From Poseidonibacter lekithochrous (GTDB taxonomy: Bacteria > Campylobacterota > Campylobacteria > Campylobacterales > Arcobacteraceae), in NCBI RefSeq assembly GCF_018861145.1, contig NZ_JAHKQT010000017.1:1-64000 (forward strand): 64,000 nucleotides of DNA. The letters run 5' to 3'. Positions 1-64,000 of the stretch are shown one piece after another; positions within the stretch are counted from its first letter, which is position 1, and the number at the start of each line of letters is the position of its first letter. The notes under the pieces are model-generated. The model saw nothing but the letters and a program-made list of their open reading frames with translations. It was not told where the DNA came from and searched no databases. The position numbers and the translations under genes are program-made.

Positions 1-169
1 GATATATAGTTCATGGTTTTTGTTTCCTTTTAAAATGATATTTTTAAATTATGTGAATTATAACAAAAATAAAAAATTGATACAATCCAGATATTGCTAA
101 ATTATTCTTATTAATTAATGTGATATACTTCTTTTATTAAAAAATGTAACATTATAATAAGGCTAGATA

Positions 170-799
170 ATGATTGAAACAACACAACTATTACTTTTTA
201 TAGGAGCATCTTTTCTTTTATGTCTTGCACCTGGACCTGATAATATTTATGTATTAACACAAGGTATTACTAAGAGTAAAAAAGCTGCTATCGTAACAAC
301 TTTAGGACTATGTTCAGGATTAATCATCCATACAAGTGCCGCAGCATTAGGTATTTCTGTGATTTTTCAAACATCTGAAATGGCTTTTAATATTGTAAAG
401 TATGCGGGAGCTGCTTATTTAATTTATATTGCATATCAAGCTTTTAAACATAGAAATGAAGTTTTAGATTTAACAGTTCAAAACTCAAGTAGTGAATTAA
501 AAAAGCTTTTTGTAAAAGGATTTATTATGAATATTTTAAATCCTAAAGTTTCTATTTTCTTTTTAGCTTTTCTACCTCAGTTTGTAAATACGCAAGAGGG
601 AAATGTACCAATGCAAATGATAATTTTAGGAATAATTTTTATGATTATGACAATTATTGTTTTTTCAAGTATTGGAATTGCTTCAAATATGTTAAGTTCT
701 AAACTTTTAGAAAAGCCAAATATTGTAAAATATATGAATATATTAACATCTTTTGTTCTTTTAAGTTTAGGACTTAAATTAGCATTATCTCAAAGATAA
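170..799 (+). CDS. LysE/RhtB-family amino-acid exporter
   Basis: A 209-residue inner-membrane protein of the LysE/RhtB family, which exports amino acids or their analogues. The family signature A-P-G-P-D-N is at residues 20-25, directly after the first hydrophobic segment. About six hydrophobic stretches cover most of the length, and the size is normal for the family. The ATG follows AAGG at a good distance (aaggctagataATG). It stands alone on the plus strand, and a strong intrinsic terminator overlaps its stop codon, so it is probably monocistronic. The substrate (lysine, threonine, homoserine lactone or other) cannot be told from sequence. Confidence 0.9.
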   Translation: MIETTQLLLFIGASFLLCLAPGPDNIYVLTQGITKSKKAAIVTTLGLCSGLIIHTSAAALGISVIFQTSEMAFNIVKYAGAAYLIYIAYQAFKHRNEVLDLTVQNSSSELKKLFVKGFIMNILNPKVSIFFLAFLPQFVNTQEGNVPMQMIILGIIFMIMTIIVFSSIGIASNMLSSKLLEKPNIVKYMNILTSFVLLSLGLKLALSQR

Positions 800-810
800 T
801 GCTTCATTTT
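781..810 (+). terminator. Intrinsic terminator of the LysE-type gene
   Basis: A perfect 9-bp stem (AGCATTATC / GATAATGCT) with loop TCAAA is followed by TCATTTT. The stem includes the last codons and the stop of the exporter gene, so the terminator begins inside the coding region. Confidence 0.8.
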
Positions 811-818
811 AATCAGTA

Positions 819-1145
819 TTAATTTACCTCATCACTATAAACTGCAACATTAAAATCTTTTACTAGTCCATCTTCATCAACACAGTGTTTTTGAAAGAAG
901 TCGGTAATATATTTTTTATTACAATGAAGTTCAAAAGCCTCTTTTGATTCCCAAATCTCATTAAAAACTATAGGAAAAGATTTTCCCATAGCATTTGGAT
1001 GTGATATATGCTTTGTCACAATATATTGTACACAGCCATCTTCTCTTGTAGTTTTTGGCTCTAAAGCTTGAAGTACTTCTAATAACTCTTGTTCTTTATT
1101 TTCTTTTGCTTCAAATGAAGCTATACAATATATTTTTTTAGACAT
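819..1145 (-). CDS. Antibiotic biosynthesis monooxygenase (ABM)-fold protein
   Basis: A 108-residue protein resembling the ABM/YgiN family of small ferredoxin-like-fold proteins, which act as quinol or aromatic monooxygenases or as unclassified dimeric barrels. The N-terminus (IYCIASFEAKENKEQELLEV) and the central stretch with a Glu-x-Trp motif (FNEIWESKEAFELH) fit the pattern. The ATG shares one base with the stop codon of proA (TAATG), so the two are translationally coupled in one operon. No specific substrate can be assigned, and the pairing with proline synthesis may be only positional. Confidence 0.7.
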   Translation of the reverse strand: MSKKIYCIASFEAKENKEQELLEVLQALEPKTTREDGCVQYIVTKHISHPNAMGKSFPIVFNEIWESKEAFELHCNKKYITDFFQKHCVDEDGLVKDFNVAVYSDEVN

Positions 1146-2377
1146 TATCTTACTTGACCTTTTCCATAAATTTTATATTTAAATGTTGTTAAATCACTAA
1201 TTCCCATAGGACCACGTGAGTGAAGTTTATTTGTAGAAATACCAACTTCAGCACCTAAACCAAAAGCTCCACCATCAGTAAATCTTGTACTTGCATTTGC
1301 ATATACACAAGCTGCATCGACATAATCTAAGAATTTATTTACAACAGTATAGTTTTCACTTAAAATTGATTCAGAATGCCCAGAACCATACAGAGCTATA
1401 TGATCAATTGCTTCATCTACATTTTTAACTACTTTAATATTTAAAATATTTGCTAAGTATTCTGTATTGTAATCATCTTCTGTTGCAATCTTCACATCAA
1501 TATATTTTGCTGTTTCTTCACACCCTTTCAATACCGTTTCATGTTCTGTAAATGCATCATATAATCCTGGAAGTATATATGCTGCAATTTCTTCATGTAT
1601 TAAAAGTGTCTCCATTGCGTTACAAACACCTGGTCTTTGACATTTTGCATTAATTGCAATATCAATGATTTTATTATGAGCAGCATCTTTATCAACAAAA
1701 ATATGACATAAACCTTTATCATGTTTAATTACTGGAACTGATGAGTTTTCACTAACATACTTAATTAATGCTTCTCCCCCACGAGGTACAATTAAATCAA
1801 CATATTTATCTTGTTTAATTAAATTAGCAACTCCTTCTCTTGTATAATCAGGTAATAATGAAATGGCTTGTTCTGGTAGCTTATTTGCTTCTAATACTTG
1901 TTTTAAAACATTAGCAATTGCTTTATTTGAATAAGCAGCCTCTTTTCCACCTTTTAAAACACAAACATTTCCACTTTTAAAACAAAGGGCTGCTGTATCA
2001 CTTGTAACATTTGGACGGCTTTCATAAATAATACCAATTACACCAATTGGAACTGCTATTTTTTGGATATTTAATCCATCTTCTGTAATCCAACCCTCAA
2101 GAGTTTTTCCAACTGGCTCTTTTTGATCAGCGATTTGTCTTATAGCTAAAGCCATATCTTCAACTCTTTGTTGTGTTAATAATAATCTATCAAGTAAGGC
2201 ATTACTTAGATTATTTAATGTTCCTTCACTCATATCTTTATTGTTATGTTCTAATATATAATCGCTGTGTGCTATTAAAGCGTCTGCCATTTCTCTTAAA
2301 ACTCTATTTTTTGTATGAGTATCTAGGTTTGCAATAGTTCGGCTAGTTTTTTTTGCCTCTTCTAAAAATTTCTGCAT
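1145..2377 (-). CDS. proA: Glutamate-5-semialdehyde dehydrogenase
   Basis: Gamma-glutamyl phosphate reductase, the second step of proline synthesis from glutamate, using NADPH in the cytosol. The 410 residues match the family length. The catalytic-cysteine signature is present (KCQRPGVCNAMETLL), as are the IYESRPNVT segment and the C-terminal FGLGAEVGISTNKLHSRGP block. The start is supported by TAGGATAAATAAATG. proB is not adjacent in this window. The ABM-fold gene is cotranscribed downstream through a TAATG overlap. Confidence 0.95.
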   Translation of the reverse strand: MQKFLEEAKKTSRTIANLDTHTKNRVLREMADALIAHSDYILEHNNKDMSEGTLNNLSNALLDRLLLTQQRVEDMALAIRQIADQKEPVGKTLEGWITEDGLNIQKIAVPIGVIGIIYESRPNVTSDTAALCFKSGNVCVLKGGKEAAYSNKAIANVLKQVLEANKLPEQAISLLPDYTREGVANLIKQDKYVDLIVPRGGEALIKYVSENSSVPVIKHDKGLCHIFVDKDAAHNKIIDIAINAKCQRPGVCNAMETLLIHEEIAAYILPGLYDAFTEHETVLKGCEETAKYIDVKIATEDDYNTEYLANILNIKVVKNVDEAIDHIALYGSGHSESILSENYTVVNKFLDYVDAACVYANASTRFTDGGAFGLGAEVGISTNKLHSRGPMGISDLTTFKYKIYGKGQVR

Positions 2378-2457
2378 TTATTTATCCTATACTTTATTTA
2401 ATTAGTGTAATTATAGCGAATTTATTTTAATTGAGAATTTAGAGTTTTATTGATTTT

Positions 2458-2484
2458 AATATAAAGAGAAAAACTCTTTATATT
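2458..2484 (-). terminator. Hairpin at the 3' end of the acuI-like gene
   Basis: An 11-bp perfect inverted repeat (AATATAAAGAG / CTCTTTATATT) with a 5-base loop overlaps the stop codon of the minus-strand reductase gene. The U-tract is weak, so it may act as a terminator or as a 3'-end stabiliser. Confidence 0.5.
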
Positions 2485-3458
2485 TTTACTACATAACGTC
2501 CTACTGCTTTTCCAGCAAGTAATAGTTCATATGCATCTTTAATTTCTTCTAGTGATATTTCATTTGTAATATTATCTAATGTATTTATTTTCCATTTACT
2601 AGCAATCTTTTCCCAAGCAGCTTGTTTCTTTTCAAGTTTACACTCAACTGAATCAATACCAATTAATCTTACACCTCTTAAAATAAAAGGAAATACAGTT
2701 GTATTTAATTCATGAGATGATGTAAGGCCACAACAAGTTACTACACCATCATATTTTATATATTTTAATGCATTTGCTAAAATCTCTCCACCAACTGTAT
2801 CAATTACACCTGCATATCTTTCACTCATCATTGGTTTTTTTGATTCTTCATTAAATTTATCTCGAGGTATTACTTCTGCTGCTCCAATATTTTCTAAATA
2901 ATATGTTTTTTCTCTTTTTCCAGAAATAGCTACTACTGTAAATCCAATTTTATTTAGTATTGAAACGGCGATAGAACCTACTCCACCCGTAGCACCAGTT
3001 ACTAAAACTTCTCCTCCTTCAGGTGTTACGCCATTTTCTATTAGTTCATTTACACTTAAAGCTGCTGTTAATCCAGCTGTTCCAAATGTCATAATTTCTT
3101 TATCACTAATTGCATCTGGAATTCTAGCTACCCAAGAACTAGGTACTTTTACAAATTCGGCATGTCCACCATTTGTATTCATTCCCATATCATATCCTGT
3201 AACAAGTACCCTCTCCCCTACTTTAAATACATTACAATTTGATTCAGCTACTGTTCCTGCAACATCAATTCCAGTAATATGAGGAAAATTTCTTGTAACT
3301 CCTAGATTTCCTGCTGAACTTAATGCGTCTTTATAATTTAATGAAGAATAACTTACTTTTATTAGTACTTCATTTTCACCACATTTTGGTATTGCTACTT
3401 CTTTTATATCAGATTTAAATTCTCTATCAGCTATTTTTTCTACTACATATGCTTTCAT
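2478..3458 (-). CDS. acuI: YhdH/AcuI-family zinc-free quinone/acrylyl-CoA reductase
   Basis: A 326-residue medium-chain dehydrogenase/reductase of the YhdH/YhfP/AcuI subgroup. Characterised AcuI proteins reduce acrylyl-CoA to propionyl-CoA with NADPH and detoxify acrylate, for example from DMSP breakdown. Visible features are the N-terminal GroES-like domain (SYSSLNYKDALSSAGN), the GIDVAGTV block, and the nucleotide-binding GATGGVGSIAVSIL motif near residue 155. Catalytic zinc cysteines are absent, as expected for this subgroup. The gene is monocistronic, with 146 bases upstream. The family is clear; the substrate is inferred from relatives. Confidence 0.85.
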   Translation of the reverse strand: MKAYVVEKIADREFKSDIKEVAIPKCGENEVLIKVSYSSLNYKDALSSAGNLGVTRNFPHITGIDVAGTVAESNCNVFKVGERVLVTGYDMGMNTNGGHAEFVKVPSSWVARIPDAISDKEIMTFGTAGLTAALSVNELIENGVTPEGGEVLVTGATGGVGSIAVSILNKIGFTVVAISGKREKTYYLENIGAAEVIPRDKFNEESKKPMMSERYAGVIDTVGGEILANALKYIKYDGVVTCCGLTSSHELNTTVFPFILRGVRLIGIDSVECKLEKKQAAWEKIASKWKINTLDNITNEISLEEIKDAYELLLAGKAVGRYVVKI

Positions 3459-3604
3459 TTTAATTCCTTTAGTGATATTTATTTATATCAAAACTTTAGC
3501 TAAAATTCTTAAAAAGAACAAGAACTTACTTTTTAGAAATGTACTATCTAGAAAGATACTATAGAGTTAATTATGATAAAAAAGAAGATAAATGAGCCAT
3601 ATGT

Positions 3605-4300
3605 TTATTCATAGTTTTTTCTTTTTAGTAAAAAATAGATAATTATACTAATTCCTGATGAAGATAAAATGACTGACATTATCATAATCTGATATCTTAC
3701 AGCAATTAAGGGGTCAACTCCTGAAAGTATTTGTCCTGTCATCATACCTGGTAATGATACAAGTCCTACTGCTAATAAAGAGTTGATTTGAGGAATCATA
3801 CTTGCTTTAAAAGATATAGCTCTAGATTGAATAAAATTTTTATTTTTGGTGTATTCCATTTCAAAGCGTTCAATTCCTAAAGATAGGCTATTCATTATAT
3901 TTGCAAATAACATTCCTGCTATTGGTATTACATACTGTGGTATGTAAATATTTTCTAATTTTAATACAAATAGTATTATAATAACAAGGTGAAGAAGTCC
4001 TGAGATTCCAAGAGAAATAAATATTAATAAGTATTCGTATTTTGATTTGTTTTTTATATTTCTTCTTGCTATATATGTAGAGACTAACATCATAAATATT
4101 AGTATAAAAACTCCAAGTAAATAGTTTTTATTATCAAAAATATAAAGTAGAATATAACCAATTAGAAGTAGTTGGACAATCATTCTTATAGTTGAATTTA
4201 TTATTTCGTAGCTATTTTTAACCCATGATTTATAAAAATACCAAACAATAATTAATGGTAATACTAAATATAAAAGATTATAAAGCTCTATTGTTTTCAT
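3605..4300 (-). CDS. fetB: FetB-like (UPF0014) ABC transporter permease
   Basis: A 231-residue integral membrane protein of the UPF0014/FetB family. In Escherichia coli FetAB is an ABC exporter tied to iron homeostasis and peroxide resistance. About six or seven hydrophobic segments are visible, plus the conserved stretch PQINSLLAVGLVSLPGMMTG and a following Gln-Ile-Leu-Ser-Gly. The usual partner ATPase FetA is not next to it, so it is either an orphan or paired with an ATPase elsewhere. The likely Shine-Dalgarno sequence (CTAAGG) lies inside the 3' arm of a long inverted repeat just upstream. Confidence 0.8.
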   Translation of the reverse strand: MKTIELYNLLYLVLPLIIVWYFYKSWVKNSYEIINSTIRMIVQLLLIGYILLYIFDNKNYLLGVFILIFMMLVSTYIARRNIKNKSKYEYLLIFISLGISGLLHLVIIILFVLKLENIYIPQYVIPIAGMLFANIMNSLSLGIERFEMEYTKNKNFIQSRAISFKASMIPQINSLLAVGLVSLPGMMTGQILSGVDPLIAVRYQIMIMSVILSSSGISIIIYFLLKRKNYE

Positions 4301-4308
4301 GATTTTTT

Positions 4309-4341
4309 AATACCTTAGTTATAGTTTACAACTAAGGTATT
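4309..4341. repeat. 12-bp inverted repeat between gpsA and fetB-like gene
   Basis: Perfect arms AATACCTTAGTT (4309-4320) and AACTAAGGTATT (4330-4341) flank a 9-base loop. In the minus-strand transcript the second arm contains CTAAGG, the probable ribosome-binding site of the permease gene, and AAAAAA rather than a U-run follows. It therefore looks more like a translation-affecting hairpin than a classical terminator. Confidence 0.6.
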
Positions 4342-4351
4342 ATATCTTATG

Positions 4352-5251
4352 TTAAGAATTAAGTAAGTCTTTTAAACTATCTTGTGGACTTTTACCCTCA
4401 AGTATTAGTTTAACTTCATTTGCAATGGGTGTATAAATATCATGTTCTTTTGAAAGTTTTGATATTGCTTCTGATGTTTTAACACCTTCTGCTACTTCCC
4501 CTAATTCTTCAAGAATTTCATCTAACTTTTTATTTTTTGCAAGACCTAAGCCTACTCTATAGTTTCTACTCATTGGAGAACTAGCTGTCAAAAATAAATC
4601 TCCAGCACCACTTAATCCTAAAAATGTTGCTTCTTGAGCTCCAAATTTTTTACCAAATCTATGCATTTCTACTAAGCCTCTTGATATTAAAGAAGCCTGT
4701 GCATTTTTTCCTAAATGTAAACCTTCACAAATTCCACTTGCTATTGCTAATACGTTCTTATATGCACCTGCAACTTCTGCACCAATTACATCACTACTAT
4801 AATAAGTTTTTATAAATGTAGGAAAGAAAGGACTAAACTCATCATATAACTTCTTTGAAGTTGAATTTAATACTAAAGCACAAGGTAATCCTTGAATTAC
4901 TTCAGCTGCAAAAGAAGGCCCTGAAATAAAGCCAATATTAGAAGATGGAACATAGTCTGCATAAATTTCATTTAAGAACTCACCTGTATTTGCTTCAATA
5001 CCTTTTGAAGCTACTAAGACTTTTTGGTTTTTAAATATAAAGTTTTCTTTTAACCATAATTTTAATTGCTGTGCAGGGATTGCTATGATTAAATAATCAC
5101 AATTAAGTGCAGTATCTAAATCTATAAAGTTTTTAATATCTCTAGGAGTTCTTGAAGTTATGAAAGTTTTTTGATTTTGTGATAATGCATAATGAAGTGC
5201 TTGCCCCCATTTACCAGCTCCAATTACTGCGATTGTAGGTTTTATTGTCAT
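4352..5251 (-). CDS. gpsA: NAD(P)H-dependent glycerol-3-phosphate dehydrogenase
   Basis: A cytosolic enzyme that reduces dihydroxyacetone phosphate to sn-glycerol-3-phosphate for phospholipid synthesis. The 299 residues carry the nucleotide-binding G-A-G-K-W-G motif at residues 11-16, GPSFAAE, the catalytic-lysine region AYKNVLAIASG, and LSGAGDLFLT. I chose the start at 5251 because the ATG has an upstream purine-rich site. The longer in-frame start at 5296 would put the coding sequence through the gatB terminator. It follows gatB in the same direction but behind that terminator. Confidence 0.93.
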   Translation of the reverse strand: MTIKPTIAVIGAGKWGQALHYALSQNQKTFITSRTPRDIKNFIDLDTALNCDYLIIAIPAQQLKLWLKENFIFKNQKVLVASKGIEANTGEFLNEIYADYVPSSNIGFISGPSFAAEVIQGLPCALVLNSTSKKLYDEFSPFFPTFIKTYYSSDVIGAEVAGAYKNVLAIASGICEGLHLGKNAQASLISRGLVEMHRFGKKFGAQEATFLGLSGAGDLFLTASSPMSRNYRVGLGLAKNKKLDEILEELGEVAEGVKTSEAISKLSKEHDIYTPIANEVKLILEGKSPQDSLKDLLNS

Positions 5252-5285
5252 TTTCAAGCCTTTGATTCTATAGGTATTTGTAGTA

Positions 5286-5312
5286 ATAAAACCCATTTTA
5301 TATGGGCTTTAT
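5286..5312 (-). terminator. Terminator after gatB
   Basis: The 5-bp core stem CCCAT/ATGGG with a 5-base loop is flanked by A- and T-rich runs on both sides (TTTTATTA downstream in the minus direction). It sits between gatB and gpsA and also supports the downstream gpsA start. Confidence 0.65.
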
Positions 5313-5319
5313 TTTTTGT

Positions 5320-6744
5320 TTATGAAAGTCTTTGTTTTAGTAATTCATTTACTTTAGCAGGATTTGCAGTACCTTTAGAAGCTTTCATAGTTTGACCTAC
5401 AAAGAATCCAAATAGTTTATCTTTACCAGCTTTATATTGCTCTACTTTATCTTCATTTGCTGCAATTATACCATCAATTATTTCTAAAATAGCACCATCA
5501 TCTGATACTTGTTTTAATCCAAGTTTATCAATTGCAGCATCTACTTCTACATCATTTTGCATTAGGTAATCAAGTACTTCTTTAGCAGCTTTTCCTGAAA
5601 TTGTTCCATCTTCAATCGATTTTACAACTTGTGCTAATTTTTTAGCTTGAACTGGTGAAGTTTCTAATGTAATACCTTCAATTAATCTTGATGCTAATTC
5701 TACAGTTAACCAAGTAACTGCATTTTTACCACTAATTCCTTCTTTCATCATTTCATCAAAAAAGTTTGCCGTTTCAAGTGAAGCAGTTATAACTGATGCA
5801 TCATACTCTTTGATTCCAAAATCTTTTACAAATCTTTCTTTTTTCTCATCTGGTAGTTCAGGAATTTGTGAGTATTTCTCAAACATCTCATCTGTAACAA
5901 CTACAGGTAAAAGATCAGGATCTGGGAAATATCTGTAATCAGCAGCGTCTTCTTTCCCTCTCATTGATCTAGTCTCACCTGTATCAGCATCAAAAAGTCT
6001 AGTTTCTTGAACTATCTCAGTTGAATGAATACCATCTTCCCATGCTTCAATATGTCTATTTACTTCATAATGAATTGCTTTTTCAATAAATTTAAATGAG
6101 TTCATATTTTTAATTTCACATCTTGTATTAAGGTTTGTATCCCCTTTTGGACGAATAGAAACATTAACATCAGCTCTAAATGAACCTTCTTGCATATTGG
6201 CATCTGAAATACCTAAATATCGTACAATTGAATGAAGTTTTTTAAGGTATAAAATAGCTTCCTCTGCAGTTCTCATATCTGGTTCAGATACGATTTCAAG
6301 AAGTGGTGTTCCTGTTCTATTTAAATCTACTAAAGACTCATTTGCTGCATGTTTACTTTTACCTGCATCGTTTTCTAAGTGAGCTCGTGTTACTCCTATA
6401 GTTTTTTGACTTCCATCTGGAAAATCAATTACTAATTCACCAAGTCCTACAATTGGTACTTCAAATTGTGATATTTGGTATCCATTTGGTAAATCTGGAT
6501 AGAAGTAGTTTTTTCTATTAAAAATAGATTTTCTACTTATCTCTGATTTTAATGCAGTTCCTAACATAATAGATTTATGAACAGCTTCTTTATTTAATAC
6601 AGGAAGTGCTCCTGGTAATCCTAAACAAGTTGGACACACATTTGTATTTGGTTCTTCTCCAAAACTTGTTGCACAAGAACAAAATAGTTTAGATTTCGTA
6701 TTTAATTGTACGTGAACTTCTAAACCTATAATTACTTCAAACAT
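5320..6744 (-). CDS. gatB: Asp-tRNA(Asn)/Glu-tRNA(Gln) amidotransferase subunit B
   Basis: The tRNA-binding and kinase-like subunit of GatCAB, which converts mischarged Glu-tRNA(Gln) and Asp-tRNA(Asn) to the correct amide forms. The 474 residues match the family length. Visible are the N-terminal [20 protein letters not shown] with the zinc-binding CPTCLGLPG region, the phosphotransfer region, and the C-terminal Yqey/tail domain ([13 protein letters not shown]). The presence of GatB fits the non-discriminating aminoacylation typical of Campylobacterota. gatA and gatC are not in the window. The start follows AAAGGAAATAG, and the SurA-like gene lies only 11 bases downstream on the same strand's upstream side. 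Confidence 0.96.
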
Positions 6745-6755
6745 CTATTTCCTTT

Positions 6756-7580
6756 CTATCTTATTATTTTTATATCAGCTGTTAATTTTTGTTTTTCAAA
6801 AAAATCTTTTAAATATTTTTTTTCTCTTAATGCCATTACTTCATTAAATACTTTATTTTTTACAACTTCAAAATCTAAAATATCAGTACCTTCTTTTTTA
6901 AGAATAAAAAGTGCATTGTACATTTTATTTGAAGTAAAAACTGGTGTAAAGCTATTTTCATCTGTATTATTTAGAAGATATTGCATTTGTGGATCTAATT
7001 GTTTAACTTCAAGAGTTAAAGGATTTCTTTGAACATCTTGAGGTACTAATAAAGGACTTTTAATCACTGCTAATAAAGATGATTTTTTATCTGTTAGATA
7101 TTGTACAACTTCAACAGTTTTTGCAGTTGTATAGTCCTTTTTATTGTTTTCATAATGTATTTGTAAATCTTCTTCAGTTGCTATTTTTAACTGACCTTGT
7201 ACTAATTTCTTTATTAGTTTTTGTCTTGTAACTACATTTTTTGTTTCTTCTTCAAATACAGAATAATCTGGATATTTTTGTCTTACAATTGATTTAAAAG
7301 CGAAAACATCCATATTATTAGATTTTGCTAGTTTCTCAACATAATCATTGACATCGAAAATATCAGCTGTTACATTATTCTTTTGAAGCAGTTGCTCATA
7401 TAAAATTTTATCAACAAGTAAGCTTACTGCTTGGTTTTTGTCAATTTTTTTTGCAACCATTAATTGGTCAATATCATATAGAGTAATTGGATCATCATTT
7501 ACAGTAAGTGCAACACCATTGATTACACCAGCAAATGATATACTTGAACATAGTAGTAATGTTAAAAATAATTTATACAT
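6756..7580 (-). CDS. SurA-like periplasmic chaperone / peptidyl-prolyl isomerase
   Basis: A secreted protein of 274 residues beginning MYKLFLTLLLCSSISFA, a clear Sec signal peptide, then GVINGVALTVNDDPITLYDI, the typical entry into a SurA N-terminal chaperone domain. An incomplete parvulin-like segment appears around residues 125-220, but I do not see a strong isomerase signature. It resembles the Cj1289-type SurA relative of Campylobacter, which helps outer-membrane protein folding. The start at 7580 has AAGGAATTATAATG and gives a proper signal peptide; the in-frame ATG at 7610 does not. It is the first gene of an operon with gatB. Confidence 0.78.
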   Translation of the reverse strand: MYKLFLTLLLCSSISFAGVINGVALTVNDDPITLYDIDQLMVAKKIDKNQAVSLLVDKILYEQLLQKNNVTADIFDVNDYVEKLAKSNNMDVFAFKSIVRQKYPDYSVFEEETKNVVTRQKLIKKLVQGQLKIATEEDLQIHYENNKKDYTTAKTVEVVQYLTDKKSSLLAVIKSPLLVPQDVQRNPLTLEVKQLDPQMQYLLNNTDENSFTPVFTSNKMYNALFILKKEGTDILDFEVVKNKVFNEVMALREKKYLKDFFEKQKLTADIKIIR

Positions 7581-7599
7581 TATAATTCCTTCATTTATT

Positions 7600-7640
7600 A
7601 AAACAGACATTTTACCGAAAAAATGGTAAATATCTGTTTT
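7600..7640 (-). terminator. Terminator after the D-lactate dehydrogenase gene
   Basis: The long stem AAAACAGACATTTTACC / GGTAAATATCTGTTTT (one wobble and one bulge) with an A/T loop ends in CTGTTTTAAT on the minus strand. It separates the lactate locus from the SurA-like gene. Confidence 0.75.
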
Positions 7641-7653
7641 GGCTAAAAAAGAA

Positions 7654-10494
7654 TTAAATATTTTTAGCTTTTGTACACTTGTTTATTAAGTAAAAAATTG
7701 AATTATAATCTAACCCAGAATGCTCAGACAATCCTATTTCACAAGTCTTTGAAGTTGAAAATGCATATTTTGCATTTTTAATACTTTTAGGTAAATCTCT
7801 TAATGCAGATTCATTTAGCTCAGGAAAATTAAATCCTCTATCTCCCGCAAACCCACAACATTTTACATCTGCTGGAACTATAACTTCTTTTGAACACATT
7901 GAAGCTAAAGTTTTAAACTTATCTTCAAGACCCATTTTTCTTGAACTACATGTTGTATGAATTGTAATTGCTTCATCAATTGGTGTAAATTCTAAGTCTT
8001 TTGATAAATAATCTAAGGCAAATTCAATTGGTTCATAAAGTTTTATATTGCTTTTGAATTTTTCAATCATTGTTTTTGTACAAGGACTCATATCACATAA
8101 TACTGGATATTCACCATTATTTGTAGCTTTAATTAAGGCCTTTTCAAGTTGTGTAGATTTAGTATTTCCAGCTTCATTAAACCCTTTTGATGAAAATGGC
8201 ATTCCACAACATAAATTTGGTAAATCTTCTGGGAAGATTATTTGGTAACCAGCTTTTTGCAATAATTCAACAGTTACATCAAATAATTGTTTTTCTTCAA
8301 CACTTATATCGCTCAATCCCATTGATCTATTTATACATGAGGGGAAATAAACTACTTTTTTATCTGAAACTTTTTGTTCAAAATTAGTATTTATAGTTGT
8401 TGGTTTTGGCAAGTTTGCATCCCATTTTGTAATTTTGCCTTTTGAAAATTCTCTCATTGTTGAAGTCACTGTTTCCATACTAGCTGTTCCTAAAAACTTA
8501 TGAACTACATTTGCACTTCCTAAACCAAATCTCATTCCTTTTAATGTTAGAGCGAAGTTATTTGCTACAAAGTTTGCAACTTTTTTAGCATTTGGACTTA
8601 TTTGTTCTGCTCTTAAGTGTTTAGTTAAGTTTCCCGTATCAATATTAACAGGACATGAAGATGAACACAAAGAACATGTAGCACAAGTTTCAATTCCATC
8701 ATATTGATATAGGTCTCTATACTCTTTAGCTTCAACTTCTCGTCCAAGTCTTTCTAGTCTTGATATTTCTCTATTTATAACAATTCTTTGTCTTGGTGTT
8801 AAAGTAAGGTCATTTGATGGACATGATGGTTCACAAAAACCACACTCTATACACTTATCAACTATTTCATTAGTTGCAGGCATTGATTTTAAATTTTTAA
8901 GATGAGCTTGGGCATCATCATTTATAATTACACCAGGGTTTAATAAGCCTTTTGGATCAAATAATGTTTTGATCTTTTTCATCATTACATATGCATCATT
9001 CCCCCATTCAACTTCAATAAATGCAGCCATATTTCGTCCTGTTCCATGCTCTGCTTTTAAAGAACCTTGATATTTAACTGCAACAGAATGAACAACATCA
9101 TTCATAAATTCATCATATCTTTTCACTTCTTTAGCATCTGAGAAATCTTGTGTAAATACAAAGTGGAAGTTTCCCTCTAAAGCATGTCCAAAGATTAATG
9201 CTTCAGTATAATTATGCTTTTTAAATAAATCTTGCAACTCTAAAGTTGCCTCTGCTAAGCACTCAATTGGATATGCAACATCTTCAATAATTACAGTTGT
9301 ACCTGTTTCTCTCACTGCTCCAACAGCAGGGAATAAACCTTTTCTAATTTTCCAATATAAAGTATATTCTGCAATATTTTTTGTAAAATATAATTCTCTT
9401 TTTAGTGTAAATTCTTCTAAAAGTTTCTCTATTTGTGAAGTTTGAATATCAAGTGCTTCATTAGAAATGGCTCTTGTTTCAATTAATAAAGCAGTAACAT
9501 TATCATCAAAATCTTTGATAAATTCTGGCATTGCTGGATCATTTTCAATACTTCTTAAAGCTGCTCTATCCATTAATTCAACTGCATCAACTGTGATAGT
9601 TTTTTCATCACGTGCAAGTTTTAATTTTGTAACAGCAGAACATGCCTCTTCAATATTGTTAAAGTAAATTAATGCACTTGCTTTATCTTTTAAATCTTCA
9701 ACTGTATAATATGTGATTTCCTCAATAAAGGCTAAAGTTCCTTCACTTCCTATAATTAAATGCTCTAAAATTTCAAACTCATCTTGAAAATCAATTAAGG
9801 CATTTAGAGAGTAACCACATGTATTTTTAATTTTAAATTTTCTTTGAATTTTTGCACGTAATTCTTCATTTTTTACTGTACTTTGTGCAAACTCTTTTAA
9901 ATCTTTTAAGAATTGCCCATGACTAATTTTAAATGCATTTTTGCTTATTTCACATGATGTATCTAACTTTGTTCCATCTGCAAAAATTAATTTCATTGAT
10001 TTTAAAGTTTTATAAGAATTTTGTGAAATACCACAACACATACCTGATGCATTATTTGCGGCAATTCCACCAATCATAGCGGCATTAATACTAGCTGGAT
10101 CTGGACCAATTTTCTTTGAATAAGGAGATAATAAATTGTTTACTTGTTGACCTGTAAGTGCTGGTTGTAGTGAGATATAACTCTTATCCTCTGATATTTT
10201 AAAGTCTGTAAATTTTCTTGATGTTACTATTAAAATTGAATCACTTATAGCTTGTCCAGAAAGTGATGTTCCAGCTGCTCTAAAAGTGATACTTAATTCT
10301 AATTCATTTGATAATTCTATAATATCTTGAACTTCTTTTGCCTTATCAGTTTTGATTACAATTTTTGGAATTAATCTATAAAATGAAGCATCTGTTCCAT
10401 AAGCTAAAGTATGTAACTTATCTGTAAAAATATTCTCTACTGGAATTTTTTTTGAAATTTGATTATAAAAATCTAGGTATTTGCTATCTAACAT
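7654..10494 (-). CDS. FAD- and Fe-S-binding D-lactate (2-hydroxyacid) dehydrogenase
   Basis: A 946-residue fusion of a GlcD/Dld-type flavoprotein with a GlpC-like iron-sulfur half. The N-terminal FAD_binding_4 domain has GTSLSGQ at residues 75-81 and IGGIAANNASGMCCG; the FAD-oxidase C-terminal domain follows, with IFGHALEGNFHF. Then come two 4Fe-4S motifs (CIECGFCEPSCPS and CATCSLCSSSCPV) and two CCG cysteine motifs (LCCGMPFSS, CCGFAGDRG). Such fusions oxidise D-lactate or a related 2-hydroxyacid and pass electrons to quinone through a membrane-associated partner. It lies at the end of the lut/TRAP gene set on the same strand. D-lactate is inferred from this context; glycolate is the main alternative. 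Confidence 0.88.
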   Translation of the reverse strand: MLDSKYLDFYNQISKKIPVENIFTDKLHTLAYGTDASFYRLIPKIVIKTDKAKEVQDIIELSNELELSITFRAAGTSLSGQAISDSILIVTSRKFTDFKISEDKSYISLQPALTGQQVNNLLSPYSKKIGPDPASINAAMIGGIAANNASGMCCGISQNSYKTLKSMKLIFADGTKLDTSCEISKNAFKISHGQFLKDLKEFAQSTVKNEELRAKIQRKFKIKNTCGYSLNALIDFQDEFEILEHLIIGSEGTLAFIEEITYYTVEDLKDKASALIYFNNIEEACSAVTKLKLARDEKTITVDAVELMDRAALRSIENDPAMPEFIKDFDDNVTALLIETRAISNEALDIQTSQIEKLLEEFTLKRELYFTKNIAEYTLYWKIRKGLFPAVGAVRETGTTVIIEDVAYPIECLAEATLELQDLFKKHNYTEALIFGHALEGNFHFVFTQDFSDAKEVKRYDEFMNDVVHSVAVKYQGSLKAEHGTGRNMAAFIEVEWGNDAYVMMKKIKTLFDPKGLLNPGVIINDDAQAHLKNLKSMPATNEIVDKCIECGFCEPSCPSNDLTLTPRQRIVINREISRLERLGREVEAKEYRDLYQYDGIETCATCSLCSSSCPVNIDTGNLTKHLRAEQISPNAKKVANFVANNFALTLKGMRFGLGSANVVHKFLGTASMETVTSTMREFSKGKITKWDANLPKPTTINTNFEQKVSDKKVVYFPSCINRSMGLSDISVEEKQLFDVTVELLQKAGYQIIFPEDLPNLCCGMPFSSKGFNEAGNTKSTQLEKALIKATNNGEYPVLCDMSPCTKTMIEKFKSNIKLYEPIEFALDYLSKDLEFTPIDEAITIHTTCSSRKMGLEDKFKTLASMCSKEVIVPADVKCCGFAGDRGFNFPELNESALRDLPKSIKNAKYAFSTSKTCEIGLSEHSGLDYNSIFYLINKCTKAKNI

Positions 10495-10555
10495 TTTGAG
10501 TCCTTTTATTTTTTCATTATATTTTGTTTTATATTATTTTAAAAAAGGATGCTTC

Positions 10556-10672
10556 TTACTCTAGTCGTGGAACTGTATATATTCTTTGTTGAGGATCGTA
10601 TATAAAAGCAAACATTTTATCTTTGCTTTTATATACAATATTTGTGGGTAGTTTTTTTATTAATAAATTCAT
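10556..10672 (-). CDS. Small 38-residue protein, function unknown
   Basis: A short reading frame starts with MNLLIKKLPTNIVYKSK and ends in PRLE. GGGAAATATCCTATG provides a weak ribosome-binding site. Codon choice looks like neighbouring genes and it fills an otherwise empty gap between dctM and the D-lactate dehydrogenase gene on the same strand. It is hydrophilic, basic and tyrosine-rich (FAFIYDPQQRIYTV), with no signal peptide or membrane segment. I do not recognise the family. It could be spurious. Confidence 0.45.
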   Translation of the reverse strand: MNLLIKKLPTNIVYKSKDKMFAFIYDPQQRIYTVPRLE

Positions 10673-10689
10673 AGGATATTTCCCTTTTT

Positions 10690-10715
10690 AAGTAAAAGGG
10701 AAACCCCTTTTACTT
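10690..10715 (-). terminator. Hairpin after dctM
   Basis: The 11-bp stem AAGTAAAAGGG / CCCTTTTACTT with a 4-base loop lies just downstream of dctM. T-rich flanks occur on both strands. It could terminate the TRAP operon or attenuate read-through into the small gene and the dehydrogenase gene. Confidence 0.55.
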
Positions 10716-10728
10716 TTAAATACTATTC

Positions 10729-12090
10729 TTAAAGGCTTGGATTAATTCCAAAGAATTCTGGATAGAAAGCAATTAACATTAAGACTACAATTTGAATTGC
10801 AATAAATGGTAATACACCTTTATAAATTTGAATAGTTCTTACAGTTGAAGGAACTACCCCTTTTAAATAGAAAAGGGAGAATCCAAACGGTGGCGTTAAG
10901 AATGACGTTTGTAAGTTCATTGCAATTAAAATAGCAAACCAAACAGGATTGATATCTAAGTTCATTGCAATTGGAACTAAAATTGGAACAATAATATATG
11001 AAATCTCAACAAAGTCAATAAAGAATCCTAATACAAGAATTGCTAACATTGTAAAGATAATGAATCCCCATTTCTCATCACCTGGTAAACTCATCATAAA
11101 GTGTTCAACTATTTCATCTCCACCAGTATAAGTAAATACCATTGAGAATGCAGTTGCACCAATTAAGATACCAAATACCATAGATGTAATTTTAACAGAT
11201 TCTAGTGATGCTTCTTTAATCATTCCAATTGAAAATGTTCTATATAAAATAGCTAATCCAACTGCTCCTAAACACCCTACTGCTGATGATTCAGTTGGTG
11301 TTGCAACACCTGCAAAAATTGAACCAAGTACTAATAAAATTAATGTAAGTGAAGGAATAATATCGATTAAAGCTCGTACAACTTGTTTACCTTTTGAACC
11401 ACGTGATGCATCTGCTGGAATTGCAGGAGCCATATCTTTATTAAAAAATGATATTATAACTATATATAATATATATGCACCAACAAGTGCAAGTCCTGGT
11501 CCAATTGCAGCTTTGAATAAATCTCCAACAGGAACTTGAAATACATCTCCTAAGATAATTAAAACAATTGAAGGCGGAATAATTTGCCCCAGTGTTCCAG
11601 AAGCACAAATTGTACCACATGCTAAGGGTACGTTATAATTGTATTTCATCATAACTGGAAGTGAGATTACACCCATTGCAACAACAGAAGCACCAACAAC
11701 ACCAGTTGAAGCTGCAAGTAATGCACCAACTAGTACAGTTGAAATGGCAACTCCACCTCTAATTTCACCAAATAAGAATCCCATAGATTCTAAAAGTCTT
11801 TCCGCTAAACCTGTTTTTTGTAAAACAATACCCATGAAAATAAACATAGGAACTGCCATTAAAATTGTATTTTGCATTATTGACATAATTCTAAATGGCA
11901 TAAAGTCAAACATTAGTAGACCTTCTTCAAAACCATCTATTAAAGCTACATCAATACCATCATCAAAACCAATTTCGATAATACCAGCAATAATACCAAA
12001 TAAAACAGATACCGCTGCAAATGTAAATGCTACAGGAAAACCAAATAGTAGCATTATCAGCGCAGCAAAAAACATTACTATACCAACCAT
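10729..12090 (-). CDS. dctM: TRAP transporter large permease DctM
   Basis: The large membrane subunit of a tripartite ATP-independent periplasmic transporter, which drives uptake with the sodium gradient. Its 453 residues form about twelve or more hydrophobic segments, with family motifs FIFMGIVLQKTGLAERLL, GASVVAMGVISLPVMMKYNYN and GQIIPPSIVLIILGD. Its ATG overlaps the stop of dctQ by one base (TAATG). Together with dctQ and dctP it forms a complete importer in the lactate locus. The DctP relatives suggest a monocarboxylate such as lactate rather than a C4-dicarboxylate. Confidence 0.93.
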   Translation of the reverse strand: MVGIVMFFAALIMLLFGFPVAFTFAAVSVLFGIIAGIIEIGFDDGIDVALIDGFEEGLLMFDFMPFRIMSIMQNTILMAVPMFIFMGIVLQKTGLAERLLESMGFLFGEIRGGVAISTVLVGALLAASTGVVGASVVAMGVISLPVMMKYNYNVPLACGTICASGTLGQIIPPSIVLIILGDVFQVPVGDLFKAAIGPGLALVGAYILYIVIISFFNKDMAPAIPADASRGSKGKQVVRALIDIIPSLTLILLVLGSIFAGVATPTESSAVGCLGAVGLAILYRTFSIGMIKEASLESVKITSMVFGILIGATAFSMVFTYTGGDEIVEHFMMSLPGDEKWGFIIFTMLAILVLGFFIDFVEISYIIVPILVPIAMNLDINPVWFAILIAMNLQTSFLTPPFGFSLFYLKGVVPSTVRTIQIYKGVLPFIAIQIVVLMLIAFYPEFFGINPSL

Positions 12091-12683
12091 TATTTATCTC
12101 CCTTATGTAATCTTTCTTCAGATTTATGTACATCATTTACGATGATATCAATTTCACCATTTACCATATGAGGAGCAACTGGATGAAGTCCTTTAAATAC
12201 ATTTAAATTTTTGATAAAAAATCCAATTGATGTAATTATAAGTAAGAAAAATGATAAAGGGATAAGTGATTTTACTAACCATCTGTTTGTTAATCCCCCT
12301 GGATCTCCACTTTGTTCATTTGATTGATAAGCTTCTATAACATAATCTATAGAACCAAAACCAATTAGTAAAGCAATAGGTAAAATAAAGAATACAACAC
12401 CAAGCATATTAATAATTGCTTTTCTCTTATCGCTTAATGTATCGTATATTAAATCCACTCTAACGTGACCATCTTCTTTTAATGTATATGAGATACCTAA
12501 AAGTATAATAACAGAAAACAAGTGCCATTCCATCTCTTGCATAGCAATACTTCCTGATCTAAAGAAGTATCTCATAATTACATCATAAAATACGTTTAAT
12601 ATCATAAGTACCATTACTATTGCAGTAATATATCCTATGATATTGGCAAATTTATCAAAACCTTTTTCTAGTTTTAACAGCAT
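12090..12683 (-). CDS. dctQ: TRAP transporter small permease DctQ
   Basis: The small membrane subunit of the TRAP importer, 197 residues, with four hydrophobic segments and the family feature MRYFFRSGSIAMQEMEWHLF (charged residues between helices). I place the start at 12683, where AAGGATTTTTATG gives a good ribosome-binding site; the alternative ATG at 12704 adds seven residues with no clear site. A fairly long, soluble C-terminal tail follows the last helix. Translationally coupled to dctM. Confidence 0.88.
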   Translation of the reverse strand: MLLKLEKGFDKFANIIGYITAIVMVLMILNVFYDVIMRYFFRSGSIAMQEMEWHLFSVIILLGISYTLKEDGHVRVDLIYDTLSDKRKAIINMLGVVFFILPIALLIGFGSIDYVIEAYQSNEQSGDPGGLTNRWLVKSLIPLSFFLLIITSIGFFIKNLNVFKGLHPVAPHMVNGEIDIIVNDVHKSEERLHKGDK

Positions 12684-12765
12684 AAAAATCCTTTTGAAGT
12701 TCAATAAGTCGAATAAATATAATCAAGTTATATATTTATAACACTTATTTTTAAATTATAGAGTG

Positions 12766-12796
12766 ATTTAACCCCCCCCCACATGGAGGGTTAAAT
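12766..12796 (-). repeat. Intercistronic hairpin with a nine-base C/G tract between dctP and dctQ
   Basis: In the minus transcript, ATTTAACCCTCC can pair with GGGGGGTTAAAT (12 bp, one G-U), using six residues of a G9 run (C9 on plus at 12772-12780). No U-tract follows. The position between the binding-protein gene and the membrane-subunit genes suggests mRNA stabilisation or partial termination to keep DctP in excess. The homopolymer is a candidate for replication slippage. Confidence 0.65.
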
Positions 12797-12818
12797 TTTC
12801 GACATTATAGTATATTTC

Positions 12819-13892
12819 TTATAAGTTGTCTTTTAAGTATAAGTAATCAGACATTTTAGTCCATTCTCTAGCTTTCTTTTGGTAAGCAGCTTGTGAATCT
12901 AAAATTTCTTTTAATAATGGTTGATTTTTAGTTTTTTCAACAATTAATTCTTTGTTTGTTTTCTTTAAAGCATCCATAACTTTTTTTGGAAAAGTTTTAA
13001 CTTTAATATTTGGATTTTCTTTTTCCATTTTTGCCCATGCTTCAGAACTCATGTGGTAATTTTGAATATACATATCATATGCAGACACTCTCATAGCTGT
13101 AATTAAGATTGTCTGTAAATTTTTTGGTAATTTGTTAAATTTTCTTTCATTAACAAGATATTGTAAATCTAAACCTGGTTCGTGCCATCCAGTGTAATAG
13201 TATGGAGCAATTTTATTGAATCCCATTTTGATGTCCATTCCAGGGCCAACCCATTCAAGTGCATCAATAGTACCTCTCTCAAGTGATGTATATAATTCAC
13301 CTGGAGCAATATTTGTAACTGAAAGACCTAATTTTGCCATGATTTCACCTGCAAATCCAGGGATTCTCATTTTAAGACCTTTTAGATCATCAACAGAATT
13401 AATTTCTTTTCTGAACCATCCACCCATTTGGTTTCCAGTACTTCCCCCAGGGAATGATAAAACTTTATGTTTTTTGTAAACTTTTTTCATTAAATCCATA
13501 CCACCACCATGGTAGAACCATGCATATTGTTCAGGTGTAGTCATACCAAATGGCATTGTACTAAATGGCATAGTGTTTATATCTTTACCTTTCCAATAAT
13601 ATGATGCTGAGTGACCCATATCATATTGACCACCTTTAACCATATCTAATACACCAAAGGCAGCTTTATGTTTATTAGAAGCGTCAACTCTAATTTGTAA
13701 TTGTCCATTTGACATTTCTTCTACCATTTTTGCCATATTTGTTGGTGCATCAAAGAATGGGCTTAATGTTGAACCCCAAGTAGTAGCAAGCTTCCATTTG
13801 TAAACTTTATCTTTTGCCATTGCTGCTGTACTTAGTCCTGCAATTAGTGCAGAAGTAAGAAGTAGTTTTGTCGTTGTTTTTAACATCATCAT
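12819..13892 (-). CDS. dctP: TRAP solute-binding protein DctP (lactate/2-oxoacid type)
   Basis: A periplasmic binding protein of 357 residues with a signal peptide ending at STAAMA and a mature part starting KDKVYKWKLATTWG. The ligand-gating block with the conserved arginine (LKGLKMRIPGFAGEI) and DALEWVGPGMDIKMGF belong to the DctP branch annotated as mannitol/chloroaromatic-type, which includes the calcium-lactate protein of Thermus and the 2-oxoacid protein TakP. AAGGAGAAA precedes three consecutive ATG codons. It is followed by dctQM and preceded by a two-component system and lutABC, so lactate is the likely ligand. Confidence 0.9.
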   Translation of the reverse strand: MMMLKTTTKLLLTSALIAGLSTAAMAKDKVYKWKLATTWGSTLSPFFDAPTNMAKMVEEMSNGQLQIRVDASNKHKAAFGVLDMVKGGQYDMGHSASYYWKGKDINTMPFSTMPFGMTTPEQYAWFYHGGGMDLMKKVYKKHKVLSFPGGSTGNQMGGWFRKEINSVDDLKGLKMRIPGFAGEIMAKLGLSVTNIAPGELYTSLERGTIDALEWVGPGMDIKMGFNKIAPYYYTGWHEPGLDLQYLVNERKFNKLPKNLQTILITAMRVSAYDMYIQNYHMSSEAWAKMEKENPNIKVKTFPKKVMDALKKTNKELIVEKTKNQPLLKEILDSQAAYQKKAREWTKMSDYLYLKDNL

Positions 13893-13973
13893 TTTCTCCT
13901 TAGATTTGTTATTATTAATTCTAACTACTAGAAATGAAAATCATATGATATTTTCAATGATATTATGTAAATT

Positions 13974-14618
13974 TTACTTTGTTTTAAAAATATACCCAGT
14001 ATCTACAACAGTTTGAATATAATCTTCAATTAAAGTCTTTCTTAGACGTCTTATTAAACTTCTAATTGATTCTAAAGAAGCAAACTTTCCTTCCCAAACG
14101 TAATTTTCAATTGCTTCATATGATAAAACTTGATTTCTTTTAGTTAAAAAGAGATTCATAAGTAGTCTTTCTTTTTTAGTAAGTCTTTGCTCTTTTTTAT
14201 TTATTACAAGTAAAGATGATTTATAATCAAAGTGGCAATCTTTATCAAAATGAATTAAATCGTCTTGTATTTTGCACAATTTTTCTATTTTTATTTCTAA
14301 CTCATCTATAAAAAATGGTTTTTTTAAATAATCATTACATCCAAAGTCATATGATTGTTTAATATCATCAAGTTCTACACTTGCAGATATTATAATTACA
14401 GGTATTTCATCATAATATTCTCTAATTTTTTTTAATATTTTAATTCCATCAATATTCGGGACATTTATATCTAAAATAAAACAGCTGAATCCATCACCAA
14501 TTTTTTCAATTGCATCTGATCCATCTATACATGATTCAACTTTATAACCTTTTATCTTTAATCTTTTTGTAATTGTGTCATTTAATTTTTTATTATCTTC
14601 TAAAAGTAAAATCTTCAT
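13974..14618 (-). CDS. OmpR/PhoB-family response regulator (lactate locus)
   Basis: A 214-residue regulator with a receiver domain (phosphoacceptor Asp50 in FILDINVPN, conserved Lys in YLKKPF) and a C-terminal winged-helix DNA-binding domain ending TVVDTGYIFKTK. It starts two bases after the stop of the sensor kinase gene and lies upstream of dctP, so it probably controls the TRAP genes and perhaps lut and the D-lactate dehydrogenase. It is clearly paralogous to the two other regulators in the window. Confidence 0.9.
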   Translation of the reverse strand: MKILLLEDNKKLNDTITKRLKIKGYKVESCIDGSDAIEKIGDGFSCFILDINVPNIDGIKILKKIREYYDEIPVIIISASVELDDIKQSYDFGCNDYLKKPFFIDELEIKIEKLCKIQDDLIHFDKDCHFDYKSSLLVINKKEQRLTKKERLLMNLFLTKRNQVLSYEAIENYVWEGKFASLESIRSLIRRLRKTLIEDYIQTVVDTGYIFKTK

Positions 14619-14620
14619 TT

Positions 14621-16822
14621 TTAAAGCCTTTTATGAGGTAATTTTATTGAGAATATTACCTTTTCATCATCATTACGTACAGTAATAGTTCCTCTCATCT
14701 TATCTTCTATAATTACCTTAGCCATATAAAGACCTAATCCCGTTCCATTTGTTTTTGTTGTAAAATATGGTTGAAAAATAGAATGTATAATCTGTTCATC
14801 TATCTTCCCTGCATCATCACTTATTTCAATTGTATTATAATTAACACATCTTTGAATAGTAATATCAATATTACCTTTTTGATTATCATCCAATTGTTTT
14901 TCAATGATTTTATTTTTTGCATTATTAATTAAGTTTAATAGTACTTGTTTAAACTCATTTTCATAACCGTAAATAAGAAGTTCTTCATTTTCATTTTTAT
15001 AATTAAAACTCATTTTTATATTGGAGTAAAATACTTGTTTCCCTATTATTTCATTAATATCATTCAATGATTTTGAAATAGAAAATAGTCTTTTTTTTGT
15101 AGATGGTTTTAAAAAGTTTCTAAAATCATTTAATGTCCTAGACATATATTGAATTTGAACCATTGAATCTTTTACAAAATCATTTACTTCCATATCTTGT
15201 AATTCATTTAGTAAATATGAAGTTTGAATATCTTGAACTAATGCAGATAATTCTACTAATGGTTCATTCCATTGATGTGCAATTGCAGCTATCATATCAC
15301 CCATTTCAGCTAGTTTACTTTGTTGTATTAAAAATTGTTTTTGTTGAACACGTTCTGTAATATCATCCATAATACAAACAATCCCACCAACTGTTCCATC
15401 AATATTTTTATAAACTGCTTTATTTAAAATAATATGTTTCATTTGATTTGTGACTGTATAAAAAGTGAATTCTGAAGTGGATGTAGAAAAAGTCTTTAGT
15501 AATTCTTTATCAATAATTGTATTTTTGGATGCTACTTCATTTGTAAAAAAGTCAAAGGCTGTTTTACCTATAACATTATTTCTTTCTTCATTTACTAAGT
15601 TTGCAAAAGCTAAGTTACATCCTAAAAACTTACCATCAATATTTTTATAATAAATAGGATTTGGGATAGTATCAAGTAGTACTTTATCAAACTCTAGTCT
15701 ATTAGATAAGGCTAGTTCAACTTTTAATCTTCTTTGAATATTTGCTCTTAAAGTAATTACAATAATACTTAAAACCATAATAATAACTATGGCTAAAATA
15801 AGAATTTTTGTTGCTTCTTTATATTGTGAGCTTGGTTCATTTATTATAATATAATCATCAAGATGTTTTGTAAGATCTATATTAAATCTCTCAAGTTCAT
15901 TGTTATCAAAGATGTATTCATTTGGAGATTTATCTATGATTGGTATTTCAGATATTTTTTTACCTTTTAAAAGATCAATAGCCATCTTTGAAACAGCTTC
16001 ACCTTGTCCTATTGCAGAAGTTAATAATCCTCCAACCATTCCATTATTTAAATAAAAATCCCAAAGACCATAAATAGGTACATTACTAACTTTTCTTATT
16101 TCTCTAAACCCTTGTTTATAGGTAAAATACTTTCCTGTCGTATCTTTAAATAACAATACAAATAAAATTGCTGTGTCATCTCCTAGTGTTGAAACTTTTT
16201 TTGTAATTTCATTTATTTCTAGGTTATCAATATATTCTATTTCAAACTCTTTTTTATACTTTTTAATAATTGGTCTTAAGTCTCTTTTTACAGCATAACC
16301 TGTTCTAGAAGTATCATTTATGATGAGTAGTTTTTTTAAGTTTGGATGTAAGTCTTTTATTAGTTCAAAGTTTTTTTCTAAGTCTACTTGTTCAACAACA
16401 CCTGTCATATATTTTTTCATATAATTTTGTTCTAAAAAAGCTTTATCAAAATTATTTATTCCACAAAAAAGAATAGGCAAATTTTCAAATAAATAAGTAT
16501 GATAATTAATAACAAATTCAAAGGCATTGTTATCACTAACAATTACTAAGTCAAAGTTTCTTTTTTTGAATTGTTGTTTATAAAGTCTTGCTAATTGATC
16601 AATATAGCTAGGATCTGCAACCCTCTTTGTATCCATGTATACAGTGGTTAATTCAATATTCTCAGAACCTATTGATTCTTCAAAATTCTTTTCGATAGTT
16701 TTAGAAATATCATCACTCCAAATATATCCTTTATGATACGAGTGAAGTAATAATACTTCTTTTGGTTTATTTGCAAAAAGAAATGTAATAAAAAGTAAGC
16801 TAAATAGTATTATTTTTTTCAT
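14621..16822 (-). CDS. Sensor histidine kinase with ABC-type periplasmic sensing domain and PAS domain
   Basis: A 733-residue sensor: signal peptide/anchor at 1-17, a periplasmic domain of the ABC substrate-binding-like type at about 20-330 (KEVLLLHSYHKGYIWSDDI), a transmembrane helix near 342-362, a PAS domain near 375-495, a phosphoacceptor region with His516 in IAHQWNEPL, and an ATPase domain with NLINNAKNKI and GTGLGLYMAK. The usual D-x-G-x-G box is degenerate (SDDAGKI). It lies 25 bases downstream of lutC and just ahead of its regulator, so it probably senses a lactate-related signal. That ligand is inference. Confidence 0.88.
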   Translation of the reverse strand: MKKIILFSLLFITFLFANKPKEVLLLHSYHKGYIWSDDISKTIEKNFEESIGSENIELTTVYMDTKRVADPSYIDQLARLYKQQFKKRNFDLVIVSDNNAFEFVINYHTYLFENLPILFCGINNFDKAFLEQNYMKKYMTGVVEQVDLEKNFELIKDLHPNLKKLLIINDTSRTGYAVKRDLRPIIKKYKKEFEIEYIDNLEINEITKKVSTLGDDTAILFVLLFKDTTGKYFTYKQGFREIRKVSNVPIYGLWDFYLNNGMVGGLLTSAIGQGEAVSKMAIDLLKGKKISEIPIIDKSPNEYIFDNNELERFNIDLTKHLDDYIIINEPSSQYKEATKILILAIVIIMVLSIIVITLRANIQRRLKVELALSNRLEFDKVLLDTIPNPIYYKNIDGKFLGCNLAFANLVNEERNNVIGKTAFDFFTNEVASKNTIIDKELLKTFSTSTSEFTFYTVTNQMKHIILNKAVYKNIDGTVGGIVCIMDDITERVQQKQFLIQQSKLAEMGDMIAAIAHQWNEPLVELSALVQDIQTSYLLNELQDMEVNDFVKDSMVQIQYMSRTLNDFRNFLKPSTKKRLFSISKSLNDINEIIGKQVFYSNIKMSFNYKNENEELLIYGYENEFKQVLLNLINNAKNKIIEKQLDDNQKGNIDITIQRCVNYNTIEISDDAGKIDEQIIHSIFQPYFTTKTNGTGLGLYMAKVIIEDKMRGTITVRNDDEKVIFSIKLPHKRL

Positions 16823-16847
16823 ATAAATCCTCTATTTAGCCATTATA

Positions 16848-17435
16848 TCAAGATTTAGTAAAAATTACATAACCAGATTTTGGTCCATGTGCTCCAATAA
16901 CTAAAGATTGTTCAATATCTGCAGTTTTTGAAGGACCTGAAATAAATACTCCATAACCACCATTTTCGAAATTTATTTTCTCATATGCTTGATGCATATT
17001 TGAAACAATTTCTTTTTCATCAATTACTATTACAATATTTTGTGCAATAAAATATAAAGATCTATGTCTATTATCTTCATTTCTCATCCAAATAGCACCA
17101 TTTTCTGCAACAGCAAAATTTCCTTTTACTACAGCTACATCAATATTTCTTAGATTATGAGGATCTTCTTCTTTATTTGAATCGAAGTTTCCTAAAGTAA
17201 AACCTTCCACATTTGAAGATATTATTTTCTCATCTTTATATAGATTTTGTACTGTTTTATCTAAGTCTTTTTTATCAATTTTTAAAGCTTTTCCCCCTAC
17301 ACTTTCAATCATAGTAGAAAACTTTTCAAACTTATCTTCAAAAGTTATCCCAAAGTTTTCATAAGAAGGTAGTTCACTATCTATAACTACATTATTCTTT
17401 TTGATGTTTTCTAATATTTTTTCTTTACTAGTCAT
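16848..17435 (-). CDS. lutC: Lactate utilization protein C
   Basis: A 195-residue LUD-domain protein, the third subunit of the LutABC iron-sulfur L-lactate dehydrogenase complex that oxidises L-lactate to pyruvate. Visible family features are EGFTLGNFDSN, VVKGNFAVAENGAIWM and the C-terminal ISGPSKTADIEQSLVIGAHG. It overlaps lutB by 8 bases. Order lutA-lutB-lutC matches Bacillus and other Campylobacterota, where the operon supports growth on L-lactate. Confidence 0.93.
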   Translation of the reverse strand: MTSKEKILENIKKNNVVIDSELPSYENFGITFEDKFEKFSTMIESVGGKALKIDKKDLDKTVQNLYKDEKIISSNVEGFTLGNFDSNKEEDPHNLRNIDVAVVKGNFAVAENGAIWMRNEDNRHRSLYFIAQNIVIVIDEKEIVSNMHQAYEKINFENGGYGVFISGPSKTADIEQSLVIGAHGPKSGYVIFTKS

Positions 17436-18801
17436 CTAAATCTCCTTGTTCAAACATTTCTTTAAAACTTTTCTCTGCCATTTTTGGCATATCTCTTTGT
17501 TTTCCCCATGCATTAGCTTTATTATAAACAAGTGAATTAGGAAGTTTTGGTACAATTTTTCTAGCCATTTTTCCTGCAAAATCAAATAGTTTGGGTTTTG
17601 TCATTAACCATGCAGTTACTTTCATAGCCATTTTCTTTTTTGAATCAATTAAATTCATTTCACTTAAGTCTTGTCTTCTTGCATAAAGTTGTGAATCTAA
17701 ATCAATTTTTACAGGACATACATTTGTACATGAACCACATAAAGTACAAGCAAATGGTAAAGTATTGTGTTTTTCAGGCTCTTTTACAGATCCTAAAATT
17801 GAACCAATTGGTCCAGGAATTACATATTCATAAGAGTGACCACCACTTCTTCTATAAACAGGACATGTATTCATACAAGCACCACATCTAATACAGTTTA
17901 ATGCTTTTTTATATTTTTCTGAACTTAAAAATTCACTTCTTTTATTATCAACAATAATAATATGCATTTCTCCGTTTTCAATACTCCCATGAAAATGCGA
18001 AGTATAAGAGGTAATCGGTTGCCCTGTTGCAGATCTTGCGAGTAATCTTGTAAATACTGATAAATCTTTTAACCTAGGAATTATTTTTTCAATCCCCATT
18101 GAAGCAATATGAAGTTTGGGTACAGAAGCTCCCATATCAGCATTCCCTTCATTTGTACAAACTACAACCCCTCCAGTTTGGGCAATTGCAAAGTTTACAC
18201 CTGTCATTCCTGCTTGTGCACTTAGAAAATCATTTCTTAAACTAGCTCGTGCAGCACGTGTAAGATATGTAGGATCATCGTTTCCTTTTTCTGTGCCTAA
18301 ATGCTTATGAAAGGTATCAGATACATCCATTTTTTTCAAATGGATTGCTGGTAATACAATATGAGAAGGCGGTTCATTTCTTAATTGAACAATTCTTTCT
18401 CCTAAATCTGTATCAATAACTTCTATACCACGCTCTTCTAAATATGGATTTAAATGACACTCTTCTGTAAGCATAGATTTTGATTTAACTAATTTTGTTA
18501 CTTTGTGTTCTTGAAGTATTTTATATGCAATTTCATTATGCTCTTTTGCATCACTAGCAAAATGTACTTTTATACCTTTTTTTATTGCATTTTCTTCAAA
18601 TTCTAAAAGATATTTATCAAGATTTGCCATAGTATGTGATTTAATTTGTGCCGCAAGCTCTCGTAAATTTTCCCATTCAGGAATGGATTTAGAAGCTAAA
18701 TCTCTTTTTTCACGAACAAACCATAATGCTTGATCATGCCAATGCATTCTCTCATCATTTGCAACAAATTCTTTTGCATTTTGTGCATGATTTGTACTCA
18801 T
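17428..18801 (-). CDS. lutB: Iron-sulfur lactate utilization protein B
   Basis: The 457-residue LUD-domain and ferredoxin-like subunit of the L-lactate dehydrogenase complex. The LUD domain covers about the first 300 residues (TGVNFAIAQTGGVVVCTNEG). Two 4Fe-4S motifs follow: CIRCGACMNTCPVYRRSGG and CTLCGSCTNVCPVKIDL. The length is typical. It overlaps lutA by 4 bases and lutC by 8, a tightly coupled operon. Confidence 0.95.
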   Translation of the reverse strand: MSTNHAQNAKEFVANDERMHWHDQALWFVREKRDLASKSIPEWENLRELAAQIKSHTMANLDKYLLEFEENAIKKGIKVHFASDAKEHNEIAYKILQEHKVTKLVKSKSMLTEECHLNPYLEERGIEVIDTDLGERIVQLRNEPPSHIVLPAIHLKKMDVSDTFHKHLGTEKGNDDPTYLTRAARASLRNDFLSAQAGMTGVNFAIAQTGGVVVCTNEGNADMGASVPKLHIASMGIEKIIPRLKDLSVFTRLLARSATGQPITSYTSHFHGSIENGEMHIIIVDNKRSEFLSSEKYKKALNCIRCGACMNTCPVYRRSGGHSYEYVIPGPIGSILGSVKEPEKHNTLPFACTLCGSCTNVCPVKIDLDSQLYARRQDLSEMNLIDSKKKMAMKVTAWLMTKPKLFDFAGKMARKIVPKLPNSLVYNKANAWGKQRDMPKMAEKSFKEMFEQGDLDD

Positions 18802-19547
18802 AATTCTTCTCCTAATAGGATTTGAACAATATGTTTTACTTTTATTGGATTATTATTTCTATTTATAATCCCATCCATATGCATTAAGCAAGACATATCT
18901 GCACCTGTCATAATTTGGGCATTTGAATCTAAATGATCTTTTATTCTATCTTTTCCCATAGCAATTGAAATATCTTCTTCTTGTACTGAGAATGTTCCAC
19001 CAAAGCCACAGCATTCATCTTCTCTTTTTAAAGTTACAAGTTCGATTTGAGGAACTTTTTGAAGTAAGTTTTTTAATTTAGAGTTATAAGGAACATTAAG
19101 TTCACTTGCCGTTGCAAGTTTTAAAACTCTATGCCCATGACATGAATTGTGTAAACCTACTTTATGAGCAAAAGGTTTATCAAAACTTAGGTTTTCAACT
19201 TTTACAATATCATGTAAAAATTCACATACTTCATAAATAGAGGCTTTTACCTTATTATAGTCTTTATCGTTATTAAAAAAAGGAGCATAATGCTCTTTTA
19301 CCATTGAAACACATGAGCCACTAGGTGCAACAATATAATCATAATCTTTAAAAGTCTTTACAAATTGTTTTGCTAATACTTCAACATCTTTTGAGCATCC
19401 TGAGTTTGCCATTGGTTGACCACAACATGTTTGATTTAGAGGGTAATCAACATCTAAACCTTGTTGCTTTAGTATTTTATATGTCGATTTACAAATGTCT
19501 GGGTACAGTTCATTCATAAAACAGGGGATAAATAGACCTATTTTCAT
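18798..19547 (-). CDS. lutA: Lactate utilization protein A (CCG-domain subunit)
   Basis: A 249-residue cysteine-rich (CCG) protein with the two expected cysteine motifs, NQTCCGQPMANSGC near residue 40 and DECCGFGGTFS near residue 178. The CCG domains of this family bind an iron-sulfur cluster and relay electrons. It is the first gene of the minus-strand lut operon; about 60 bases separate it from an upstream methyltransferase gene, where a palindromic terminator-like sequence lies, so its promoter probably sits in or near that short gap. Confidence 0.94.
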   Translation of the reverse strand: MKIGLFIPCFMNELYPDICKSTYKILKQQGLDVDYPLNQTCCGQPMANSGCSKDVEVLAKQFVKTFKDYDYIVAPSGSCVSMVKEHYAPFFNNDKDYNKVKASIYEVCEFLHDIVKVENLSFDKPFAHKVGLHNSCHGHRVLKLATASELNVPYNSKLKNLLQKVPQIELVTLKREDECCGFGGTFSVQEEDISIAMGKDRIKDHLDSNAQIMTGADMSCLMHMDGIINRNNNPIKVKHIVQILLGEEL

Positions 19548-19601
19548 ATAGACTCCTTTAAAACTAATTGAATAATCTTATAGTTTATATATGAAATAGG
19601 T

Positions 19602-19638
19602 ATGATATTTTATTTTTTTAAAAAAAATGAAATATCAT
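19602..19638 (-). terminator. A/T-rich hairpin at the end of the methyltransferase gene
   Basis: Arms ATGATATTTTATTTTTTT and AAAAAAATGAAATATCAT are nearly fully complementary and enclose the stop codon. Long A and T runs on each arm allow bidirectional termination. It would insulate lutA from the upstream genes. Confidence 0.45.
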
Positions 19639-20188
19639 TTTCTAAGTAAGTATCTTCTATACTTATATTTGAACAGATACTTTTACAGAAACTAAGAACT
19701 ATATTCATAGAAACATTACTTAATAAATCTTCTTTTAAAAAGTTAAAAATGAAACCTTTTTTAGAAGCTTTGTATGAACGTTTTATAAATGTTAAAACTT
19801 CTTTTTCATCTAAAGTATTCATAGCTCCACTACATATATAATAATCAGCAGCTGGAAGTTTATCTTCAAGAATATTTTTTAAAACAAATTTTGTATTTAA
19901 AAACCTTTTTGATGCGGGATCTATCATTTGTTCTTCGCAATCAATACCAATATATTCTTTTGGCTTCAAATCATTATCATATAAATAGTTATAATATTCA
20001 CCAAAACCACAACCTGCATCTACAATTACATAGTCTTTTATATTATTTTTGATAAAGTTTGTTAATATTTCAAATCTTAAATATTGAGATTCTTCACAGT
20101 TCCAATGAACACCTCTTGCACTTATTCCATATCTTTTTATAACTCTTTTATAAAATTGAGTATTGTTTTTATATCCAATATTAGCCAT
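19610..20188 (-). CDS. Class I SAM-dependent methyltransferase
   Basis: A 192-residue protein with a Rossmann-type SAM-binding motif I (YVIVDAGCGFGEYYNYL) near residue 48, an acidic motif II (YIGIDCEEQMI) and a motif IV region (DYYICSGAMNTL). The substrate is unknown; the short length suggests a small-molecule enzyme or an rRNA/tRNA methyltransferase without extra domains. It lies 3 bases downstream of the dCMP deaminase gene and is probably cotranscribed with it. Confidence 0.75.
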   Translation of the reverse strand: MANIGYKNNTQFYKRVIKRYGISARGVHWNCEESQYLRFEILTNFIKNNIKDYVIVDAGCGFGEYYNYLYDNDLKPKEYIGIDCEEQMIDPASKRFLNTKFVLKNILEDKLPAADYYICSGAMNTLDEKEVLTFIKRSYKASKKGFIFNFLKEDLLSNVSMNIVLSFCKSICSNISIEDTYLENDISFFLKK

Positions 20189-20191
20189 AGA

Positions 20192-20632
20192 TTAGCAATT
20201 ACCAATTTGTTCTATTATTACATTATTATCTTTTAGAAATTTTGAGATTATTTCTGAATTAGTGTGTTCATAAGCTTTATCATATACTATTCTTTTTATT
20301 CCACTTGCGATTAAATTTTTTGAACACTCACTACAAGGTTCTAAAGTTACATATATTGTTGCTCCTTCTATACTTATACCTTTTCTTGCTGCCCAAATAA
20401 TTGCATTCATCTCTGCATGAATTTCATAAGTTTTCGACCAATCATGATGATCTTTTGTATATTCTCCATTCCAATGATCACTACAGTTTGTAAATCCAGT
20501 TGGAGTTCCGTTGTAACCAGTAGAAAGTATTCTTCCATCTTTTACAATAACTGCACCTACTTGTTTTGATACACATTTTGAAGCACTTGCAATTTCTTTT
20601 GCAATATTTATAAATGTTTGCTCTTTTAACAT
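20192..20632 (-). CDS. dCMP deaminase (ComEB family)
   Basis: A 146-residue zinc-dependent deaminase that converts dCMP to dUMP, feeding dTMP synthesis. The catalytic motif HAEMNAIIWAARKG and the zinc cysteines PCSECSKNLIASGI are both intact. The GYNGTPTGFTNCSDHW segment, also typical, precedes them. It starts divergently from accB across a 186-base gap, and heads a two-gene unit with the methyltransferase. Confidence 0.9.
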   Translation of the reverse strand: MLKEQTFINIAKEIASASKCVSKQVGAVIVKDGRILSTGYNGTPTGFTNCSDHWNGEYTKDHHDWSKTYEIHAEMNAIIWAARKGISIEGATIYVTLEPCSECSKNLIASGIKRIVYDKAYEHTNSEIISKFLKDNNVIIEQIGNC

Positions 20633-20776
20633 TTCCGTGCCTTTATTAAATTTTTTGAAATTATAGCAAAAGATGGTTTGTATTGGTATTTAATGAAAAT
20701 GAAGCTTGAAATTATTCTTGCTAACTTAAATTAAGCTTATTTATTTTTGTAAAAATAAAATTATAATTAAACTTGT

Positions 20777-20782
20777 GATAAT
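20777..20782 (+). promoter_or_regulatory. Candidate extended -10 element for accBC
   Basis: GATAAT preceded by TGT lies 38 bases upstream of the accB ATG in a very A/T-rich region (cttgtGATAATatg). No convincing -35 box is visible, which is usual for Campylobacterota sigma-70 promoters. Confidence 0.4.
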
Positions 20783-20818
20783 ATGTTGAAAATTTGAATA
20801 ACATTAAAAAGGCTAACT

Positions 20819-21280
20819 ATGGATTTTAAAGAAATCAAAGAATTAATAAGAGTATTTGATAAAAGTGAATTAAACAAATTAAAAGTTAAAGATGGTGAAT
20901 TTGAAATATCTATGCAAACAGGATTTGAAGGTGGGACTGTTGTAACTTCTTCTACGCCTGTTGTTGCTGCACCTGTTGCTGTTACTGCATCTGAAACTAC
21001 TACAGCAACTGCTGTTACTACTGCACCTGCTGCAACTTCTGGAATTACAATTGATTCTCCAATGGTAGGTACATATTATTCTTCACCATCACCTGAAGCC
21101 CCTACATTTATTAAAGTTGGAGATACAGTTAAAAAAGGTCAAACTCTATGTATTTTAGAAGCTATGAAAATTATGAATGAAGTTGAAGCAGAATTTGACT
21201 GTAAAATTATTGAAATGTTAGTAAAAGATGGTGATCCTGTTGAATTTGATATGCCTATTTTTACTGTAGAAAAAATTTAA
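20819..21280 (+). CDS. accB: Biotin carboxyl carrier protein of acetyl-CoA carboxylase
   Basis: A 153-residue carrier whose biotin is attached at Lys117 in the motif EAMKIMNE. The N-terminal helical domain, an Ala/Thr/Val-rich linker at about 42-74, and the C-terminal biotinyl domain (SPMVGTYYSSPSPEAPTFIKV) appear in the expected order. AAAAAGG precedes the ATG. It is followed after 12 bases by accC, the classic accBC operon supplying malonyl-CoA for fatty acid synthesis. Confidence 0.96.
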   Translation: MDFKEIKELIRVFDKSELNKLKVKDGEFEISMQTGFEGGTVVTSSTPVVAAPVAVTASETTTATAVTTAPAATSGITIDSPMVGTYYSSPSPEAPTFIKVGDTVKKGQTLCILEAMKIMNEVEAEFDCKIIEMLVKDGDPVEFDMPIFTVEKI

Positions 21281-21292
21281 GAGTAGCTTGAT

Positions 21293-22645
21293 ATGGCTGA
21301 AATAAAAAAAATACTAATTGCTAATAGAGGAGAAATAGTTCAACGAGCTATTCGAACTATTAGAGAAATGGGTAAAAAATCAGTAGCAGTTTATTCTGCT
21401 GGTGATAAAAATGCATCTTATTTAAAACATGCTGATGAAGCTGTTTGTATTGGTGGGGTTAAATCTGCTGATTCATATTTAAATATTCCTGCATTAATAA
21501 CTGCTGCAGAAATGACAGGTTGTGATGCAATTTTTCCAGGTTATGGTTTCTTATCTGAAAACCAAGACTTTGTAGAAATTTGTAAACTTCATAATATTAA
21601 ATTTATTGGTCCTTCTGTTGAAGTAATGGAAAAAATGGCTGATAAATCTAAAGCTAAAAATGAAATGATTAAAGCTGGAGTTCCTGTTGTACCTGGTTCT
21701 GATGGTGCAGTTCATTCATTAGAAGAAGGTAGAAAAGTTGCAGCTGAAATTGGATATCCAATTATGGCTAAAGCATCTGCTGGTGGTGGTGGAAGAGGAA
21801 TGAGACTTGTTAATAAAGAAGAAGATTTTGATCAACTTTTTATGGCAGCCTCTTCTGAAGCACTTGCAGCTTTTGGTGATGGTACTATGTATTTAGAACG
21901 ATTTATTAATAACCCAAGACATATTGAAGTTCAAGTTATTGGAGATTCTCACGGTAATGCTATTCATATAGGTGAGAGAGATTGTTCTTTACAAAGAAGA
22001 CATCAAAAAGTTATTGAAGAATCACCAGCTATTTTATTAAATGATGAAACAAGAGCACACTTACATAAAGTTGCTGTTGATGCAACAAAATACCTTAAAT
22101 ACGAAGGTGCAGGAACTTTCGAATTCTTAGCAGATGATAAGCAAAATATTTACTTTATGGAAATGAATACAAGACTTCAAGTTGAGCATCCCGTTTCTGA
22201 AATGGTAAGTGGGATTGATATTATTGAGTTAATGATTAAAGTTGCTCAAGGTGAAGAATTACCACCTCAAGAAAAAATCAAATTTAGAGGTCATGCTATT
22301 GAAGTAAGAATTACAGCAGAAGATCCAAATTCATTTTTACCAAGTCCTGGAAAAGTAACACAATGGATGGTTCCTGGTGGAAGAAATGTAAGAGTAGATT
22401 CCCATCTTTACGCTGGATATGTTGTGCCTCCATATTATGATTCAATGGTTGGAAAGCTTATTGTTTGGGGAAGAGATAGAAATAAAGCTATTAATATTAT
22501 GAAAAGAGCTTTAAATGAGTTTGAAGTTGAAGGAATTAGAACAACAATTCCTTTCCATAAAAAAATGATGGAAAATGAAGACTTTATAACAAATAATTAC
22601 GACACAAAATACTTAGAAAACTACAAATCACTTGATGATATTTAA
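21293..22645 (+). CDS. accC: Biotin carboxylase subunit of acetyl-CoA carboxylase
   Basis: A 450-residue ATP-grasp enzyme that carboxylates biotin on AccB. The N-terminal KKILIANRGEIVQRAIRT, the glycine-rich ATP loop KASAGGGGRGMR, and the catalytic block MEMNTRLQVEHPVSEM are all intact, and the length is standard. It is cotranscribed with accB. A long palindromic hairpin starts at its stop codon. Confidence 0.96.
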   Translation: MAEIKKILIANRGEIVQRAIRTIREMGKKSVAVYSAGDKNASYLKHADEAVCIGGVKSADSYLNIPALITAAEMTGCDAIFPGYGFLSENQDFVEICKLHNIKFIGPSVEVMEKMADKSKAKNEMIKAGVPVVPGSDGAVHSLEEGRKVAAEIGYPIMAKASAGGGGRGMRLVNKEEDFDQLFMAASSEALAAFGDGTMYLERFINNPRHIEVQVIGDSHGNAIHIGERDCSLQRRHQKVIEESPAILLNDETRAHLHKVAVDATKYLKYEGAGTFEFLADDKQNIYFMEMNTRLQVEHPVSEMVSGIDIIELMIKVAQGEELPPQEKIKFRGHAIEVRITAEDPNSFLPSPGKVTQWMVPGGRNVRVDSHLYAGYVVPPYYDSMVGKLIVWGRDRNKAINIMKRALNEFEVEGIRTTIPFHKKMMENEDFITNNYDTKYLENYKSLDDI

Positions 22646-22675
22646 AGAAATAGGATTAATTCCTATTCCTTTAAA
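22641..22675 (+). terminator. Terminator-like hairpin after accC
   Basis: The stem TTTAAAG-A-AATAGGA / TCCTATT-C-CTTTAAA has 14 pairs with one internal mismatch and a 5-base loop, and it encloses the accC stop. The following bases (GCTTAAATTT) form only a weak U-tract, so it may also be a processing or stability element. Confidence 0.6.
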
Positions 22676-22698
22676 GCTTAAATTTATATTAAACTAGC

Positions 22699-22886
22699 TA
22701 TAATCCGCAAAATTATACACATATATATACCCATTCAACTTTGATAATAAGACCTTCAAAGATTTACTTTTGATAATCTAACTAAATTTTACAAGATTAG
22801 AAGTACGTTATTCGTGCATTAATGGGATTAAATCCAACTTATATAAACGTGTGTATCAATTTTATAAATACATACTAAGGTAAAAA
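22699..22886 (+). promoter_or_regulatory. Promoter and long structured leader of the DEAD-box helicase gene
   Basis: TATAAT at 22699-22704 is a good -10 box; transcription from it would give a leader of about 175 bases. Just before the ribosome-binding site, GTGTGTAT (22849-22856) can pair with ATACATAC (22868-22875). The same GTGTGTA can alternatively pair with TACACA near 22716-22721 at the 5' end, so two exclusive folds are possible. Long leaders are known for cold-shock DEAD-box helicase mRNAs; regulation here is inferred. Confidence 0.45.
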
Positions 22887-24437
22887 ATGACTTTTAACGA
22901 TTTTAATTTTAAAGAACAGTTACAAAAAGCAATCGACAACGCAGGCTTCAAAGAACCAAGTCCAATTCAACAAGAAGCAATTCCTATTGTTTTAGCAGGT
23001 AAAGATATGGTAGGACAAGCACATACAGGTACAGGTAAAACTGCTGCATTTGGACTTCCAGTTATTAACATGATGAAGGGACAAAAAGGCGTTGAAACTG
23101 TTGTTATTGTTCCTACAAGAGAACTTGCAATGCAAGTATCAGATGAATTATTTAGATTTGGTAAGAACTTAAACTTTAATACAGCTACTGTATATGGTGG
23201 ACAATCTTATTCAATGCAATTAAGAAATATTGACAGAGCTTCAATTATTGTTGCTACTCCAGGTAGATTCTTAGATTTATTAAGAGGTGGAAAAATTAAA
23301 ATTGATCCTTCTTATGTAATTTTAGATGAAGCTGATGAAATGCTTGATATGGGATTCTTAGATGATATTAAAGAAATCTTTACTTTCATGCCAAATGAAA
23401 GACAAACATTATTATTCTCAGCAACTATGCCTCAAGCTATCAAAAGACTTGCTCAAACAATTTTAAAAGAACCAGAATTTGTTACATTAACTAAAAAAGA
23501 TGTAACTAATGCAATGATTAAACAAACATATTATGTTGTAGATGAAAGAGAAAGAGATGATGCTCTAATTAGATTATATGATTTCAAAAACCCTACAAAA
23601 TCAATTATTTTCTGTCGCACAAAAAAAGAAGTTGATAGATTATCAACTTTCTTAGTTTCTCAAGGATTTATGGCTAAAGGTCTTCATGGTGATATGGAGC
23701 AAAGACAAAGAGAAGAATGTATTAGAGCATTTAAATCATCTAAATTAGAAATTTTAATTGCAACAGATGTAGCAGCACGTGGACTAGATGTAAATGATGT
23801 TTCTCACGTATTTAACTATCATTTACCATTTGATTCTGAATCTTATGTACATAGAATCGGAAGAACAGGAAGAGCAGGAAAAGAAGGTGCTGCAGTTTCA
23901 ATTGTAACTCCTCATGAATTTAGAATGCTTCAAAAAATTGAAAAAAATATTGGTACTAAACTTGAAGGTAAGATAGTTCCAAATATTGATTCAGTAAAAG
24001 TAAAAAAAGTATCTAATTTAAAAGAAAAAATTAAAGAGCAAGATATTAAAGATTATGCTTTAGAATTAGTTGAAGAATTAAAAGAAGAATTTGATATTTC
24101 AACAATTGCATTTAAATTAGCTTCAATGGTTGCTTCTTCTACTTATGTAAAAGGTAACGACTCAATTGGTAAATCTGAAAGTGATATCAAAAGATTAATC
24201 GAAAACGCTCAAAGAGGCGGTGGAGATGATAGAGGACGTGGTGGACGAGGTGGTTCACGAGGTGGATACAGAGGTGGAAATCGAGGTGGTTCACGAGGCG
24301 GAAGATCTGGCGGTGGTAGATCTGATGGTCGTTCTGGTGGAAGATCTGATGGTAGATCAGGTGGTGGAAGATCTGACGGTCGTTCTGGTGGTAGATCAGA
24401 AGGTCGATCAGGCGATAGAAATAGAAGTAGAGATTAA
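22887..24437 (+). CDS. deaD: DEAD-box ATP-dependent RNA helicase with RGG/GRS-rich tail
   Basis: A 516-residue RNA helicase. The Q motif PSPIQQEAIP, Walker A AHTGTGKTAAFG, DEAD box LDEADEMLDMG, SAT motif LFSATMP and C-terminal HRIGRTGRAG are present. A linker with lysine-rich segments follows, then about the last 75 residues are a low-complexity Arg/Gly/Ser/Asp tail built from repeated RGG and GRSDGRSGG units, expected to bind RNA nonspecifically and possibly to promote condensation. Related proteins act in ribosome assembly and mRNA decay at low temperature. TAAGG lies 7 bases before the ATG. A terminator overlaps the stop. Confidence 0.93.
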   Translation: MTFNDFNFKEQLQKAIDNAGFKEPSPIQQEAIPIVLAGKDMVGQAHTGTGKTAAFGLPVINMMKGQKGVETVVIVPTRELAMQVSDELFRFGKNLNFNTATVYGGQSYSMQLRNIDRASIIVATPGRFLDLLRGGKIKIDPSYVILDEADEMLDMGFLDDIKEIFTFMPNERQTLLFSATMPQAIKRLAQTILKEPEFVTLTKKDVTNAMIKQTYYVVDERERDDALIRLYDFKNPTKSIIFCRTKKEVDRLSTFLVSQGFMAKGLHGDMEQRQREECIRAFKSSKLEILIATDVAARGLDVNDVSHVFNYHLPFDSESYVHRIGRTGRAGKEGAAVSIVTPHEFRMLQKIEKNIGTKLEGKIVPNIDSVKVKKVSNLKEKIKEQDIKDYALELVEELKEEFDISTIAFKLASMVASSTYVKGNDSIGKSESDIKRLIENAQRGGGDDRGRGGRGGSRGGYRGGNRGGSRGGRSGGGRSDGRSGGRSDGRSGGGRSDGRSGGRSEGRSGDRNRSRD

Positions 24438-24453
24438 TCTCTCTTCTATTTTT
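24419..24453 (+). terminator. Intrinsic terminator of the helicase gene
   Basis: The stem AAATAGAAGTAGAGA / TCTCTCTTCTATTT (one bulged base) with loop TTAA encloses the stop codon and is followed by TTT. Confidence 0.75.
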
Positions 24454-24510
24454 AATACTTCTAAATTAACTTAATAAATAACTCAAAGCTTAATAAACTC
24501 CAAATAACTT

Positions 24511-24559
24511 CTTTTTACTCAATACTTTTACTTTTTACTCAATACTTTTACTTTTTACT
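24511..24559. repeat. 20-bp tandem repeat, about 2.5 copies
   Basis: CTTTTTACTCAATACTTTTA occurs twice back to back (24511-24530 and 24531-24550), then the first nine bases recur. It lies in the 293-base gap between the helicase and phosphate transporter genes, in which I see no coding sequence. Confidence 0.85.
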
Positions 24560-24730
24560 ATTTCATTTTTAATGGAAATATTTGAATTCATATAGAATAA
24601 TATATAGTCTTTTATAATAAATTAAATAGATTATCTATAAATATATTAAGTATAATTAAAGCTTTGAAAAGGAATTTTCTATTAAAATGCTAGCGATATA
24701 AAACAATTAAATGTTTATAAAAGGGTTCCT

Positions 24731-26311
24731 TTGGATATTAAAACTTTCGATACTTTAGATAAGGCAACAGAAAAATCAATTTCTAGCTTTGCTAAACTTT
24801 CACTTGCTCTTCTTTTTATGGTAGTTGTATTTTTATGGTCATATAACTCTCATGGAGATGTTCCTAATAGTACATTCTTAATTATTGGTGCTGTATTTGG
24901 GGCTTATATGGCTATGAATATTGGTGCTAATGATGTAGCAAATAATGTTGGACCTGCAGTTGGTTCAAAAGCTATGACAATGATGTGGGCAATTATAATT
25001 GCAGCAACATTTGAAGCCTTAGGTGCTTTTGTAGCAGGTGGAGATGTTGTAAATACTATTAAAAAAGGGATTATTAATCCTGATTTAATCTCAGATCCTC
25101 AAATATTTATTTGGGCTATGACAGCTGCTTTATTATCAGCAGCACTCTGGCTTAACTTTGCTACATCTATTGGAGCTCCTGTTTCTACAACTCACTCAAT
25201 TGTTGGCGGTGTAATGGGTGCAGGAATTGCTGCTGCTGGGTTTGGTATTGTTGATTGGGGAACAATGGGAAAAATTGCTTCTTCATGGGTTATCTCTCCT
25301 GTTTTAGGTGGTATAATTGCCGCGGCTTTTCTTTATTTCATAAAAACTAAGATTGTTTATAAAAAAGATATGGTGAACTCTGCTAAGGTTGTTGTTCCTT
25401 ATTTAATTGCAGTAATGACTTGGGCTTTTTCTACATATCTTATTTTAAAAGGTTTTAAAAGACTAGTTAAGTTAGAGTTTTTTTCTGCTTCTCTTATTGC
25501 TTTAGTAATTGCTATAATTACATATTTTCTTATAAAACCATTAATAGCCAAAGCTGCTAAAAAACTTGAGAATTCTAGAGGTGGAGTGAATACTTTATTT
25601 ACAATACCATTAATTTTCGCAGCTGCACTTTTATCATTTGCACATGGGGCAAATGATGTTGCAAATGCTATTGGACCACTTGCCGCAATTAATGACGCTG
25701 TTGTGAATTCAGGAGTTTCTTCAAAAGTTGCTATTCCTTTTTGGGTTATGGCTGTTGGAGCTTTAGGAATTGCAGTAGGACTTGCTTTATATGGTCCAAA
25801 ACTTATTAAAACAGTTGGTTCTGAAATTACAGAATTAGATCAAATGAGAGCTTATGCTATTGCCATGGCTGCATCAATTACTGTAATTATTGCTTCACAG
25901 CTTGGACTTCCTGTTTCTTCAACACATATTGCAGTTGGTGGAGTATTCGGAGTTGGATTTTTACGAGAATATTTAGATTCAAATGAAACTAGATTCTTAC
26001 AAGGTTTAAGAAAAAAGTTTAAAAAGCATAAAAAAGAACTTGATTCTATGACTAAAGAACTTAATGAATTAGAAAAAATTGAATCTAAATCTAAATCTAA
26101 CTATGTACGAATTGTTGAACTTTATAAAAGTATTGATGAAAAACAAGATATTGTTAAGCAAGAGAAGAAAGATGTTAAAGAAGCTAAAAGTATTAAATAT
26201 GTTAAAAGAGATGCAGTTAAAAAGATTATTGCTGCATGGGTTATAACTGTTCCTGCTGCTGCTATTTTATCTGCTGCTGTATTTTTTATGATTAAAGGTG
26301 TGATGGCTTAA
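24731..26311 (+). CDS. pit: Inorganic phosphate transporter, Pit family
   Basis: A 526-residue phosphate permease. Both signature repeats of the PHO4 family are present: GANDVANNVGPAVGSKA near residue 65 and AHGANDVANAIGPLAAI near residue 306, along with the paired GAPVSTTHSIVGGV and GLPVSSTHIAVGGV motifs. About eleven hydrophobic segments are visible. A charged, probably coiled-coil cytosolic insertion at about 420-490 precedes the last helix, as in other Campylobacterota Pit proteins. The start is TTG at 24731 with AAGGG six bases upstream; no ATG nearby includes the whole N-terminus. Confidence 0.93.
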   Translation: MDIKTFDTLDKATEKSISSFAKLSLALLFMVVVFLWSYNSHGDVPNSTFLIIGAVFGAYMAMNIGANDVANNVGPAVGSKAMTMMWAIIIAATFEALGAFVAGGDVVNTIKKGIINPDLISDPQIFIWAMTAALLSAALWLNFATSIGAPVSTTHSIVGGVMGAGIAAAGFGIVDWGTMGKIASSWVISPVLGGIIAAAFLYFIKTKIVYKKDMVNSAKVVVPYLIAVMTWAFSTYLILKGFKRLVKLEFFSASLIALVIAIITYFLIKPLIAKAAKKLENSRGGVNTLFTIPLIFAAALLSFAHGANDVANAIGPLAAINDAVVNSGVSSKVAIPFWVMAVGALGIAVGLALYGPKLIKTVGSEITELDQMRAYAIAMAASITVIIASQLGLPVSSTHIAVGGVFGVGFLREYLDSNETRFLQGLRKKFKKHKKELDSMTKELNELEKIESKSKSNYVRIVELYKSIDEKQDIVKQEKKDVKEAKSIKYVKRDAVKKIIAAWVITVPAAAILSAAVFFMIKGVMA

Positions 26312-26419
26312 GGAGTAATTTCCTTGAGTATTACACTCTTAATATCAAGAAACTAAAAATTCTATTTGAAAGATTTTATTACTTTATGATAAAATCACCA
26401 AAAAAATAGGAATTTTCCA

Positions 26420-27334
26420 ATCGAAGCTATCTTATCTGTATTACCAATTTATTTTTTTATTTTATTAGGTTTTACCGCTAAAAAAATCTTTGATGAGCAA
26501 ATTAATGAAAGAACTTTAGTTCTTTTATCTCTTTACTTTTTTCAACCTATCTTAATATTTTGGGGATTAACTAAAGCTCCTATTGATTATGCTTTTATTG
26601 CCTCGCCTTTAGTTTATTTGGCAATTGTTCTAATTTCATTGGTAATACTTCTGTTAGTTAATAAAAAAATATTTAAAACAAGACAAGACCAATCTATATA
26701 TTTAGCAACTGCTTTAGTTGGAAATACAGGAAACCTTGGAATTCCATTGGGAATTGCACTTTTTGGTATGGCTTCTGTACCTTATACAAGTATTATAAAT
26801 ATTGCAAATATTTTCTTTATTTATATTTTCTCTGTTTATTTTTTTGCAAGAGAGCAATTTTCACTAAAAGAAGCAATCTTTTCAATTCTAAAAATACCTG
26901 GAATTTGGTTTGCTTTTTTAGCTTTATTGGTTAATTATAGCGGTGTGGGAATAAATAAAAATATATATACTGCACTTGAAATGGGAGCATATGCTTCTAT
27001 GGTTATTCAGCTATTAATTTTCGGAATGTATTTATCAAAAATAAAAATAAAAGCCATGCCTTGGTATTCATCTTTACATATAAGTTTTGTTAAGCATATT
27101 TTCTTACCATTATTTGGTATTTTTGTAATATTGTATTTTACTAATTTAAACGCTTATGTGGCCTCTATTTTAATTATGGAGCTAATGGTACCACTTGCAG
27201 TTAATAATGTGAATTTAGCTGCTTTATATAACTGTAAACCCTATGATGTTACCGCTTCAATTTTAATATCATCTATAATCTTTGTTGTTTTCTTATATCC
27301 TTATATTCAAATTATTGAATATTTTATTAAATAG
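26420..27334 (+). CDS. AEC-family (auxin efflux carrier-like) transporter, probable ATC start
   Basis: A membrane protein of the AEC/MdcF family, transporters of organic acids and related anions. Coding similarity to the family begins at IEAILSVLPIYFFILLGF, about 66 codons ahead of the first TTG (26618). No ATG, GTG or TTG occurs between the upstream in-frame stop (26390) and 26618. The most plausible start is ATC at 26420, eight bases after AGGA; this gives 304 residues, the usual family length, with about ten hydrophobic segments and the motif TALVGNTGNLGIPLG. Alternatively the start codon has been lost and the gene is silent. It is followed after 8 bases by asnB. Confidence 0.75.
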   Translation: MEAILSVLPIYFFILLGFTAKKIFDEQINERTLVLLSLYFFQPILIFWGLTKAPIDYAFIASPLVYLAIVLISLVILLLVNKKIFKTRQDQSIYLATALVGNTGNLGIPLGIALFGMASVPYTSIINIANIFFIYIFSVYFFAREQFSLKEAIFSILKIPGIWFAFLALLVNYSGVGINKNIYTALEMGAYASMVIQLLIFGMYLSKIKIKAMPWYSSLHISFVKHIFLPLFGIFVILYFTNLNAYVASILIMELMVPLAVNNVNLAALYNCKPYDVTASILISSIIFVVFLYPYIQIIEYFIK

Positions 27335-27342
27335 GTTTTATT

Positions 27343-29133
27343 ATGTGTGGAATATTAGGTACAAATTTTTTATCAAATAACTTCAAGCAATCTCTTGAAC
27401 TTTTAAATAATAGAGGACCGGACTATCAAAAAAGTGTAAAAATTAATGAGAAAGAGTTTGGACATACAAGATTAGCAATTATTGACTTAGACCAAGAAGC
27501 TAATCAACCTATGGTTTTTGATAATATTTTGATTGTTTTTAATGGTGAGATTTATAACTATAAACAGTTAATAATTGATGAGCAATTAGAGTGTAAAACT
27601 GCTTCTGATACTGAAGTTATAATAAGACTTTATCAAAAATATGAAACAGATTTTTTAAATAAATTAAATGGAATGTTTTCTTTTTGCCTTTATGATATGA
27701 AAAAAGAGAAGTATTTTTGTGCAAGAGATAGATATGGGAAGAAACCATTTTTTTACTATTTTAAAAATAATAAGTTTATCTTTGCTTCTTCTATTAAATC
27801 TATACTAAAACTACTTGATAAAAAACCCAATTTAAATAAAGTAGCTGTAAATAAATACCTACAATATTTTGTTTCTTATGGAGAAGATACTTTTTATCAA
27901 AATATATTAAAACTAGAAGCTGCTACTTATCTTACATATGAGCCTTTAAAGTCAAATGAGTTAGTTAAAAAAAGATTTTATAAAATAAACACCTATAAAA
28001 AAATTAAAGATGAAAGTATTGCTTTAAAAGATATAGAAGAGCTTTTATTTAAAAGTGTAGAAAGTAGATTAGTTGGAGATGTTGAAGTTGCTTCACTTTT
28101 AAGTGGGGGAATTGATAGTTCATTAATCTCTGCACTTTATACAAAAATATCAGGAAAAAGAATAAATACCTTTTCAGTTGGTTATGACGAATATAAAAAC
28201 TATTGTGAGTTAGATTATGCGAAAATAACTGCAAAACATATTAATTCAAATCATCATCCAGTAATAATTGGCAAAAAAGAGTATATAGATAACTTTCATG
28301 ATACTTTAGATGCACTTGAAGAACCTCATGGTGATAGTGCGGCTATTCCTTTAAATATTTTATCCCAAAGAATTCATCAAAGTGGAATAAAAACTGTTTT
28401 ATCAGGGGAAGGAAGTGATGAAATATTCTTAGGTTATGATAACTATGCTAAGTTTTTAAAATATTATGAGTTTGAAAAGACACTATCAAGTGGCCAAAAT
28501 GAGTTTTTAAATACAATAATTTCTGCCTTACAAAACAACACTAAAGAGAGTGAATATTTAAGACGAATTGTAAAAAAGCAAACTTTATATAATTCATTTG
28601 GCGAGATTTATACTGATATACAAAGAAAGAAACTTTTTTCTAAAGTACCAAGTTATAAAACTGAGAAACCTAAAAATGATCCAGTTGATTGGATGAGTTA
28701 TATTGATTTAAAAATATGGCTAGGAGAATCACTTTTATCCAAAGTTGATAGAATTTCTATGAGAAATTCACTTGAAGTTCGAACTCCTTTTTTAGATTTT
28801 AATTTAGTTAATTATATGTTCTCAATTGAATCTTCTATAAAAGTTGGAAATACTAATAAATATTTATTAAAAAAAATTGCAGCTAAATATATACCTGAAA
28901 CTATTATAAATAGAACAAAAAAAGGTTTTAATTCACCCTTTAACGAATGGTTAAATGAAGAATATGGAAATTCAATACTAGATATAGTAATTGATGTAAA
29001 TAATACAACTAAATTATTTAATGAAGTGTATATTAGGCATATTTATGAACTCTCTTTACAAAGAAAATTTAAACAACATTTTTATTCTTTATTTATATTT
29101 TCTTTGTGGTTTAAAAAAGAGTATATATCTTAA
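27343..29133 (+). CDS. asnB: Glutamine-hydrolysing asparagine synthase
   Basis: A 596-residue class II amidotransferase that makes asparagine from aspartate, ATP and glutamine. Cys2 is the glutaminase nucleophile (MCGILGTNF). The glutaminase domain has NNRGPDYQ and FNGEIYNY; the synthase domain has the PP-loop SLLSGGIDSSLISALY near residue 250 and SGEGSDEIFLGYD. Relatives also occur in surface-polysaccharide clusters, but no such genes are nearby, so plain asparagine synthesis is the simplest reading. It lies directly after the AEC transporter. Confidence 0.92.
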   Translation: MCGILGTNFLSNNFKQSLELLNNRGPDYQKSVKINEKEFGHTRLAIIDLDQEANQPMVFDNILIVFNGEIYNYKQLIIDEQLECKTASDTEVIIRLYQKYETDFLNKLNGMFSFCLYDMKKEKYFCARDRYGKKPFFYYFKNNKFIFASSIKSILKLLDKKPNLNKVAVNKYLQYFVSYGEDTFYQNILKLEAATYLTYEPLKSNELVKKRFYKINTYKKIKDESIALKDIEELLFKSVESRLVGDVEVASLLSGGIDSSLISALYTKISGKRINTFSVGYDEYKNYCELDYAKITAKHINSNHHPVIIGKKEYIDNFHDTLDALEEPHGDSAAIPLNILSQRIHQSGIKTVLSGEGSDEIFLGYDNYAKFLKYYEFEKTLSSGQNEFLNTIISALQNNTKESEYLRRIVKKQTLYNSFGEIYTDIQRKKLFSKVPSYKTEKPKNDPVDWMSYIDLKIWLGESLLSKVDRISMRNSLEVRTPFLDFNLVNYMFSIESSIKVGNTNKYLLKKIAAKYIPETIINRTKKGFNSPFNEWLNEEYGNSILDIVIDVNNTTKLFNEVYIRHIYELSLQRKFKQHFYSLFIFSLWFKKEYIS

Positions 29134-29190
29134 GAAACAAAATTGTAAAATCAAAACTTATATAACTTATAATATTTTAAAGAGGATTAT

Positions 29191-29493
29191 ATGACAGTAT
29201 TAATACCAGTTGATTCAACTTCTAGAGATGAATGTGTTATTGCTTCAATTGAAGAAAATAAATCTTGGGCTTTTGTAAAATTAGACGGCGGTAAAATAGC
29301 TAGTATTGAATTTGTAGATAGAAGAGAAGATATTTTAGAATGGATTGATGCAGTAGTTGTTATAAATGACCAAGAGTATGTTTGGCCATTTATGGATGAA
29401 GGAATAATTGCTTTAGTTGCTCCTACTCAAAAAAGCATTGATGAAATTATTGAAGCTTTTTTATTCAAAGACTTACACGATTTTTCAATATAA
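29191..29493 (+). CDS. Conserved-looking 100-residue protein, function unknown
   Basis: A small acidic soluble protein starting TVLIPVDSTSRDECVIASIE and ending FLFKDLHDFSI. The start (IPVD with a following CVIASI) is vaguely like the dinitrogenase cofactor-binding NifX/NifB fold, but I cannot confirm that and there are no nitrogen-fixation genes nearby. AGAGGATTATATG is a good ribosome-binding site. The stop codon abuts the ATG of the bluB-like gene, so the two are cotranscribed. Confidence 0.6.
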   Translation: MTVLIPVDSTSRDECVIASIEENKSWAFVKLDGGKIASIEFVDRREDILEWIDAVVVINDQEYVWPFMDEGIIALVAPTQKSIDEIIEAFLFKDLHDFSI

Positions 29494-30138
29494 ATGATTT
29501 TTAAAAAGAAAGATCAAACTACACTAAATAAGATTATTACTTCACGACGTGATGTTAGAGGTAATAATTTTATAAATAAAAAGATATCACAAAAAAAACT
29601 TTTAAAGATTTTAAACTCTGCACAAAATGCACCTTCTGTTGGTTACTCTCAACCTTGGCGTTTTGTAATTGTTGATGAAGAAAAAAAAGAATTAGTATAT
29701 AAACATTTTAAAAAATCTTATGATAAAAGCAAAGTAAAATTTAAAGATAGAAAAATTTATAACTCTTTAAAACTGGAAGGAATTAAAGAATCCAATATCA
29801 ATATTGCTGTTTATTATAAAAAAAGTAAAAAAGATATTTTAGGACAAACATATATGAAAAGAACAGGAGAATACTCTGTTGTATGCGCAATTTTAAATAT
29901 GTGGTTAACAGCTCGTGCATTAAATATAGGGATGGGTTGGGTTTCTATATTAAAGCCTAAAAAGATAAATAAAATTTTTGATATGAAAAAAGAAGAGCAT
30001 AAATTTATTGCATATTTATGTTTTGGGTATACAAAAGAGTTTTTTGATGAACCTGAATTAAAAAAACTTGGTTGGAAAAAGAAAAAGAAATTAAGTAAAT
30101 TAATTTTAAAAAAGGAAGAAAATGAAGAGAACAATTAG
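29494..30138 (+). CDS. bluB: BluB-like nitroreductase-fold enzyme (5,6-dimethylbenzimidazole synthase family)
   Basis: A 214-residue flavoenzyme. BluB fragments reduced FMN to make 5,6-dimethylbenzimidazole, the lower ligand of cobalamin. Visible are SRRDVRGNNF, the FMN-binding APSVGYSQPWRFVIV, ARALNIGMGWVSI and the C-terminal CFGYTKEFFDEPELKKLGW, the last two being typical of BluB rather than general nitroreductases. A lysine-rich tail follows. It overlaps the start of the next DctP gene by 17 bases. A nitroreductase with another role remains possible. Confidence 0.75.
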   Translation: MIFKKKDQTTLNKIITSRRDVRGNNFINKKISQKKLLKILNSAQNAPSVGYSQPWRFVIVDEEKKELVYKHFKKSYDKSKVKFKDRKIYNSLKLEGIKESNINIAVYYKKSKKDILGQTYMKRTGEYSVVCAILNMWLTARALNIGMGWVSILKPKKINKIFDMKKEEHKFIAYLCFGYTKEFFDEPELKKLGWKKKKKLSKLILKKEENEENN

Positions 30139-31189
30139 TAAATTAGGAGTTACCTCTGTACTTTTAATTGCAATGAGTATAAGCCTTCAGGCAAAAGAAA
30201 AAGTATACAAATTAAAAATGGCAACAACTTGGAGTAAAACTACTACACCATTAATTGATGCTGCTACTAATATGGCAAAACTTGCAGAAGAAATGTCTCA
30301 GGGAAGATTAATGATTAGAGTTGATAGTTCTAATAAACATAAAGCTCCTTTAGGAATTCTGGATATGGTTAAAGGTGGGCAGTATGATATTGGTCATAGT
30401 GCATCTTATTATTGGAAAGGTAAAGATATTAATACTCTACCTTTTACTTCTATGCCTTTTGGTTTAACTGCACCTGAACAATATGCATGGTTTTATTATG
30501 GGGGTGGTTTAGAGTTAATGCAAAAAGTTTACTCTAAACATGGTCTTTTATCTTTTCCTGGAGGAAGTACTGGTGTACAAATGGGTGGATGGTTTAGAAA
30601 TGAAATCAAAACACTTGATGATTTAAAAGGTTTAAAAATGAGAATCCCTGGTTTTGCAGGTGAAATCATGGCTAAACTTGGAGTTCAAGTTACTAATATT
30701 GCTCCAGGTGAACTTTATACTGCACTTGATAGAAATACTATTGATGCATTAGAATGGGTTGGCCCTGCAATGGATATTAAAATGGGATTTCATAAAATTG
30801 CACCATATTATTACACAGGTTGGCATGAACCTGCTTCTGAAATGCAATTTTTAATAAACAAAAAGAAGTTTAATAAATTACCAAAAGATTTACAACAAAT
30901 TATGATAGTTGCAATGAGAGTATCTGCATACGATATGTATATTCAACATTATGATATGAGCGCGCAAGCTTGGGATAAGATGAAAAAAGAACAAGCAAAT
31001 ATTAAAATTAAAACTTTACCAATTCCTGTTATGAATGCTATGAAGAAAGTAAATAAAGAGTTAAGAGTTGAACTTGGAAATGAAAGTCCTATGTTAAAAG
31101 AGATTTTAGATTCTCAAGATGCTTATCAAAAAAAAGTAAGAGAATGGACAAAAATGTCTGATTATTTATATTTAAAAGATAATTTATAA
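30122..31189 (+). CDS. dctP: Orphan TRAP solute-binding protein DctP, copy 2
   Basis: A 355-residue periplasmic binding protein with signal peptide ending SISLQA and mature start KEKVYKLKMATTWSKT. It is closely similar along its whole length to the DctP of the lactate locus, with the same LKGLKMRIPGFAGEI and identical C-terminal WTKMSDYLYLKDNL. AAAAAGGAAGAAAATG precedes the start, inside the end of bluB. No DctQ or DctM gene is adjacent, so it must share a permease encoded elsewhere (perhaps the one at 10.7-12.7 kb) or act as a sensor partner. Confidence 0.9.
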   Translation: MKRTISKLGVTSVLLIAMSISLQAKEKVYKLKMATTWSKTTTPLIDAATNMAKLAEEMSQGRLMIRVDSSNKHKAPLGILDMVKGGQYDIGHSASYYWKGKDINTLPFTSMPFGLTAPEQYAWFYYGGGLELMQKVYSKHGLLSFPGGSTGVQMGGWFRNEIKTLDDLKGLKMRIPGFAGEIMAKLGVQVTNIAPGELYTALDRNTIDALEWVGPAMDIKMGFHKIAPYYYTGWHEPASEMQFLINKKKFNKLPKDLQQIMIVAMRVSAYDMYIQHYDMSAQAWDKMKKEQANIKIKTLPIPVMNAMKKVNKELRVELGNESPMLKEILDSQDAYQKKVREWTKMSDYLYLKDNL

Positions 31190-31193
31190 TTAT

Positions 31194-31227
31194 AAAAAAG
31201 GAAGCTAATCTCTTGGCTCCTTTTTTT
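31194..31227 (+). terminator. Intrinsic terminator after DctP copy 2
   Basis: AAAAAAGGA pairs with TCCTTTTTT and extends through GC/GC with one bulged A; a run of seven T closes it. A good rho-independent terminator separating the two orphan DctP genes. Confidence 0.75.
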
Positions 31228-31259
31228 AACTCTTCTTTAATCAAATATATTCCTTATAA

Positions 31260-31275
31260 TGTTTCATGTGAAACA
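31260..31275. promoter_or_regulatory. parS-like ParB-binding site, copy 1
   Basis: The 16-bp palindrome TGTTTCATGTGAAACA differs at one position from the bacterial parS consensus TGTTTCACGTGAAACA. It lies in the intergenic region between two DctP genes, 100 bases before the second. Confidence 0.75.
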
Positions 31276-31375
31276 TTTATCTTAATTAATACTTTCTTTA
31301 AATATTTAATACATCAATTAAGTAAAATAATACTTATATAAATATATACTCTTCTACATTTATTAAGGAGAGATA

Positions 31376-32443
31376 ATGAGAAAAATGATTACTAAACTTG
31401 GTCTTACATCTGCATTACTTATTGTAATGTCTATGAATGTACAGGCTTCAGAAAAAGTTTATAAATGGAAGTTAGCAACAACATGGGGGAAAACACTTTC
31501 TCCATTAATTGATTCACCAATTAAAATGGCAAAGCTAGTTAAAGAAATGTCAAATGGGAGATTTATTATTAGAGTAGATTCTTCTAATAAACATAAAGCT
31601 CCTTTAGGTATTTTAGATATGGTTAAAGGCGGTCAATATGATATGGGTCACTCAGGTTCATATTATTGGAAAGGTAAAGATATTGATACTTTACCTTTCA
31701 CTACAATGCCTTTTGGTTTAACTGCACCTGAACAATATGCATGGTTTTATTACGGTGGTGGTTTAGAATTAATGCAAAAAGCATATAGTAAACATAAAGT
31801 TTTATCTTTTCCTGGTGGAAATACTGGTGTACAGATGGGTGGATGGTTTAAAAAAGAAATTAATACTTTAGATGATCTAAAAGGTCTTAAAATGAGAATT
31901 GCTGGTTTAGCAGGTGAAATTATGGCTGATTTAGGTGTTGCTGTAACAAATATGGCACCAGGTGAATTATATACTTCTCTTGAAAGAGGAACACTTGATG
32001 CACTTGAATGGGTAGGACCAGGTATGGATATAAAAATGGGATTTCATAAAGTAGCACCTTTTTATTATACAGGTTGGCATGAACCAGCATCTGAAATGCA
32101 GTTTCTTGTTAATCAAAGAGCTTATAATAAATTACCAAAAGATTTAAAAGAAATTTTATTAGTTGCAATGAGAGTTTCAGCATATGATATGTATATTCAA
32201 AATTATGATATGAGCTCAACTGCATGGGATAAAATTAAAACGGATTATCCAAATATTCAGATTAAAACTTTTCCAAAACCTGTTATGGATGAAATGAAAA
32301 AAACAAATAAAAAATTAAGAGATGAAGTATCTAAAAAGAGTTCTTTATTAAAGGAAATTTTAGATTCTCAAGATGCTTACCAAAAGAAAGCTAGAGAGTG
32401 GACAAAAATGTCTGACTATTTATACTTAAAAGATAATCTGTAA
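31376..32443 (+). CDS. dctP: Orphan TRAP solute-binding protein DctP, copy 3
   Basis: A 355-residue periplasmic binding protein, signal peptide ending NVQA, mature start SEKVYKWKLATTWGKT. It is a tandem paralogue of copy 2 with the same overall structure. The gating block reads LKGLKMRIAGLAGEI, with Ala and Leu where the other copies have Pro and Phe, so ligand preference may differ. AAGGAGAGATAATG gives a strong ribosome-binding site and it has its own upstream region of about 150 bases. No permease genes adjoin it. Confidence 0.9.
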   Translation: MRKMITKLGLTSALLIVMSMNVQASEKVYKWKLATTWGKTLSPLIDSPIKMAKLVKEMSNGRFIIRVDSSNKHKAPLGILDMVKGGQYDMGHSGSYYWKGKDIDTLPFTTMPFGLTAPEQYAWFYYGGGLELMQKAYSKHKVLSFPGGNTGVQMGGWFKKEINTLDDLKGLKMRIAGLAGEIMADLGVAVTNMAPGELYTSLERGTLDALEWVGPGMDIKMGFHKVAPFYYTGWHEPASEMQFLVNQRAYNKLPKDLKEILLVAMRVSAYDMYIQNYDMSSTAWDKIKTDYPNIQIKTFPKPVMDEMKKTNKKLRDEVSKKSSLLKEILDSQDAYQKKAREWTKMSDYLYLKDNL

Positions 32444-32460
32444 GAAAGCAGATTATTAAA

Positions 32461-32492
32461 TTTAATTAAGAGCTTTTATGCTCTTAATTAAA
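32461..32492. terminator. Bidirectional terminator between converging genes
   Basis: A perfect 13-bp inverted repeat (TTTAATTAAGAGC / GCTCTTAATTAAA) with a 6-base loop lies between the ends of DctP copy 3 (plus) and the iron-sulfur gene (minus), overlapping the latter's stop. Confidence 0.7.
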
Positions 32493-33225
32493 ATCCTGCA
32501 TTTGGATCAAAACCCATATCTTGCATCCCAAAATCCATTCCTGAATCAAAATTAGAAAAGTTAGGATTTTCATATCCTTTTTGAACTGATATATTTTGTA
32601 GTTGTAATATATCTGCTTTGGGGTCAATACCTTGCGGACATACAAAAGTACATGCGCTACATAAAGTACAATCCCATATTCCTTTATCTTGAATAGAATC
32701 AATTATAGAGCTATTATTTAGGACTTTCTTATCATTTATATATCTCAATGCTCTTGTTAGTGCAAAGGGGCCTAGAAACTCTTTATTTACTTCGTAAACA
32801 GGACATGAACTGTAACAAGCATTACAAAGAATACAATTACTTTGTATGTCAATAAGCTTTGTATCATTTTGAGATATTTCTAGCTCACTATTAGTATCAA
32901 GATATGCTTTAGATTTTTTAATTAAGAATGTTTCATGTGAAACATCTACAACTAAATCCTTAATAACTGTTCTATTTTTTAATGGTTCAATTAAATCATT
33001 TTCATTTATAATAGTTTTACAAGCTAGAACTTCTATTCCATTTACTCTAACAGCACACGAACCACAAACTCCACTTTTGCATCCACATCTAAAAGTTAAA
33101 CTTGCATCACTTATTGATTTTATTTCATTAAGTGCTTGCAATAGATTTGTTTTACTAACAGAAAAAATACTAGTACTTTGATTTTCATGATTTTGTTTAT
33201 TAAATCTTTTTATTTTTATGTTCAT
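32488..33225 (-). CDS. Fumarate reductase/succinate dehydrogenase-like iron-sulfur subunit
   Basis: A 245-residue subunit with a plant-type 2Fe-2S motif (CGCKSGVCGSCAV, later CK) and two cluster motifs, CILCNACYSSCPVY and CTLCSACTFVCPQGI. The second has four cysteines in C-x2-C-x2-C-x3-C spacing, where a standard FrdB/SdhB has the 3Fe-4S pattern C-x5-C-x3-C. It therefore probably carries two 4Fe-4S clusters, as in thiol:fumarate reductase or GlpC-type subunits. The C-terminal tail is Met/Gly/Phe-rich. It overlaps the flavoprotein gene by 4 bases. No membrane anchor gene follows. Confidence 0.85.
   Translation of the reverse strand: MNIKIKRFNKQNHENQSTSIFSVSKTNLLQALNEIKSISDASLTFRCGCKSGVCGSCAVRVNGIEVLACKTIINENDLIEPLKNRTVIKDLVVDVSHETFLIKKSKAYLDTNSELEISQNDTKLIDIQSNCILCNACYSSCPVYEVNKEFLGPFALTRALRYINDKKVLNNSSIIDSIQDKGIWDCTLCSACTFVCPQGIDPKADILQLQNISVQKGYENPNFSNFDSGMDFGMQDMGFDPNAGF
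32929..32944. promoter_or_regulatory. parS-like ParB-binding site, copy 2
   Basis: TGTTTCATGTGAAACA, identical to the copy at 31260, lies within the coding region of the iron-sulfur subunit, where it encodes Val-Ser-His-Glu-Thr on the minus strand. Confidence 0.75.
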
Positions 33226-34826
33226 AATACATCCTCAAAAGATAGAATTAATTTATTATCAACCTTTTTTATAAGAGAGTTTTTTTCATATGATTTTGAT
33301 TCTTCTGGATAATCATCTCTATAATGTGCACCACGACTTTCTTTTCTATTTTTTGCAGTCTTGGCAATTACTTCAGCAATTTCTATCATATTTAAAAATT
33401 CGAGAAAATCTACTAAGTTTTTATTATATTCAATTGATTTATCTAATATTCCCATCTTTGGAATTTTACTTTTTATCTCATCTAACTTATTAATTACTAA
33501 TTGTAAATTTTCTTCATTTCTAAAAAGACCTACATTATCAAAAAATAGTTTTCCTAAATACTCTTTACTTTCATAAAAATTTATTTCATTTGTATAAGTG
33601 TATATTTCTTTTATATACTGTTTTTGCTTTTTAAATTCATTGCTTTCTTTATCTTTATTATTCTTTATTTCTTTAGCATTATTTGATGCATTTACTCCAG
33701 CAACTTTTCCAAATATAACTATTTCTAGTAATGAGTTCCCACCTAGTCTATTTGCTCCATGAATTGAAGCTTGTGCAACTTCACCACAAGCATATAAAGA
33801 GTTTATATTTGTATTAGAATTTATATCAGTTTTTATTCCGCCCATTGAATAATGTGCAGCTGGATTTATAGGTAAAAGTTCATGTTCTAGTTTAATATTC
33901 GAAAACTCTAAAGCCAATCTTTTTTCTTGAGGCATTAGACTATTTATCTTTTCAAGTCCTAAATGTCTTAAATCTAAATATACTTTTTCGTTGTTTTTAA
34001 TCTTTTTGTAAATTGCTCGAGCAACTTCATCTCTGGGTTTTAGTTCATCTACAAATCGTTTTTCATTTTGATCAAGTAAATATCCACCCTCACCTCTAGC
34101 ACTTTCACTTACTAGAATATTACTATTTACAAGTGCAGTTGGGTGAAATTGTACAAACTCTATATTTGATAGATTCACTCCTGCATTTAAAGAAACTGCT
34201 AAACCATCAGCAGTATTTGAAAAAGAGTTAGTTGTAAAATTTGTGTAAATTCCTGCATAACCACCAGTTGCTAGAATTGTACTCTTTGCTTTAAACTCCT
34301 TTACAATACCTTCAATGATATCAAAAGCTATTACTCCTAAACAAACATTATTATCAATGATTAACTCTAGTAAAATATGTTCATTTAAAAATTCAACATC
34401 ATTTTTAATACACTGGTCAAATAAAGTATGAACTATTTTTAATCCTGTGTAATCACTTGAATAACAAGTTCTTATTTTCTTTGTACCACCAAATTTTCTT
34501 TGTGCAATTTTACTATTCTTATTTTTTGTAAAAGGTACCCCTATTTTGTCAAGCCATAAAATAGTGTCTTTAGCATTTTTACACATGAAGTTTATATTCT
34601 CTTTATTTGCTAAGCCACAAGATGCTTTATATGTATCTTGTGTATGAATATCAACACTATCATCATCTTCATATAAAACTGCATTTATTCCACCTTGTGC
34701 TTGAACTGTTTGTGAATGAGTTGGATATGTTTTTGAAAGAATTGCTACTTTTAATCCATTTTCTTTAGCATTTAAGGCAGCAGTTAATCCTGCTGCTCCA
34801 GAACCTATAATTAAGACATCATACAT
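33222..34826 (-). CDS. Fumarate reductase/succinate dehydrogenase-like flavoprotein subunit
   Basis: A 534-residue FAD protein. The N-terminal dinucleotide motif IIGSGAAGLTAALNA, the FAD-attachment-region block HSQTVQAQGGINAVL, the substrate region FHPTALVNS and ESARGEGGYLLD, and the C-terminal HYSMGGIKTD and HGANRLGGNSLLE match the FrdA/SdhA family. L-aspartate oxidase is a relative of similar size, but the coupled iron-sulfur gene favours a succinate/fumarate type enzyme. It lies one base after the Phd-like gene. Confidence 0.85.
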   Translation of the reverse strand: MYDVLIIGSGAAGLTAALNAKENGLKVAILSKTYPTHSQTVQAQGGINAVLYEDDDSVDIHTQDTYKASCGLANKENINFMCKNAKDTILWLDKIGVPFTKNKNSKIAQRKFGGTKKIRTCYSSDYTGLKIVHTLFDQCIKNDVEFLNEHILLELIIDNNVCLGVIAFDIIEGIVKEFKAKSTILATGGYAGIYTNFTTNSFSNTADGLAVSLNAGVNLSNIEFVQFHPTALVNSNILVSESARGEGGYLLDQNEKRFVDELKPRDEVARAIYKKIKNNEKVYLDLRHLGLEKINSLMPQEKRLALEFSNIKLEHELLPINPAAHYSMGGIKTDINSNTNINSLYACGEVAQASIHGANRLGGNSLLEIVIFGKVAGVNASNNAKEIKNNKDKESNEFKKQKQYIKEIYTYTNEINFYESKEYLGKLFFDNVGLFRNEENLQLVINKLDEIKSKIPKMGILDKSIEYNKNLVDFLEFLNMIEIAEVIAKTAKNRKESRGAHYRDDYPEESKSYEKNSLIKKVDNKLILSFEDVL

Positions 34827-34827
34827 G

Positions 34828-35232
34828 CTATTCCCAGAAATCTTTTAATTGTTCTTCTTTTTTTATTACAGTTTTCTTTGGTAACTCTAAATCTAATTGT
34901 TCAATCTGAGCTAGTGCATCTTGTAAATCATCACTATTTATTTCATCAATATCTTCTATTGTTGAATCTTCTGTGTTTTCCTTTAAATTTAGATTCTCTT
35001 CTTTTGTAATTACTTTAGGTTTTGTCTTTACTTTTTCTTTCAATTCTAAATAGTCGCTTATTAGTTCTTCATATTTTTGAAAATCCATAAGCATAAAGCT
35101 AGGTTTACCATCTCGTAAAATTACAGCTTTATCTATCTCTTTTTTAGAAATCTTATCAAAAACCATTTTACTTTTTCTGATTAACTCTGTTGAAGAAAAC
35201 ATTTCATTTGATCTGTATTGTAGTAAATCCAT
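34828..35232 (-). CDS. Phd/YefM antitoxin-like protein with acidic tail, no toxin partner
   Basis: A 134-residue protein. Residues 10-60 match the Phd/YefM DNA-binding antitoxin pattern (SSTELIRKSKMVFDKI, AVILRDGKPSFMLMDFQKYEEL). The remainder is an acidic Glu/Lys/Asp-rich, probably disordered tail ending LKDFWE. No RelE/Doc-type toxin is adjacent; instead the flavoprotein gene follows after one base. It could be a stand-alone transcription regulator of this operon. Direct repeats GTATTATA lie just upstream of its start. Confidence 0.75.
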   Translation of the reverse strand: MDLLQYRSNEMFSSTELIRKSKMVFDKISKKEIDKAVILRDGKPSFMLMDFQKYEELISDYLELKEKVKTKPKVITKEENLNLKENTEDSTIEDIDEINSDDLQDALAQIEQLDLELPKKTVIKKEEQLKDFWE

Positions 35233-35246
35233 TTAAACTCCTATAC

Positions 35247-35266
35247 GTATTATAATATGTATTATA
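35247..35266. promoter_or_regulatory. Candidate operator/promoter of the Phd-like gene
   Basis: GTATTATA occurs twice, 12 bases apart, 15-34 bases upstream of the ATG, within a stretch also containing TATAAT-like -10 sequences on both strands. Antitoxins of this family often autoregulate at such sites; binding here is inferred. Confidence 0.35.
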
Positions 35267-35347
35267 GCACAAAATAAAGATTATCTTAATAATAAATAGA
35301 GTAGTTAATTTAGATTTATAGTAATTAAAGAAAGAAGATTTTGGGAT

Positions 35348-35389
35348 AAAAATGTATAATTACCTATTAAACTATATGTAATTATACAT
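35348..35389 (-). terminator. Terminator after phoH
   Basis: A perfect 12-bp inverted repeat ATGTATAATTAC / GTAATTATACAT with a 14-base loop, followed on the minus strand by TTTTAT. Confidence 0.7.
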
Positions 35390-35397
35390 GTAAAATA

Positions 35398-36801
35398 TTA
35401 CTTAGAGAATATCAATTCAGCCCATTCTGTAATTGGACCTCTTAGTACTTTTTGTAATTTAATTGCGAATGTATTTACTAATGTACTTTCGTTTTTTGTT
35501 GATTTTAAAAGTGTTGTTAATGAATTTGTATATTTATTTACATAGAAATTATCGATTTGTTTATTTGAACCTAGAATCACAACTTTAGATGTATTATCTA
35601 TTCTTGATAATACCATTTGCATTGTTTTATTAGACATATTTTGAGCTTCATCAATTATTATAAATGAGTTTGATATAGTTCTTCCTCTCATTTCTCCTAC
35701 CCACATTGTTTCAATACTATAGTTTTGAATCATCTGCTCAACTCTTGATGTTACTTCACTATCATCTAATTCACTTATATTTTCTATGTTTTTTTTAGAA
35801 TTTCTTTTTTTATGTTCACTTCTTATAATATATTCTAAACTATCCATTAGTGGATGATTATAAATTTTAAATTTTTCTTCAAATCCTGGTAAATATCCAA
35901 TATCTTCACCTTTATCAAGTGATTCAACAGAGTTTCTAATATAGATTATTTTTTGATACTTCTTTTGTCTTACAAGTTTTAGAGCGCCACTTAAAGCAAG
36001 TAAAGTTTTTCCTGATCCAGCTTTTGCTTCTACTATTAACACATTATATATATGTGAAATAATTGCATTTGAAAAGAACAACTGTTCTTTATTTAGTGGA
36101 GTAATTATCTGATTTCTTATCTCGATTTCATCTAAAACTTTAATTCTTTTATTTTGAATATTTGCTAAGACTACTTGATCAGAATCTTTTACTTTAAAAC
36201 AATATGAATAATTATAAGGTTTATGCTCTTTATCAAATAAAGATATTTCTTTATTGTCAAAATCTTCTAGGTCCTCAAATTTTATCTCTATATCCTTTAT
36301 AAATTCGTACTTAAAGTCATCACTAGTCGAACCTGTTAAGGAGTGCGTTTTTATATCAAGAGATATAGCTCTTGTTCTTGCCATGATATCAAGTGATAAA
36401 AATTCTATATTATTTTTATAATATATTTTTGAAAAACTAGCTATTTCTAATATCTTTCTATCGTTAATTATATTTAATGAAACATTTTTTGTATTTATAT
36501 TATATTCATCTTTAGAGATGATATCTATAATTGCATTTTGTTGATTTTCTATTTCTAATCTTATTATTTTATATCCATCTTTAGAAATTGATTCTTTAAT
36601 TATTGAGTTTTCTAAAATTCTTGCAAACTCTCTTGCTTGAAAGTTTATTTCATCGAAACCAGATTTTTTACTATCAATTTCATCAAGTACTGTTTCTGGT
36701 AATATAATTAGATTTTCACTTTCAGCTGATAGTTTAAATATATTTGTAGCATCTTCTAATAATATATTTGTATCAAGAACATAATATTTATCAAATATCA
36801 T
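35398..36801 (-). CDS. PhoH-family ATPase with N-terminal PIN domain
   Basis: A 467-residue PIN-PhoH fusion (PhoH2 type). The N-terminal PIN ribonuclease-like domain has the acidic residues of YVLDTNILLED and ETVLDEIDSKK. The ATPase domain has Walker A VEAKAGSGKTLLAL near residue 258 and Walker B IIIDEAQNM near residue 385. PhoH2 proteins of other bacteria show RNA helicase/RNase activity. It overlaps hemJ by 4 bases, and a terminator follows. Confidence 0.88.
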   Translation of the reverse strand: MIFDKYYVLDTNILLEDATNIFKLSAESENLIILPETVLDEIDSKKSGFDEINFQAREFARILENSIIKESISKDGYKIIRLEIENQQNAIIDIISKDEYNINTKNVSLNIINDRKILEIASFSKIYYKNNIEFLSLDIMARTRAISLDIKTHSLTGSTSDDFKYEFIKDIEIKFEDLEDFDNKEISLFDKEHKPYNYSYCFKVKDSDQVVLANIQNKRIKVLDEIEIRNQIITPLNKEQLFFSNAIISHIYNVLIVEAKAGSGKTLLALSGALKLVRQKKYQKIIYIRNSVESLDKGEDIGYLPGFEEKFKIYNHPLMDSLEYIIRSEHKKRNSKKNIENISELDDSEVTSRVEQMIQNYSIETMWVGEMRGRTISNSFIIIDEAQNMSNKTMQMVLSRIDNTSKVVILGSNKQIDNFYVNKYTNSLTTLLKSTKNESTLVNTFAIKLQKVLRGPITEWAELIFSK

Positions 36802-37322
36802 TTTGCATCCTTTGGTGTTTGTTTTAATACTTTATAAACTAAGAACGCTCCAACTAGTAAAGTTATAACTGTAAATAGTATTGAAAATGTTTTTGTAATT
36901 ACGTACCCTACAATTAAAAGTGATAATACAGTTGGCACTTCATTATAAGCTCTAAAGAAATTACCAGATTTTTTACAAATCCCCTGCTCTAATTGCTTCA
37001 TATAATATCCAAGTGAATAAGAATATATTACTAATAAAAAAGCAAATAAAAGTTTTGCATGCATCCAGCCTCCAGCTTCACTAGATAATAAATATGGGTT
37101 TAAATAAAGCATAGTTGCTCCACTAATTATTGTTGCCCACATTGCAGGAATACCGATGTATTTATACATTTTATATTCTTGAATTTTAACAACTTCTACA
37201 AAGTCTGGTTTATCTTTATGTTCAGTATGATAAACATAAAGTCTTGGTTGATAAAAGAGCATTGCCATCCATGACATAAATGCCATTACGTGAAAAGTTA
37301 ATATCCAAGTGTAGTATTCCAT
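36798..37322 (-). CDS. hemJ: Protoporphyrinogen oxidase HemJ-like membrane protein
   Basis: A 174-residue membrane protein of the HemJ/UPF0093 (CopD-superfamily) type, which oxidises protoporphyrinogen IX in heme synthesis. The N-terminal helix with conserved histidine (WILTFHVMAFMSWMAMLF), the motif QPRLYVYH, a later W-x-H-A-K-L segment in helix three and four or five hydrophobic helices fit the family. It lies between rarA (3 bases) and phoH (4-base overlap), an operon by spacing only. Confidence 0.85.
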   Translation of the reverse strand: MEYYTWILTFHVMAFMSWMAMLFYQPRLYVYHTEHKDKPDFVEVVKIQEYKMYKYIGIPAMWATIISGATMLYLNPYLLSSEAGGWMHAKLLFAFLLVIYSYSLGYYMKQLEQGICKKSGNFFRAYNEVPTVLSLLIVGYVITKTFSILFTVITLLVGAFLVYKVLKQTPKDAK

Positions 37323-37324
37323 TC

Positions 37325-38509
37325 TTAGTCCTCATGTTTTATTTTCTTAAGCCATTCATTCAGAGTCTTTTCATATCCAATATTTTTACTCTCATAAAAT
37401 TTTAAATCTTTTTCTAAATACTCTTGTTTAACATAACCACCAAAATCATGTGGATATAAGTAGCCTATATGCTGCGAATCTAAATGTTTTGGTATATTGA
37501 GTAGTTCGCCATCTTTTATGTCTTGTAGAGCTTTATTGATAGCTTTATAAGCACTATTAGATTTTGGAGAAGATGCTAGATAAATTATACACTGCGCTAA
37601 CATGATTCTTGATTCAGGGTAACCAATTTTATTACATGCAGTCATTGTATTTACACTTAAATTAAAAGCATGAGGATTTGCATTACCAATATCTTCACTT
37701 GCAAAGATTACAAGACGTCTAGTGATAAAATCTACACTCTCCCCCGCATTTATTAATCTACTCATATAATATAAAGCTGCATCAACATTTGAGCCTCGAA
37801 TGGATTTTATCATTGCACTTGCTAAATCATAATGTGTATCAGATGAAGATACTCCATCCCCTATTACATTTTCTCTTAACTCTTTTACTAAAGAGATATC
37901 AATATCTTTTGATACTTTATATGAAAAGTTTAAAAGTGTAAGCATAGCTCTGGCATCTCCAGAACTTGAATGAATTAAATGCTCTTTAGCTTCTTTAGAT
38001 ATATTTACATCAATATCCTTTAAAGCAATAGCTAAAATCTTTTGCATTTCTTCTTTTGTAAAAGCTTTAAACTCGTAAAGAAAAGATCTAGAACGAATTG
38101 CATTTGTTAAAGTAAAAAATGGATTTTCAGTACTTGCACCTATAATTGTTGCATCATAATTTTCCATTATAGGAAGTAAAACTTCTTGTTGATTTTTTGA
38201 GAGTCTATGTACTTCATCTATAAATATTAAAGGTTTAATTAAAGCATTTTTATATCTATCAAATACTTTACGTAAATCTTCAACTTTTATACTAGTTGCA
38301 TTAAAATAGTAATAATCTGTATCTATTTCACGAGCTATAATTTTAGCTAAGGTAGTTTTTCCAGTTCCAGGTTTGCCATAAAAAAATAGATGAGGAATAT
38401 CTCTTTTTTTGATAAGTTTATAAAGGGCTTTGTCTTTTGAGATTATATGAGATTGACCAACAAAGTTTTCTAAGTTTGTTGGTCTAAGTTTGTTAGAAAG
38501 ATCTGTCAT
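37325..38509 (-). CDS. rarA: Replication-associated recombination protein RarA
   Basis: A 394-residue AAA+ ATPase (MgsA/RarA) related to clamp loaders, acting at stalled replication forks. Visible are LRPTNLENFVGQSHII, Walker A FYGKPGTGKTTLAKII, Walker B LIFIDEVHRLSKNQQ, sensor IGASTENPFF and arginine-finger region AIRSRS. I prefer the ATG at 38509 (MTDLSNKLRP); the in-frame ATG at 38521 adds MKVK. Both overlap the end of rluB, so translation is coupled. Confidence 0.9.
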   Translation of the reverse strand: MTDLSNKLRPTNLENFVGQSHIISKDKALYKLIKKRDIPHLFFYGKPGTGKTTLAKIIAREIDTDYYYFNATSIKVEDLRKVFDRYKNALIKPLIFIDEVHRLSKNQQEVLLPIMENYDATIIGASTENPFFTLTNAIRSRSFLYEFKAFTKEEMQKILAIALKDIDVNISKEAKEHLIHSSSGDARAMLTLLNFSYKVSKDIDISLVKELRENVIGDGVSSSDTHYDLASAMIKSIRGSNVDAALYYMSRLINAGESVDFITRRLVIFASEDIGNANPHAFNLSVNTMTACNKIGYPESRIMLAQCIIYLASSPKSNSAYKAINKALQDIKDGELLNIPKHLDSQHIGYLYPHDFGGYVKQEYLEKDLKFYESKNIGYEKTLNEWLKKIKHED

Positions 38510-39299
38510 CTTCACTTTCATTTAAAAAGCTTCTTAAGTTCCTATACTCTTCTTTTGAAAGAAATCTACTTTTTCCAGTAGGCAAGTTATTTAATGAAAT
38601 TCCACCAAATTCATATCTTTTTAAATCCATAATATCAAGTCCAAAGTGTGCAAAGAATCTTCTTAATTCTCTGTTTTTACCTTCAACAATTGCTACTTTA
38701 ATTTTAGAAAAGTTTTCATTATTTGATTGAATACTGTAACCTATAAAAGGAGCAAATGTCATTGATTTAATTTTACTTGTTTTAAATGCACCATCAGTTG
38801 CATCTTCAAGTTCTAAACCTTGCATCATTGCTGATTCTACTTTTGGTCCAATAGATCCATTTACTTTTAATTTATATTTTCTTTCTAAATTTGAGTGCAT
38901 TAAAGCATCAACAATTTTAACTGAATCTGATAAAAGTAATAATCCTTCACTAGCATAGTCTAAACGTCCTACAGACATAAAGTGTTGATACCTCTTATCC
39001 AGTGAATCATAAATAGTTTTTCGACCTTGTGGGTCTTTTTTAGATACTATTTCACCTTTTGGTTTATTATATATAATAACAGTAGGTAGTTTATTTTTAT
39101 CTTCTTTGATTAAAGTTTTATTGATATGTACTTCATCATCAATTGTTACTTTAGTTGCTAAATTATCAACTACTTTACCATTAACTTTTACTTTACCCTC
39201 TTCTATTAATCTATCAGCTTCTCGTCTTGAGTATTTACTATTATGAGATAAAAATTTATTTAATCTTGTCTCTTCTAGTTCTTCTACTTCTTTTTTCAT
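38493..39299 (-). CDS. rluB: 23S rRNA pseudouridine synthase, RluB/RsuA family
   Basis: A 268-residue enzyme with an N-terminal S4 RNA-binding domain (RLNKFLSHNSKYSRREADRL) and a catalytic domain with the aspartate motif VGRLDYASEGLLLLS and the downstream RELRRFFAHFGLDIMDLKR. RluB-type enzymes modify 23S rRNA; RsuA-type assignment to 16S cannot be fully excluded. It abuts kpsF/gutQ upstream and overlaps rarA downstream. Confidence 0.9.
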   Translation of the reverse strand: MKKEVEELEETRLNKFLSHNSKYSRREADRLIEEGKVKVNGKVVDNLATKVTIDDEVHINKTLIKEDKNKLPTVIIYNKPKGEIVSKKDPQGRKTIYDSLDKRYQHFMSVGRLDYASEGLLLLSDSVKIVDALMHSNLERKYKLKVNGSIGPKVESAMMQGLELEDATDGAFKTSKIKSMTFAPFIGYSIQSNNENFSKIKVAIVEGKNRELRRFFAHFGLDIMDLKRYEFGGISLNNLPTGKSRFLSKEEYRNLRSFLNESEDDRSF

Positions 39300-40261
39300 T
39301 ATTTTATACCAGCTTCTATTAAGTCATGTATATGAAGAACACCAATTAGTTTATCTTCTTCATCTGTTACAATCAATAATTGTATTTTATAGTCTTCTAT
39401 TACTTGCAAGGCATCACTTGCTAATAAATCTTTATTCTTTAAAGTTTTAGGGTTTTTTGAAGCTAATTCTTCTACTTTACAATCAATTGTAAAGTCGTCA
39501 TTCATTAAAGCTCTTCTTAAATCTCCATCACTTAATAATCCAATAACCTTGGTATCTTTATCAGTGATAATTACACTTCCAAGTCTACCTTCACTCATTT
39601 TTAAAATGGCATCTTTAAGTTTTGTTTCACGTGAAACGATTGGAAGATTATCACGTCTAAGTAAATCATCCACTTTAATAAATAGCTGTTTACCTAAACT
39701 TCCACCAGGGTGGAATGATGCGAAATCTTCTCTTTTAAAATCTCTTTTCTTCATTAAACAAACAGCTAATGCATCACCCATTGCCATTGTAAGTGTTGTT
39801 GATGACATTGGAGCAACATCTAGAGGACAACCCTCTTTTTCTACGTTAATATTGATAAATACATCAGAATACTTTGCTAATGTAGAGTTTTCATTTCTAG
39901 CCATTGCAATTAATGGAATATTAAATCTTTTAAGATGAGGAAGAATTTGAACCAATTCTTCACTCTCTCCTGAGTATGAAATACCAAGAACAATATCTTC
40001 TTTTCCAATCATTCCTAAATCACCATGCATGGCTTCAGTAGGATGAAGGAAGAATGAACTAGTACCAGTACTTGCAAGTGTAGCTGCTATTTTTGTTCCA
40101 ACAAGTCCTGATTTACCAACACCTGTAACAATAAGTTTACCTTTTGAATTTACAATTAAATCAATAGCTTTGTCTATATCAAAAGATATTTTTCCTGCTG
40201 CTTTTTCTAATTCCTTAGCTTCTGTTAACAGTGTATCTTTAACTATTTGTTTAAAATCCAT
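39299..40261 (-). CDS. kdsD: KpsF/GutQ-family arabinose-5-phosphate isomerase
   Basis: A 320-residue isomerase converting ribulose-5-phosphate to arabinose-5-phosphate for Kdo and lipopolysaccharide synthesis. An N-terminal SIS domain (VTGVGKSGLVGTKIAATLAS, LGISYSGESEELVQ, FHPGGSLGKQL) is followed by two CBS domains. The start at 40261 follows AAGGAGAAAAG; an in-frame ATG at 40297 would overlap RNase J and lacks such a site. A parS-like 16-mer sits inside the gene. Order rsmA-rnj-kpsF is as in Helicobacter. Confidence 0.92.
   Translation of the reverse strand: MDFKQIVKDTLLTEAKELEKAAGKISFDIDKAIDLIVNSKGKLIVTGVGKSGLVGTKIAATLASTGTSSFFLHPTEAMHGDLGMIGKEDIVLGISYSGESEELVQILPHLKRFNIPLIAMARNENSTLAKYSDVFININVEKEGCPLDVAPMSSTTLTMAMGDALAVCLMKKRDFKREDFASFHPGGSLGKQLFIKVDDLLRRDNLPIVSRETKLKDAILKMSEGRLGSVIITDKDTKVIGLLSDGDLRRALMNDDFTIDCKVEELASKNPKTLKNKDLLASDALQVIEDYKIQLLIVTDEEDKLIGVLHIHDLIEAGIK
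39623..39638. promoter_or_regulatory. parS-like ParB-binding site, copy 3
   Basis: TGTTTCACGTGAAACG matches the parS consensus at 15 of 16 positions, including the CACGTG centre. It lies inside the kpsF/gutQ-family coding region and encodes Val-Ser-Arg-Glu-Thr on the minus strand. Confidence 0.75.
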
Positions 40262-40271
40262 TCTTTTCTCC

Positions 40272-42254
40272 TTATTGTACAAATATAGTAGGTACAATCA
40301 TTGGGTATTTTTTGTATTTTCTAATACAATGTTTTCTTACAACTTTTCTTAATTCATCTTCTAACATTCTAGAGTTTTTGAAAATACCTGGTTTTGCATT
40401 TGCTAAGAATGTTGCTAATAAATCTTCAATCTCTTTTGCAAAGAATTTATCTTGTTTATCAGGAACTAAACCAAATGATGTAACTTTTGCTCTATCAGCT
40501 AATGTTCTATCATTTTCATTTATTTGTGCAACAATCATAACAACACCTTCATTAGCCATTGTTTGTCTATCAATTACAATATCATCAGAAATTTTATGAT
40601 TTAATTGATTATCAATATAAACTTTTCCAGATTTTACTGTTTTTATCTTTTTCATATATTTAGGAGTTACTTCAATTTGCTCCCCTGCATTCATAATATA
40701 TAAGTTTCGCTCTAATACACCACAATCGATACCTGTTTTACCATGTTTTAAAGCATGGTTATACTCACCATGAACTGGCATAAAGAATTTAGGTTTAACT
40801 AATCTTAACATTAATTTTTGTTCTTCTTGAGCAGCATGTCCTGATACGTGAATATCTGGATAATCTTGGTATGCTACTTTTGCCCCTGCTTTTAATAAGT
40901 TATTTAAAATTCCAGAAACACTTGCTTCATTTCCAGGAATTGCTTTAGCAGATAATACAATTTGATCTGTTGGCTTGATTTTAATATGTCTATGCTCATG
41001 AATTGCCATTCTATATAGTGCTGACATTGGTTCTCCTTGAGAACCAGTTGTAACAATTAGAACCTCATTATCTTTATACTTATTAACTTCATGTGCGTCA
41101 ATAAAAGAATCTTTTGGAAATTTAACATATCCTAAACCCATTGCTAAGTCTAAGTTTTTTTCCATTGATCTACCAATAACACATACTTTTCTTCCACTTG
41201 CAATTCCTCTATCAATTGCTTGAGAAACTCTGTGAATATTTGATGAGAATGTAGACATAATTACTCTACCTTTTGCTCCAGCAAAAATTCTATCAAATGT
41301 TGGTCCTACAGTTTTTTCTGTTCTTGTAAATCCTGGTGAGTGTGAATTAGTTGAATCAGATGTTAATAATAAAACACCCTTCTCCCCATAGTATGCAAGT
41401 CTATGTAAATCTGTTGGATAACCATCAATTGGAGTATGATCAATTTTAAAGTCACCTGTGTGAATCATTGTTCCAGCTTCAGTTGTTACAGCAATTGCAG
41501 ATGAATCAATAATTGAGTGAGTAACATGCATCCATTCAACTTCAAATTCGCCTATTTTAATAGGTTTCCTTTTTTCAATACATCTAAAGAATTTTCTAAA
41601 TTCTCTCATTTTATGTTCATCAAATTTTGAACCAATCATTTCTAATGGTAAAGATGTTCCATAAATTGGGAATTGCATTTCTTTAAATAAATAAGGCATT
41701 GCACCAATATGATCTTCATGTCCATGAGTAATAATAACTGCTTCAATTTTATGTTTGATTTCTCTTAAGTAAGTAAAATCAGGAATTAAGATATCAACAC
41801 CATGCATAGTTTCATCAGGGAAATTCATACCAACATCAACAATAATTGCAGACTTTTCAGTCTCAATAATCATCATATTTCCACCAATTTCGCCTAGTCC
41901 ACCTAAAGGAGTAATTCTCATTTTTGCAGATGTGTTTAAGTTTAATTTATAGTGTGGATTTAATCTATCTTTTTGAATTTTTTCATTAACTAAGTGACCT
42001 TTTTTAAGGTCATTCATCCAACCATCACCTGACATCTCTGTAGGTATTTTTGCTTTTGATCTTTTATTAGGGTTTGGCTTCCTATTTTGATTAGGATTAG
42101 CTCTTTGAACCTTTTCTGAAGTTGGTTTTACTTCTTGTGTATTATTTTTCGTTTGCTCTGCAGGAGTATTTATAGCAGGCTTTGCAACAGCTTCTGTTTC
42201 TGTCTTAACAGTAGTATTCTCTTGTTTTATTTCTTCTTTTTTAATTTCTTCCAT
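40272..42254 (-). CDS. rnj: Ribonuclease J
   Basis: A 660-residue metallo-beta-lactamase/beta-CASP ribonuclease, the central mRNA-decay and rRNA-processing enzyme in Campylobacterota, which lack RNase E. A long Lys/Gln/Asn-rich N-terminal extension of about 100 residues precedes the catalytic core, as in Helicobacter RNase J. Core motifs are GLGEIGGNMMIIE, the metal site ITHGHEDHIGAMPYL, SDSTNSHSPGFTRTE, and the beta-CASP HVSGHAAQEEQKL and PVHGEYNH. It overlaps rsmA by 14 bases. Confidence 0.95.
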   Translation of the reverse strand: MEEIKKEEIKQENTTVKTETEAVAKPAINTPAEQTKNNTQEVKPTSEKVQRANPNQNRKPNPNKRSKAKIPTEMSGDGWMNDLKKGHLVNEKIQKDRLNPHYKLNLNTSAKMRITPLGGLGEIGGNMMIIETEKSAIIVDVGMNFPDETMHGVDILIPDFTYLREIKHKIEAVIITHGHEDHIGAMPYLFKEMQFPIYGTSLPLEMIGSKFDEHKMREFRKFFRCIEKRKPIKIGEFEVEWMHVTHSIIDSSAIAVTTEAGTMIHTGDFKIDHTPIDGYPTDLHRLAYYGEKGVLLLTSDSTNSHSPGFTRTEKTVGPTFDRIFAGAKGRVIMSTFSSNIHRVSQAIDRGIASGRKVCVIGRSMEKNLDLAMGLGYVKFPKDSFIDAHEVNKYKDNEVLIVTTGSQGEPMSALYRMAIHEHRHIKIKPTDQIVLSAKAIPGNEASVSGILNNLLKAGAKVAYQDYPDIHVSGHAAQEEQKLMLRLVKPKFFMPVHGEYNHALKHGKTGIDCGVLERNLYIMNAGEQIEVTPKYMKKIKTVKSGKVYIDNQLNHKISDDIVIDRQTMANEGVVMIVAQINENDRTLADRAKVTSFGLVPDKQDKFFAKEIEDLLATFLANAKPGIFKNSRMLEDELRKVVRKHCIRKYKKYPMIVPTIFVQ

Positions 42255-43035
42255 CTTTTACCTTTGTATACAATTGGCTATACAAAGATGAACTAACTTC
42301 ATGAGGTCTTATATTATCACTAAGATCTAATTCTTCATAATACTTAGATACTAAATCTTTACTTATAATAGAAGAAAGGTTTTTTGATAATTTCTTTCTT
42401 GGCTGTACAAAACATGCCTTAAGAAATTTATTAAAATCTTTATCTATTGATTTATTCATATCTTTTCTAATATAAAGTATTGAAGACATAACTTTTGGTC
42501 TTGGATCAAATGATTCAGGAGGAACATCAAATAATATTCGTGATTCAATTGAAACTAAATCAGCAATAACTCCTAAAGATGAGAACTCTTTATCCTTAGG
42601 CTTTGCCGAGAATTTTAAAGCTACTTCTTTTTGGATCATTACAATGATACTTTCACAGTTGTCGTCTTCAAACGCTCTTAATATAATATTCGTTGCAATA
42701 TAGTATGGTAAGTTTGCGATTAAATCGTATTTACCATTATGTAGAGTTTCTTGTTTATCCCAAGCTTCTAAAACATCAGTGTGGATCAGTTTTAGTCTAT
42801 TCTCTTCTATTTCTATTGCAAATTTTGACTCTAAAATACTGATTAAATCAGTATCTACTTCATAAGCAGTCATCTCTTTGTACTTGACTAGATTTTTAGT
42901 CAAATCACCTAATCCAGGCCCAATTTCCACCAGGTAGTTATTATTGTTGGGCATCGATTGGATGATCTTATCCAAAACCGTAGTATCTTTTAAAAAATTT
43001 TGACCATATCGTTTTTTTGCTTTTATATTTTCCAT
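42241..43035 (-). CDS. rsmA: 16S rRNA dimethyladenosine transferase RsmA/KsgA
   Basis: A 264-residue SAM-dependent enzyme that dimethylates two adjacent adenosines near the 3' end of 16S rRNA. Visible are [18 protein letters not shown] motif [14 protein letters not shown] and the catalytic [14 protein letters not shown]. It heads the minus-strand operon rsmA-rnj-kpsF/gutQ-rluB-rarA-hemJ-phoH, whose members overlap or nearly abut, and is divergent from hisF. Confidence 0.95.
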
Positions 43036-43108
43036 AATTGCAAAGAGTATAACTGCTTTTAACTTACATTTAGATAAGATAATATCTAATAATAATAAAG
43101 GAATTTAT

Positions 43109-43870
43109 TTGAGTAGTTTTGCAAAAAGAATTATACCTTGTTTAGATGTAGATAACGGAAGAGTTGTAAAGGGAGTTAACTTTGTTGGACTTCGTGATGC
43201 AGGGGATCCTGTAGAAGTTGCAAAGAGATATAATAATGAAGGTGCAGATGAAATAACTTTTTTAGATATTACTGCAAGTCATGAAAATAGAGGAACAATT
43301 GTTGATATTGTAAAAGAAGTTGCAAAAGAAGTTTTTATTCCTCTTACTGTTGGTGGTGGTATTAGAAAACTAGAAGACATTTATAAGTTGTTAAATGTTG
43401 GATGTGACAAAGTTTCTATTAATTCTTCAGCTGTTACTAATCCAGATTTAATAAATGAAAGTGCAAAAAGATTCGGTTCACAGTGTATTGTTACTGCAAT
43501 TGATGTTAAAAAAGTAGAAGATGGCTCTTATCATGTTTTTGTAAAAGGTGGTAGAGAAGATACAGGACTTGATGCAGTAGAATGGGCAAAAGAAGTATAT
43601 AATAGGGGTGCAGGTGAAATTTTACTTACATCTATGGATACAGATGGTGCTAAAACTGGATTTGAGCTTAATATTACTAAACAAATTTCATCAATAATTG
43701 ATATTCCAGTGATTGCAAGTGGTGGTGCTGGAACTATGGAACATATGAAAGAAGCTTTTGATCATGGAGCTAGTGCTGCTTTAGCTGCATCTATTTTCCA
43801 TTTTAAAGAAATAGATATTATGGATTTAAAAAGATATTTAAGAGCTAATAACATTCCTGTAAGGATATAA
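43109..43870 (+). CDS. hisF: Imidazole glycerol phosphate synthase cyclase subunit
   Basis: A 253-residue TIM-barrel enzyme, the synthase subunit that with HisH closes the imidazole ring in histidine synthesis. The N-terminal [16 protein letters not shown] with catalytic Asp, the phosphate-binding [11 protein letters not shown] and [17 protein letters not shown] are intact. The start is TTG at 43109 with AAAGGAATTTA upstream; no nearby ATG would keep the N-terminus. It opens a compact plus-strand run reaching gltX. Other his genes are not in the window. Confidence 0.94.
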
Positions 43871-43871
43871 A

Positions 43872-44561
43872 ATGAAATTTAGAATAATATTTACATTTTT
43901 ACTCGCCCTACTTTTACCAATGTCTCTATTTTCTTATGAAATAAGCTTCAATAAAAAGTTTTCGAAGCTTGTATCACCAGATCTTTTAACTACATATGTA
44001 AATATTAGTATTGAAAATGATTCTGAAAGATTTATAAATGAAAATATAGAAAAATATAATGATTATATTAAAGGGAATAATTTAATTGAAAAAACTCATG
44101 GGAACTTTACTTTAAGTCCTAAATACAATTATTTTAAAAATACGCAGAAATTTATAGGTTATGTGGGAAGTTTAAAATATACAATTAAAGCAAAAAATGC
44201 AAGTAACTTAAATAGATTTATTAATGATTTAATTGAACTTGAGAAAAAGTTAGATAAGAATAATGTGAAACTTAGAATATCAAATGTTTCATGGATAATT
44301 AGTGAAAAACTTTATGATAATAGTTTAGATACTTTACGAATTGATGCTATGACATGGATTGAAAGGTATTCAAAGAGTTTAAAAAATGTTTTATCAAAAA
44401 ATTGTACGGTTAAAAGTATAAATATAAATAAATCAAACAATCAATTGATAAGAGCTAGTCAAATGGAATCCCTTTCTTCAAAAAGAATTTCGAATGTAGC
44501 TCCTGTAAACTCTAATCAAGAAATAAGTATTGAACCAAATTTTCTTTTGGAATGTAAATGA
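43872..44561 (+). CDS. SIMPL/DUF541-like exported protein
   Basis: A 229-residue protein with a signal peptide (LLALLLPMSLFSYE) and a periplasmic domain resembling the SIMPL/DUF541 family (SPDLLTTYVNISIEND, YVGSLKYTIKAKNASNLNRF, ISNVSWIISEKLYDNSLDTL). Functions in this family are mostly unknown. It begins one base after hisF ends and overlaps the next gene by 4 bases (ATGA), so it is translationally coupled. Confidence 0.7.
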   Translation: MKFRIIFTFLLALLLPMSLFSYEISFNKKFSKLVSPDLLTTYVNISIENDSERFINENIEKYNDYIKGNNLIEKTHGNFTLSPKYNYFKNTQKFIGYVGSLKYTIKAKNASNLNRFINDLIELEKKLDKNNVKLRISNVSWIISEKLYDNSLDTLRIDAMTWIERYSKSLKNVLSKNCTVKSININKSNNQLIRASQMESLSSKRISNVAPVNSNQEISIEPNFLLECK

Positions 44562-45094
44562 TTGTTTGTGCAGGAAGAAATGAAACTTTTGAATATGCAC
44601 AAGAAATCGGTGTAGGATTAATAGAATCTGCTATAAATTTAACTAAGATTTGCTTAGTTAAAAAACCTGAGTCTATTCTTTTTATAGGAAGTGCAGGCTC
44701 TTATGGTAAATATGAAGTATTTGATATTATTGAATCTTGTAAAGCTTCTAATATTGAGCTTTCTTTTTTAACAAATAGTTCATATACTCCTTTAGATAAG
44801 ATCTTTGAATCAAATAATGAGATACAAAGAAATGATACTATTGTTAATTCATCAAATTATATATCAATAGATGAAGAGTTAACAGAACAATATAATGAAT
44901 ATGGTATTGGTATTGAGAATATGGAATTTTTCTCTGTTTTACAAGTGGCACTTGAATTCAAAATACCAGTTACTGGAATATTTATAGTAACAAATTATAC
45001 AAATGAAAATGCTCATAAAGATTTTATAAAAAATCATAAAGAAGCGATGAAAAAACTAAGTAAATATTTAGTTGATAAAAATATTATCAAATAA
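44558..45094 (+). CDS. Nucleoside phosphorylase-superfamily protein
   Basis: A 178-residue protein of the PNP/UDP phosphorylase/MTA-SAH nucleosidase superfamily, with SILFIGSAGSYGKYEVFDII (phosphate/ribose loop) and GIENMEFFSVLQVALEF, matching the ribose-binding Met-Glu region. It is shorter than the 230-250 residues usual for MTAN or PNP, mainly at the N-terminus, and catalytic competence is uncertain. It sits between the SIMPL gene and rlmN in a compact run. Confidence 0.7.
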   Translation: MIVCAGRNETFEYAQEIGVGLIESAINLTKICLVKKPESILFIGSAGSYGKYEVFDIIESCKASNIELSFLTNSSYTPLDKIFESNNEIQRNDTIVNSSNYISIDEELTEQYNEYGIGIENMEFFSVLQVALEFKIPVTGIFIVTNYTNENAHKDFIKNHKEAMKKLSKYLVDKNIIK

Positions 45095-45121
45095 TACAAA
45101 ATAAAAAGAAATGGAAAAGTA

Positions 45122-46204
45122 ATGGCAAAAGAAGGAACACCCTCAATATATGACTTCTCACTTGATGAATTAAAAGAAACTTTAAAACCATCATTTAGAG
45201 CAAAGCAAGTATATAATTGGTTATATAAACAATATGCAACATCATACGATGAGATGAAAAATATACCAAAAGAGTTAAAAGAAGAGTTAGAAGAAAAGTA
45301 CCCTATTGATGTAATGAGTATTCTAAAAAAAGAAGTAAGTACGGATGGAAGTATTAAATATCTTTTTAAATTAAGAGATAATTTAACTGTTGAAGCTGTT
45401 TTATTATTAATGAAAGAGAAGAAGAAAAATGAAGAAGGTGTAATTGTTCGTAGTGAAAAATACACAGTTTGTGTTTCTTCTCAAGTAGGATGTAAAGTAG
45501 GATGTACTTTTTGTTTAACTGCAAAAGGTGGCTTTGTACGAAACCTTACGGTTGGTGAATATATTGCGCAAATTGTAAATATAAAAAGAGACAATGATAT
45601 TCCTGCTAATAAATCTGTAAACATAGTATATATGGGAATGGGTGAGCCTTTAGATAACTTCAAAAACTTTACACGTGCAGTTAATGTATTTTCTGAGGAA
45701 GAAGGTTTATCTATTAATAAAAGAAGACAAACTGTTTCAACATCAGGAGTTGCTTCAAAAATTGAAAAACTAGGAGAGTTTGACTTAGGAATTCAATTAG
45801 CAATTTCACTTCATGCTGTTGATGATGAGTTAAGATCTGAATTAATTCCTATGAATAAGGCATATAATATTCAAACTATTATTGATGCAGTTAAGAAATT
45901 CCCTGTTGATACTAGAAAAAAAGTAATGTTTGAATACCTTGTAATTAAAGGTAAAAATGACAGTATTGAAGCTGCTGCTAAATTAATTAAACTATTAAAT
46001 GGTATAAATGCAAAAGTAAATCTTATTTTCTTTAATCCATATCCAGGAACTACATATGAAAGACCTGAAGTTGAAGATATGGTTAGATTTAAAGACTATT
46101 TAAATGATAGAGGTCTTATTTGTACTATTAGAGAATCAAAAGGTATTGATATCTCAGCTGCATGTGGGCAATTAAAAGAAAAGGATGCAAATGGGCTTGC
46201 TTGA
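45122..46204 (+). CDS. rlmN: 23S rRNA (adenine2503-C2)-methyltransferase RlmN
   Basis: A 360-residue radical-SAM enzyme that methylates A2503 of 23S rRNA and A37 of some tRNAs. The cluster motif C-x3-C-x2-C is in SQVGCKVGCTFCLTAKGG near residue 120; YMGMGEPLDNF, the C-terminal FFNPYPGTTYERP and the conserved cysteine region TIRESKGIDISAACGQL are intact. The tiny membrane protein gene overlaps its end. Confidence 0.95.
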   Translation: MAKEGTPSIYDFSLDELKETLKPSFRAKQVYNWLYKQYATSYDEMKNIPKELKEELEEKYPIDVMSILKKEVSTDGSIKYLFKLRDNLTVEAVLLLMKEKKKNEEGVIVRSEKYTVCVSSQVGCKVGCTFCLTAKGGFVRNLTVGEYIAQIVNIKRDNDIPANKSVNIVYMGMGEPLDNFKNFTRAVNVFSEEEGLSINKRRQTVSTSGVASKIEKLGEFDLGIQLAISLHAVDDELRSELIPMNKAYNIQTIIDAVKKFPVDTRKKVMFEYLVIKGKNDSIEAAAKLIKLLNGINAKVNLIFFNPYPGTTYERPEVEDMVRFKDYLNDRGLICTIRESKGIDISAACGQLKEKDANGLA

Positions 46205-46289
46205 GATAACAATGTTGATTTTTATTGCAATAGTAGCAATAGTATCAGGCGTAGGATTTTACATATATAATAAGAAAGAGGAGAAGTAA
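46191..46289 (+). CDS. Tiny single-helix membrane protein between rlmN and gltX
   Basis: A 32-residue reading frame starting MGLLEITMLIFIAIVAIV and ending in a lysine/glutamate tail (YNKKEEK), giving one membrane helix with positive-inside topology. AAAGGATGCAAATG is a good ribosome-binding site, and the frame overlaps rlmN by 14 bases and ends four bases before gltX, whose own site (GAGGAG) lies in its last codons. Function unknown. A shorter start at 46212 is possible. Confidence 0.6.
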   Translation: MGLLEITMLIFIAIVAIVSGVGFYIYNKKEEK

Positions 46290-46292
46290 ACA

Positions 46293-47717
46293 ATGTCAAT
46301 TACAAGCAGAGCAATTACAAGATTTGCACCAAGTCCAACAGGATATTTACATATTGGAGGACTTAGAACAGCACTTTATAGTTATCTTTGGGCGAAGAAA
46401 ACAAATGGTGAATTTAAACTTCGAATAGAAGATACAGATAATGCTAGAAATAATGAAGATGCAGTACGTGCAATTTTAGAAGCTTTTGATTGGGTTGGAA
46501 TGCCAAGTGACTGTGAAATAGAATACCAATCAAAAAGAGTTGATATTTATAAAAAATATATCGCACAACTTTTAGATGAAGGTAAGGCTTATAAATGTTA
46601 TATGAGCAAAGATGAATTAGCACAATTAAGAGCTTCACAAGAAGCGGCAAAAGAAAATCCAAGATATGATGGAACATGGAGACCAGAAGAAGGTAAAGTT
46701 TTACCAGAGATTCCAGCTGATGTTGAACCTGTAATTAGAATTAAAGCTCCTACAGAAGGATTTATTACATTTGAAGATGGTGTTAAAGGTTCTATGAAAT
46801 TCGATGCTAATCAAGTGGATGATTTTGTAATTGCACGTGCTAATGGAATGCCTATATATAACTTTGTAGTTGTAATTGATGATCATTTAATGGGTATGAC
46901 AGATGTTTTAAGAGGTGATGATCATGTTAGTAATACTCCTAAACAAATTGTAATTTATAATGCTTTAGGTTTTGATGTTCCAAAATTCTATCATATGCCA
47001 ATGATTAATAATCCTCAAGGGAAAAAACTATCTAAAAGAGATGGTGCTATGGATGTAATGCAATATAGGACTGATGGGTATTTACCTGAAGCACTTTTAA
47101 ACTTCCTTGTTAGACTTGGTTGGTCAAATGGAGATAAAGAAATATTCTCAATGGAAGAAATGCTAGAATTATTTGATCCAAATAATATTAATAAATCAGC
47201 ATCTTCTTATAATGCAGAAAAACTTTTATGGTTAAACTCTGAATATATAAAAGCAGTTTCAAATGATAGATTAGTTGAAGAGTTAAAAGCTTTTGATTTA
47301 GATTTATCAAATTATTCTAAAAAAACTGAAATTTTAGATTTAGCAAAACAAAGAGCTCAAACTTTAATTGAATTAAAAATAGCTGTAAATACTATTTTAG
47401 AAGTTCCTACTTCATATGAGGCAAAGGGAAGTAAAAAATTTATAAAAGAAGGTACTATTGAGATGTTAAATAAGTATTTACTTTTATTAGAAGAGAATAA
47501 AGATGAATTATATTCTGTTGACAATGTAGAAGCAATTACAAAACCATTTATTGAAGAAAATAATTTAAAATTCCCTCAATTATTCCAACCAATTAGAATT
47601 GCTTTAACAGGTGGAACTCAAGCCCCTTCTGTATACGATATTATCTCTGTTTTAGGCTTTGATGAAACAAAATCAAGACTAAATACAGCGATTGAAAAAA
47701 ACTTTAATAAAGAATAA
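46293..47717 (+). CDS. gltX: Glutamyl-tRNA synthetase
   Basis: A 474-residue class I synthetase. The HIGH motif is in FAPSPTGYLHIGGLRTALY and the KMSKS-type motif in GKKLSKRDGAMDV. The catalytic domain is followed by the all-helical anticodon-binding domain. Together with GatB in the window it fits indirect Gln-tRNA formation; many Campylobacterota have two GltX proteins, and which one this is cannot be told here. Confidence 0.95.
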   Translation: MSITSRAITRFAPSPTGYLHIGGLRTALYSYLWAKKTNGEFKLRIEDTDNARNNEDAVRAILEAFDWVGMPSDCEIEYQSKRVDIYKKYIAQLLDEGKAYKCYMSKDELAQLRASQEAAKENPRYDGTWRPEEGKVLPEIPADVEPVIRIKAPTEGFITFEDGVKGSMKFDANQVDDFVIARANGMPIYNFVVVIDDHLMGMTDVLRGDDHVSNTPKQIVIYNALGFDVPKFYHMPMINNPQGKKLSKRDGAMDVMQYRTDGYLPEALLNFLVRLGWSNGDKEIFSMEEMLELFDPNNINKSASSYNAEKLLWLNSEYIKAVSNDRLVEELKAFDLDLSNYSKKTEILDLAKQRAQTLIELKIAVNTILEVPTSYEAKGSKKFIKEGTIEMLNKYLLLLEENKDELYSVDNVEAITKPFIEENNLKFPQLFQPIRIALTGGTQAPSVYDIISVLGFDETKSRLNTAIEKNFNKE

Positions 47718-47732
47718 AAAACTAATTCAAAA

Positions 47733-47754
47733 TCAGGTGCCACTGGGTACCTGA
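47733..47754 (+). repeat. Hairpin with pseudoknot potential upstream of the efflux-linked regulator
   Basis: TCAGGTGCC (47733-47741) and GGTACCTGA (47746-47754) form a 9-bp stem with one G-U pair and loop ACTG. AGTGG (47755-47759) directly follows and is complementary to CCACT (47740-47744), which covers part of the stem and loop, so an alternative or pseudoknotted fold is possible. CTTTTT follows about 12 bases later. It may terminate gltX transcripts or regulate the response-regulator gene. Confidence 0.55.
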
Positions 47755-47799
47755 AGTGGTTACTGCTTTTTATCTTGAAAACTTTAAAATGGAGAGTTC

Positions 47800-48459
47800 A
47801 TGAAAATACTATTAATGGAAGATGATATTATTTTAAATGAAATTATCTCCGAGCATTTAGAAGAGAATAACCATAAAGTTATTTGTGCTTTTGATGGAGA
47901 ATCTGCGCAAACAGAAATATACTCACAAACTTTTGATTTATTACTTTTAGATGTAAATGTCCCTAATATTACGGGCTTTGAATTATTAGAAGAGATAAGA
48001 AATAAAGATATAAAAACTCCTGCTATTTTTATTACATCGGCAAATATGCTTAAAGATATTGAAGAAGGCTTTAATATTGGTTGCGATGATTATATAAAAA
48101 AACCCTTTGAATTAAAAGAATTAGACTTACGTATCAATAATATAAGAAGATTACATGGTATCTGCCCTACTTCTAAAATTGAATTATTTAAAAATATATT
48201 TCTAGATACTGAAAACTTATTTATACAAATAGATAATAAAGATATTCATATTGCTCAAAAAGAGTGTGAGGTATTACTATATTTATTAAAAAATAAAACT
48301 AGAAACGTGAGTATAGATGAGTTAAGTATGAATCTTTGGTCATATGAAGATTCTCCTCTTAGTTCAACGATTAGAACTTATATAAAAAATTTGAGGAAAA
48401 TTTTAGGAGAAGATTCTATATTAAATACAAGAGGGGTAGGTTATCGATTTAACTGTTAG
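47800..48459 (+). CDS. OmpR/PhoB-family response regulator (metal efflux locus)
   Basis: A 219-residue regulator: receiver domain with phosphoacceptor Asp51 (LLLLDVNVPN) and YIKKPF switch region, and a winged-helix DNA-binding domain ending SILNTRGVGYRFNC. GGAGAG precedes the ATG. It overlaps the histidine kinase gene and stands directly ahead of the CusCBA-type operon, so it is the best candidate to bind the 11-bp direct repeats found upstream of that operon and of the RiPP operon. A CusR/CopR-like copper role is inferred from position. Confidence 0.9.
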   Translation: MKILLMEDDIILNEIISEHLEENNHKVICAFDGESAQTEIYSQTFDLLLLDVNVPNITGFELLEEIRNKDIKTPAIFITSANMLKDIEEGFNIGCDDYIKKPFELKELDLRINNIRRLHGICPTSKIELFKNIFLDTENLFIQIDNKDIHIAQKECEVLLYLLKNKTRNVSIDELSMNLWSYEDSPLSSTIRTYIKNLRKILGEDSILNTRGVGYRFNC

Positions 48460-49642
48460 TGAGAAAAGAACTTTTATTAGATTTTTATCCCTTTATTTAG
48501 GCTCTTCTTTAATTTTAATACTCTTAATTGCAACTTTATATTTTCAAAAAGAAAAGAGTTTATATTTTGATCTTTTAAAATCTAATATGCAAAATATTAC
48601 ATCAAAGATATCTTCTGAAATAATTATTTCACATATGCAAATAAATTCATTTGATAAAGAAAAATATATTGATAGTGGAAAATATGAAGGTTCTTTTGAA
48701 AGTAAAAGGGAAAAGTATTTAAAAAATAAAGATTATAAAATAGCTTTTTATGATGATAAACAAAAGAAATTATTTGGAAGTTTAAATGATAAAATAGATT
48801 TTTCTAAAACAATATCTTTTGATAATAAAAGTTTAATTCTTATTGATTCTTCAACAGTAGGACACTTGGGAATAGAATATATTGTTATAAAAGATCAATC
48901 TTTTGAAAATAAACTAAATGATTTAAAGATTAATATTATACTTTTCTTTTTAACTATTTATTTAATCATTGCTTTAATAGGTTTTTATCTTGCGAAACTA
49001 TTTCTAAAACCAATAAAAGATGAAAGAATAAAACTGAACAACTTTATAAAAGATACAACACATGAGTTAAATACACCAATTACAGCTATTTTAATGTCAC
49101 TTGAAAATGATAAATTAACACAAAAACAAATACAAAGAGTAAAACTTAGTGCAAAAAGGGTTTCTGATATATATAAAGATTTAATATATATTTTTTTACA
49201 AAAAGATGATGAAAAAAAACTTTTTGAAGATATATATCTTGATAATTTGATTTTAGAGCAGTTAGAATATTTAGAACCAATGGCATTAAAGAAAAAGATT
49301 AAGATTAATACATCTTTGGAGAAACTAAAATATCTTATTAATAAAGATGATGCAATAAGAATAATAAATAATTTAGTTTCTAATGCTATTAAATATAATA
49401 AAATAGGCGGACAACTTGATATATCTTTAAAGAATAGAATTCTAAAAATATCTGACACAGGTATTGGTATTGATGAAGAAAAACTTAAAGATATTTATAA
49501 AAGATATTATAGAGCTACAAGTGAACAAGGAGGATTTGGAATAGGTCTTAATATAGTAAATCATATTTGTGTCAACTATGATATTAAAATTGATGTGCAA
49601 TCTAAAAAAAATAAAGGTACAACTTTCTTCCTTCACTTCTAA
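48443..49642 (+). CDS. Sensor histidine kinase (metal efflux locus), probable ATC start
   Basis: A 399-residue two-helix sensor kinase if translation starts at ATC 48443. The N-terminal part includes SEKRTFIRFLSLYLGSSL and a first membrane helix, then a periplasmic domain of about 120 residues, a second helix at about 164-184, a phosphoacceptor region with His207 (TTHELNTPI) and an ATPase domain (NNLVSNAIKYN, ISDTGIGIDEEKL, GGFGIGLNIV). No ATG, GTG or TTG is in frame between the stop at 48437 and the ATG at 48587, which would cut off the first helix. GAGGGG lies 8 bases before the ATC. It overlaps the regulator gene by 17 bases. Confidence 0.8.
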   Translation: MDLTVSEKRTFIRFLSLYLGSSLILILLIATLYFQKEKSLYFDLLKSNMQNITSKISSEIIISHMQINSFDKEKYIDSGKYEGSFESKREKYLKNKDYKIAFYDDKQKKLFGSLNDKIDFSKTISFDNKSLILIDSSTVGHLGIEYIVIKDQSFENKLNDLKINIILFFLTIYLIIALIGFYLAKLFLKPIKDERIKLNNFIKDTTHELNTPITAILMSLENDKLTQKQIQRVKLSAKRVSDIYKDLIYIFLQKDDEKKLFEDIYLDNLILEQLEYLEPMALKKKIKINTSLEKLKYLINKDDAIRIINNLVSNAIKYNKIGGQLDISLKNRILKISDTGIGIDEEKLKDIYKRYYRATSEQGGFGIGLNIVNHICVNYDIKIDVQSKKNKGTTFFLHF

Positions 49643-49664
49643 TATTTAATCACAAGATAAAAAC

Positions 49665-49686
49665 TCTCCACACATTCTCCACACAA
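49665..49686 (+). promoter_or_regulatory. 11-bp tandem direct repeat upstream of the efflux operon
   Basis: TCTCCACACAT is followed directly by TCTCCACACAA, ten of eleven positions alike. The 11-bp spacing is typical of OmpR-family regulators binding as tandem dimers. TATAAA at 49704-49709 could be the -10 box, which would put the repeats over the -35 region. The core CTCCACA matches CTACACA repeats ahead of the RiPP operon. Confidence 0.6.
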
Positions 49687-49730
49687 GATTGATAATATTC
49701 CTTTATAAAATTAAAAATTGGAGTATATAA

Positions 49731-50114
49731 ATGAAAAATTTATTTAAAATAATAGTAGCAATGTTTTTAACATTAGGCTTTTTAAATGCAGAACCCTTAG
49801 AACAAGTAGGTGAGAAAAATGGTTATGAGGTGAATTTAACATCAGATAAATCACTTATAGTTGGAAATAATGATTTATTTGTAGTATTGAGTAAAGATGG
49901 CAATGAAGTAAAAGACGTAAAAGTAAAGATAAAAGTATTTATGCCTGAAATGCCAGGTATGCCATATATGGAATATAAAGCAAAAGCAAAATTTATAGAT
50001 GGTAAATATAAAATGATGGTGAACTTTTCAATGGGCGGAACATGGCAGTATCATTTAAAATTTAAATCAAAAGATGGAAAGATACATACTATTAGAGGAA
50101 GTGTAAATATCTAA
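49731..50114 (+). CDS. YtkA/FixH-like periplasmic protein with Met-rich motif
   Basis: A 127-residue exported protein with signal peptide ending FLNA and a beta-sandwich domain of the YtkA type (GYEVNLTSDKSLIVGNNDLF). A methionine-rich stretch, MPEMPGMPYM at residues 71-80, with further Met95, Met96 and Met101, is well suited to Cu(I) or Ag(I). It heads the efflux operon, the place taken by other periplasmic chaperones (CusF) in E. coli, so I infer delivery of metal to the CusCBA-type pump. It shares its last base with the next ATG (TAATG). Confidence 0.72.
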   Translation: MKNLFKIIVAMFLTLGFLNAEPLEQVGEKNGYEVNLTSDKSLIVGNNDLFVVLSKDGNEVKDVKVKIKVFMPEMPGMPYMEYKAKAKFIDGKYKMMVNFSMGGTWQYHLKFKSKDGKIHTIRGSVNI

Positions 50115-51310
50115 TGAAAAATATAGCAATAGCTTTATCTTTTGCTATATCATCAAGTTTTGCATTAAGTCTTGATGATATAGTAGAAACTGCTTTACAA
50201 AACAATCAAGACTTAAAAAATATTCAATCTTCTATAGAAGTAGCAGATGAAAATATAAAACTTTCAAGAAAATGGAAAAACCCTACACTTTCATTAGGTA
50301 TAAATGATATTCATTTTGATGAGCCACTTAAAAGGGATGCTGAAGCAATGCAAGGTCAATTTATTGGTTTCTCTCAAGTCGTTCCTGTTGGAAATAAACT
50401 AGATATAAAAGAAGAAGTTTCAAAAAAAGATAAAAAGATTATTGTTTTACAATTAGAAGATAAAAAATTAGAATTGAAATCAAAAGTATATGAAGCATCT
50501 TATAATATTTTAATATTAGAAAAAAAGTTAGAACTTTTAATAAGTTATGAAAAAAATATTAAAAAGATAGAAAAACTTTCAAATGCTTTATATTCGTATG
50601 GTAAGTCAATACAAAATGAAATACTAAATGCAAAAGTAGCATATTCAAATGTACAAATACAAAAACAAAACCTAAAAAATATAATTGATAATTTATATTT
50701 AAAATTAGAGCAAATTTCATATGAAAAAATTGATAGTATTGATGCTTCACTTGAAATTGAAAAACTAGTTTTAAATATGGATATGCAAAATCATCCAAAA
50801 ATTCAAATTGAAGAAGAAAGAGTAAGTAAATTTAATAAACTTTCAAAATTAGAGTTAGAGAAAGAAAAAGGTGATATAAAAGTAAATCTTACATATTTTA
50901 ATAGAGATACAAAGTTTAAAGATTATGCAAATATTTCTGTTAATATTCCTCTTGCTTTATATAAGACAGAAAAGACTAAAGCTTTAAAAGAAAAGATAAA
51001 AGCAAGACAGCAAGTTAATAAACTAGAAGCTTTAAAACAAAACTTTAAAATAGAACTAATGTCTTTACAAAACAATATGAATAGTGCATATTTAAACTAT
51101 TCAATGATTAAAAAAACTATTATTCCTTTAAAACAAAAAATACAAAAGAATATTGAAAACTATAATAGCTTGACAAATATAAAACCTCAAAAAGCAATAA
51201 GTAATCTAAATGAATTAATATCTTATGAACTTAAATCTTATGAGCAATTAAAAGAGTACTTCTCAAGCTATGCAAAATCAAAATATTATACATACAAGGC
51301 AAACCAATGA
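50114..51310 (+). CDS. cusC: TolC-family outer-membrane efflux protein (CusC-like)
   Basis: A 398-residue outer-membrane factor with signal peptide (IAIALSFAISSSFALSL), then the family start LDDIVETALQNNQDLKNIQ. Long amphipathic coiled-coil helices cover most of the protein, as expected for the periplasmic tunnel; it is slightly shorter than typical TolC. It completes the tripartite pump with the adaptor and RND subunits downstream and overlaps the adaptor gene by 4 bases. Confidence 0.87.
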   Translation: MKNIAIALSFAISSSFALSLDDIVETALQNNQDLKNIQSSIEVADENIKLSRKWKNPTLSLGINDIHFDEPLKRDAEAMQGQFIGFSQVVPVGNKLDIKEEVSKKDKKIIVLQLEDKKLELKSKVYEASYNILILEKKLELLISYEKNIKKIEKLSNALYSYGKSIQNEILNAKVAYSNVQIQKQNLKNIIDNLYLKLEQISYEKIDSIDASLEIEKLVLNMDMQNHPKIQIEEERVSKFNKLSKLELEKEKGDIKVNLTYFNRDTKFKDYANISVNIPLALYKTEKTKALKEKIKARQQVNKLEALKQNFKIELMSLQNNMNSAYLNYSMIKKTIIPLKQKIQKNIENYNSLTNIKPQKAISNLNELISYELKSYEQLKEYFSSYAKSKYYTYKANQ

Positions 51311-52317
51311 ATATAATTAAAGCCACATTTTTATGCATGCTTACAATTAGTGTAATGAATGCAAAGATTATAGAAGTAGAACAACTATTTAATAAAAAAA
51401 CAGTATTAGTAAAAGAAGAAAAAATAGGTATTACTAAAAGCTTCTATGGTAAAACAAAAATTGATGAATCAAAAGTTGTAGATATAGTTACAAGGTTTGA
51501 TGGATATATAACTAAACTAAATGCAAATAAAAGCCTAATGTATGTAAAAAAAGGTGAGCCTTTATTCTCTGTATATAGTGATACGATTTTAAGTATACAA
51601 AAAGAGATAAACATAGCTAGAAGTATAAATAAAAATCTATATAGAAGTTCACTAGAAAAACTAAAAGTATTAGATTTAGACAAAGAAGAGATAAATAGAA
51701 TAAAGAAGAATAAAAGCTCATTTAATGGTATAAAAGTTTTATCTCCAATTAATGCAATAGTTCTTAAAAAGAGTATCAATCATAATAGTGCTGTTAAAAA
51801 AGGAAAGCTTCTTTTGCAACTTGCCAATATTGATAAACTTTGGTTTATAGCTCAAATTTATCAAAAAGATTTAACTTTTATTAAAGAAGACATGAATGCA
51901 TATATTTATATAGATGGCTTAACACAAGCTGTAAAATCTAAAGTTGATTATATTTATCCTATGGTTGATACAAAAACAAAGACAGTAGATGTAAGATTTA
52001 TAATTGATAATAAAGATTTAAATATTTATCCAAATATGTTTGCGAGTGTGAAAATCAAAGCTATAAATAAAACAATGTTAACTTTACCAAAAACAGCAGT
52101 ATTAACAAAAGGAAGCAATTACTATGTATTCAAACCAATATCAGATAAAGAGTTTGAACCTGTAAAAGTTGAAGCAAAAAGAATTAGCTCTAATAAATAT
52201 GAAATTTTAGATGGCTTAAGTGCAGATGATGAGGTTATAAATAATGCTTTATTCTTACTAGATTCCGATGCAGTTACAAATGCATTATATGAATCAGATA
52301 CTGATGATGATTGGTAG
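51307..52317 (+). CDS. cusB: Efflux RND periplasmic adaptor (CusB-like)
   Basis: A 336-residue membrane fusion protein with an N-terminal signal sequence (ATFLCMLTISVMNA), a barrel-sandwich segment (VDIVTRFDGYITKLNANKSL), a short alpha-hairpin, and beta-barrel and proximal domains (LWFIAQIYQKDLTFI, VDVRFIIDNKDLNIYPNMFA). It is shorter than E. coli CusB and lacks an extra metal-binding N-terminal region. It bridges the RND pump and the outer-membrane factor, whose genes flank it. Confidence 0.87.
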   Translation: MNIIKATFLCMLTISVMNAKIIEVEQLFNKKTVLVKEEKIGITKSFYGKTKIDESKVVDIVTRFDGYITKLNANKSLMYVKKGEPLFSVYSDTILSIQKEINIARSINKNLYRSSLEKLKVLDLDKEEINRIKKNKSSFNGIKVLSPINAIVLKKSINHNSAVKKGKLLLQLANIDKLWFIAQIYQKDLTFIKEDMNAYIYIDGLTQAVKSKVDYIYPMVDTKTKTVDVRFIIDNKDLNIYPNMFASVKIKAINKTMLTLPKTAVLTKGSNYYVFKPISDKEFEPVKVEAKRISSNKYEILDGLSADDEVINNALFLLDSDAVTNALYESDTDDDW

Positions 52318-52326
52318 GAGTAAGTT

Positions 52327-55300
52327 ATGGTTGAAAGTGTAATATCTTATAGTATTAAAAATAAATTTCTAATACTATTTTCTATAATTGTTTTAACATT
52401 TGCATCTATTTGGGCTGTGAAAAATACAGCCTTAGATGCCTTACCAGATTTATCTCCTCCACAAGTAATTGTACAAGTTAAGTGGGCAGGGCAGAGTCCT
52501 CAAACTATTGAAGAACAAGTATCATATCCCTTGATTTCAAATCTTATGTCTTTACCTGATATAGATACTGTTCGAGCTATGAGTTCTTTTCAAAATGCTT
52601 TAATATATATTATCTTTAAAGATGGTACTGACCTTTATGATTCAAGAAATAGAATATTAGAACAATTATCTCAATTACAAGGCACTTTTCCTCAAGGTGT
52701 AAATGTAGCAATTGGACCTGATGCCACAGGTGTTGGTTGGGCTTATGAATATGCTTTAAAATCTGATACTAAATCTTTAGATGAGTTAAGAACATTACAA
52801 GATTATTATTATAAATATGCACTACTTGGTGTTGATGGTGTTAGTGAAATTGCATCTATAGGTGGTTTTATTAAAAATTATGAGATTACACTAAATCAAG
52901 ATAAATTAGTTCAATATAACCTTAGTATCAAAGATGTTAAAAATGCAATAAGCAAAAACAATGATGAAAAAGGTGGACGAATAATCCTAGAAAATGGTTT
53001 TGAACATATGATTCAGGCCCGTGGTTATTTACAAAGTGTAGTTGATATAGAAAATATTACAGTAAAAACTATGGATTCTATTCCTCTTAAGATTAAAGAT
53101 ATTGCTCGGGTAAATATCACTTCTTCAAATAGACGTGGTATGGCTGATTTAAATGGTGAAGGGGACACAGTTGGTGGCATAGTAGTAGTTAGATATGGAG
53201 AGAATCCATATGCTGTTATAAAGGCTGTAAAAGAAAAAATAAAAACATTAAATGTCGATGGTATTGAAGTAATAGAAACTTATGATAGAACTTCACTTAT
53301 TGATAAAGCAATTGATACTTTAACAAATACCTTACTTGAAGAATCTATTATTGTAATGATTATAACGGGACTATTTTTATTCCATTTTAGATCTGCACTT
53401 ATTATTATAATTACCTTGCCACTTACTGTTTTAATCACTTTTTTACTTATGAAAGCTTTTGGGATGGGTTCAAATATTATGAGTTTAGGTGGAATTGCCA
53501 TTGCAATTGGAGCAATGGTTGATGCAACAATTGTTATGGTTGAAAATGCCCACAAATATCTTCAAGGAAAAGAAAATATTTCAAATGAAGAGAGAACTGC
53601 AATTATAATCAAATCTGCAAAGCAAGTAGGGCGACCTATCTTTTTTGCTCTTATTTTAGTAGTAGTTTCGTTTTTACCAATTTTTGCTTTAACAGGTCAA
53701 GAAGGAAGACTGTTTACTCCTTTAGCTTTTACCAAATCTTTTGCCATGATAAGTGGAGCAATACTTTCTATTACAGTGGTACCTATTTTAATGGTCTTTT
53801 TTATAAAAGGTAAGATAATGAGTGAAAATAAAAACTGGTTAAATAGATTTTTTATCTTCCTTTACTCCCCACTTTTAAAACTATCTTTAAAACTAAGATA
53901 CTTTGTAGTTGTTGCTTTTGTAGCAACGATTATATTAGCATATCCTGTTTATAAAAAACAAAACTGGGAATTTATGCCAATGATGAATGAAACTGTATTT
54001 ATGTATATGCCAGTAACTCCCTATGGTTTAGGAGTTGATTTGGCAAAAGAGTTAACTTTTAAAACTGATAAGATTTTAAAATCCTTTCCAGAAGTTCAAA
54101 CTGTATTTGGAAAAGCAGGGAGAGCAGATACAGCAACAGATCCAGCACCCTTAGCAATGATTGAAACAATTGTTACTTTTAAGCCAAAAGATCAATGGCG
54201 AGAGGGAATGACATATAAAAAACTAATGGAGGAGATGGATAGTAAGTTACAAATTGCAGGGCTTATTAATTCTTGGACCTATCCTATTAGAGGAAGAATT
54301 GATATGCTTCTAACTGGAATTCGTACTCCTTTAGGAATAAAACTATATGGAAATAATCATCAAAAACTAGAAGAAACAGCAGGATTAATAGAGCAAAAAC
54401 TTAAAAAGTTTGATAAAACACTTTCTGTTTCAACTGATAAAATAAATTCAGGATATTATTTAAATATTAATATCGATGAAGAGATGATTTCAAGATATGG
54501 GATTAACAAAAATGATATTTTATCAACAGTGTCATTAGGAGTTGCAGGTGCAAAAATATCAACATTCTTAGATGGGCTAGAGCGATATCCTATAAGCTTA
54601 AGATTTGAAACAATTCAAAGAGAAGATATTACAAGTTTACGAAATTTACAAGTTAAAACAAAATTAGGCTTCCAGCCTTTAGAAATGTTTGCCGAACTTA
54701 AATATGAAGAAGGGCCTTCAGTAATTAAATCTGAGAAAGCACTAAATGTAAACTTTATATATATTACACCAAAAAGTGGAATATCAGCAAAACAGTATAA
54801 AGATGAAGCAAAGGCAATATTGAAAGATATAAAGCTTCCTAGTGGGTTTTATTATGAGTGGGCAGGGCAAAGTGAGTATTTAGAATCAGCAATGCAAAGA
54901 CTAGCTTATATTATTCCTTTAACTTTTGTACTTATATTTATACTTATATATTTTGCACTAAGAAATATAACATATACAATGATTATTTTCTTTACACTAC
55001 CTTTTGCATTAACGGGTGGAATATTTTATTTAGATTTCTTAGATTTTAATATCTCAATCGCTGTTATTGTAGGTTTTCTAGCTCTTCTAGGTGTTGCTGC
55101 TGAAACCTCAATTGTTATGATTGTTTATTTACATGAAGCAATGCTTGAACTAAAGAAAAAAGATATAAAAATACAGAAGAAAGATATTTTTGAAGCAATT
55201 TATAAAGGTGCAGTATTAAGATTACGTCCTAAACTTATGACTTTATTTGCAATTCTAGGAGGACTTATTCCTATTATGTATATTGATGGAGTAGGGAGTG

Positions 55301-55443
55301 AAGTAATGCAACGAATAGCAGCTCCAATGATTGGTGGAATGATATCTTCTGCATTTTTAACTTTAATTATAATACCTTCTGTATTTTTTATATTAGCACT
55401 TAGAAGAGATGGGAAAAAGGAAGCTAATGATTTAAGAAATTAA
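52327..55443 (+). CDS. cusA: Heavy-metal efflux RND pump, CusA-like
   Basis: A 1038-residue HME-RND transporter with twelve predicted membrane helices and two large periplasmic loops. HME signatures are PDLSPPQVIVQVKWAGQSP and ISNLMSLPDIDTVRAMSSF; proton-relay region GGIAIAIGAMVDATIVMVEN is intact. Methionines at LAMIETIV and RIDMLLTGIRTPLGIKL correspond in position to the Cu(I)/Ag(I)-binding methionines of E. coli CusA, supporting monovalent copper/silver rather than zinc/cobalt/cadmium. It is the last gene of the efflux operon; the RiPP operon starts 146 bases later with no clear terminator between. Confidence 0.92.
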   Translation: MVESVISYSIKNKFLILFSIIVLTFASIWAVKNTALDALPDLSPPQVIVQVKWAGQSPQTIEEQVSYPLISNLMSLPDIDTVRAMSSFQNALIYIIFKDGTDLYDSRNRILEQLSQLQGTFPQGVNVAIGPDATGVGWAYEYALKSDTKSLDELRTLQDYYYKYALLGVDGVSEIASIGGFIKNYEITLNQDKLVQYNLSIKDVKNAISKNNDEKGGRIILENGFEHMIQARGYLQSVVDIENITVKTMDSIPLKIKDIARVNITSSNRRGMADLNGEGDTVGGIVVVRYGENPYAVIKAVKEKIKTLNVDGIEVIETYDRTSLIDKAIDTLTNTLLEESIIVMIITGLFLFHFRSALIIIITLPLTVLITFLLMKAFGMGSNIMSLGGIAIAIGAMVDATIVMVENAHKYLQGKENISNEERTAIIIKSAKQVGRPIFFALILVVVSFLPIFALTGQEGRLFTPLAFTKSFAMISGAILSITVVPILMVFFIKGKIMSENKNWLNRFFIFLYSPLLKLSLKLRYFVVVAFVATIILAYPVYKKQNWEFMPMMNETVFMYMPVTPYGLGVDLAKELTFKTDKILKSFPEVQTVFGKAGRADTATDPAPLAMIETIVTFKPKDQWREGMTYKKLMEEMDSKLQIAGLINSWTYPIRGRIDMLLTGIRTPLGIKLYGNNHQKLEETAGLIEQKLKKFDKTLSVSTDKINSGYYLNINIDEEMISRYGINKNDILSTVSLGVAGAKISTFLDGLERYPISLRFETIQREDITSLRNLQVKTKLGFQPLEMFAELKYEEGPSVIKSEKALNVNFIYITPKSGISAKQYKDEAKAILKDIKLPSGFYYEWAGQSEYLESAMQRLAYIIPLTFVLIFILIYFALRNITYTMIIFFTLPFALTGGIFYLDFLDFNISIAVIVGFLALLGVAAETSIVMIVYLHEAMLELKKKDIKIQKKDIFEAIYKGAVLRLRPKLMTLFAILGGLIPIMYIDGVGSEVMQRIAAPMIGGMISSAFLTLIIIPSVFFILALRRDGKKEANDLRN

Positions 55444-55447
55444 ATAA

Positions 55448-55469
55448 TCTACACACTTACTACACAATA
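55448..55469 (+). promoter_or_regulatory. 11-bp tandem direct repeat upstream of the RiPP operon
   Basis: TCTACACACTT and ACTACACAATA share the core CTACACA at exactly 11-bp spacing, the same design as the CTCCACA pair upstream of the efflux operon. Further downstream, ACTTTC-7-GAAAGT (55521-55539) forms a small palindrome that may be a second operator or a leader hairpin. Confidence 0.5.
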
Positions 55470-55589
55470 AATAAATAAAATACGACTGAACATTTGATAA
55501 AAATGAAAAAAAGAAAAGTGACTTTCTTTATTTGAAAGTAAATAAATTAAATGATAGAATTAATATCAATTAAAACTAAAGGAAATAAA

Positions 55590-55883
55590 ATGAATACTAA
55601 AATGAAATTAGCTGGAATTATGTTAGGAGCTGCTTTAACAACTACATCTGCGTTTGCAGGAAATGGTTCATGTGGTGCTGGTAAATGTGGTGGTGAAGCT
55701 AAAACTGAAAAAATGGACAAAAAAGGTTCATGTGGTGCTGGTAAATGTGGTGGTGACATGAAAAAGTCTGAAAAAATGGACAAAAAAGGTTCTTGTGGTG
55801 CTGGTAAATGTGGTGGTGACATGAAGAAAAAAGCTGAGAAAAAAGCTGGTTCTTGTGGCGCTGGTAAATGTGGAAGCAAATAG
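55590..55883 (+). CDS. Secreted cysteine-repeat peptide, bufferin/oxazolin-type RiPP precursor
   Basis: A 97-residue protein with signal peptide ending TTTSAFA at residue 23. The mature part is four copies of GSCGAGKCG separated by 11- or 12-residue lysine-rich linkers (such as EKMDKKG). Cysteines are at 28/33, 48/53, 69/74 and 89/94. Genes for a DUF692 oxidase and a DUF2063 partner follow. In bufferins and in Haemophilus HvfA (EGKCG motifs) such partners convert cysteines to heterocycles that bind copper; here the pentapeptide reads AGKCG. The start at 55590 follows AAAGGAAATAAA; an in-frame start at 55551 would spoil the signal peptide. Likely role: periplasmic copper sequestration. Confidence 0.88.
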   Translation: MNTKMKLAGIMLGAALTTTSAFAGNGSCGAGKCGGEAKTEKMDKKGSCGAGKCGGDMKKSEKMDKKGSCGAGKCGGDMKKKAEKKAGSCGAGKCGSK

Positions 55884-55907
55884 TATTTAACTATTAAAAG
55901 ATAAATA

Positions 55908-56732
55908 ATGATAAATTTAAACGGGTGTGGATTAGGTTTACGAAGTGATTTTTTACTTGATATTAAATCAAGTAAATTTCAACCAGATTGGTGGGAGGTT
56001 ACCCCTGAAAACTGGATGCATATGCCAAAGATTTTTGAAAAGTCTTTTGAAGAAGCAGTGTTTTCTAGACCAACAATCGCACATGGTTTATCTTTATCAA
56101 TTGGATCTGCAGACAAACTTAATAAAAAGTTTGTCAAACAGATCAAAACTTTCTTAGATAGATACAATATCGAATTTTATTCTGAACATCTTTCTTTCTC
56201 CTCTCTAGATAATAAACAATCTTATGAATTATTACCTGTTCCAATGACTAAAAAAATGGTAAATATTATAAGTGATAGAGTAAAAGAAGTTGAGGATATA
56301 ATTCAAAGAAATTTAATACTTGAAAATGCTACATATTATTTAGTTCCTTATTCAGAAATGAGAGAAGTTGATTTTATAAATGAAGTAATGGAAAAATCAG
56401 GTGCTCAAATGCTTTTAGATGTAAATAATGTATTTGTAAATTCTGTAAATCATTCTTTTAAAGGTAGAAAATTTATTGATGAAATTGATAAAAGTAAAGT
56501 AGCTTATATGCATATGGCAGGACATTATTTTGATGAAGATGCAGGATTAAAGATTGATTCACATGGTATGCCAATATGCTCAGGTGTTTGGAAGCTTTTA
56601 GAATACACTCTAAAACAAATAGATGCACCAGTTATGATAGAACGAGACAATAATGTACCTCCATTAAAAGAACTTGCAATAGAGTATAAAAAGATGGAAA
56701 GTATTTGTAAGGCAGTTCGTAATGGCAAATAA
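55908..56732 (+). CDS. DUF692 multinuclear non-heme iron oxidase (MNIO) RiPP-modifying enzyme
   Basis: A 274-residue TIM-barrel protein of the DUF692/MbnB/TglH family. Conserved segments are GLGLR (8-12), EVTPENW (30-36), HGLSLSIG (59-66), SEHLS (92-96), LEN (138-140), LLDVNNVFVN (169-178), HMAGH (202-206), DSHG (217-220) and ERDNN (245-249), including His, Glu, Asp and Asn residues that bind the iron cluster in relatives. These enzymes oxidise cysteine in peptide substrates. The upstream cysteine-repeat peptide is the obvious substrate. It overlaps the next gene by 11 bases. The ribosome-binding site is weak. Confidence 0.92.
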   Translation: MINLNGCGLGLRSDFLLDIKSSKFQPDWWEVTPENWMHMPKIFEKSFEEAVFSRPTIAHGLSLSIGSADKLNKKFVKQIKTFLDRYNIEFYSEHLSFSSLDNKQSYELLPVPMTKKMVNIISDRVKEVEDIIQRNLILENATYYLVPYSEMREVDFINEVMEKSGAQMLLDVNNVFVNSVNHSFKGRKFIDEIDKSKVAYMHMAGHYFDEDAGLKIDSHGMPICSGVWKLLEYTLKQIDAPVMIERDNNVPPLKELAIEYKKMESICKAVRNGK

Positions 56733-57414
56733 TATTGAAAGAGATGTGCAGAATAGATTTTTTGATATTATAAGTGATCAAAAAAACAATCCAAATAACT
56801 CTGCTTATAGTGTTTATCAAAAGCTTGTTTTTAATAGATATGAAGAAATTGTAAAGTCTACTTTTATAGAGTTTAGTAAGTATGTTAGTGAACATGAACT
56901 AGAAAAAAGTATTTATGAATTTCTAAAAAATCCTCCAAGTACACCTTTTGTATGGCAAATAGCAAATGACTATAGAAAATTTGTAAAAAAACAAAAACTT
57001 TTTCATAATAGAAAGTATTTATATGAGCTTTTATATTTTGACTGGATTGAAGTTGAGATATATATGAAAGAATATAAAAAAATCAAAAAATCTAAGTTTT
57101 CTTGGGATAACTCTTATCTTTTAGCCCCTTGGAGTAGAATTAAAAAATGTAATTTTGATATTATAAATAAAAATCATGAAACAAAAAGAGAAAACTTTTT
57201 AATTATATATTATGATTACAAAAGTGATGATGTTTTATTTAGAGAAATAAATCAATTTATATATACATTAATTAAAAAGGCAAATAAGAAAGAGAGTATT
57301 TCAAAGACTTTAGAATCTTTATGTAAAGAAAATGAAATAGATTTTAATGAAGCAAAAGAAATTTTATATGAGCCTTTAAAAGAGTTACTTCTTTCAAAGG
57401 CAATTTGTAATTAG
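56722..57414 (+). CDS. DUF2063-type partner protein of the MNIO enzyme
   Basis: A 230-residue protein. The N-terminal 90 residues fit the DUF2063 pattern (YQKLVFNRYEEIVKSTF, then a Trp and FVWQIANDYRKFVKKQ), found next to DUF692 enzymes as MbnC/HvfC/BufC-type partners that recognise the precursor leader or core. The C-terminal half (LAPWSRIKKCNFDII, ENFLIIYYDYKSDDVLF, ESLCKENEI) is like the second domain of those partners. Highly basic and A/T-rich, and diverged, so the assignment rests partly on position. Its stop overlaps the stop of the convergent response regulator gene by 4 bases. Confidence 0.75.
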   Translation: MANNIERDVQNRFFDIISDQKNNPNNSAYSVYQKLVFNRYEEIVKSTFIEFSKYVSEHELEKSIYEFLKNPPSTPFVWQIANDYRKFVKKQKLFHNRKYLYELLYFDWIEVEIYMKEYKKIKKSKFSWDNSYLLAPWSRIKKCNFDIINKNHETKRENFLIIYYDYKSDDVLFREINQFIYTLIKKANKKESISKTLESLCKENEIDFNEAKEILYEPLKELLLSKAICN

Positions 57415-58055
57415 TTTGTATTGATTCTGTAGCCTTCATCTAAAACATTTTCTATTAGTTCTGAATTCATTTTTTTTCTAAGTCTTTTGACCATACTTCT
57501 TATTGCATCACTTGTTTTTGACTCTCCCTCATAAACAAAATCTTCTATTTTGGAGTGGTCAATAATTTGATTATGATTTTCTATTAATAAATGTAAAAAA
57601 TTCTTCTCATTTTTAGTTAATGGACAAAGCTCATCTTCTATATATAATTCCTTCTTTCTAAAATAATATTTTGTAAAGGAATTAATTTCAATTAAGTTAG
57701 TGTCTTTTTTATTAATCCTTTCAATTTTAAATAATAATTCTTCAATTTCAAAAGGTTTTTTTATATAATCATCACAGCCAAGGCTATATGCTTCTCGGAT
57801 TTTCTCTATATCAATAATTGCACTAATCATTAGTACTCTAGAATTTGATTTAGATTTTTTAATATAAGCTAATAAGTCAATACCTTCTAAAGATGGCGTA
57901 TTTATATCTAAAATATATAAATCATAAGTATTGGATATATTCATATATGCTTCCATACCATCATAAAAAGAGTCTACTTTATAATTATAATTTTCTAAGG
58001 TTTCTTTTATCGCTTCATTTAAGCTAAAGTCGTCTTCTAATAATAATATTTTCAT
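57411..58055 (-). CDS. OmpR/PhoB-family response regulator (downstream of the RiPP operon)
   Basis: A 214-residue regulator with phosphoacceptor Asp50 (LYILDINTPS), switch lysine in YIKKPFEIEELLF, and a winged-helix output domain ending ENVLDEGYRINTN. It is paralogous to the other two regulators here. It lies 18 bases after its sensor kinase gene, and its end overlaps the DUF2063-type gene tail to tail. It might control the RiPP genes or the divergent secreted-protein gene; no target site was recognised. Confidence 0.88.
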   Translation of the reverse strand: MKILLLEDDFSLNEAIKETLENYNYKVDSFYDGMEAYMNISNTYDLYILDINTPSLEGIDLLAYIKKSKSNSRVLMISAIIDIEKIREAYSLGCDDYIKKPFEIEELLFKIERINKKDTNLIEINSFTKYYFRKKELYIEDELCPLTKNEKNFLHLLIENHNQIIDHSKIEDFVYEGESKTSDAIRSMVKRLRKKMNSELIENVLDEGYRINTN

Positions 58056-58073
58056 AAAGAAATTATATAATTC

Positions 58074-59708
58074 TTAGGTGTCAGTATTGTGGCAATTAAA
58101 AGTATAAATAAAAGTATTTTTATTTTCTTTTGAAATTACATCAATAAAGATATTATTATCATAAGCAATATCACTTACGATACTTAATCCTAAGCCATTG
58201 CCACCTTGTGTATTATTTTCTCTAGTATATTTTTTAAAAATAGTTTTACTATTAATAATCTTTTTTCCTGAAGATTCAAAGGACAAAATATTGTCTTCAA
58301 GTTTTATATAAATAGTTGAGTTTATATCTGAATATTTAATTGAATTAGAAATATTATTATCTATAAGTCTTGTAAGTTCAACTTCTGATATTTTAACTTT
58401 AATATTTGAATTATTATTAGTAATTTTTAAAACTCTTCCTTGATCAACTGCAACAGTTGAAAAATAATAAACTCTTTGTTGAATAAACTCTTGTAAATCA
58501 ATAATACTTTTTTCATATTCAATAAAATTCTTTGATATTAAATATGTCATATCTTCATAAGAATTTTTTAGAGTTTTTATCGCACTATCAATTTTTTGAG
58601 TATATTTATCTTCACCCCTTACTTTTTTTCTTAATTGATTGTTTAATGAAATAATTGTAAGAGGAGTTTTTATTTCATGAACTGAGTGTTTGATAAAAGT
58701 ATCTTTTTGATTTAATAAAAGTTCATTATCTCTTGCTTTTAATAGGAAATAAATTATTATAATAAATAAAAGAGATAAAATTATGGTAATTATATTTATC
58801 TGTTTTAATTCATTTTCCAAATTTGATTGAGCAAAAACTACAGAATAGATAATTTTCGCATCATCAAAAAAAGGTGATTTTTGAGAAAAGTATAAATTTT
58901 TATAGGTTTTCCCATCTTTTTCCCATCTTTGGGTAATAATTTTATTGTCTTTTATTTTGTCATTTAAATCTTTCCCTTTTTTTAAACGTAATTTAATTTC
59001 TTCTAAATTAATCTTTTTTACTTTAAATTCATTAAATACAAAATCCCCTATGTATCCATCTTTAAATATAATATAAGCATTTCCATTTTTTATTATCTCT
59101 GATGAGCTTATTAATTCTTGAATATTTTTTAAGTCATTAAAAGTATGACTGTATGTATAACTTATTTGTAGAATTCTATTTGAATTAGGCAAGTAAGAAT
59201 CAGAAAAACTTAAAAAATTACTTGAAAAAGTTTCAAAAATAGGAGCAGAAGAGCCTATAATATTTTCTTTTTTATGCTTATCAAAGAAGAATTTTGCAAA
59301 TGATAAATCAAAGCCTAAATCAGCTTTTAAAGTAGTATTTACAATTTTTAAATTATCATCAGTAATATAAATATTATATGGTTTATTTGTAAGCCCTTCA
59401 TTTAAAATATTATGTATTTCATTTAGTGAAATATTATATTCTTTATCTTTTAAATACTCAAGTGCTATTTTATGTTTTTGTATTATTGTTTCTTTATTTT
59501 TATAATACTTAAATAAGATAGAAGTTAGGAGTTTATTTGTTTCTCTTTGTATCTTATAAAATTGCATTTGCTGATTTTTTATATTATTTAGTTGAACATT
59601 TTTTATTAAATACTTATATCCAAAAAAGTTTGTTATAAAGAATAGAAATAATATTATAAGCATTACAATTGAGATTTTTGTTCTAAATTTATTAAATTTT
59701 GTATTCAT
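58074..59708 (-). CDS. Sensor histidine kinase with large periplasmic (Cache-like) domain
   Basis: A 544-residue kinase: membrane helix at about 11-34, a periplasmic domain of some 265 residues reminiscent of Cache sensors (SYLPNSNRILQISYTYSHTF, KNGNAYIIFKDGYIGDF), second helix at about 305-323, phosphoacceptor His344 in HSVHEIKTPLTI, and an ATPase domain with NNISNSIKYS and GGNGLGLSIVS. The D-x-G-x-G box is not evident (LSFESSGKKI). The ligand is unknown. It is divergent from the secreted-protein gene across 161 bases. Confidence 0.86.
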   Translation of the reverse strand: MNTKFNKFRTKISIVMLIILFLFFITNFFGYKYLIKNVQLNNIKNQQMQFYKIQRETNKLLTSILFKYYKNKETIIQKHKIALEYLKDKEYNISLNEIHNILNEGLTNKPYNIYITDDNLKIVNTTLKADLGFDLSFAKFFFDKHKKENIIGSSAPIFETFSSNFLSFSDSYLPNSNRILQISYTYSHTFNDLKNIQELISSSEIIKNGNAYIIFKDGYIGDFVFNEFKVKKINLEEIKLRLKKGKDLNDKIKDNKIITQRWEKDGKTYKNLYFSQKSPFFDDAKIIYSVVFAQSNLENELKQINIITIILSLLFIIIIYFLLKARDNELLLNQKDTFIKHSVHEIKTPLTIISLNNQLRKKVRGEDKYTQKIDSAIKTLKNSYEDMTYLISKNFIEYEKSIIDLQEFIQQRVYYFSTVAVDQGRVLKITNNNSNIKVKISEVELTRLIDNNISNSIKYSDINSTIYIKLEDNILSFESSGKKIINSKTIFKKYTRENNTQGGNGLGLSIVSDIAYDNNIFIDVISKENKNTFIYTFNCHNTDT

Positions 59709-59869
59709 TTATGCATGGTACAATAAAATTTATTAAATTATTATAGTTATTTACTGTAGTGATATTAAGAAAATAATATAAAATAATTTATTTAAAGACG
59801 AAATGACATTCTATTGACACATAAATAATGTATTATTGTTTATAAATAAAAATTATACAAGGAAGTAAA

Positions 59870-61033
59870 ATGACTAATAAATTTAAAACAATCGTATTAT
59901 CTGCATTATGTACGAGTACATTACTTGCAGGAGGTCACCCAAGTAAAACTGTTTCAATTGCTACTGATGGAACAGGAGATTTCCTAATTGCACCTTTTTA
60001 TGAAGCAAAAAATGATGTTTGTAGTGAAATTAAAGTTTTTAACACAAATGAAACAAACTCAATTTTAGCAAAAGTTTCTATTAGAGAAAGAGTTAGTTCT
60101 CAAGAAGTAGATTTACCAATATTCTTATCTCCAGGAGATGTGTGGTCAGGAACTCTTTGTGATGTACAAGGGAGAGTGATTTTAACTAGTGATGATGATT
60201 CTAATCATCCTTCTGTAAAAAAAGTATTATCTCAAGGTAAAGATTTAAGTGCTCATAGTATGCTTTCAGGTCATAGGGATATTGATTTTACAAATGGCTA
60301 TATAGAAATTTATCCAATTGCACAATTTGATGAATCAGGAACTAATAAAGTAGATAAATCTATTTTAGTTAACAGATGGGATATGTTAGCACAAGGAATT
60401 CAACCTCATGGTAATTTAAGAACTCAAGGTGTTGATGAAGATAGTTTAAGTGGAGTAGTTTCTTTTAAAACATTTAATAAGGAAACATCATCAATTGATA
60501 TGACAGCTTTTGAAAATGCACACTCAAAACAAAAAATGGGGAATAGTATAGCTTATGCTGAAGATACTAGTCCTGATATTTTATTAGGTCAAAAAGAGAA
60601 AATTCAGATTTTAAAATTACTTCAAAATAAAACAACTTCATTTGTTTATGATAATTATGGACATGAACAATCACTTTATATTTCTTTCCCATTTGGGTAT
60701 ACAGCTAATCAAGAAAGAAGTTTTAAATTAACAGTGAGAGATATGAGTGAAAACAAAGATGTTGAAAAAACTGTAATATTCTCTCCTCGTCCAACTAAGA
60801 CTAAATATTCAATTAAAGGTGAATTAGCAATCCTTTCAGTAAATGAATTAATTAAATTAACTTCAAATTCGCAAAATTATAAAAAAGGAATGATTCAAGT
60901 TAAAGAGATTACAAATCTTAGTAATCACCAATTAGGTTATGGACAATATGCTTCATTCTTACCAACATTAGTTTCAACAATGGAAGGTAGAGAAAAGTTT
61001 ATTAATTCCGTAGTTTCTACTCCAGTTAAATAG
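59870..61033 (+). CDS. Secreted protein of unknown function, 387 residues
   Basis: An exported protein with signal peptide ending STLLAG and mature start near GHPSKTVSIATDGTGDFLIA. The next part (IAPFYEAKNDVCSEIKVFN, SPGDVWSGTLCDVQG) looks like a beta-rich domain seen in surface or periplasmic proteins of several proteobacteria, with two cysteines (about 55 and 105) that may form a disulfide. No catalytic motif is visible. ACAAGGAAG precedes the ATG. A TTGACA box at 59814 and TATAAA at 59841 hint at a promoter, though their spacing is long. The 52-residue lipoprotein gene follows after 11 bases. Confidence 0.7.
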   Translation: MTNKFKTIVLSALCTSTLLAGGHPSKTVSIATDGTGDFLIAPFYEAKNDVCSEIKVFNTNETNSILAKVSIRERVSSQEVDLPIFLSPGDVWSGTLCDVQGRVILTSDDDSNHPSVKKVLSQGKDLSAHSMLSGHRDIDFTNGYIEIYPIAQFDESGTNKVDKSILVNRWDMLAQGIQPHGNLRTQGVDEDSLSGVVSFKTFNKETSSIDMTAFENAHSKQKMGNSIAYAEDTSPDILLGQKEKIQILKLLQNKTTSFVYDNYGHEQSLYISFPFGYTANQERSFKLTVRDMSENKDVEKTVIFSPRPTKTKYSIKGELAILSVNELIKLTSNSQNYKKGMIQVKEITNLSNHQLGYGQYASFLPTLVSTMEGREKFINSVVSTPVK

Positions 61034-61044
61034 TAGGTTGACTT

Positions 61045-61203
61045 ATGAAATATATAAAAGAATTACTTAGCTGTCTATTTGTTTTAACACTATTTACAGC
61101 CTGTTCTCAAAAAGAAGTAACTATTGTAGAAGTAGTAGATGTTCATACTGAAGAAGTACCATTACTCCATAGTAAGATTATTGCTGTTGAAAAATCTAGA
61201 TAA
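61045..61203 (+). CDS. Small lipoprotein, 52 residues
   Basis: A short exported lipoprotein starting MKYIKELLSCLFVLTLF with lipobox L-F-T-A-C (Cys20). The mature peptide is about 33 residues, valine- and glutamate-rich (SQKEVTIVEVVDVHTEEV), then KIIAVEKSR. It lies 11 bases after the 387-residue secreted protein gene and overlaps the Sel1-repeat gene, so the three form one transcription unit. GTAGGTTGACTT before the ATG offers a weak ribosome-binding site. Function unknown. Confidence 0.72.
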   Translation: MKYIKELLSCLFVLTLFTACSQKEVTIVEVVDVHTEEVPLLHSKIIAVEKSR

Positions 61204-62293
61204 AAATTCAATAATTAGTAGAAGTATTCTTCTTCTACTAGTTATCTTTTGTATTAATTCTTATGCAAAATTTCATGATATTTATAATATTGTAAATCCT
61301 TCTTTTCATTATCATATAGAAGGTAATAAATATAGAGTAATTTTAAAAGATACAGGATATGTGTCTTTAAAAGATAATGGCTTTAGATTTTTTCTTCCCA
61401 AACTTGTTAAAGATTATAATTTAGAACTATTAAGAGTAAGTTCTATTGGTTACCTAGATGGTTATTTATCAAAAAATAAATATTTTGATAAAAAGAATAT
61501 ACTAAACATAGGTTTTGTAGATTTAAATTATTATCTTACTGATTATAACGAGCAAAATCAGAGACAACTAAACTACATATTAAATGATAAAATAATTCCT
61601 TATAAAAAGTCTACTTCTCTAATAATTGAAGGATATAATATCCCTTTATCAATAAGTAATAAACTTGATAAATGGTTGTACTTTACATTTAAAAAAACAA
61701 GTGATATTCGTCTAAAAGAAATGTCATATACTTTTAATATGACGTTTGATAAAGAGGAGATAGATACTTATGTTAAAAATAATTTAAATATTAAAAACTA
61801 TGATAAATCAGAATATAGATATATAGATGCATATCTAAATAATTTAACAAAGATAAAAAGCAATTTTTATACACCCATTAAAGAAGTAAAAAGAACAAAT
61901 AAAATTAAGAAAAAATCAAAATACTATTTAGATATTAAAAGAATAATAAACTATATAAATATAGATGGAATAAAAAACAATAAAAATGATTTATTAAAGG
62001 CTTTAAATAATCCTAAAAATCAGAATATTGTTGGAAAAATAAAGTTTAATCTAGGCGTTTATTATCTAAATAGTAAAAAAAGAATTGATAAGAAAAAGTC
62101 TCTTAAATATTTTAAAGAATCAAAAGAAAAAGAGGCTTATTTTAATCTAGGCATATTTTATTATATAGGCCTATTTGTAAAAGAAAATGACAAAATAGCC
62201 TATAAGTATTTTAGCAAATCATCTGATTTAGGTTTTTCTAGAGCAAGTAAAAATAAAAATATTATGGAAAAATATAAAGTGGGAACAAACTAA
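61187..62293 (+). CDS. Exported Sel1/TPR-repeat protein
   Basis: A protein of about 368 residues if it starts at TTG 61187, giving a signal peptide ending FCINSYA; an ATG at 61139 would add 16 residues overlapping the lipoprotein gene and is less likely. The middle is lysine- and tyrosine-rich with no recognised domain (PSFHYHIEGNKYRVILKD). The C-terminal 90 residues carry two Sel1-like repeats (FNLGVYYLNSKKRIDKKKSL and FNLGIFYYIGLFVKENDK), which usually mediate protein contacts. The stop overlaps the convergent MATE gene. Confidence 0.65.
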   Translation: MKNLDKNSIISRSILLLLVIFCINSYAKFHDIYNIVNPSFHYHIEGNKYRVILKDTGYVSLKDNGFRFFLPKLVKDYNLELLRVSSIGYLDGYLSKNKYFDKKNILNIGFVDLNYYLTDYNEQNQRQLNYILNDKIIPYKKSTSLIIEGYNIPLSISNKLDKWLYFTFKKTSDIRLKEMSYTFNMTFDKEEIDTYVKNNLNIKNYDKSEYRYIDAYLNNLTKIKSNFYTPIKEVKRTNKIKKKSKYYLDIKRIINYINIDGIKNNKNDLLKALNNPKNQNIVGKIKFNLGVYYLNSKKRIDKKKSLKYFKESKEKEAYFNLGIFYYIGLFVKENDKIAYKYFSKSSDLGFSRASKNKNIMEKYKVGTN

Positions 62294-63645
62294 ATAGTTT
62301 TATTACAAACTTCTTTAAGCACTCTATTTGTATAGAAATATGCAAAAATAGCAGCACTGTAAATCATAAATAAAATCCCAAACCATAAATAAATATAATC
62401 TAATTCAAAATATTTTACTATAACCCATGCAATAATTAGCTTTGCTACAATCTGTCTATATAAACTAATAAACAAAATCATCTTAGGTTTTTTAATTCCC
62501 TGAAGTGTTGATACACAGATAAATAAAACAATATAAGCATAAAAAATCCATATTTCAACTAGTAAATAATCAACACCGAAATCTACAACTGTTTCATTTG
62601 AATCAAATTGCATAATAAAAAATCTACCAAGGAGCGTTAATATAATTATTCCAACAGTTGATATTATAAATCCATATTTAAGTGAAACTTTTAATGTTTG
62701 AATAACTCTATCATATTTTTTAGCACCATAGTTATTTGATACTAGAGTTAGAACAGCAGTATTAAGTCCTAGTGCAGGTAAAAGCATAAGTTGTTCAACT
62801 CTATATCCAATTCCATATCCTGCAACTGCTTGCATACCATAATGAGATACAAAATAAGTAAGAATTAGTGAACCAAATGCCATAGTTAGCATACTTAAAC
62901 TAATAGGCAAGCCTTGGCTCATAAATAGTTTATATACTCGTAAGTTTGGAAGAAAGTATTCAAGTTTTTTAAAATGAATTACTTTTGTTTGAAGTACTTT
63001 ATAAAGCATAAAAAACATATTTATTACTTGAATTAGAACTGTAGCAATTGCAATACCTTTTATCCCCATTGCAGGAATAAATAAGAATCCATAAATAAAT
63101 AAAGGATTTAAAGCAAGGTTTGCAAAGAATCCAAATATTAGAGTATTTCTATATGTTTTTGTATCACCTTGAGCAACAAGTACTGAGTTTAACGAAAAGT
63201 TAAACATAAAAAAGACAGTACCAAATAAAATTGGATTTATATATTCAATTGAAGTTGCTAAATATTGATCACTAGCACCTAATAAAATAAATAAAGATGG
63301 AGCTAAAAGATATCCAATGATACTTAAGAAAATACCAAGAAGAGGAACAAAAAACAAGCCTTTATGAGCATAAATAGAAGCTAGTTTATATTTCTTTTTT
63401 CCAAAGGCATTTCCTAATAACGCTGTAATTGCAGAAGAAAAACCATATCCTAGTCCAATTATTAAAAAGAATATCATAAAAGATAAAGATAAAGCAGCAA
63501 TTGCTTCAGTTGATATTAGTCCTGCATAAAATGTATCTACTACATTATACATAGTGTTAAAAAACATTCCTACACTTGCTGGAATTGCTAGTTGTTTTAT
63601 TAAAGTAGGTATTTCTTGTGTTGTTAAATGTGCTGATTTTCTCAA
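62290..63645 (-). CDS. MATE-family multidrug/Na+ antiporter
   Basis: A 451-residue efflux protein of the MATE family with twelve hydrophobic segments in two similar halves. Family features are IKQLAIPASVGMFFNTMYNV with VDTFYAGLISTEAIAALS in the first half and QGLPISLSMLTMAFGSLIL with GYGIGYRVEQLMLLPALGL in the second. Such proteins export cationic drugs in exchange for Na+ or H+. No regulator is adjacent. Its 3' end overlaps the Sel1 gene tail to tail by 4 bases. Confidence 0.92.
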   Translation of the reverse strand: MRKSAHLTTQEIPTLIKQLAIPASVGMFFNTMYNVVDTFYAGLISTEAIAALSLSFMIFFLIIGLGYGFSSAITALLGNAFGKKKYKLASIYAHKGLFFVPLLGIFLSIIGYLLAPSLFILLGASDQYLATSIEYINPILFGTVFFMFNFSLNSVLVAQGDTKTYRNTLIFGFFANLALNPLFIYGFLFIPAMGIKGIAIATVLIQVINMFFMLYKVLQTKVIHFKKLEYFLPNLRVYKLFMSQGLPISLSMLTMAFGSLILTYFVSHYGMQAVAGYGIGYRVEQLMLLPALGLNTAVLTLVSNNYGAKKYDRVIQTLKVSLKYGFIISTVGIIILTLLGRFFIMQFDSNETVVDFGVDYLLVEIWIFYAYIVLFICVSTLQGIKKPKMILFISLYRQIVAKLIIAWVIVKYFELDYIYLWFGILFMIYSAAIFAYFYTNRVLKEVCNKTI

Positions 63646-63752
63646 AATGGAATCCGTATCTATATTAGTTTGTTTAAAATTGATTATAGTATAAAAAAGA
63701 AGATTTAGATGTTTATATTGTAAATTTGTTTATAAAGATAGAAAAGAAGGGT

Positions 63753-64000
63753 TTAATCTTCTATTCTAATCATAGCAGGTTTTGAAGTAACAAAACTTGT
63801 TGCTTCAATTTTTGCTAATGCTTTATTTATATCACTTTCAATACAAGTATGAGTTGAAAGTAAAAGGTGCGCACAAGTTTTATTAAGTGGTTTTTGAATT
63901 AATTTCTCAATTGAAATATCATATTCACTTAAAATAGTTGCAATTTTTGCTAATACTCCAGCTTTATCTTCAACTCTAAGTCTTATATAGTATTTTGTTT
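63753..64000 (-). CDS. hom: Homoserine dehydrogenase, C-terminal ACT domain (partial)
   Basis: The last 82 codons of a minus-strand gene that runs off the right edge. The sequence (KYYIRLRVEDKAGVLAKIA, ISIEKLIQKPL, STHTCIESDINKAL) is the C-terminal ACT domain typical of homoserine dehydrogenase, the enzyme reducing aspartate semialdehyde toward threonine and methionine; the ACT domain serves allosteric control. Only the regulatory tail is in view, so the assignment is by similarity of that domain. It ends 107 bases before the MATE gene. Confidence 0.78.
   Translation of the reverse strand, partial: TKYYIRLRVEDKAGVLAKIATILSEYDISIEKLIQKPLNKTCAHLLLSTHTCIESDINKALAKIEATSFVTSKPAMIRIED

Follow-up and report, generated by a model that had tools for sequence, protein, structure and literature searches.

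The marine, Arcobacter-type bacterium Poseidonibacter lekithochrous carries an operon of three genes in which a small precursor peptide with a four-fold cysteine cassette precedes an MNIO (DUF692) oxidase and a partner protein. The question raised by this locus is what product the operon makes, and in what respects it departs from the MNIO systems that have already been characterised. The operon is located in a window of 64,000 nucleotides, by which we mean the whole stretch of DNA analysed, from a 3.0-Mb Arcobacteraceae genome to which, among named relatives, Poseidonibacter ostreae and uncultured Arcobacter are close.

A three-gene operon with a recoded cysteine cassette

Open reading frames and their translations place the precursor, MNIO, and partner genes consecutively at positions 55590 to 57414, with the start of the partner gene overlapping the end of the MNIO gene by 11 nucleotides. 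A search of the contigs of this genome found the MNIO gene to be the only one present. The features of the locus are as follows.

47800 to 49642, + strand: two-component system, response regulator and histidine kinase (profiles; homologues flank the operon in other genera)
49731 to 55443, + strand: copper-efflux genes linked to the operon, YtkA-like, TolC-like, CusB-like, and CusA-like (profiles, CusA alignment, synteny)
55532 to 55560, + strand: promoter-like site TTGAAA-17-TAGAAT with TG preceding the second hexamer, directly 5ˊ of the precursor; a consensus match only, as such sites are no more frequent in the window than in shuffled sequence
55590 to 55883, + strand: precursor peptide of the HvfA/captophorin type, 97 amino acids, eight cysteines (ATG at 55590, stop at 55883; NF050137 KCGExKCG_twice, 1.4e-8)
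55664 to 55690, + strand: DNA unit of cassette 1, NGSCGAGKCG (repeat inspection)
55724 to 55750, + strand: DNA unit of cassette 2, KGSCGAGKCG (repeat inspection)
55787 to 55813, + strand: DNA unit of cassette 3, KGSCGAGKCG (repeat inspection)
55847 to 55873, + strand: DNA unit of cassette 4, AGSCGAGKCG (repeat inspection)
55908 to 56732, + strand: MNIO (DUF692) oxidase, HvfB-like, 274 amino acids (Pfam and NCBIfam profiles, structure model)
56722 to 57414, + strand: partner with DUF2063 and RRE-like domains, PME type 1, HvfC-like, 230 amino acids (profiles, structure model)

A preliminary description of this DNA had proposed a bufferin/oxazolin-type operon in which a secreted 97-residue peptide with four GSCGAGKCG units is followed by a DUF692 enzyme and a DUF2063-type partner. 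The coordinates, repeat units, and Pfam matches all agree with this reading, and family profiles assign the operon to the HvfABC/captophorin kind. The combination is not a product of chance, because 30 further Arcobacteraceae loci have the three genes together with this cassette.

The precursor begins with an apparent Sec signal, KMKLAGIMLGAALTTTSAFA followed by G, which was judged by eye rather than with a predictor. Its four units are in register, with spacings of 60, 63, and 60 nucleotides, and are matched by the NCBIfam model for the HvfA-family repeat (34.3 bits against a cut-off of 19.5). Among the 125 cassettes of the 31 Arcobacteraceae loci, the units are nearly invariant while the linkers drift. 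The residue preceding the first cysteine is Ser in 96 cases, Ala in 25, Gly in three, and Thr in one, and is never Lys, whereas the second cysteine is always preceded by Lys. Position 1 of the second half is Ala in 116 cassettes, Ser in nine, and never Glu, and Gly follows the first cysteine in every case.

SCGAGKCG thus reads as KCGEGKCG with Lys replaced by Ser and Glu by Ala. The intermediate form KCGAGKCG occurs in other Campylobacterota (L094, L096, L109) and in beta-proteobacteria (L077). The preliminary description correctly noted that the motif differs from EGKCG, although AGKCG itself is also present in beta-proteobacterial precursors of the form EGKCGAGKCG (L077, L078). It also treated the second cysteine, at a CX4C spacing, as a new feature. 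This candidate novelty was rejected, since cysteines most often lie five residues apart both in the Arcobacteraceae clade (125 times) and among precursors of the EGKCG type (87 times), and Cys40 and Cys45 of a single MmrA cassette from Microbulbifer are both modified, each losing 4 H (PMC12538549). The traits that appear distinctive had not been named: the change of Lys to Ser or Ala preceding the first cysteine, the loss of an acidic position 1, and the enzyme contact-site differences described below. The gonophorin precursor of N. gonorrhoeae (L128) has two GSCG sites (QGSCG and EGSCG) besides EGKCG; their modification state in the published product would be relevant to the Ser-Cys sites of the window.

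The enzyme and its partner

The Pfam model MbnB_TglH_ChrH matches the enzyme strongly (9.5e-86, 287.7 bits against a cut-off of 25), and NCBIfam models rank it as HvfB, then BufB, and far behind these ApyH, ChrH, and MbnB. Its scores are nonetheless below the equivalog cut-offs, at 311.4 bits versus 360 for HvfB (NF003818) and 247 versus 310 for BufB. A structure model (pLDDT 88.7) has its best PDB match in 3bww (E 4.4e-23), and TglH and MbnB are also matched. Residues needed for the activity of HvfB (N175, D242, H244; PMC13419390) and FonB (Asp249; PMC13097082) are kept as N173, D217, H219, and D247, with numbering mapped through 3bww and an inferred offset of 1 to HvfB, and are invariant across 39 aligned enzymes. 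The preliminary description had left the family placement of the DUF692 protein to be settled. In a tree of 104 rows, whose long branches leave exact comparator placements unsure, the enzyme groups with those of Lys-Cys captophorins and away from bufferin-type rows.

The partner protein is matched by DUF2063 just above the cut-off (28.6 versus 27.2 bits) and by NGO1945_C slightly below it (26.2 versus 27 bits). Its model (pLDDT 88.5) most closely resembles the gonococcal partner 3dee (E 8.6e-8), followed by 8hi7_A, the partner subunit of TglHI. By profiles and model, it is a PME1-type protein consisting of DUF2063 and an RRE-like C-terminal domain. As with the enzyme, both partner and precursor are below their equivalog cut-offs, at 70.8 versus 142 bits for HvfC (NF050145) and 22.2 versus 95 bits for HvfA (NF050188).

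Enzyme sites aligned with proposed substrate contacts

In a published model, FonB Arg16 is proposed to contact Glu1 of the substrate, and Phe250 to contact Lys3 and Gly5 (Gadgil et al., PMC13097082). Hvf-type enzymes from H. somni (3bww) and N. gonorrhoeae have Arg and Phe at these sites, whereas the enzyme of the window has Ser13 and Asn248. The sites were matched through the RR and DF pairs of 3bww and the N. gonorrhoeae enzyme and their near-equal spacing (234 versus 235), not through the FonB sequence itself. Ser and Asn are present in all 31 enzymes of the Arcobacteraceae clade, and Asn at the Phe250-aligned site is common to nearly all Campylobacterota sequences seen. Judged by sequence, the locus therefore belongs to a clade-wide variant in which the repeat and the enzyme residues that presumably read it are unlike those of any system studied so far.

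L098 (G043 contig 52), which lies outside the clade and whose assembly has a contamination of 7%, shares the NGSCGAGKCG cassette and Ser at the Arg16 site, with DoxX encoded between its precursor and MNIO genes. An AU test rejects its placement within the clade (p = 0.008), and therefore the combination of cassette and Ser seems to have arisen twice.

Charge matching between this enzyme site and the repeat is suggestive. The mean charge at repeat position 1 is −0.69 for enzymes with Arg at site 13 (n=64), +0.06 for Ser (n=35), +0.52 for Asp, and +0.15 for Glu. Enzymes with Asp or Glu at the Arg16 site (L103, L139-L143) are paired with KGKCG-rich repeats. More broadly, a single Campylobacterota family (L103, L104, L139-L143) has Asp, Glu, or Asn at this site, and its precursors contain many KGKCG or RGKCG repeats, which gives the appearance of a charge reversal between enzyme and repeat. 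Despite this strong raw table, phylogeny-aware tests of the co-variation were negative: independent contrasts gave r of −0.01 to −0.07, placing this site between ranks 38 and 73 among 133 columns, and the well-supported independent pairs numbered only three, with no net agreement. There are also clear exceptions, including five loci that lost the acid but keep Arg (L097, L101, L106, L108, L110) and one that lost Arg but keeps the acid (L096). Given the weak contrasts and the lack of net agreement among pairs, co-evolution of site 13 with the repeat is not established.

Genomic context

Upstream of the operon are, in order, the two-component system and genes for YtkA-like, TolC-like, CusB, and CusA proteins. 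The CusA motif AIGAMVDATIVMVEN resembles the form of copper/silver pumps, which E. coli CusA also shows in our alignment. It is less like the motif of divalent-metal pumps, DFGx3DGAx3VEN (PMC3637150). Moreover, Met573, Met623, Met672, and Glu625, which serve E. coli CusA as Cu(I) ligands (PMC8092243), are all kept. Because the operon adjoins a YtkA-TolC-CusBA cluster whose pump retains these ligands, its putative role in copper handling is well supported.

CusA precedes the operon in the nearest relatives of the window as well as in a number of other genera. Copper-efflux and two-component genes are also found beside the operon across several genera. The CusBA linkage is confined to part of the clade. 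Most other members instead carry two-component genes divergently upstream, followed in two cases (L036, L100) by YtkA and TolC genes. A literature search on copper in Poseidonibacter returned nothing useful.

Between the operon and a MatE gene, the window has a second two-component system and two further genes (at 59870 and 61139), together spanning 57411 to 62293. This block looks like a strain-specific insertion, because MatE directly adjoins the 3ˊ end of the operon in close relatives. For the same reason, the two-component genes at 57411 to 59708 were ruled out as part of the system.

The preliminary description had remarked on a missing HvfD (DoxX-like) gene. DoxX is indeed absent from the window and its contig, with the three DoxX genes of the genome located on other contigs, but this is not new, as the fon (PMC13097082) and mmr clusters likewise lack it. 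Its absence was therefore discarded as a novelty of this locus and stands only as a fact of the clade: DoxX adjoins the operon at none of the 31 clade loci, compared with 23 of 41 other Campylobacterota-like loci, and longer sequence of 7-13 kb from thirteen of the clade loci contains none either.

Distribution

MNIO genes are patchy in Campylobacterota, with a match in 28 of 397 genomes, 26 of them above the cut-off. All 31 loci of the Arcobacteraceae clade, including that of the window, have the trio and the cassette. In a plasmid collection, MNIO genes are common: relatives of the window enzyme appear in 73 Escherichia plasmid records, at about 38% identity among the matches listed. A captophorin operon on a Moraxella plasmid (L129, 2975-4147) has an IS4-type transposase gene between MNIO and partner, and one genome has, besides an intact MNIO gene elsewhere, a second copy disrupted by two TAG stops (L158, G537 contig 4).

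Proposed function and competing explanations

The three genes probably produce a captophorin-type peptide that would bind Cu(I) and, once exported, act as a periplasmic buffer beside the CusBA pump. The DUF2063/RRE partner would present the 97-residue precursor to the iron-dependent MNIO, which would oxidise each cysteine by four electrons to form a 5-thiooxazole with the carbonyl oxygen of the preceding residue, at a loss of 4 H per cysteine. Modification probably reaches both cysteines of every one of the four [S/A]CGAGKCG cassettes. The mature peptide, if cleaved after AFA, has a calculated mass of 7151.30 Da unmodified, which would fall to 7119.05 Da with 4 H lost from all eight cysteines, and to about 7135.2 Da with modification of the four Lys-preceded cysteines alone. 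The Sec system would then export the peptide to bind Cu(I) in the periplasm, alongside the adjacent pump. The repeat-reading site, with Ser and Asn in place of FonB Arg16 and Phe250, has probably changed in this lineage, which would suit a repeat without Glu1 or the first Lys. Against this model, all three proteins score below strict NCBI equivalog cut-offs, the CusBA linkage covers only part of the clade, and the in-vivo copper protection by the related bulbicupramide is not robust.

Replacement of the Lys preceding cysteine by Ala, Arg, or Thr is tolerated by FonBC, which at position 1 accepts all tested non-Pro residues except Arg, including Ala in the first repeat. It is impaired by E6A, a Glu to Ala change in the second repeat (PMC13097082), which is the exact state of the second repeat in the window. 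Since the window enzyme differs at that contact, the behaviour of FonB is not simply transferable to it.

The alternative that survives best, yet is unlikely, is that only the Lys-preceded cysteine becomes a thiooxazole while the Ser- or Ala-preceded cysteine stays a thiol, so that each CX4C unit forms a mixed clamp for one Cu(I). This would agree with the fixed asymmetry of all 125 cassettes and with Asn, in Campylobacterota sequences, at the site aligned with the Phe250 contact to Lys3 and Gly5. The tolerance of FonBC for other residues preceding cysteine, the modification of both cassette cysteines in MmrA, and the preferred small Gly after the first cysteine of every cassette argue against it. 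Somewhat more doubtful is a fuller version, in which the Arcobacteraceae enzyme has been re-tuned through the Arg16 to Ser and Phe250 to Asn equivalents to read an asymmetric [S/A]CG-AGKCG repeat, with its two cysteines modified differently to yield the mixed thiol/thiooxazole copper clamp.

There is little reason to favour a plain cysteine-rich metal-binding protein, or a role with a stress or metal other than copper, such as silver, gold, cadmium, or oxidants, for which copper would be incidental. CusA-type pumps also export Ag(I), but the precursor is strictly co-conserved with the MNIO and partner, several characterised members bind Cu(I), and a CusA-type gene is the neighbour. Least probable is a different heterocycle, such as the oxazolone/thioamide of methanobactin, or another product, for which the missed HvfB and BufB equivalog cut-offs and the two pocket residues unlike those of FonB might speak, but which conflicts with the HMM ranking, the tree position on the Lys-Cys side, and the PME1-type partner, given that all characterised PME1-dependent MNIOs make 5-thiooxazole (PMC13097082).

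Relationship to known systems

The closest known system is the Haemophilus Hvf/oxazolin operon of Lys-Cys captophorins (HvfA-HvfB-HvfC with the DoxX protein HvfD), which shares the gene order, a predicted secreted precursor, KCG-type cassettes at a cysteine step of five, the MNIO and DUF2063/RRE pair, and the active-site residues. The operon of the window differs in its lack of DoxX, its [S/A]CGAGKCG rather than EGKCGEGKCG cassettes, its CusBA linkage, and its equivalog scores. Fontiphorin (fon, Fontimonas) and bulbicupramide (mmr, Microbulbifer) have the same minimal A-B-C composition without DoxX and di-cysteine cassettes, both cysteines being modified in mmr, but these systems have EGKCG repeats, belong to another phylum, and FonB has Arg and Phe as its reported specificity residues.

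Bufferins (BufA1 with DUF2282, and BufA2 of the Cys-Lys type) resemble the locus in their MNIO and PME1 operon, signal-peptide precursor, and copper buffering, which is putative here. Their precursors are of another type, with no Pfam match to DUF2282 in ours, and the enzyme falls on the other side of the tree, scoring 247 bits for BufB versus 311 for HvfB. The CxxxxC precursor family also combines a signal-peptide precursor with CX4C motifs and a PME1 partner. Compared by description, it differs in having a metallo-lactamase-like gene in 54% of clusters and DoxX in its core (PMC12452194). A CxxxxC-like locus on a Klebsiella plasmid (L135), with an MBL-fold gene, DoxX, and KCASGKCG, encodes an MNIO that is distant from the enzyme of the window (38% identity).

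The operon is thus of a known kind, and what sets it apart from a plain copy is the variant of cassette and enzyme sites, the loss of DoxX, and the linkage to a pump. In the literature consulted, peptides with 5-thiooxazole come for the most part from Pseudomonadota, and two survey papers leave Campylobacter and epsilon-group genera unmentioned in their main texts. This locus and its relatives point to a 5-thiooxazole-type system spread patchily across Campylobacterota, in which the repeat is recoded and the enzyme differs at proposed specificity sites. They provide natural pairs of enzyme and substrate for asking how MNIOs select cysteines, and they link a peptide operon directly, at the genomic level, to a Cu(I) pump.
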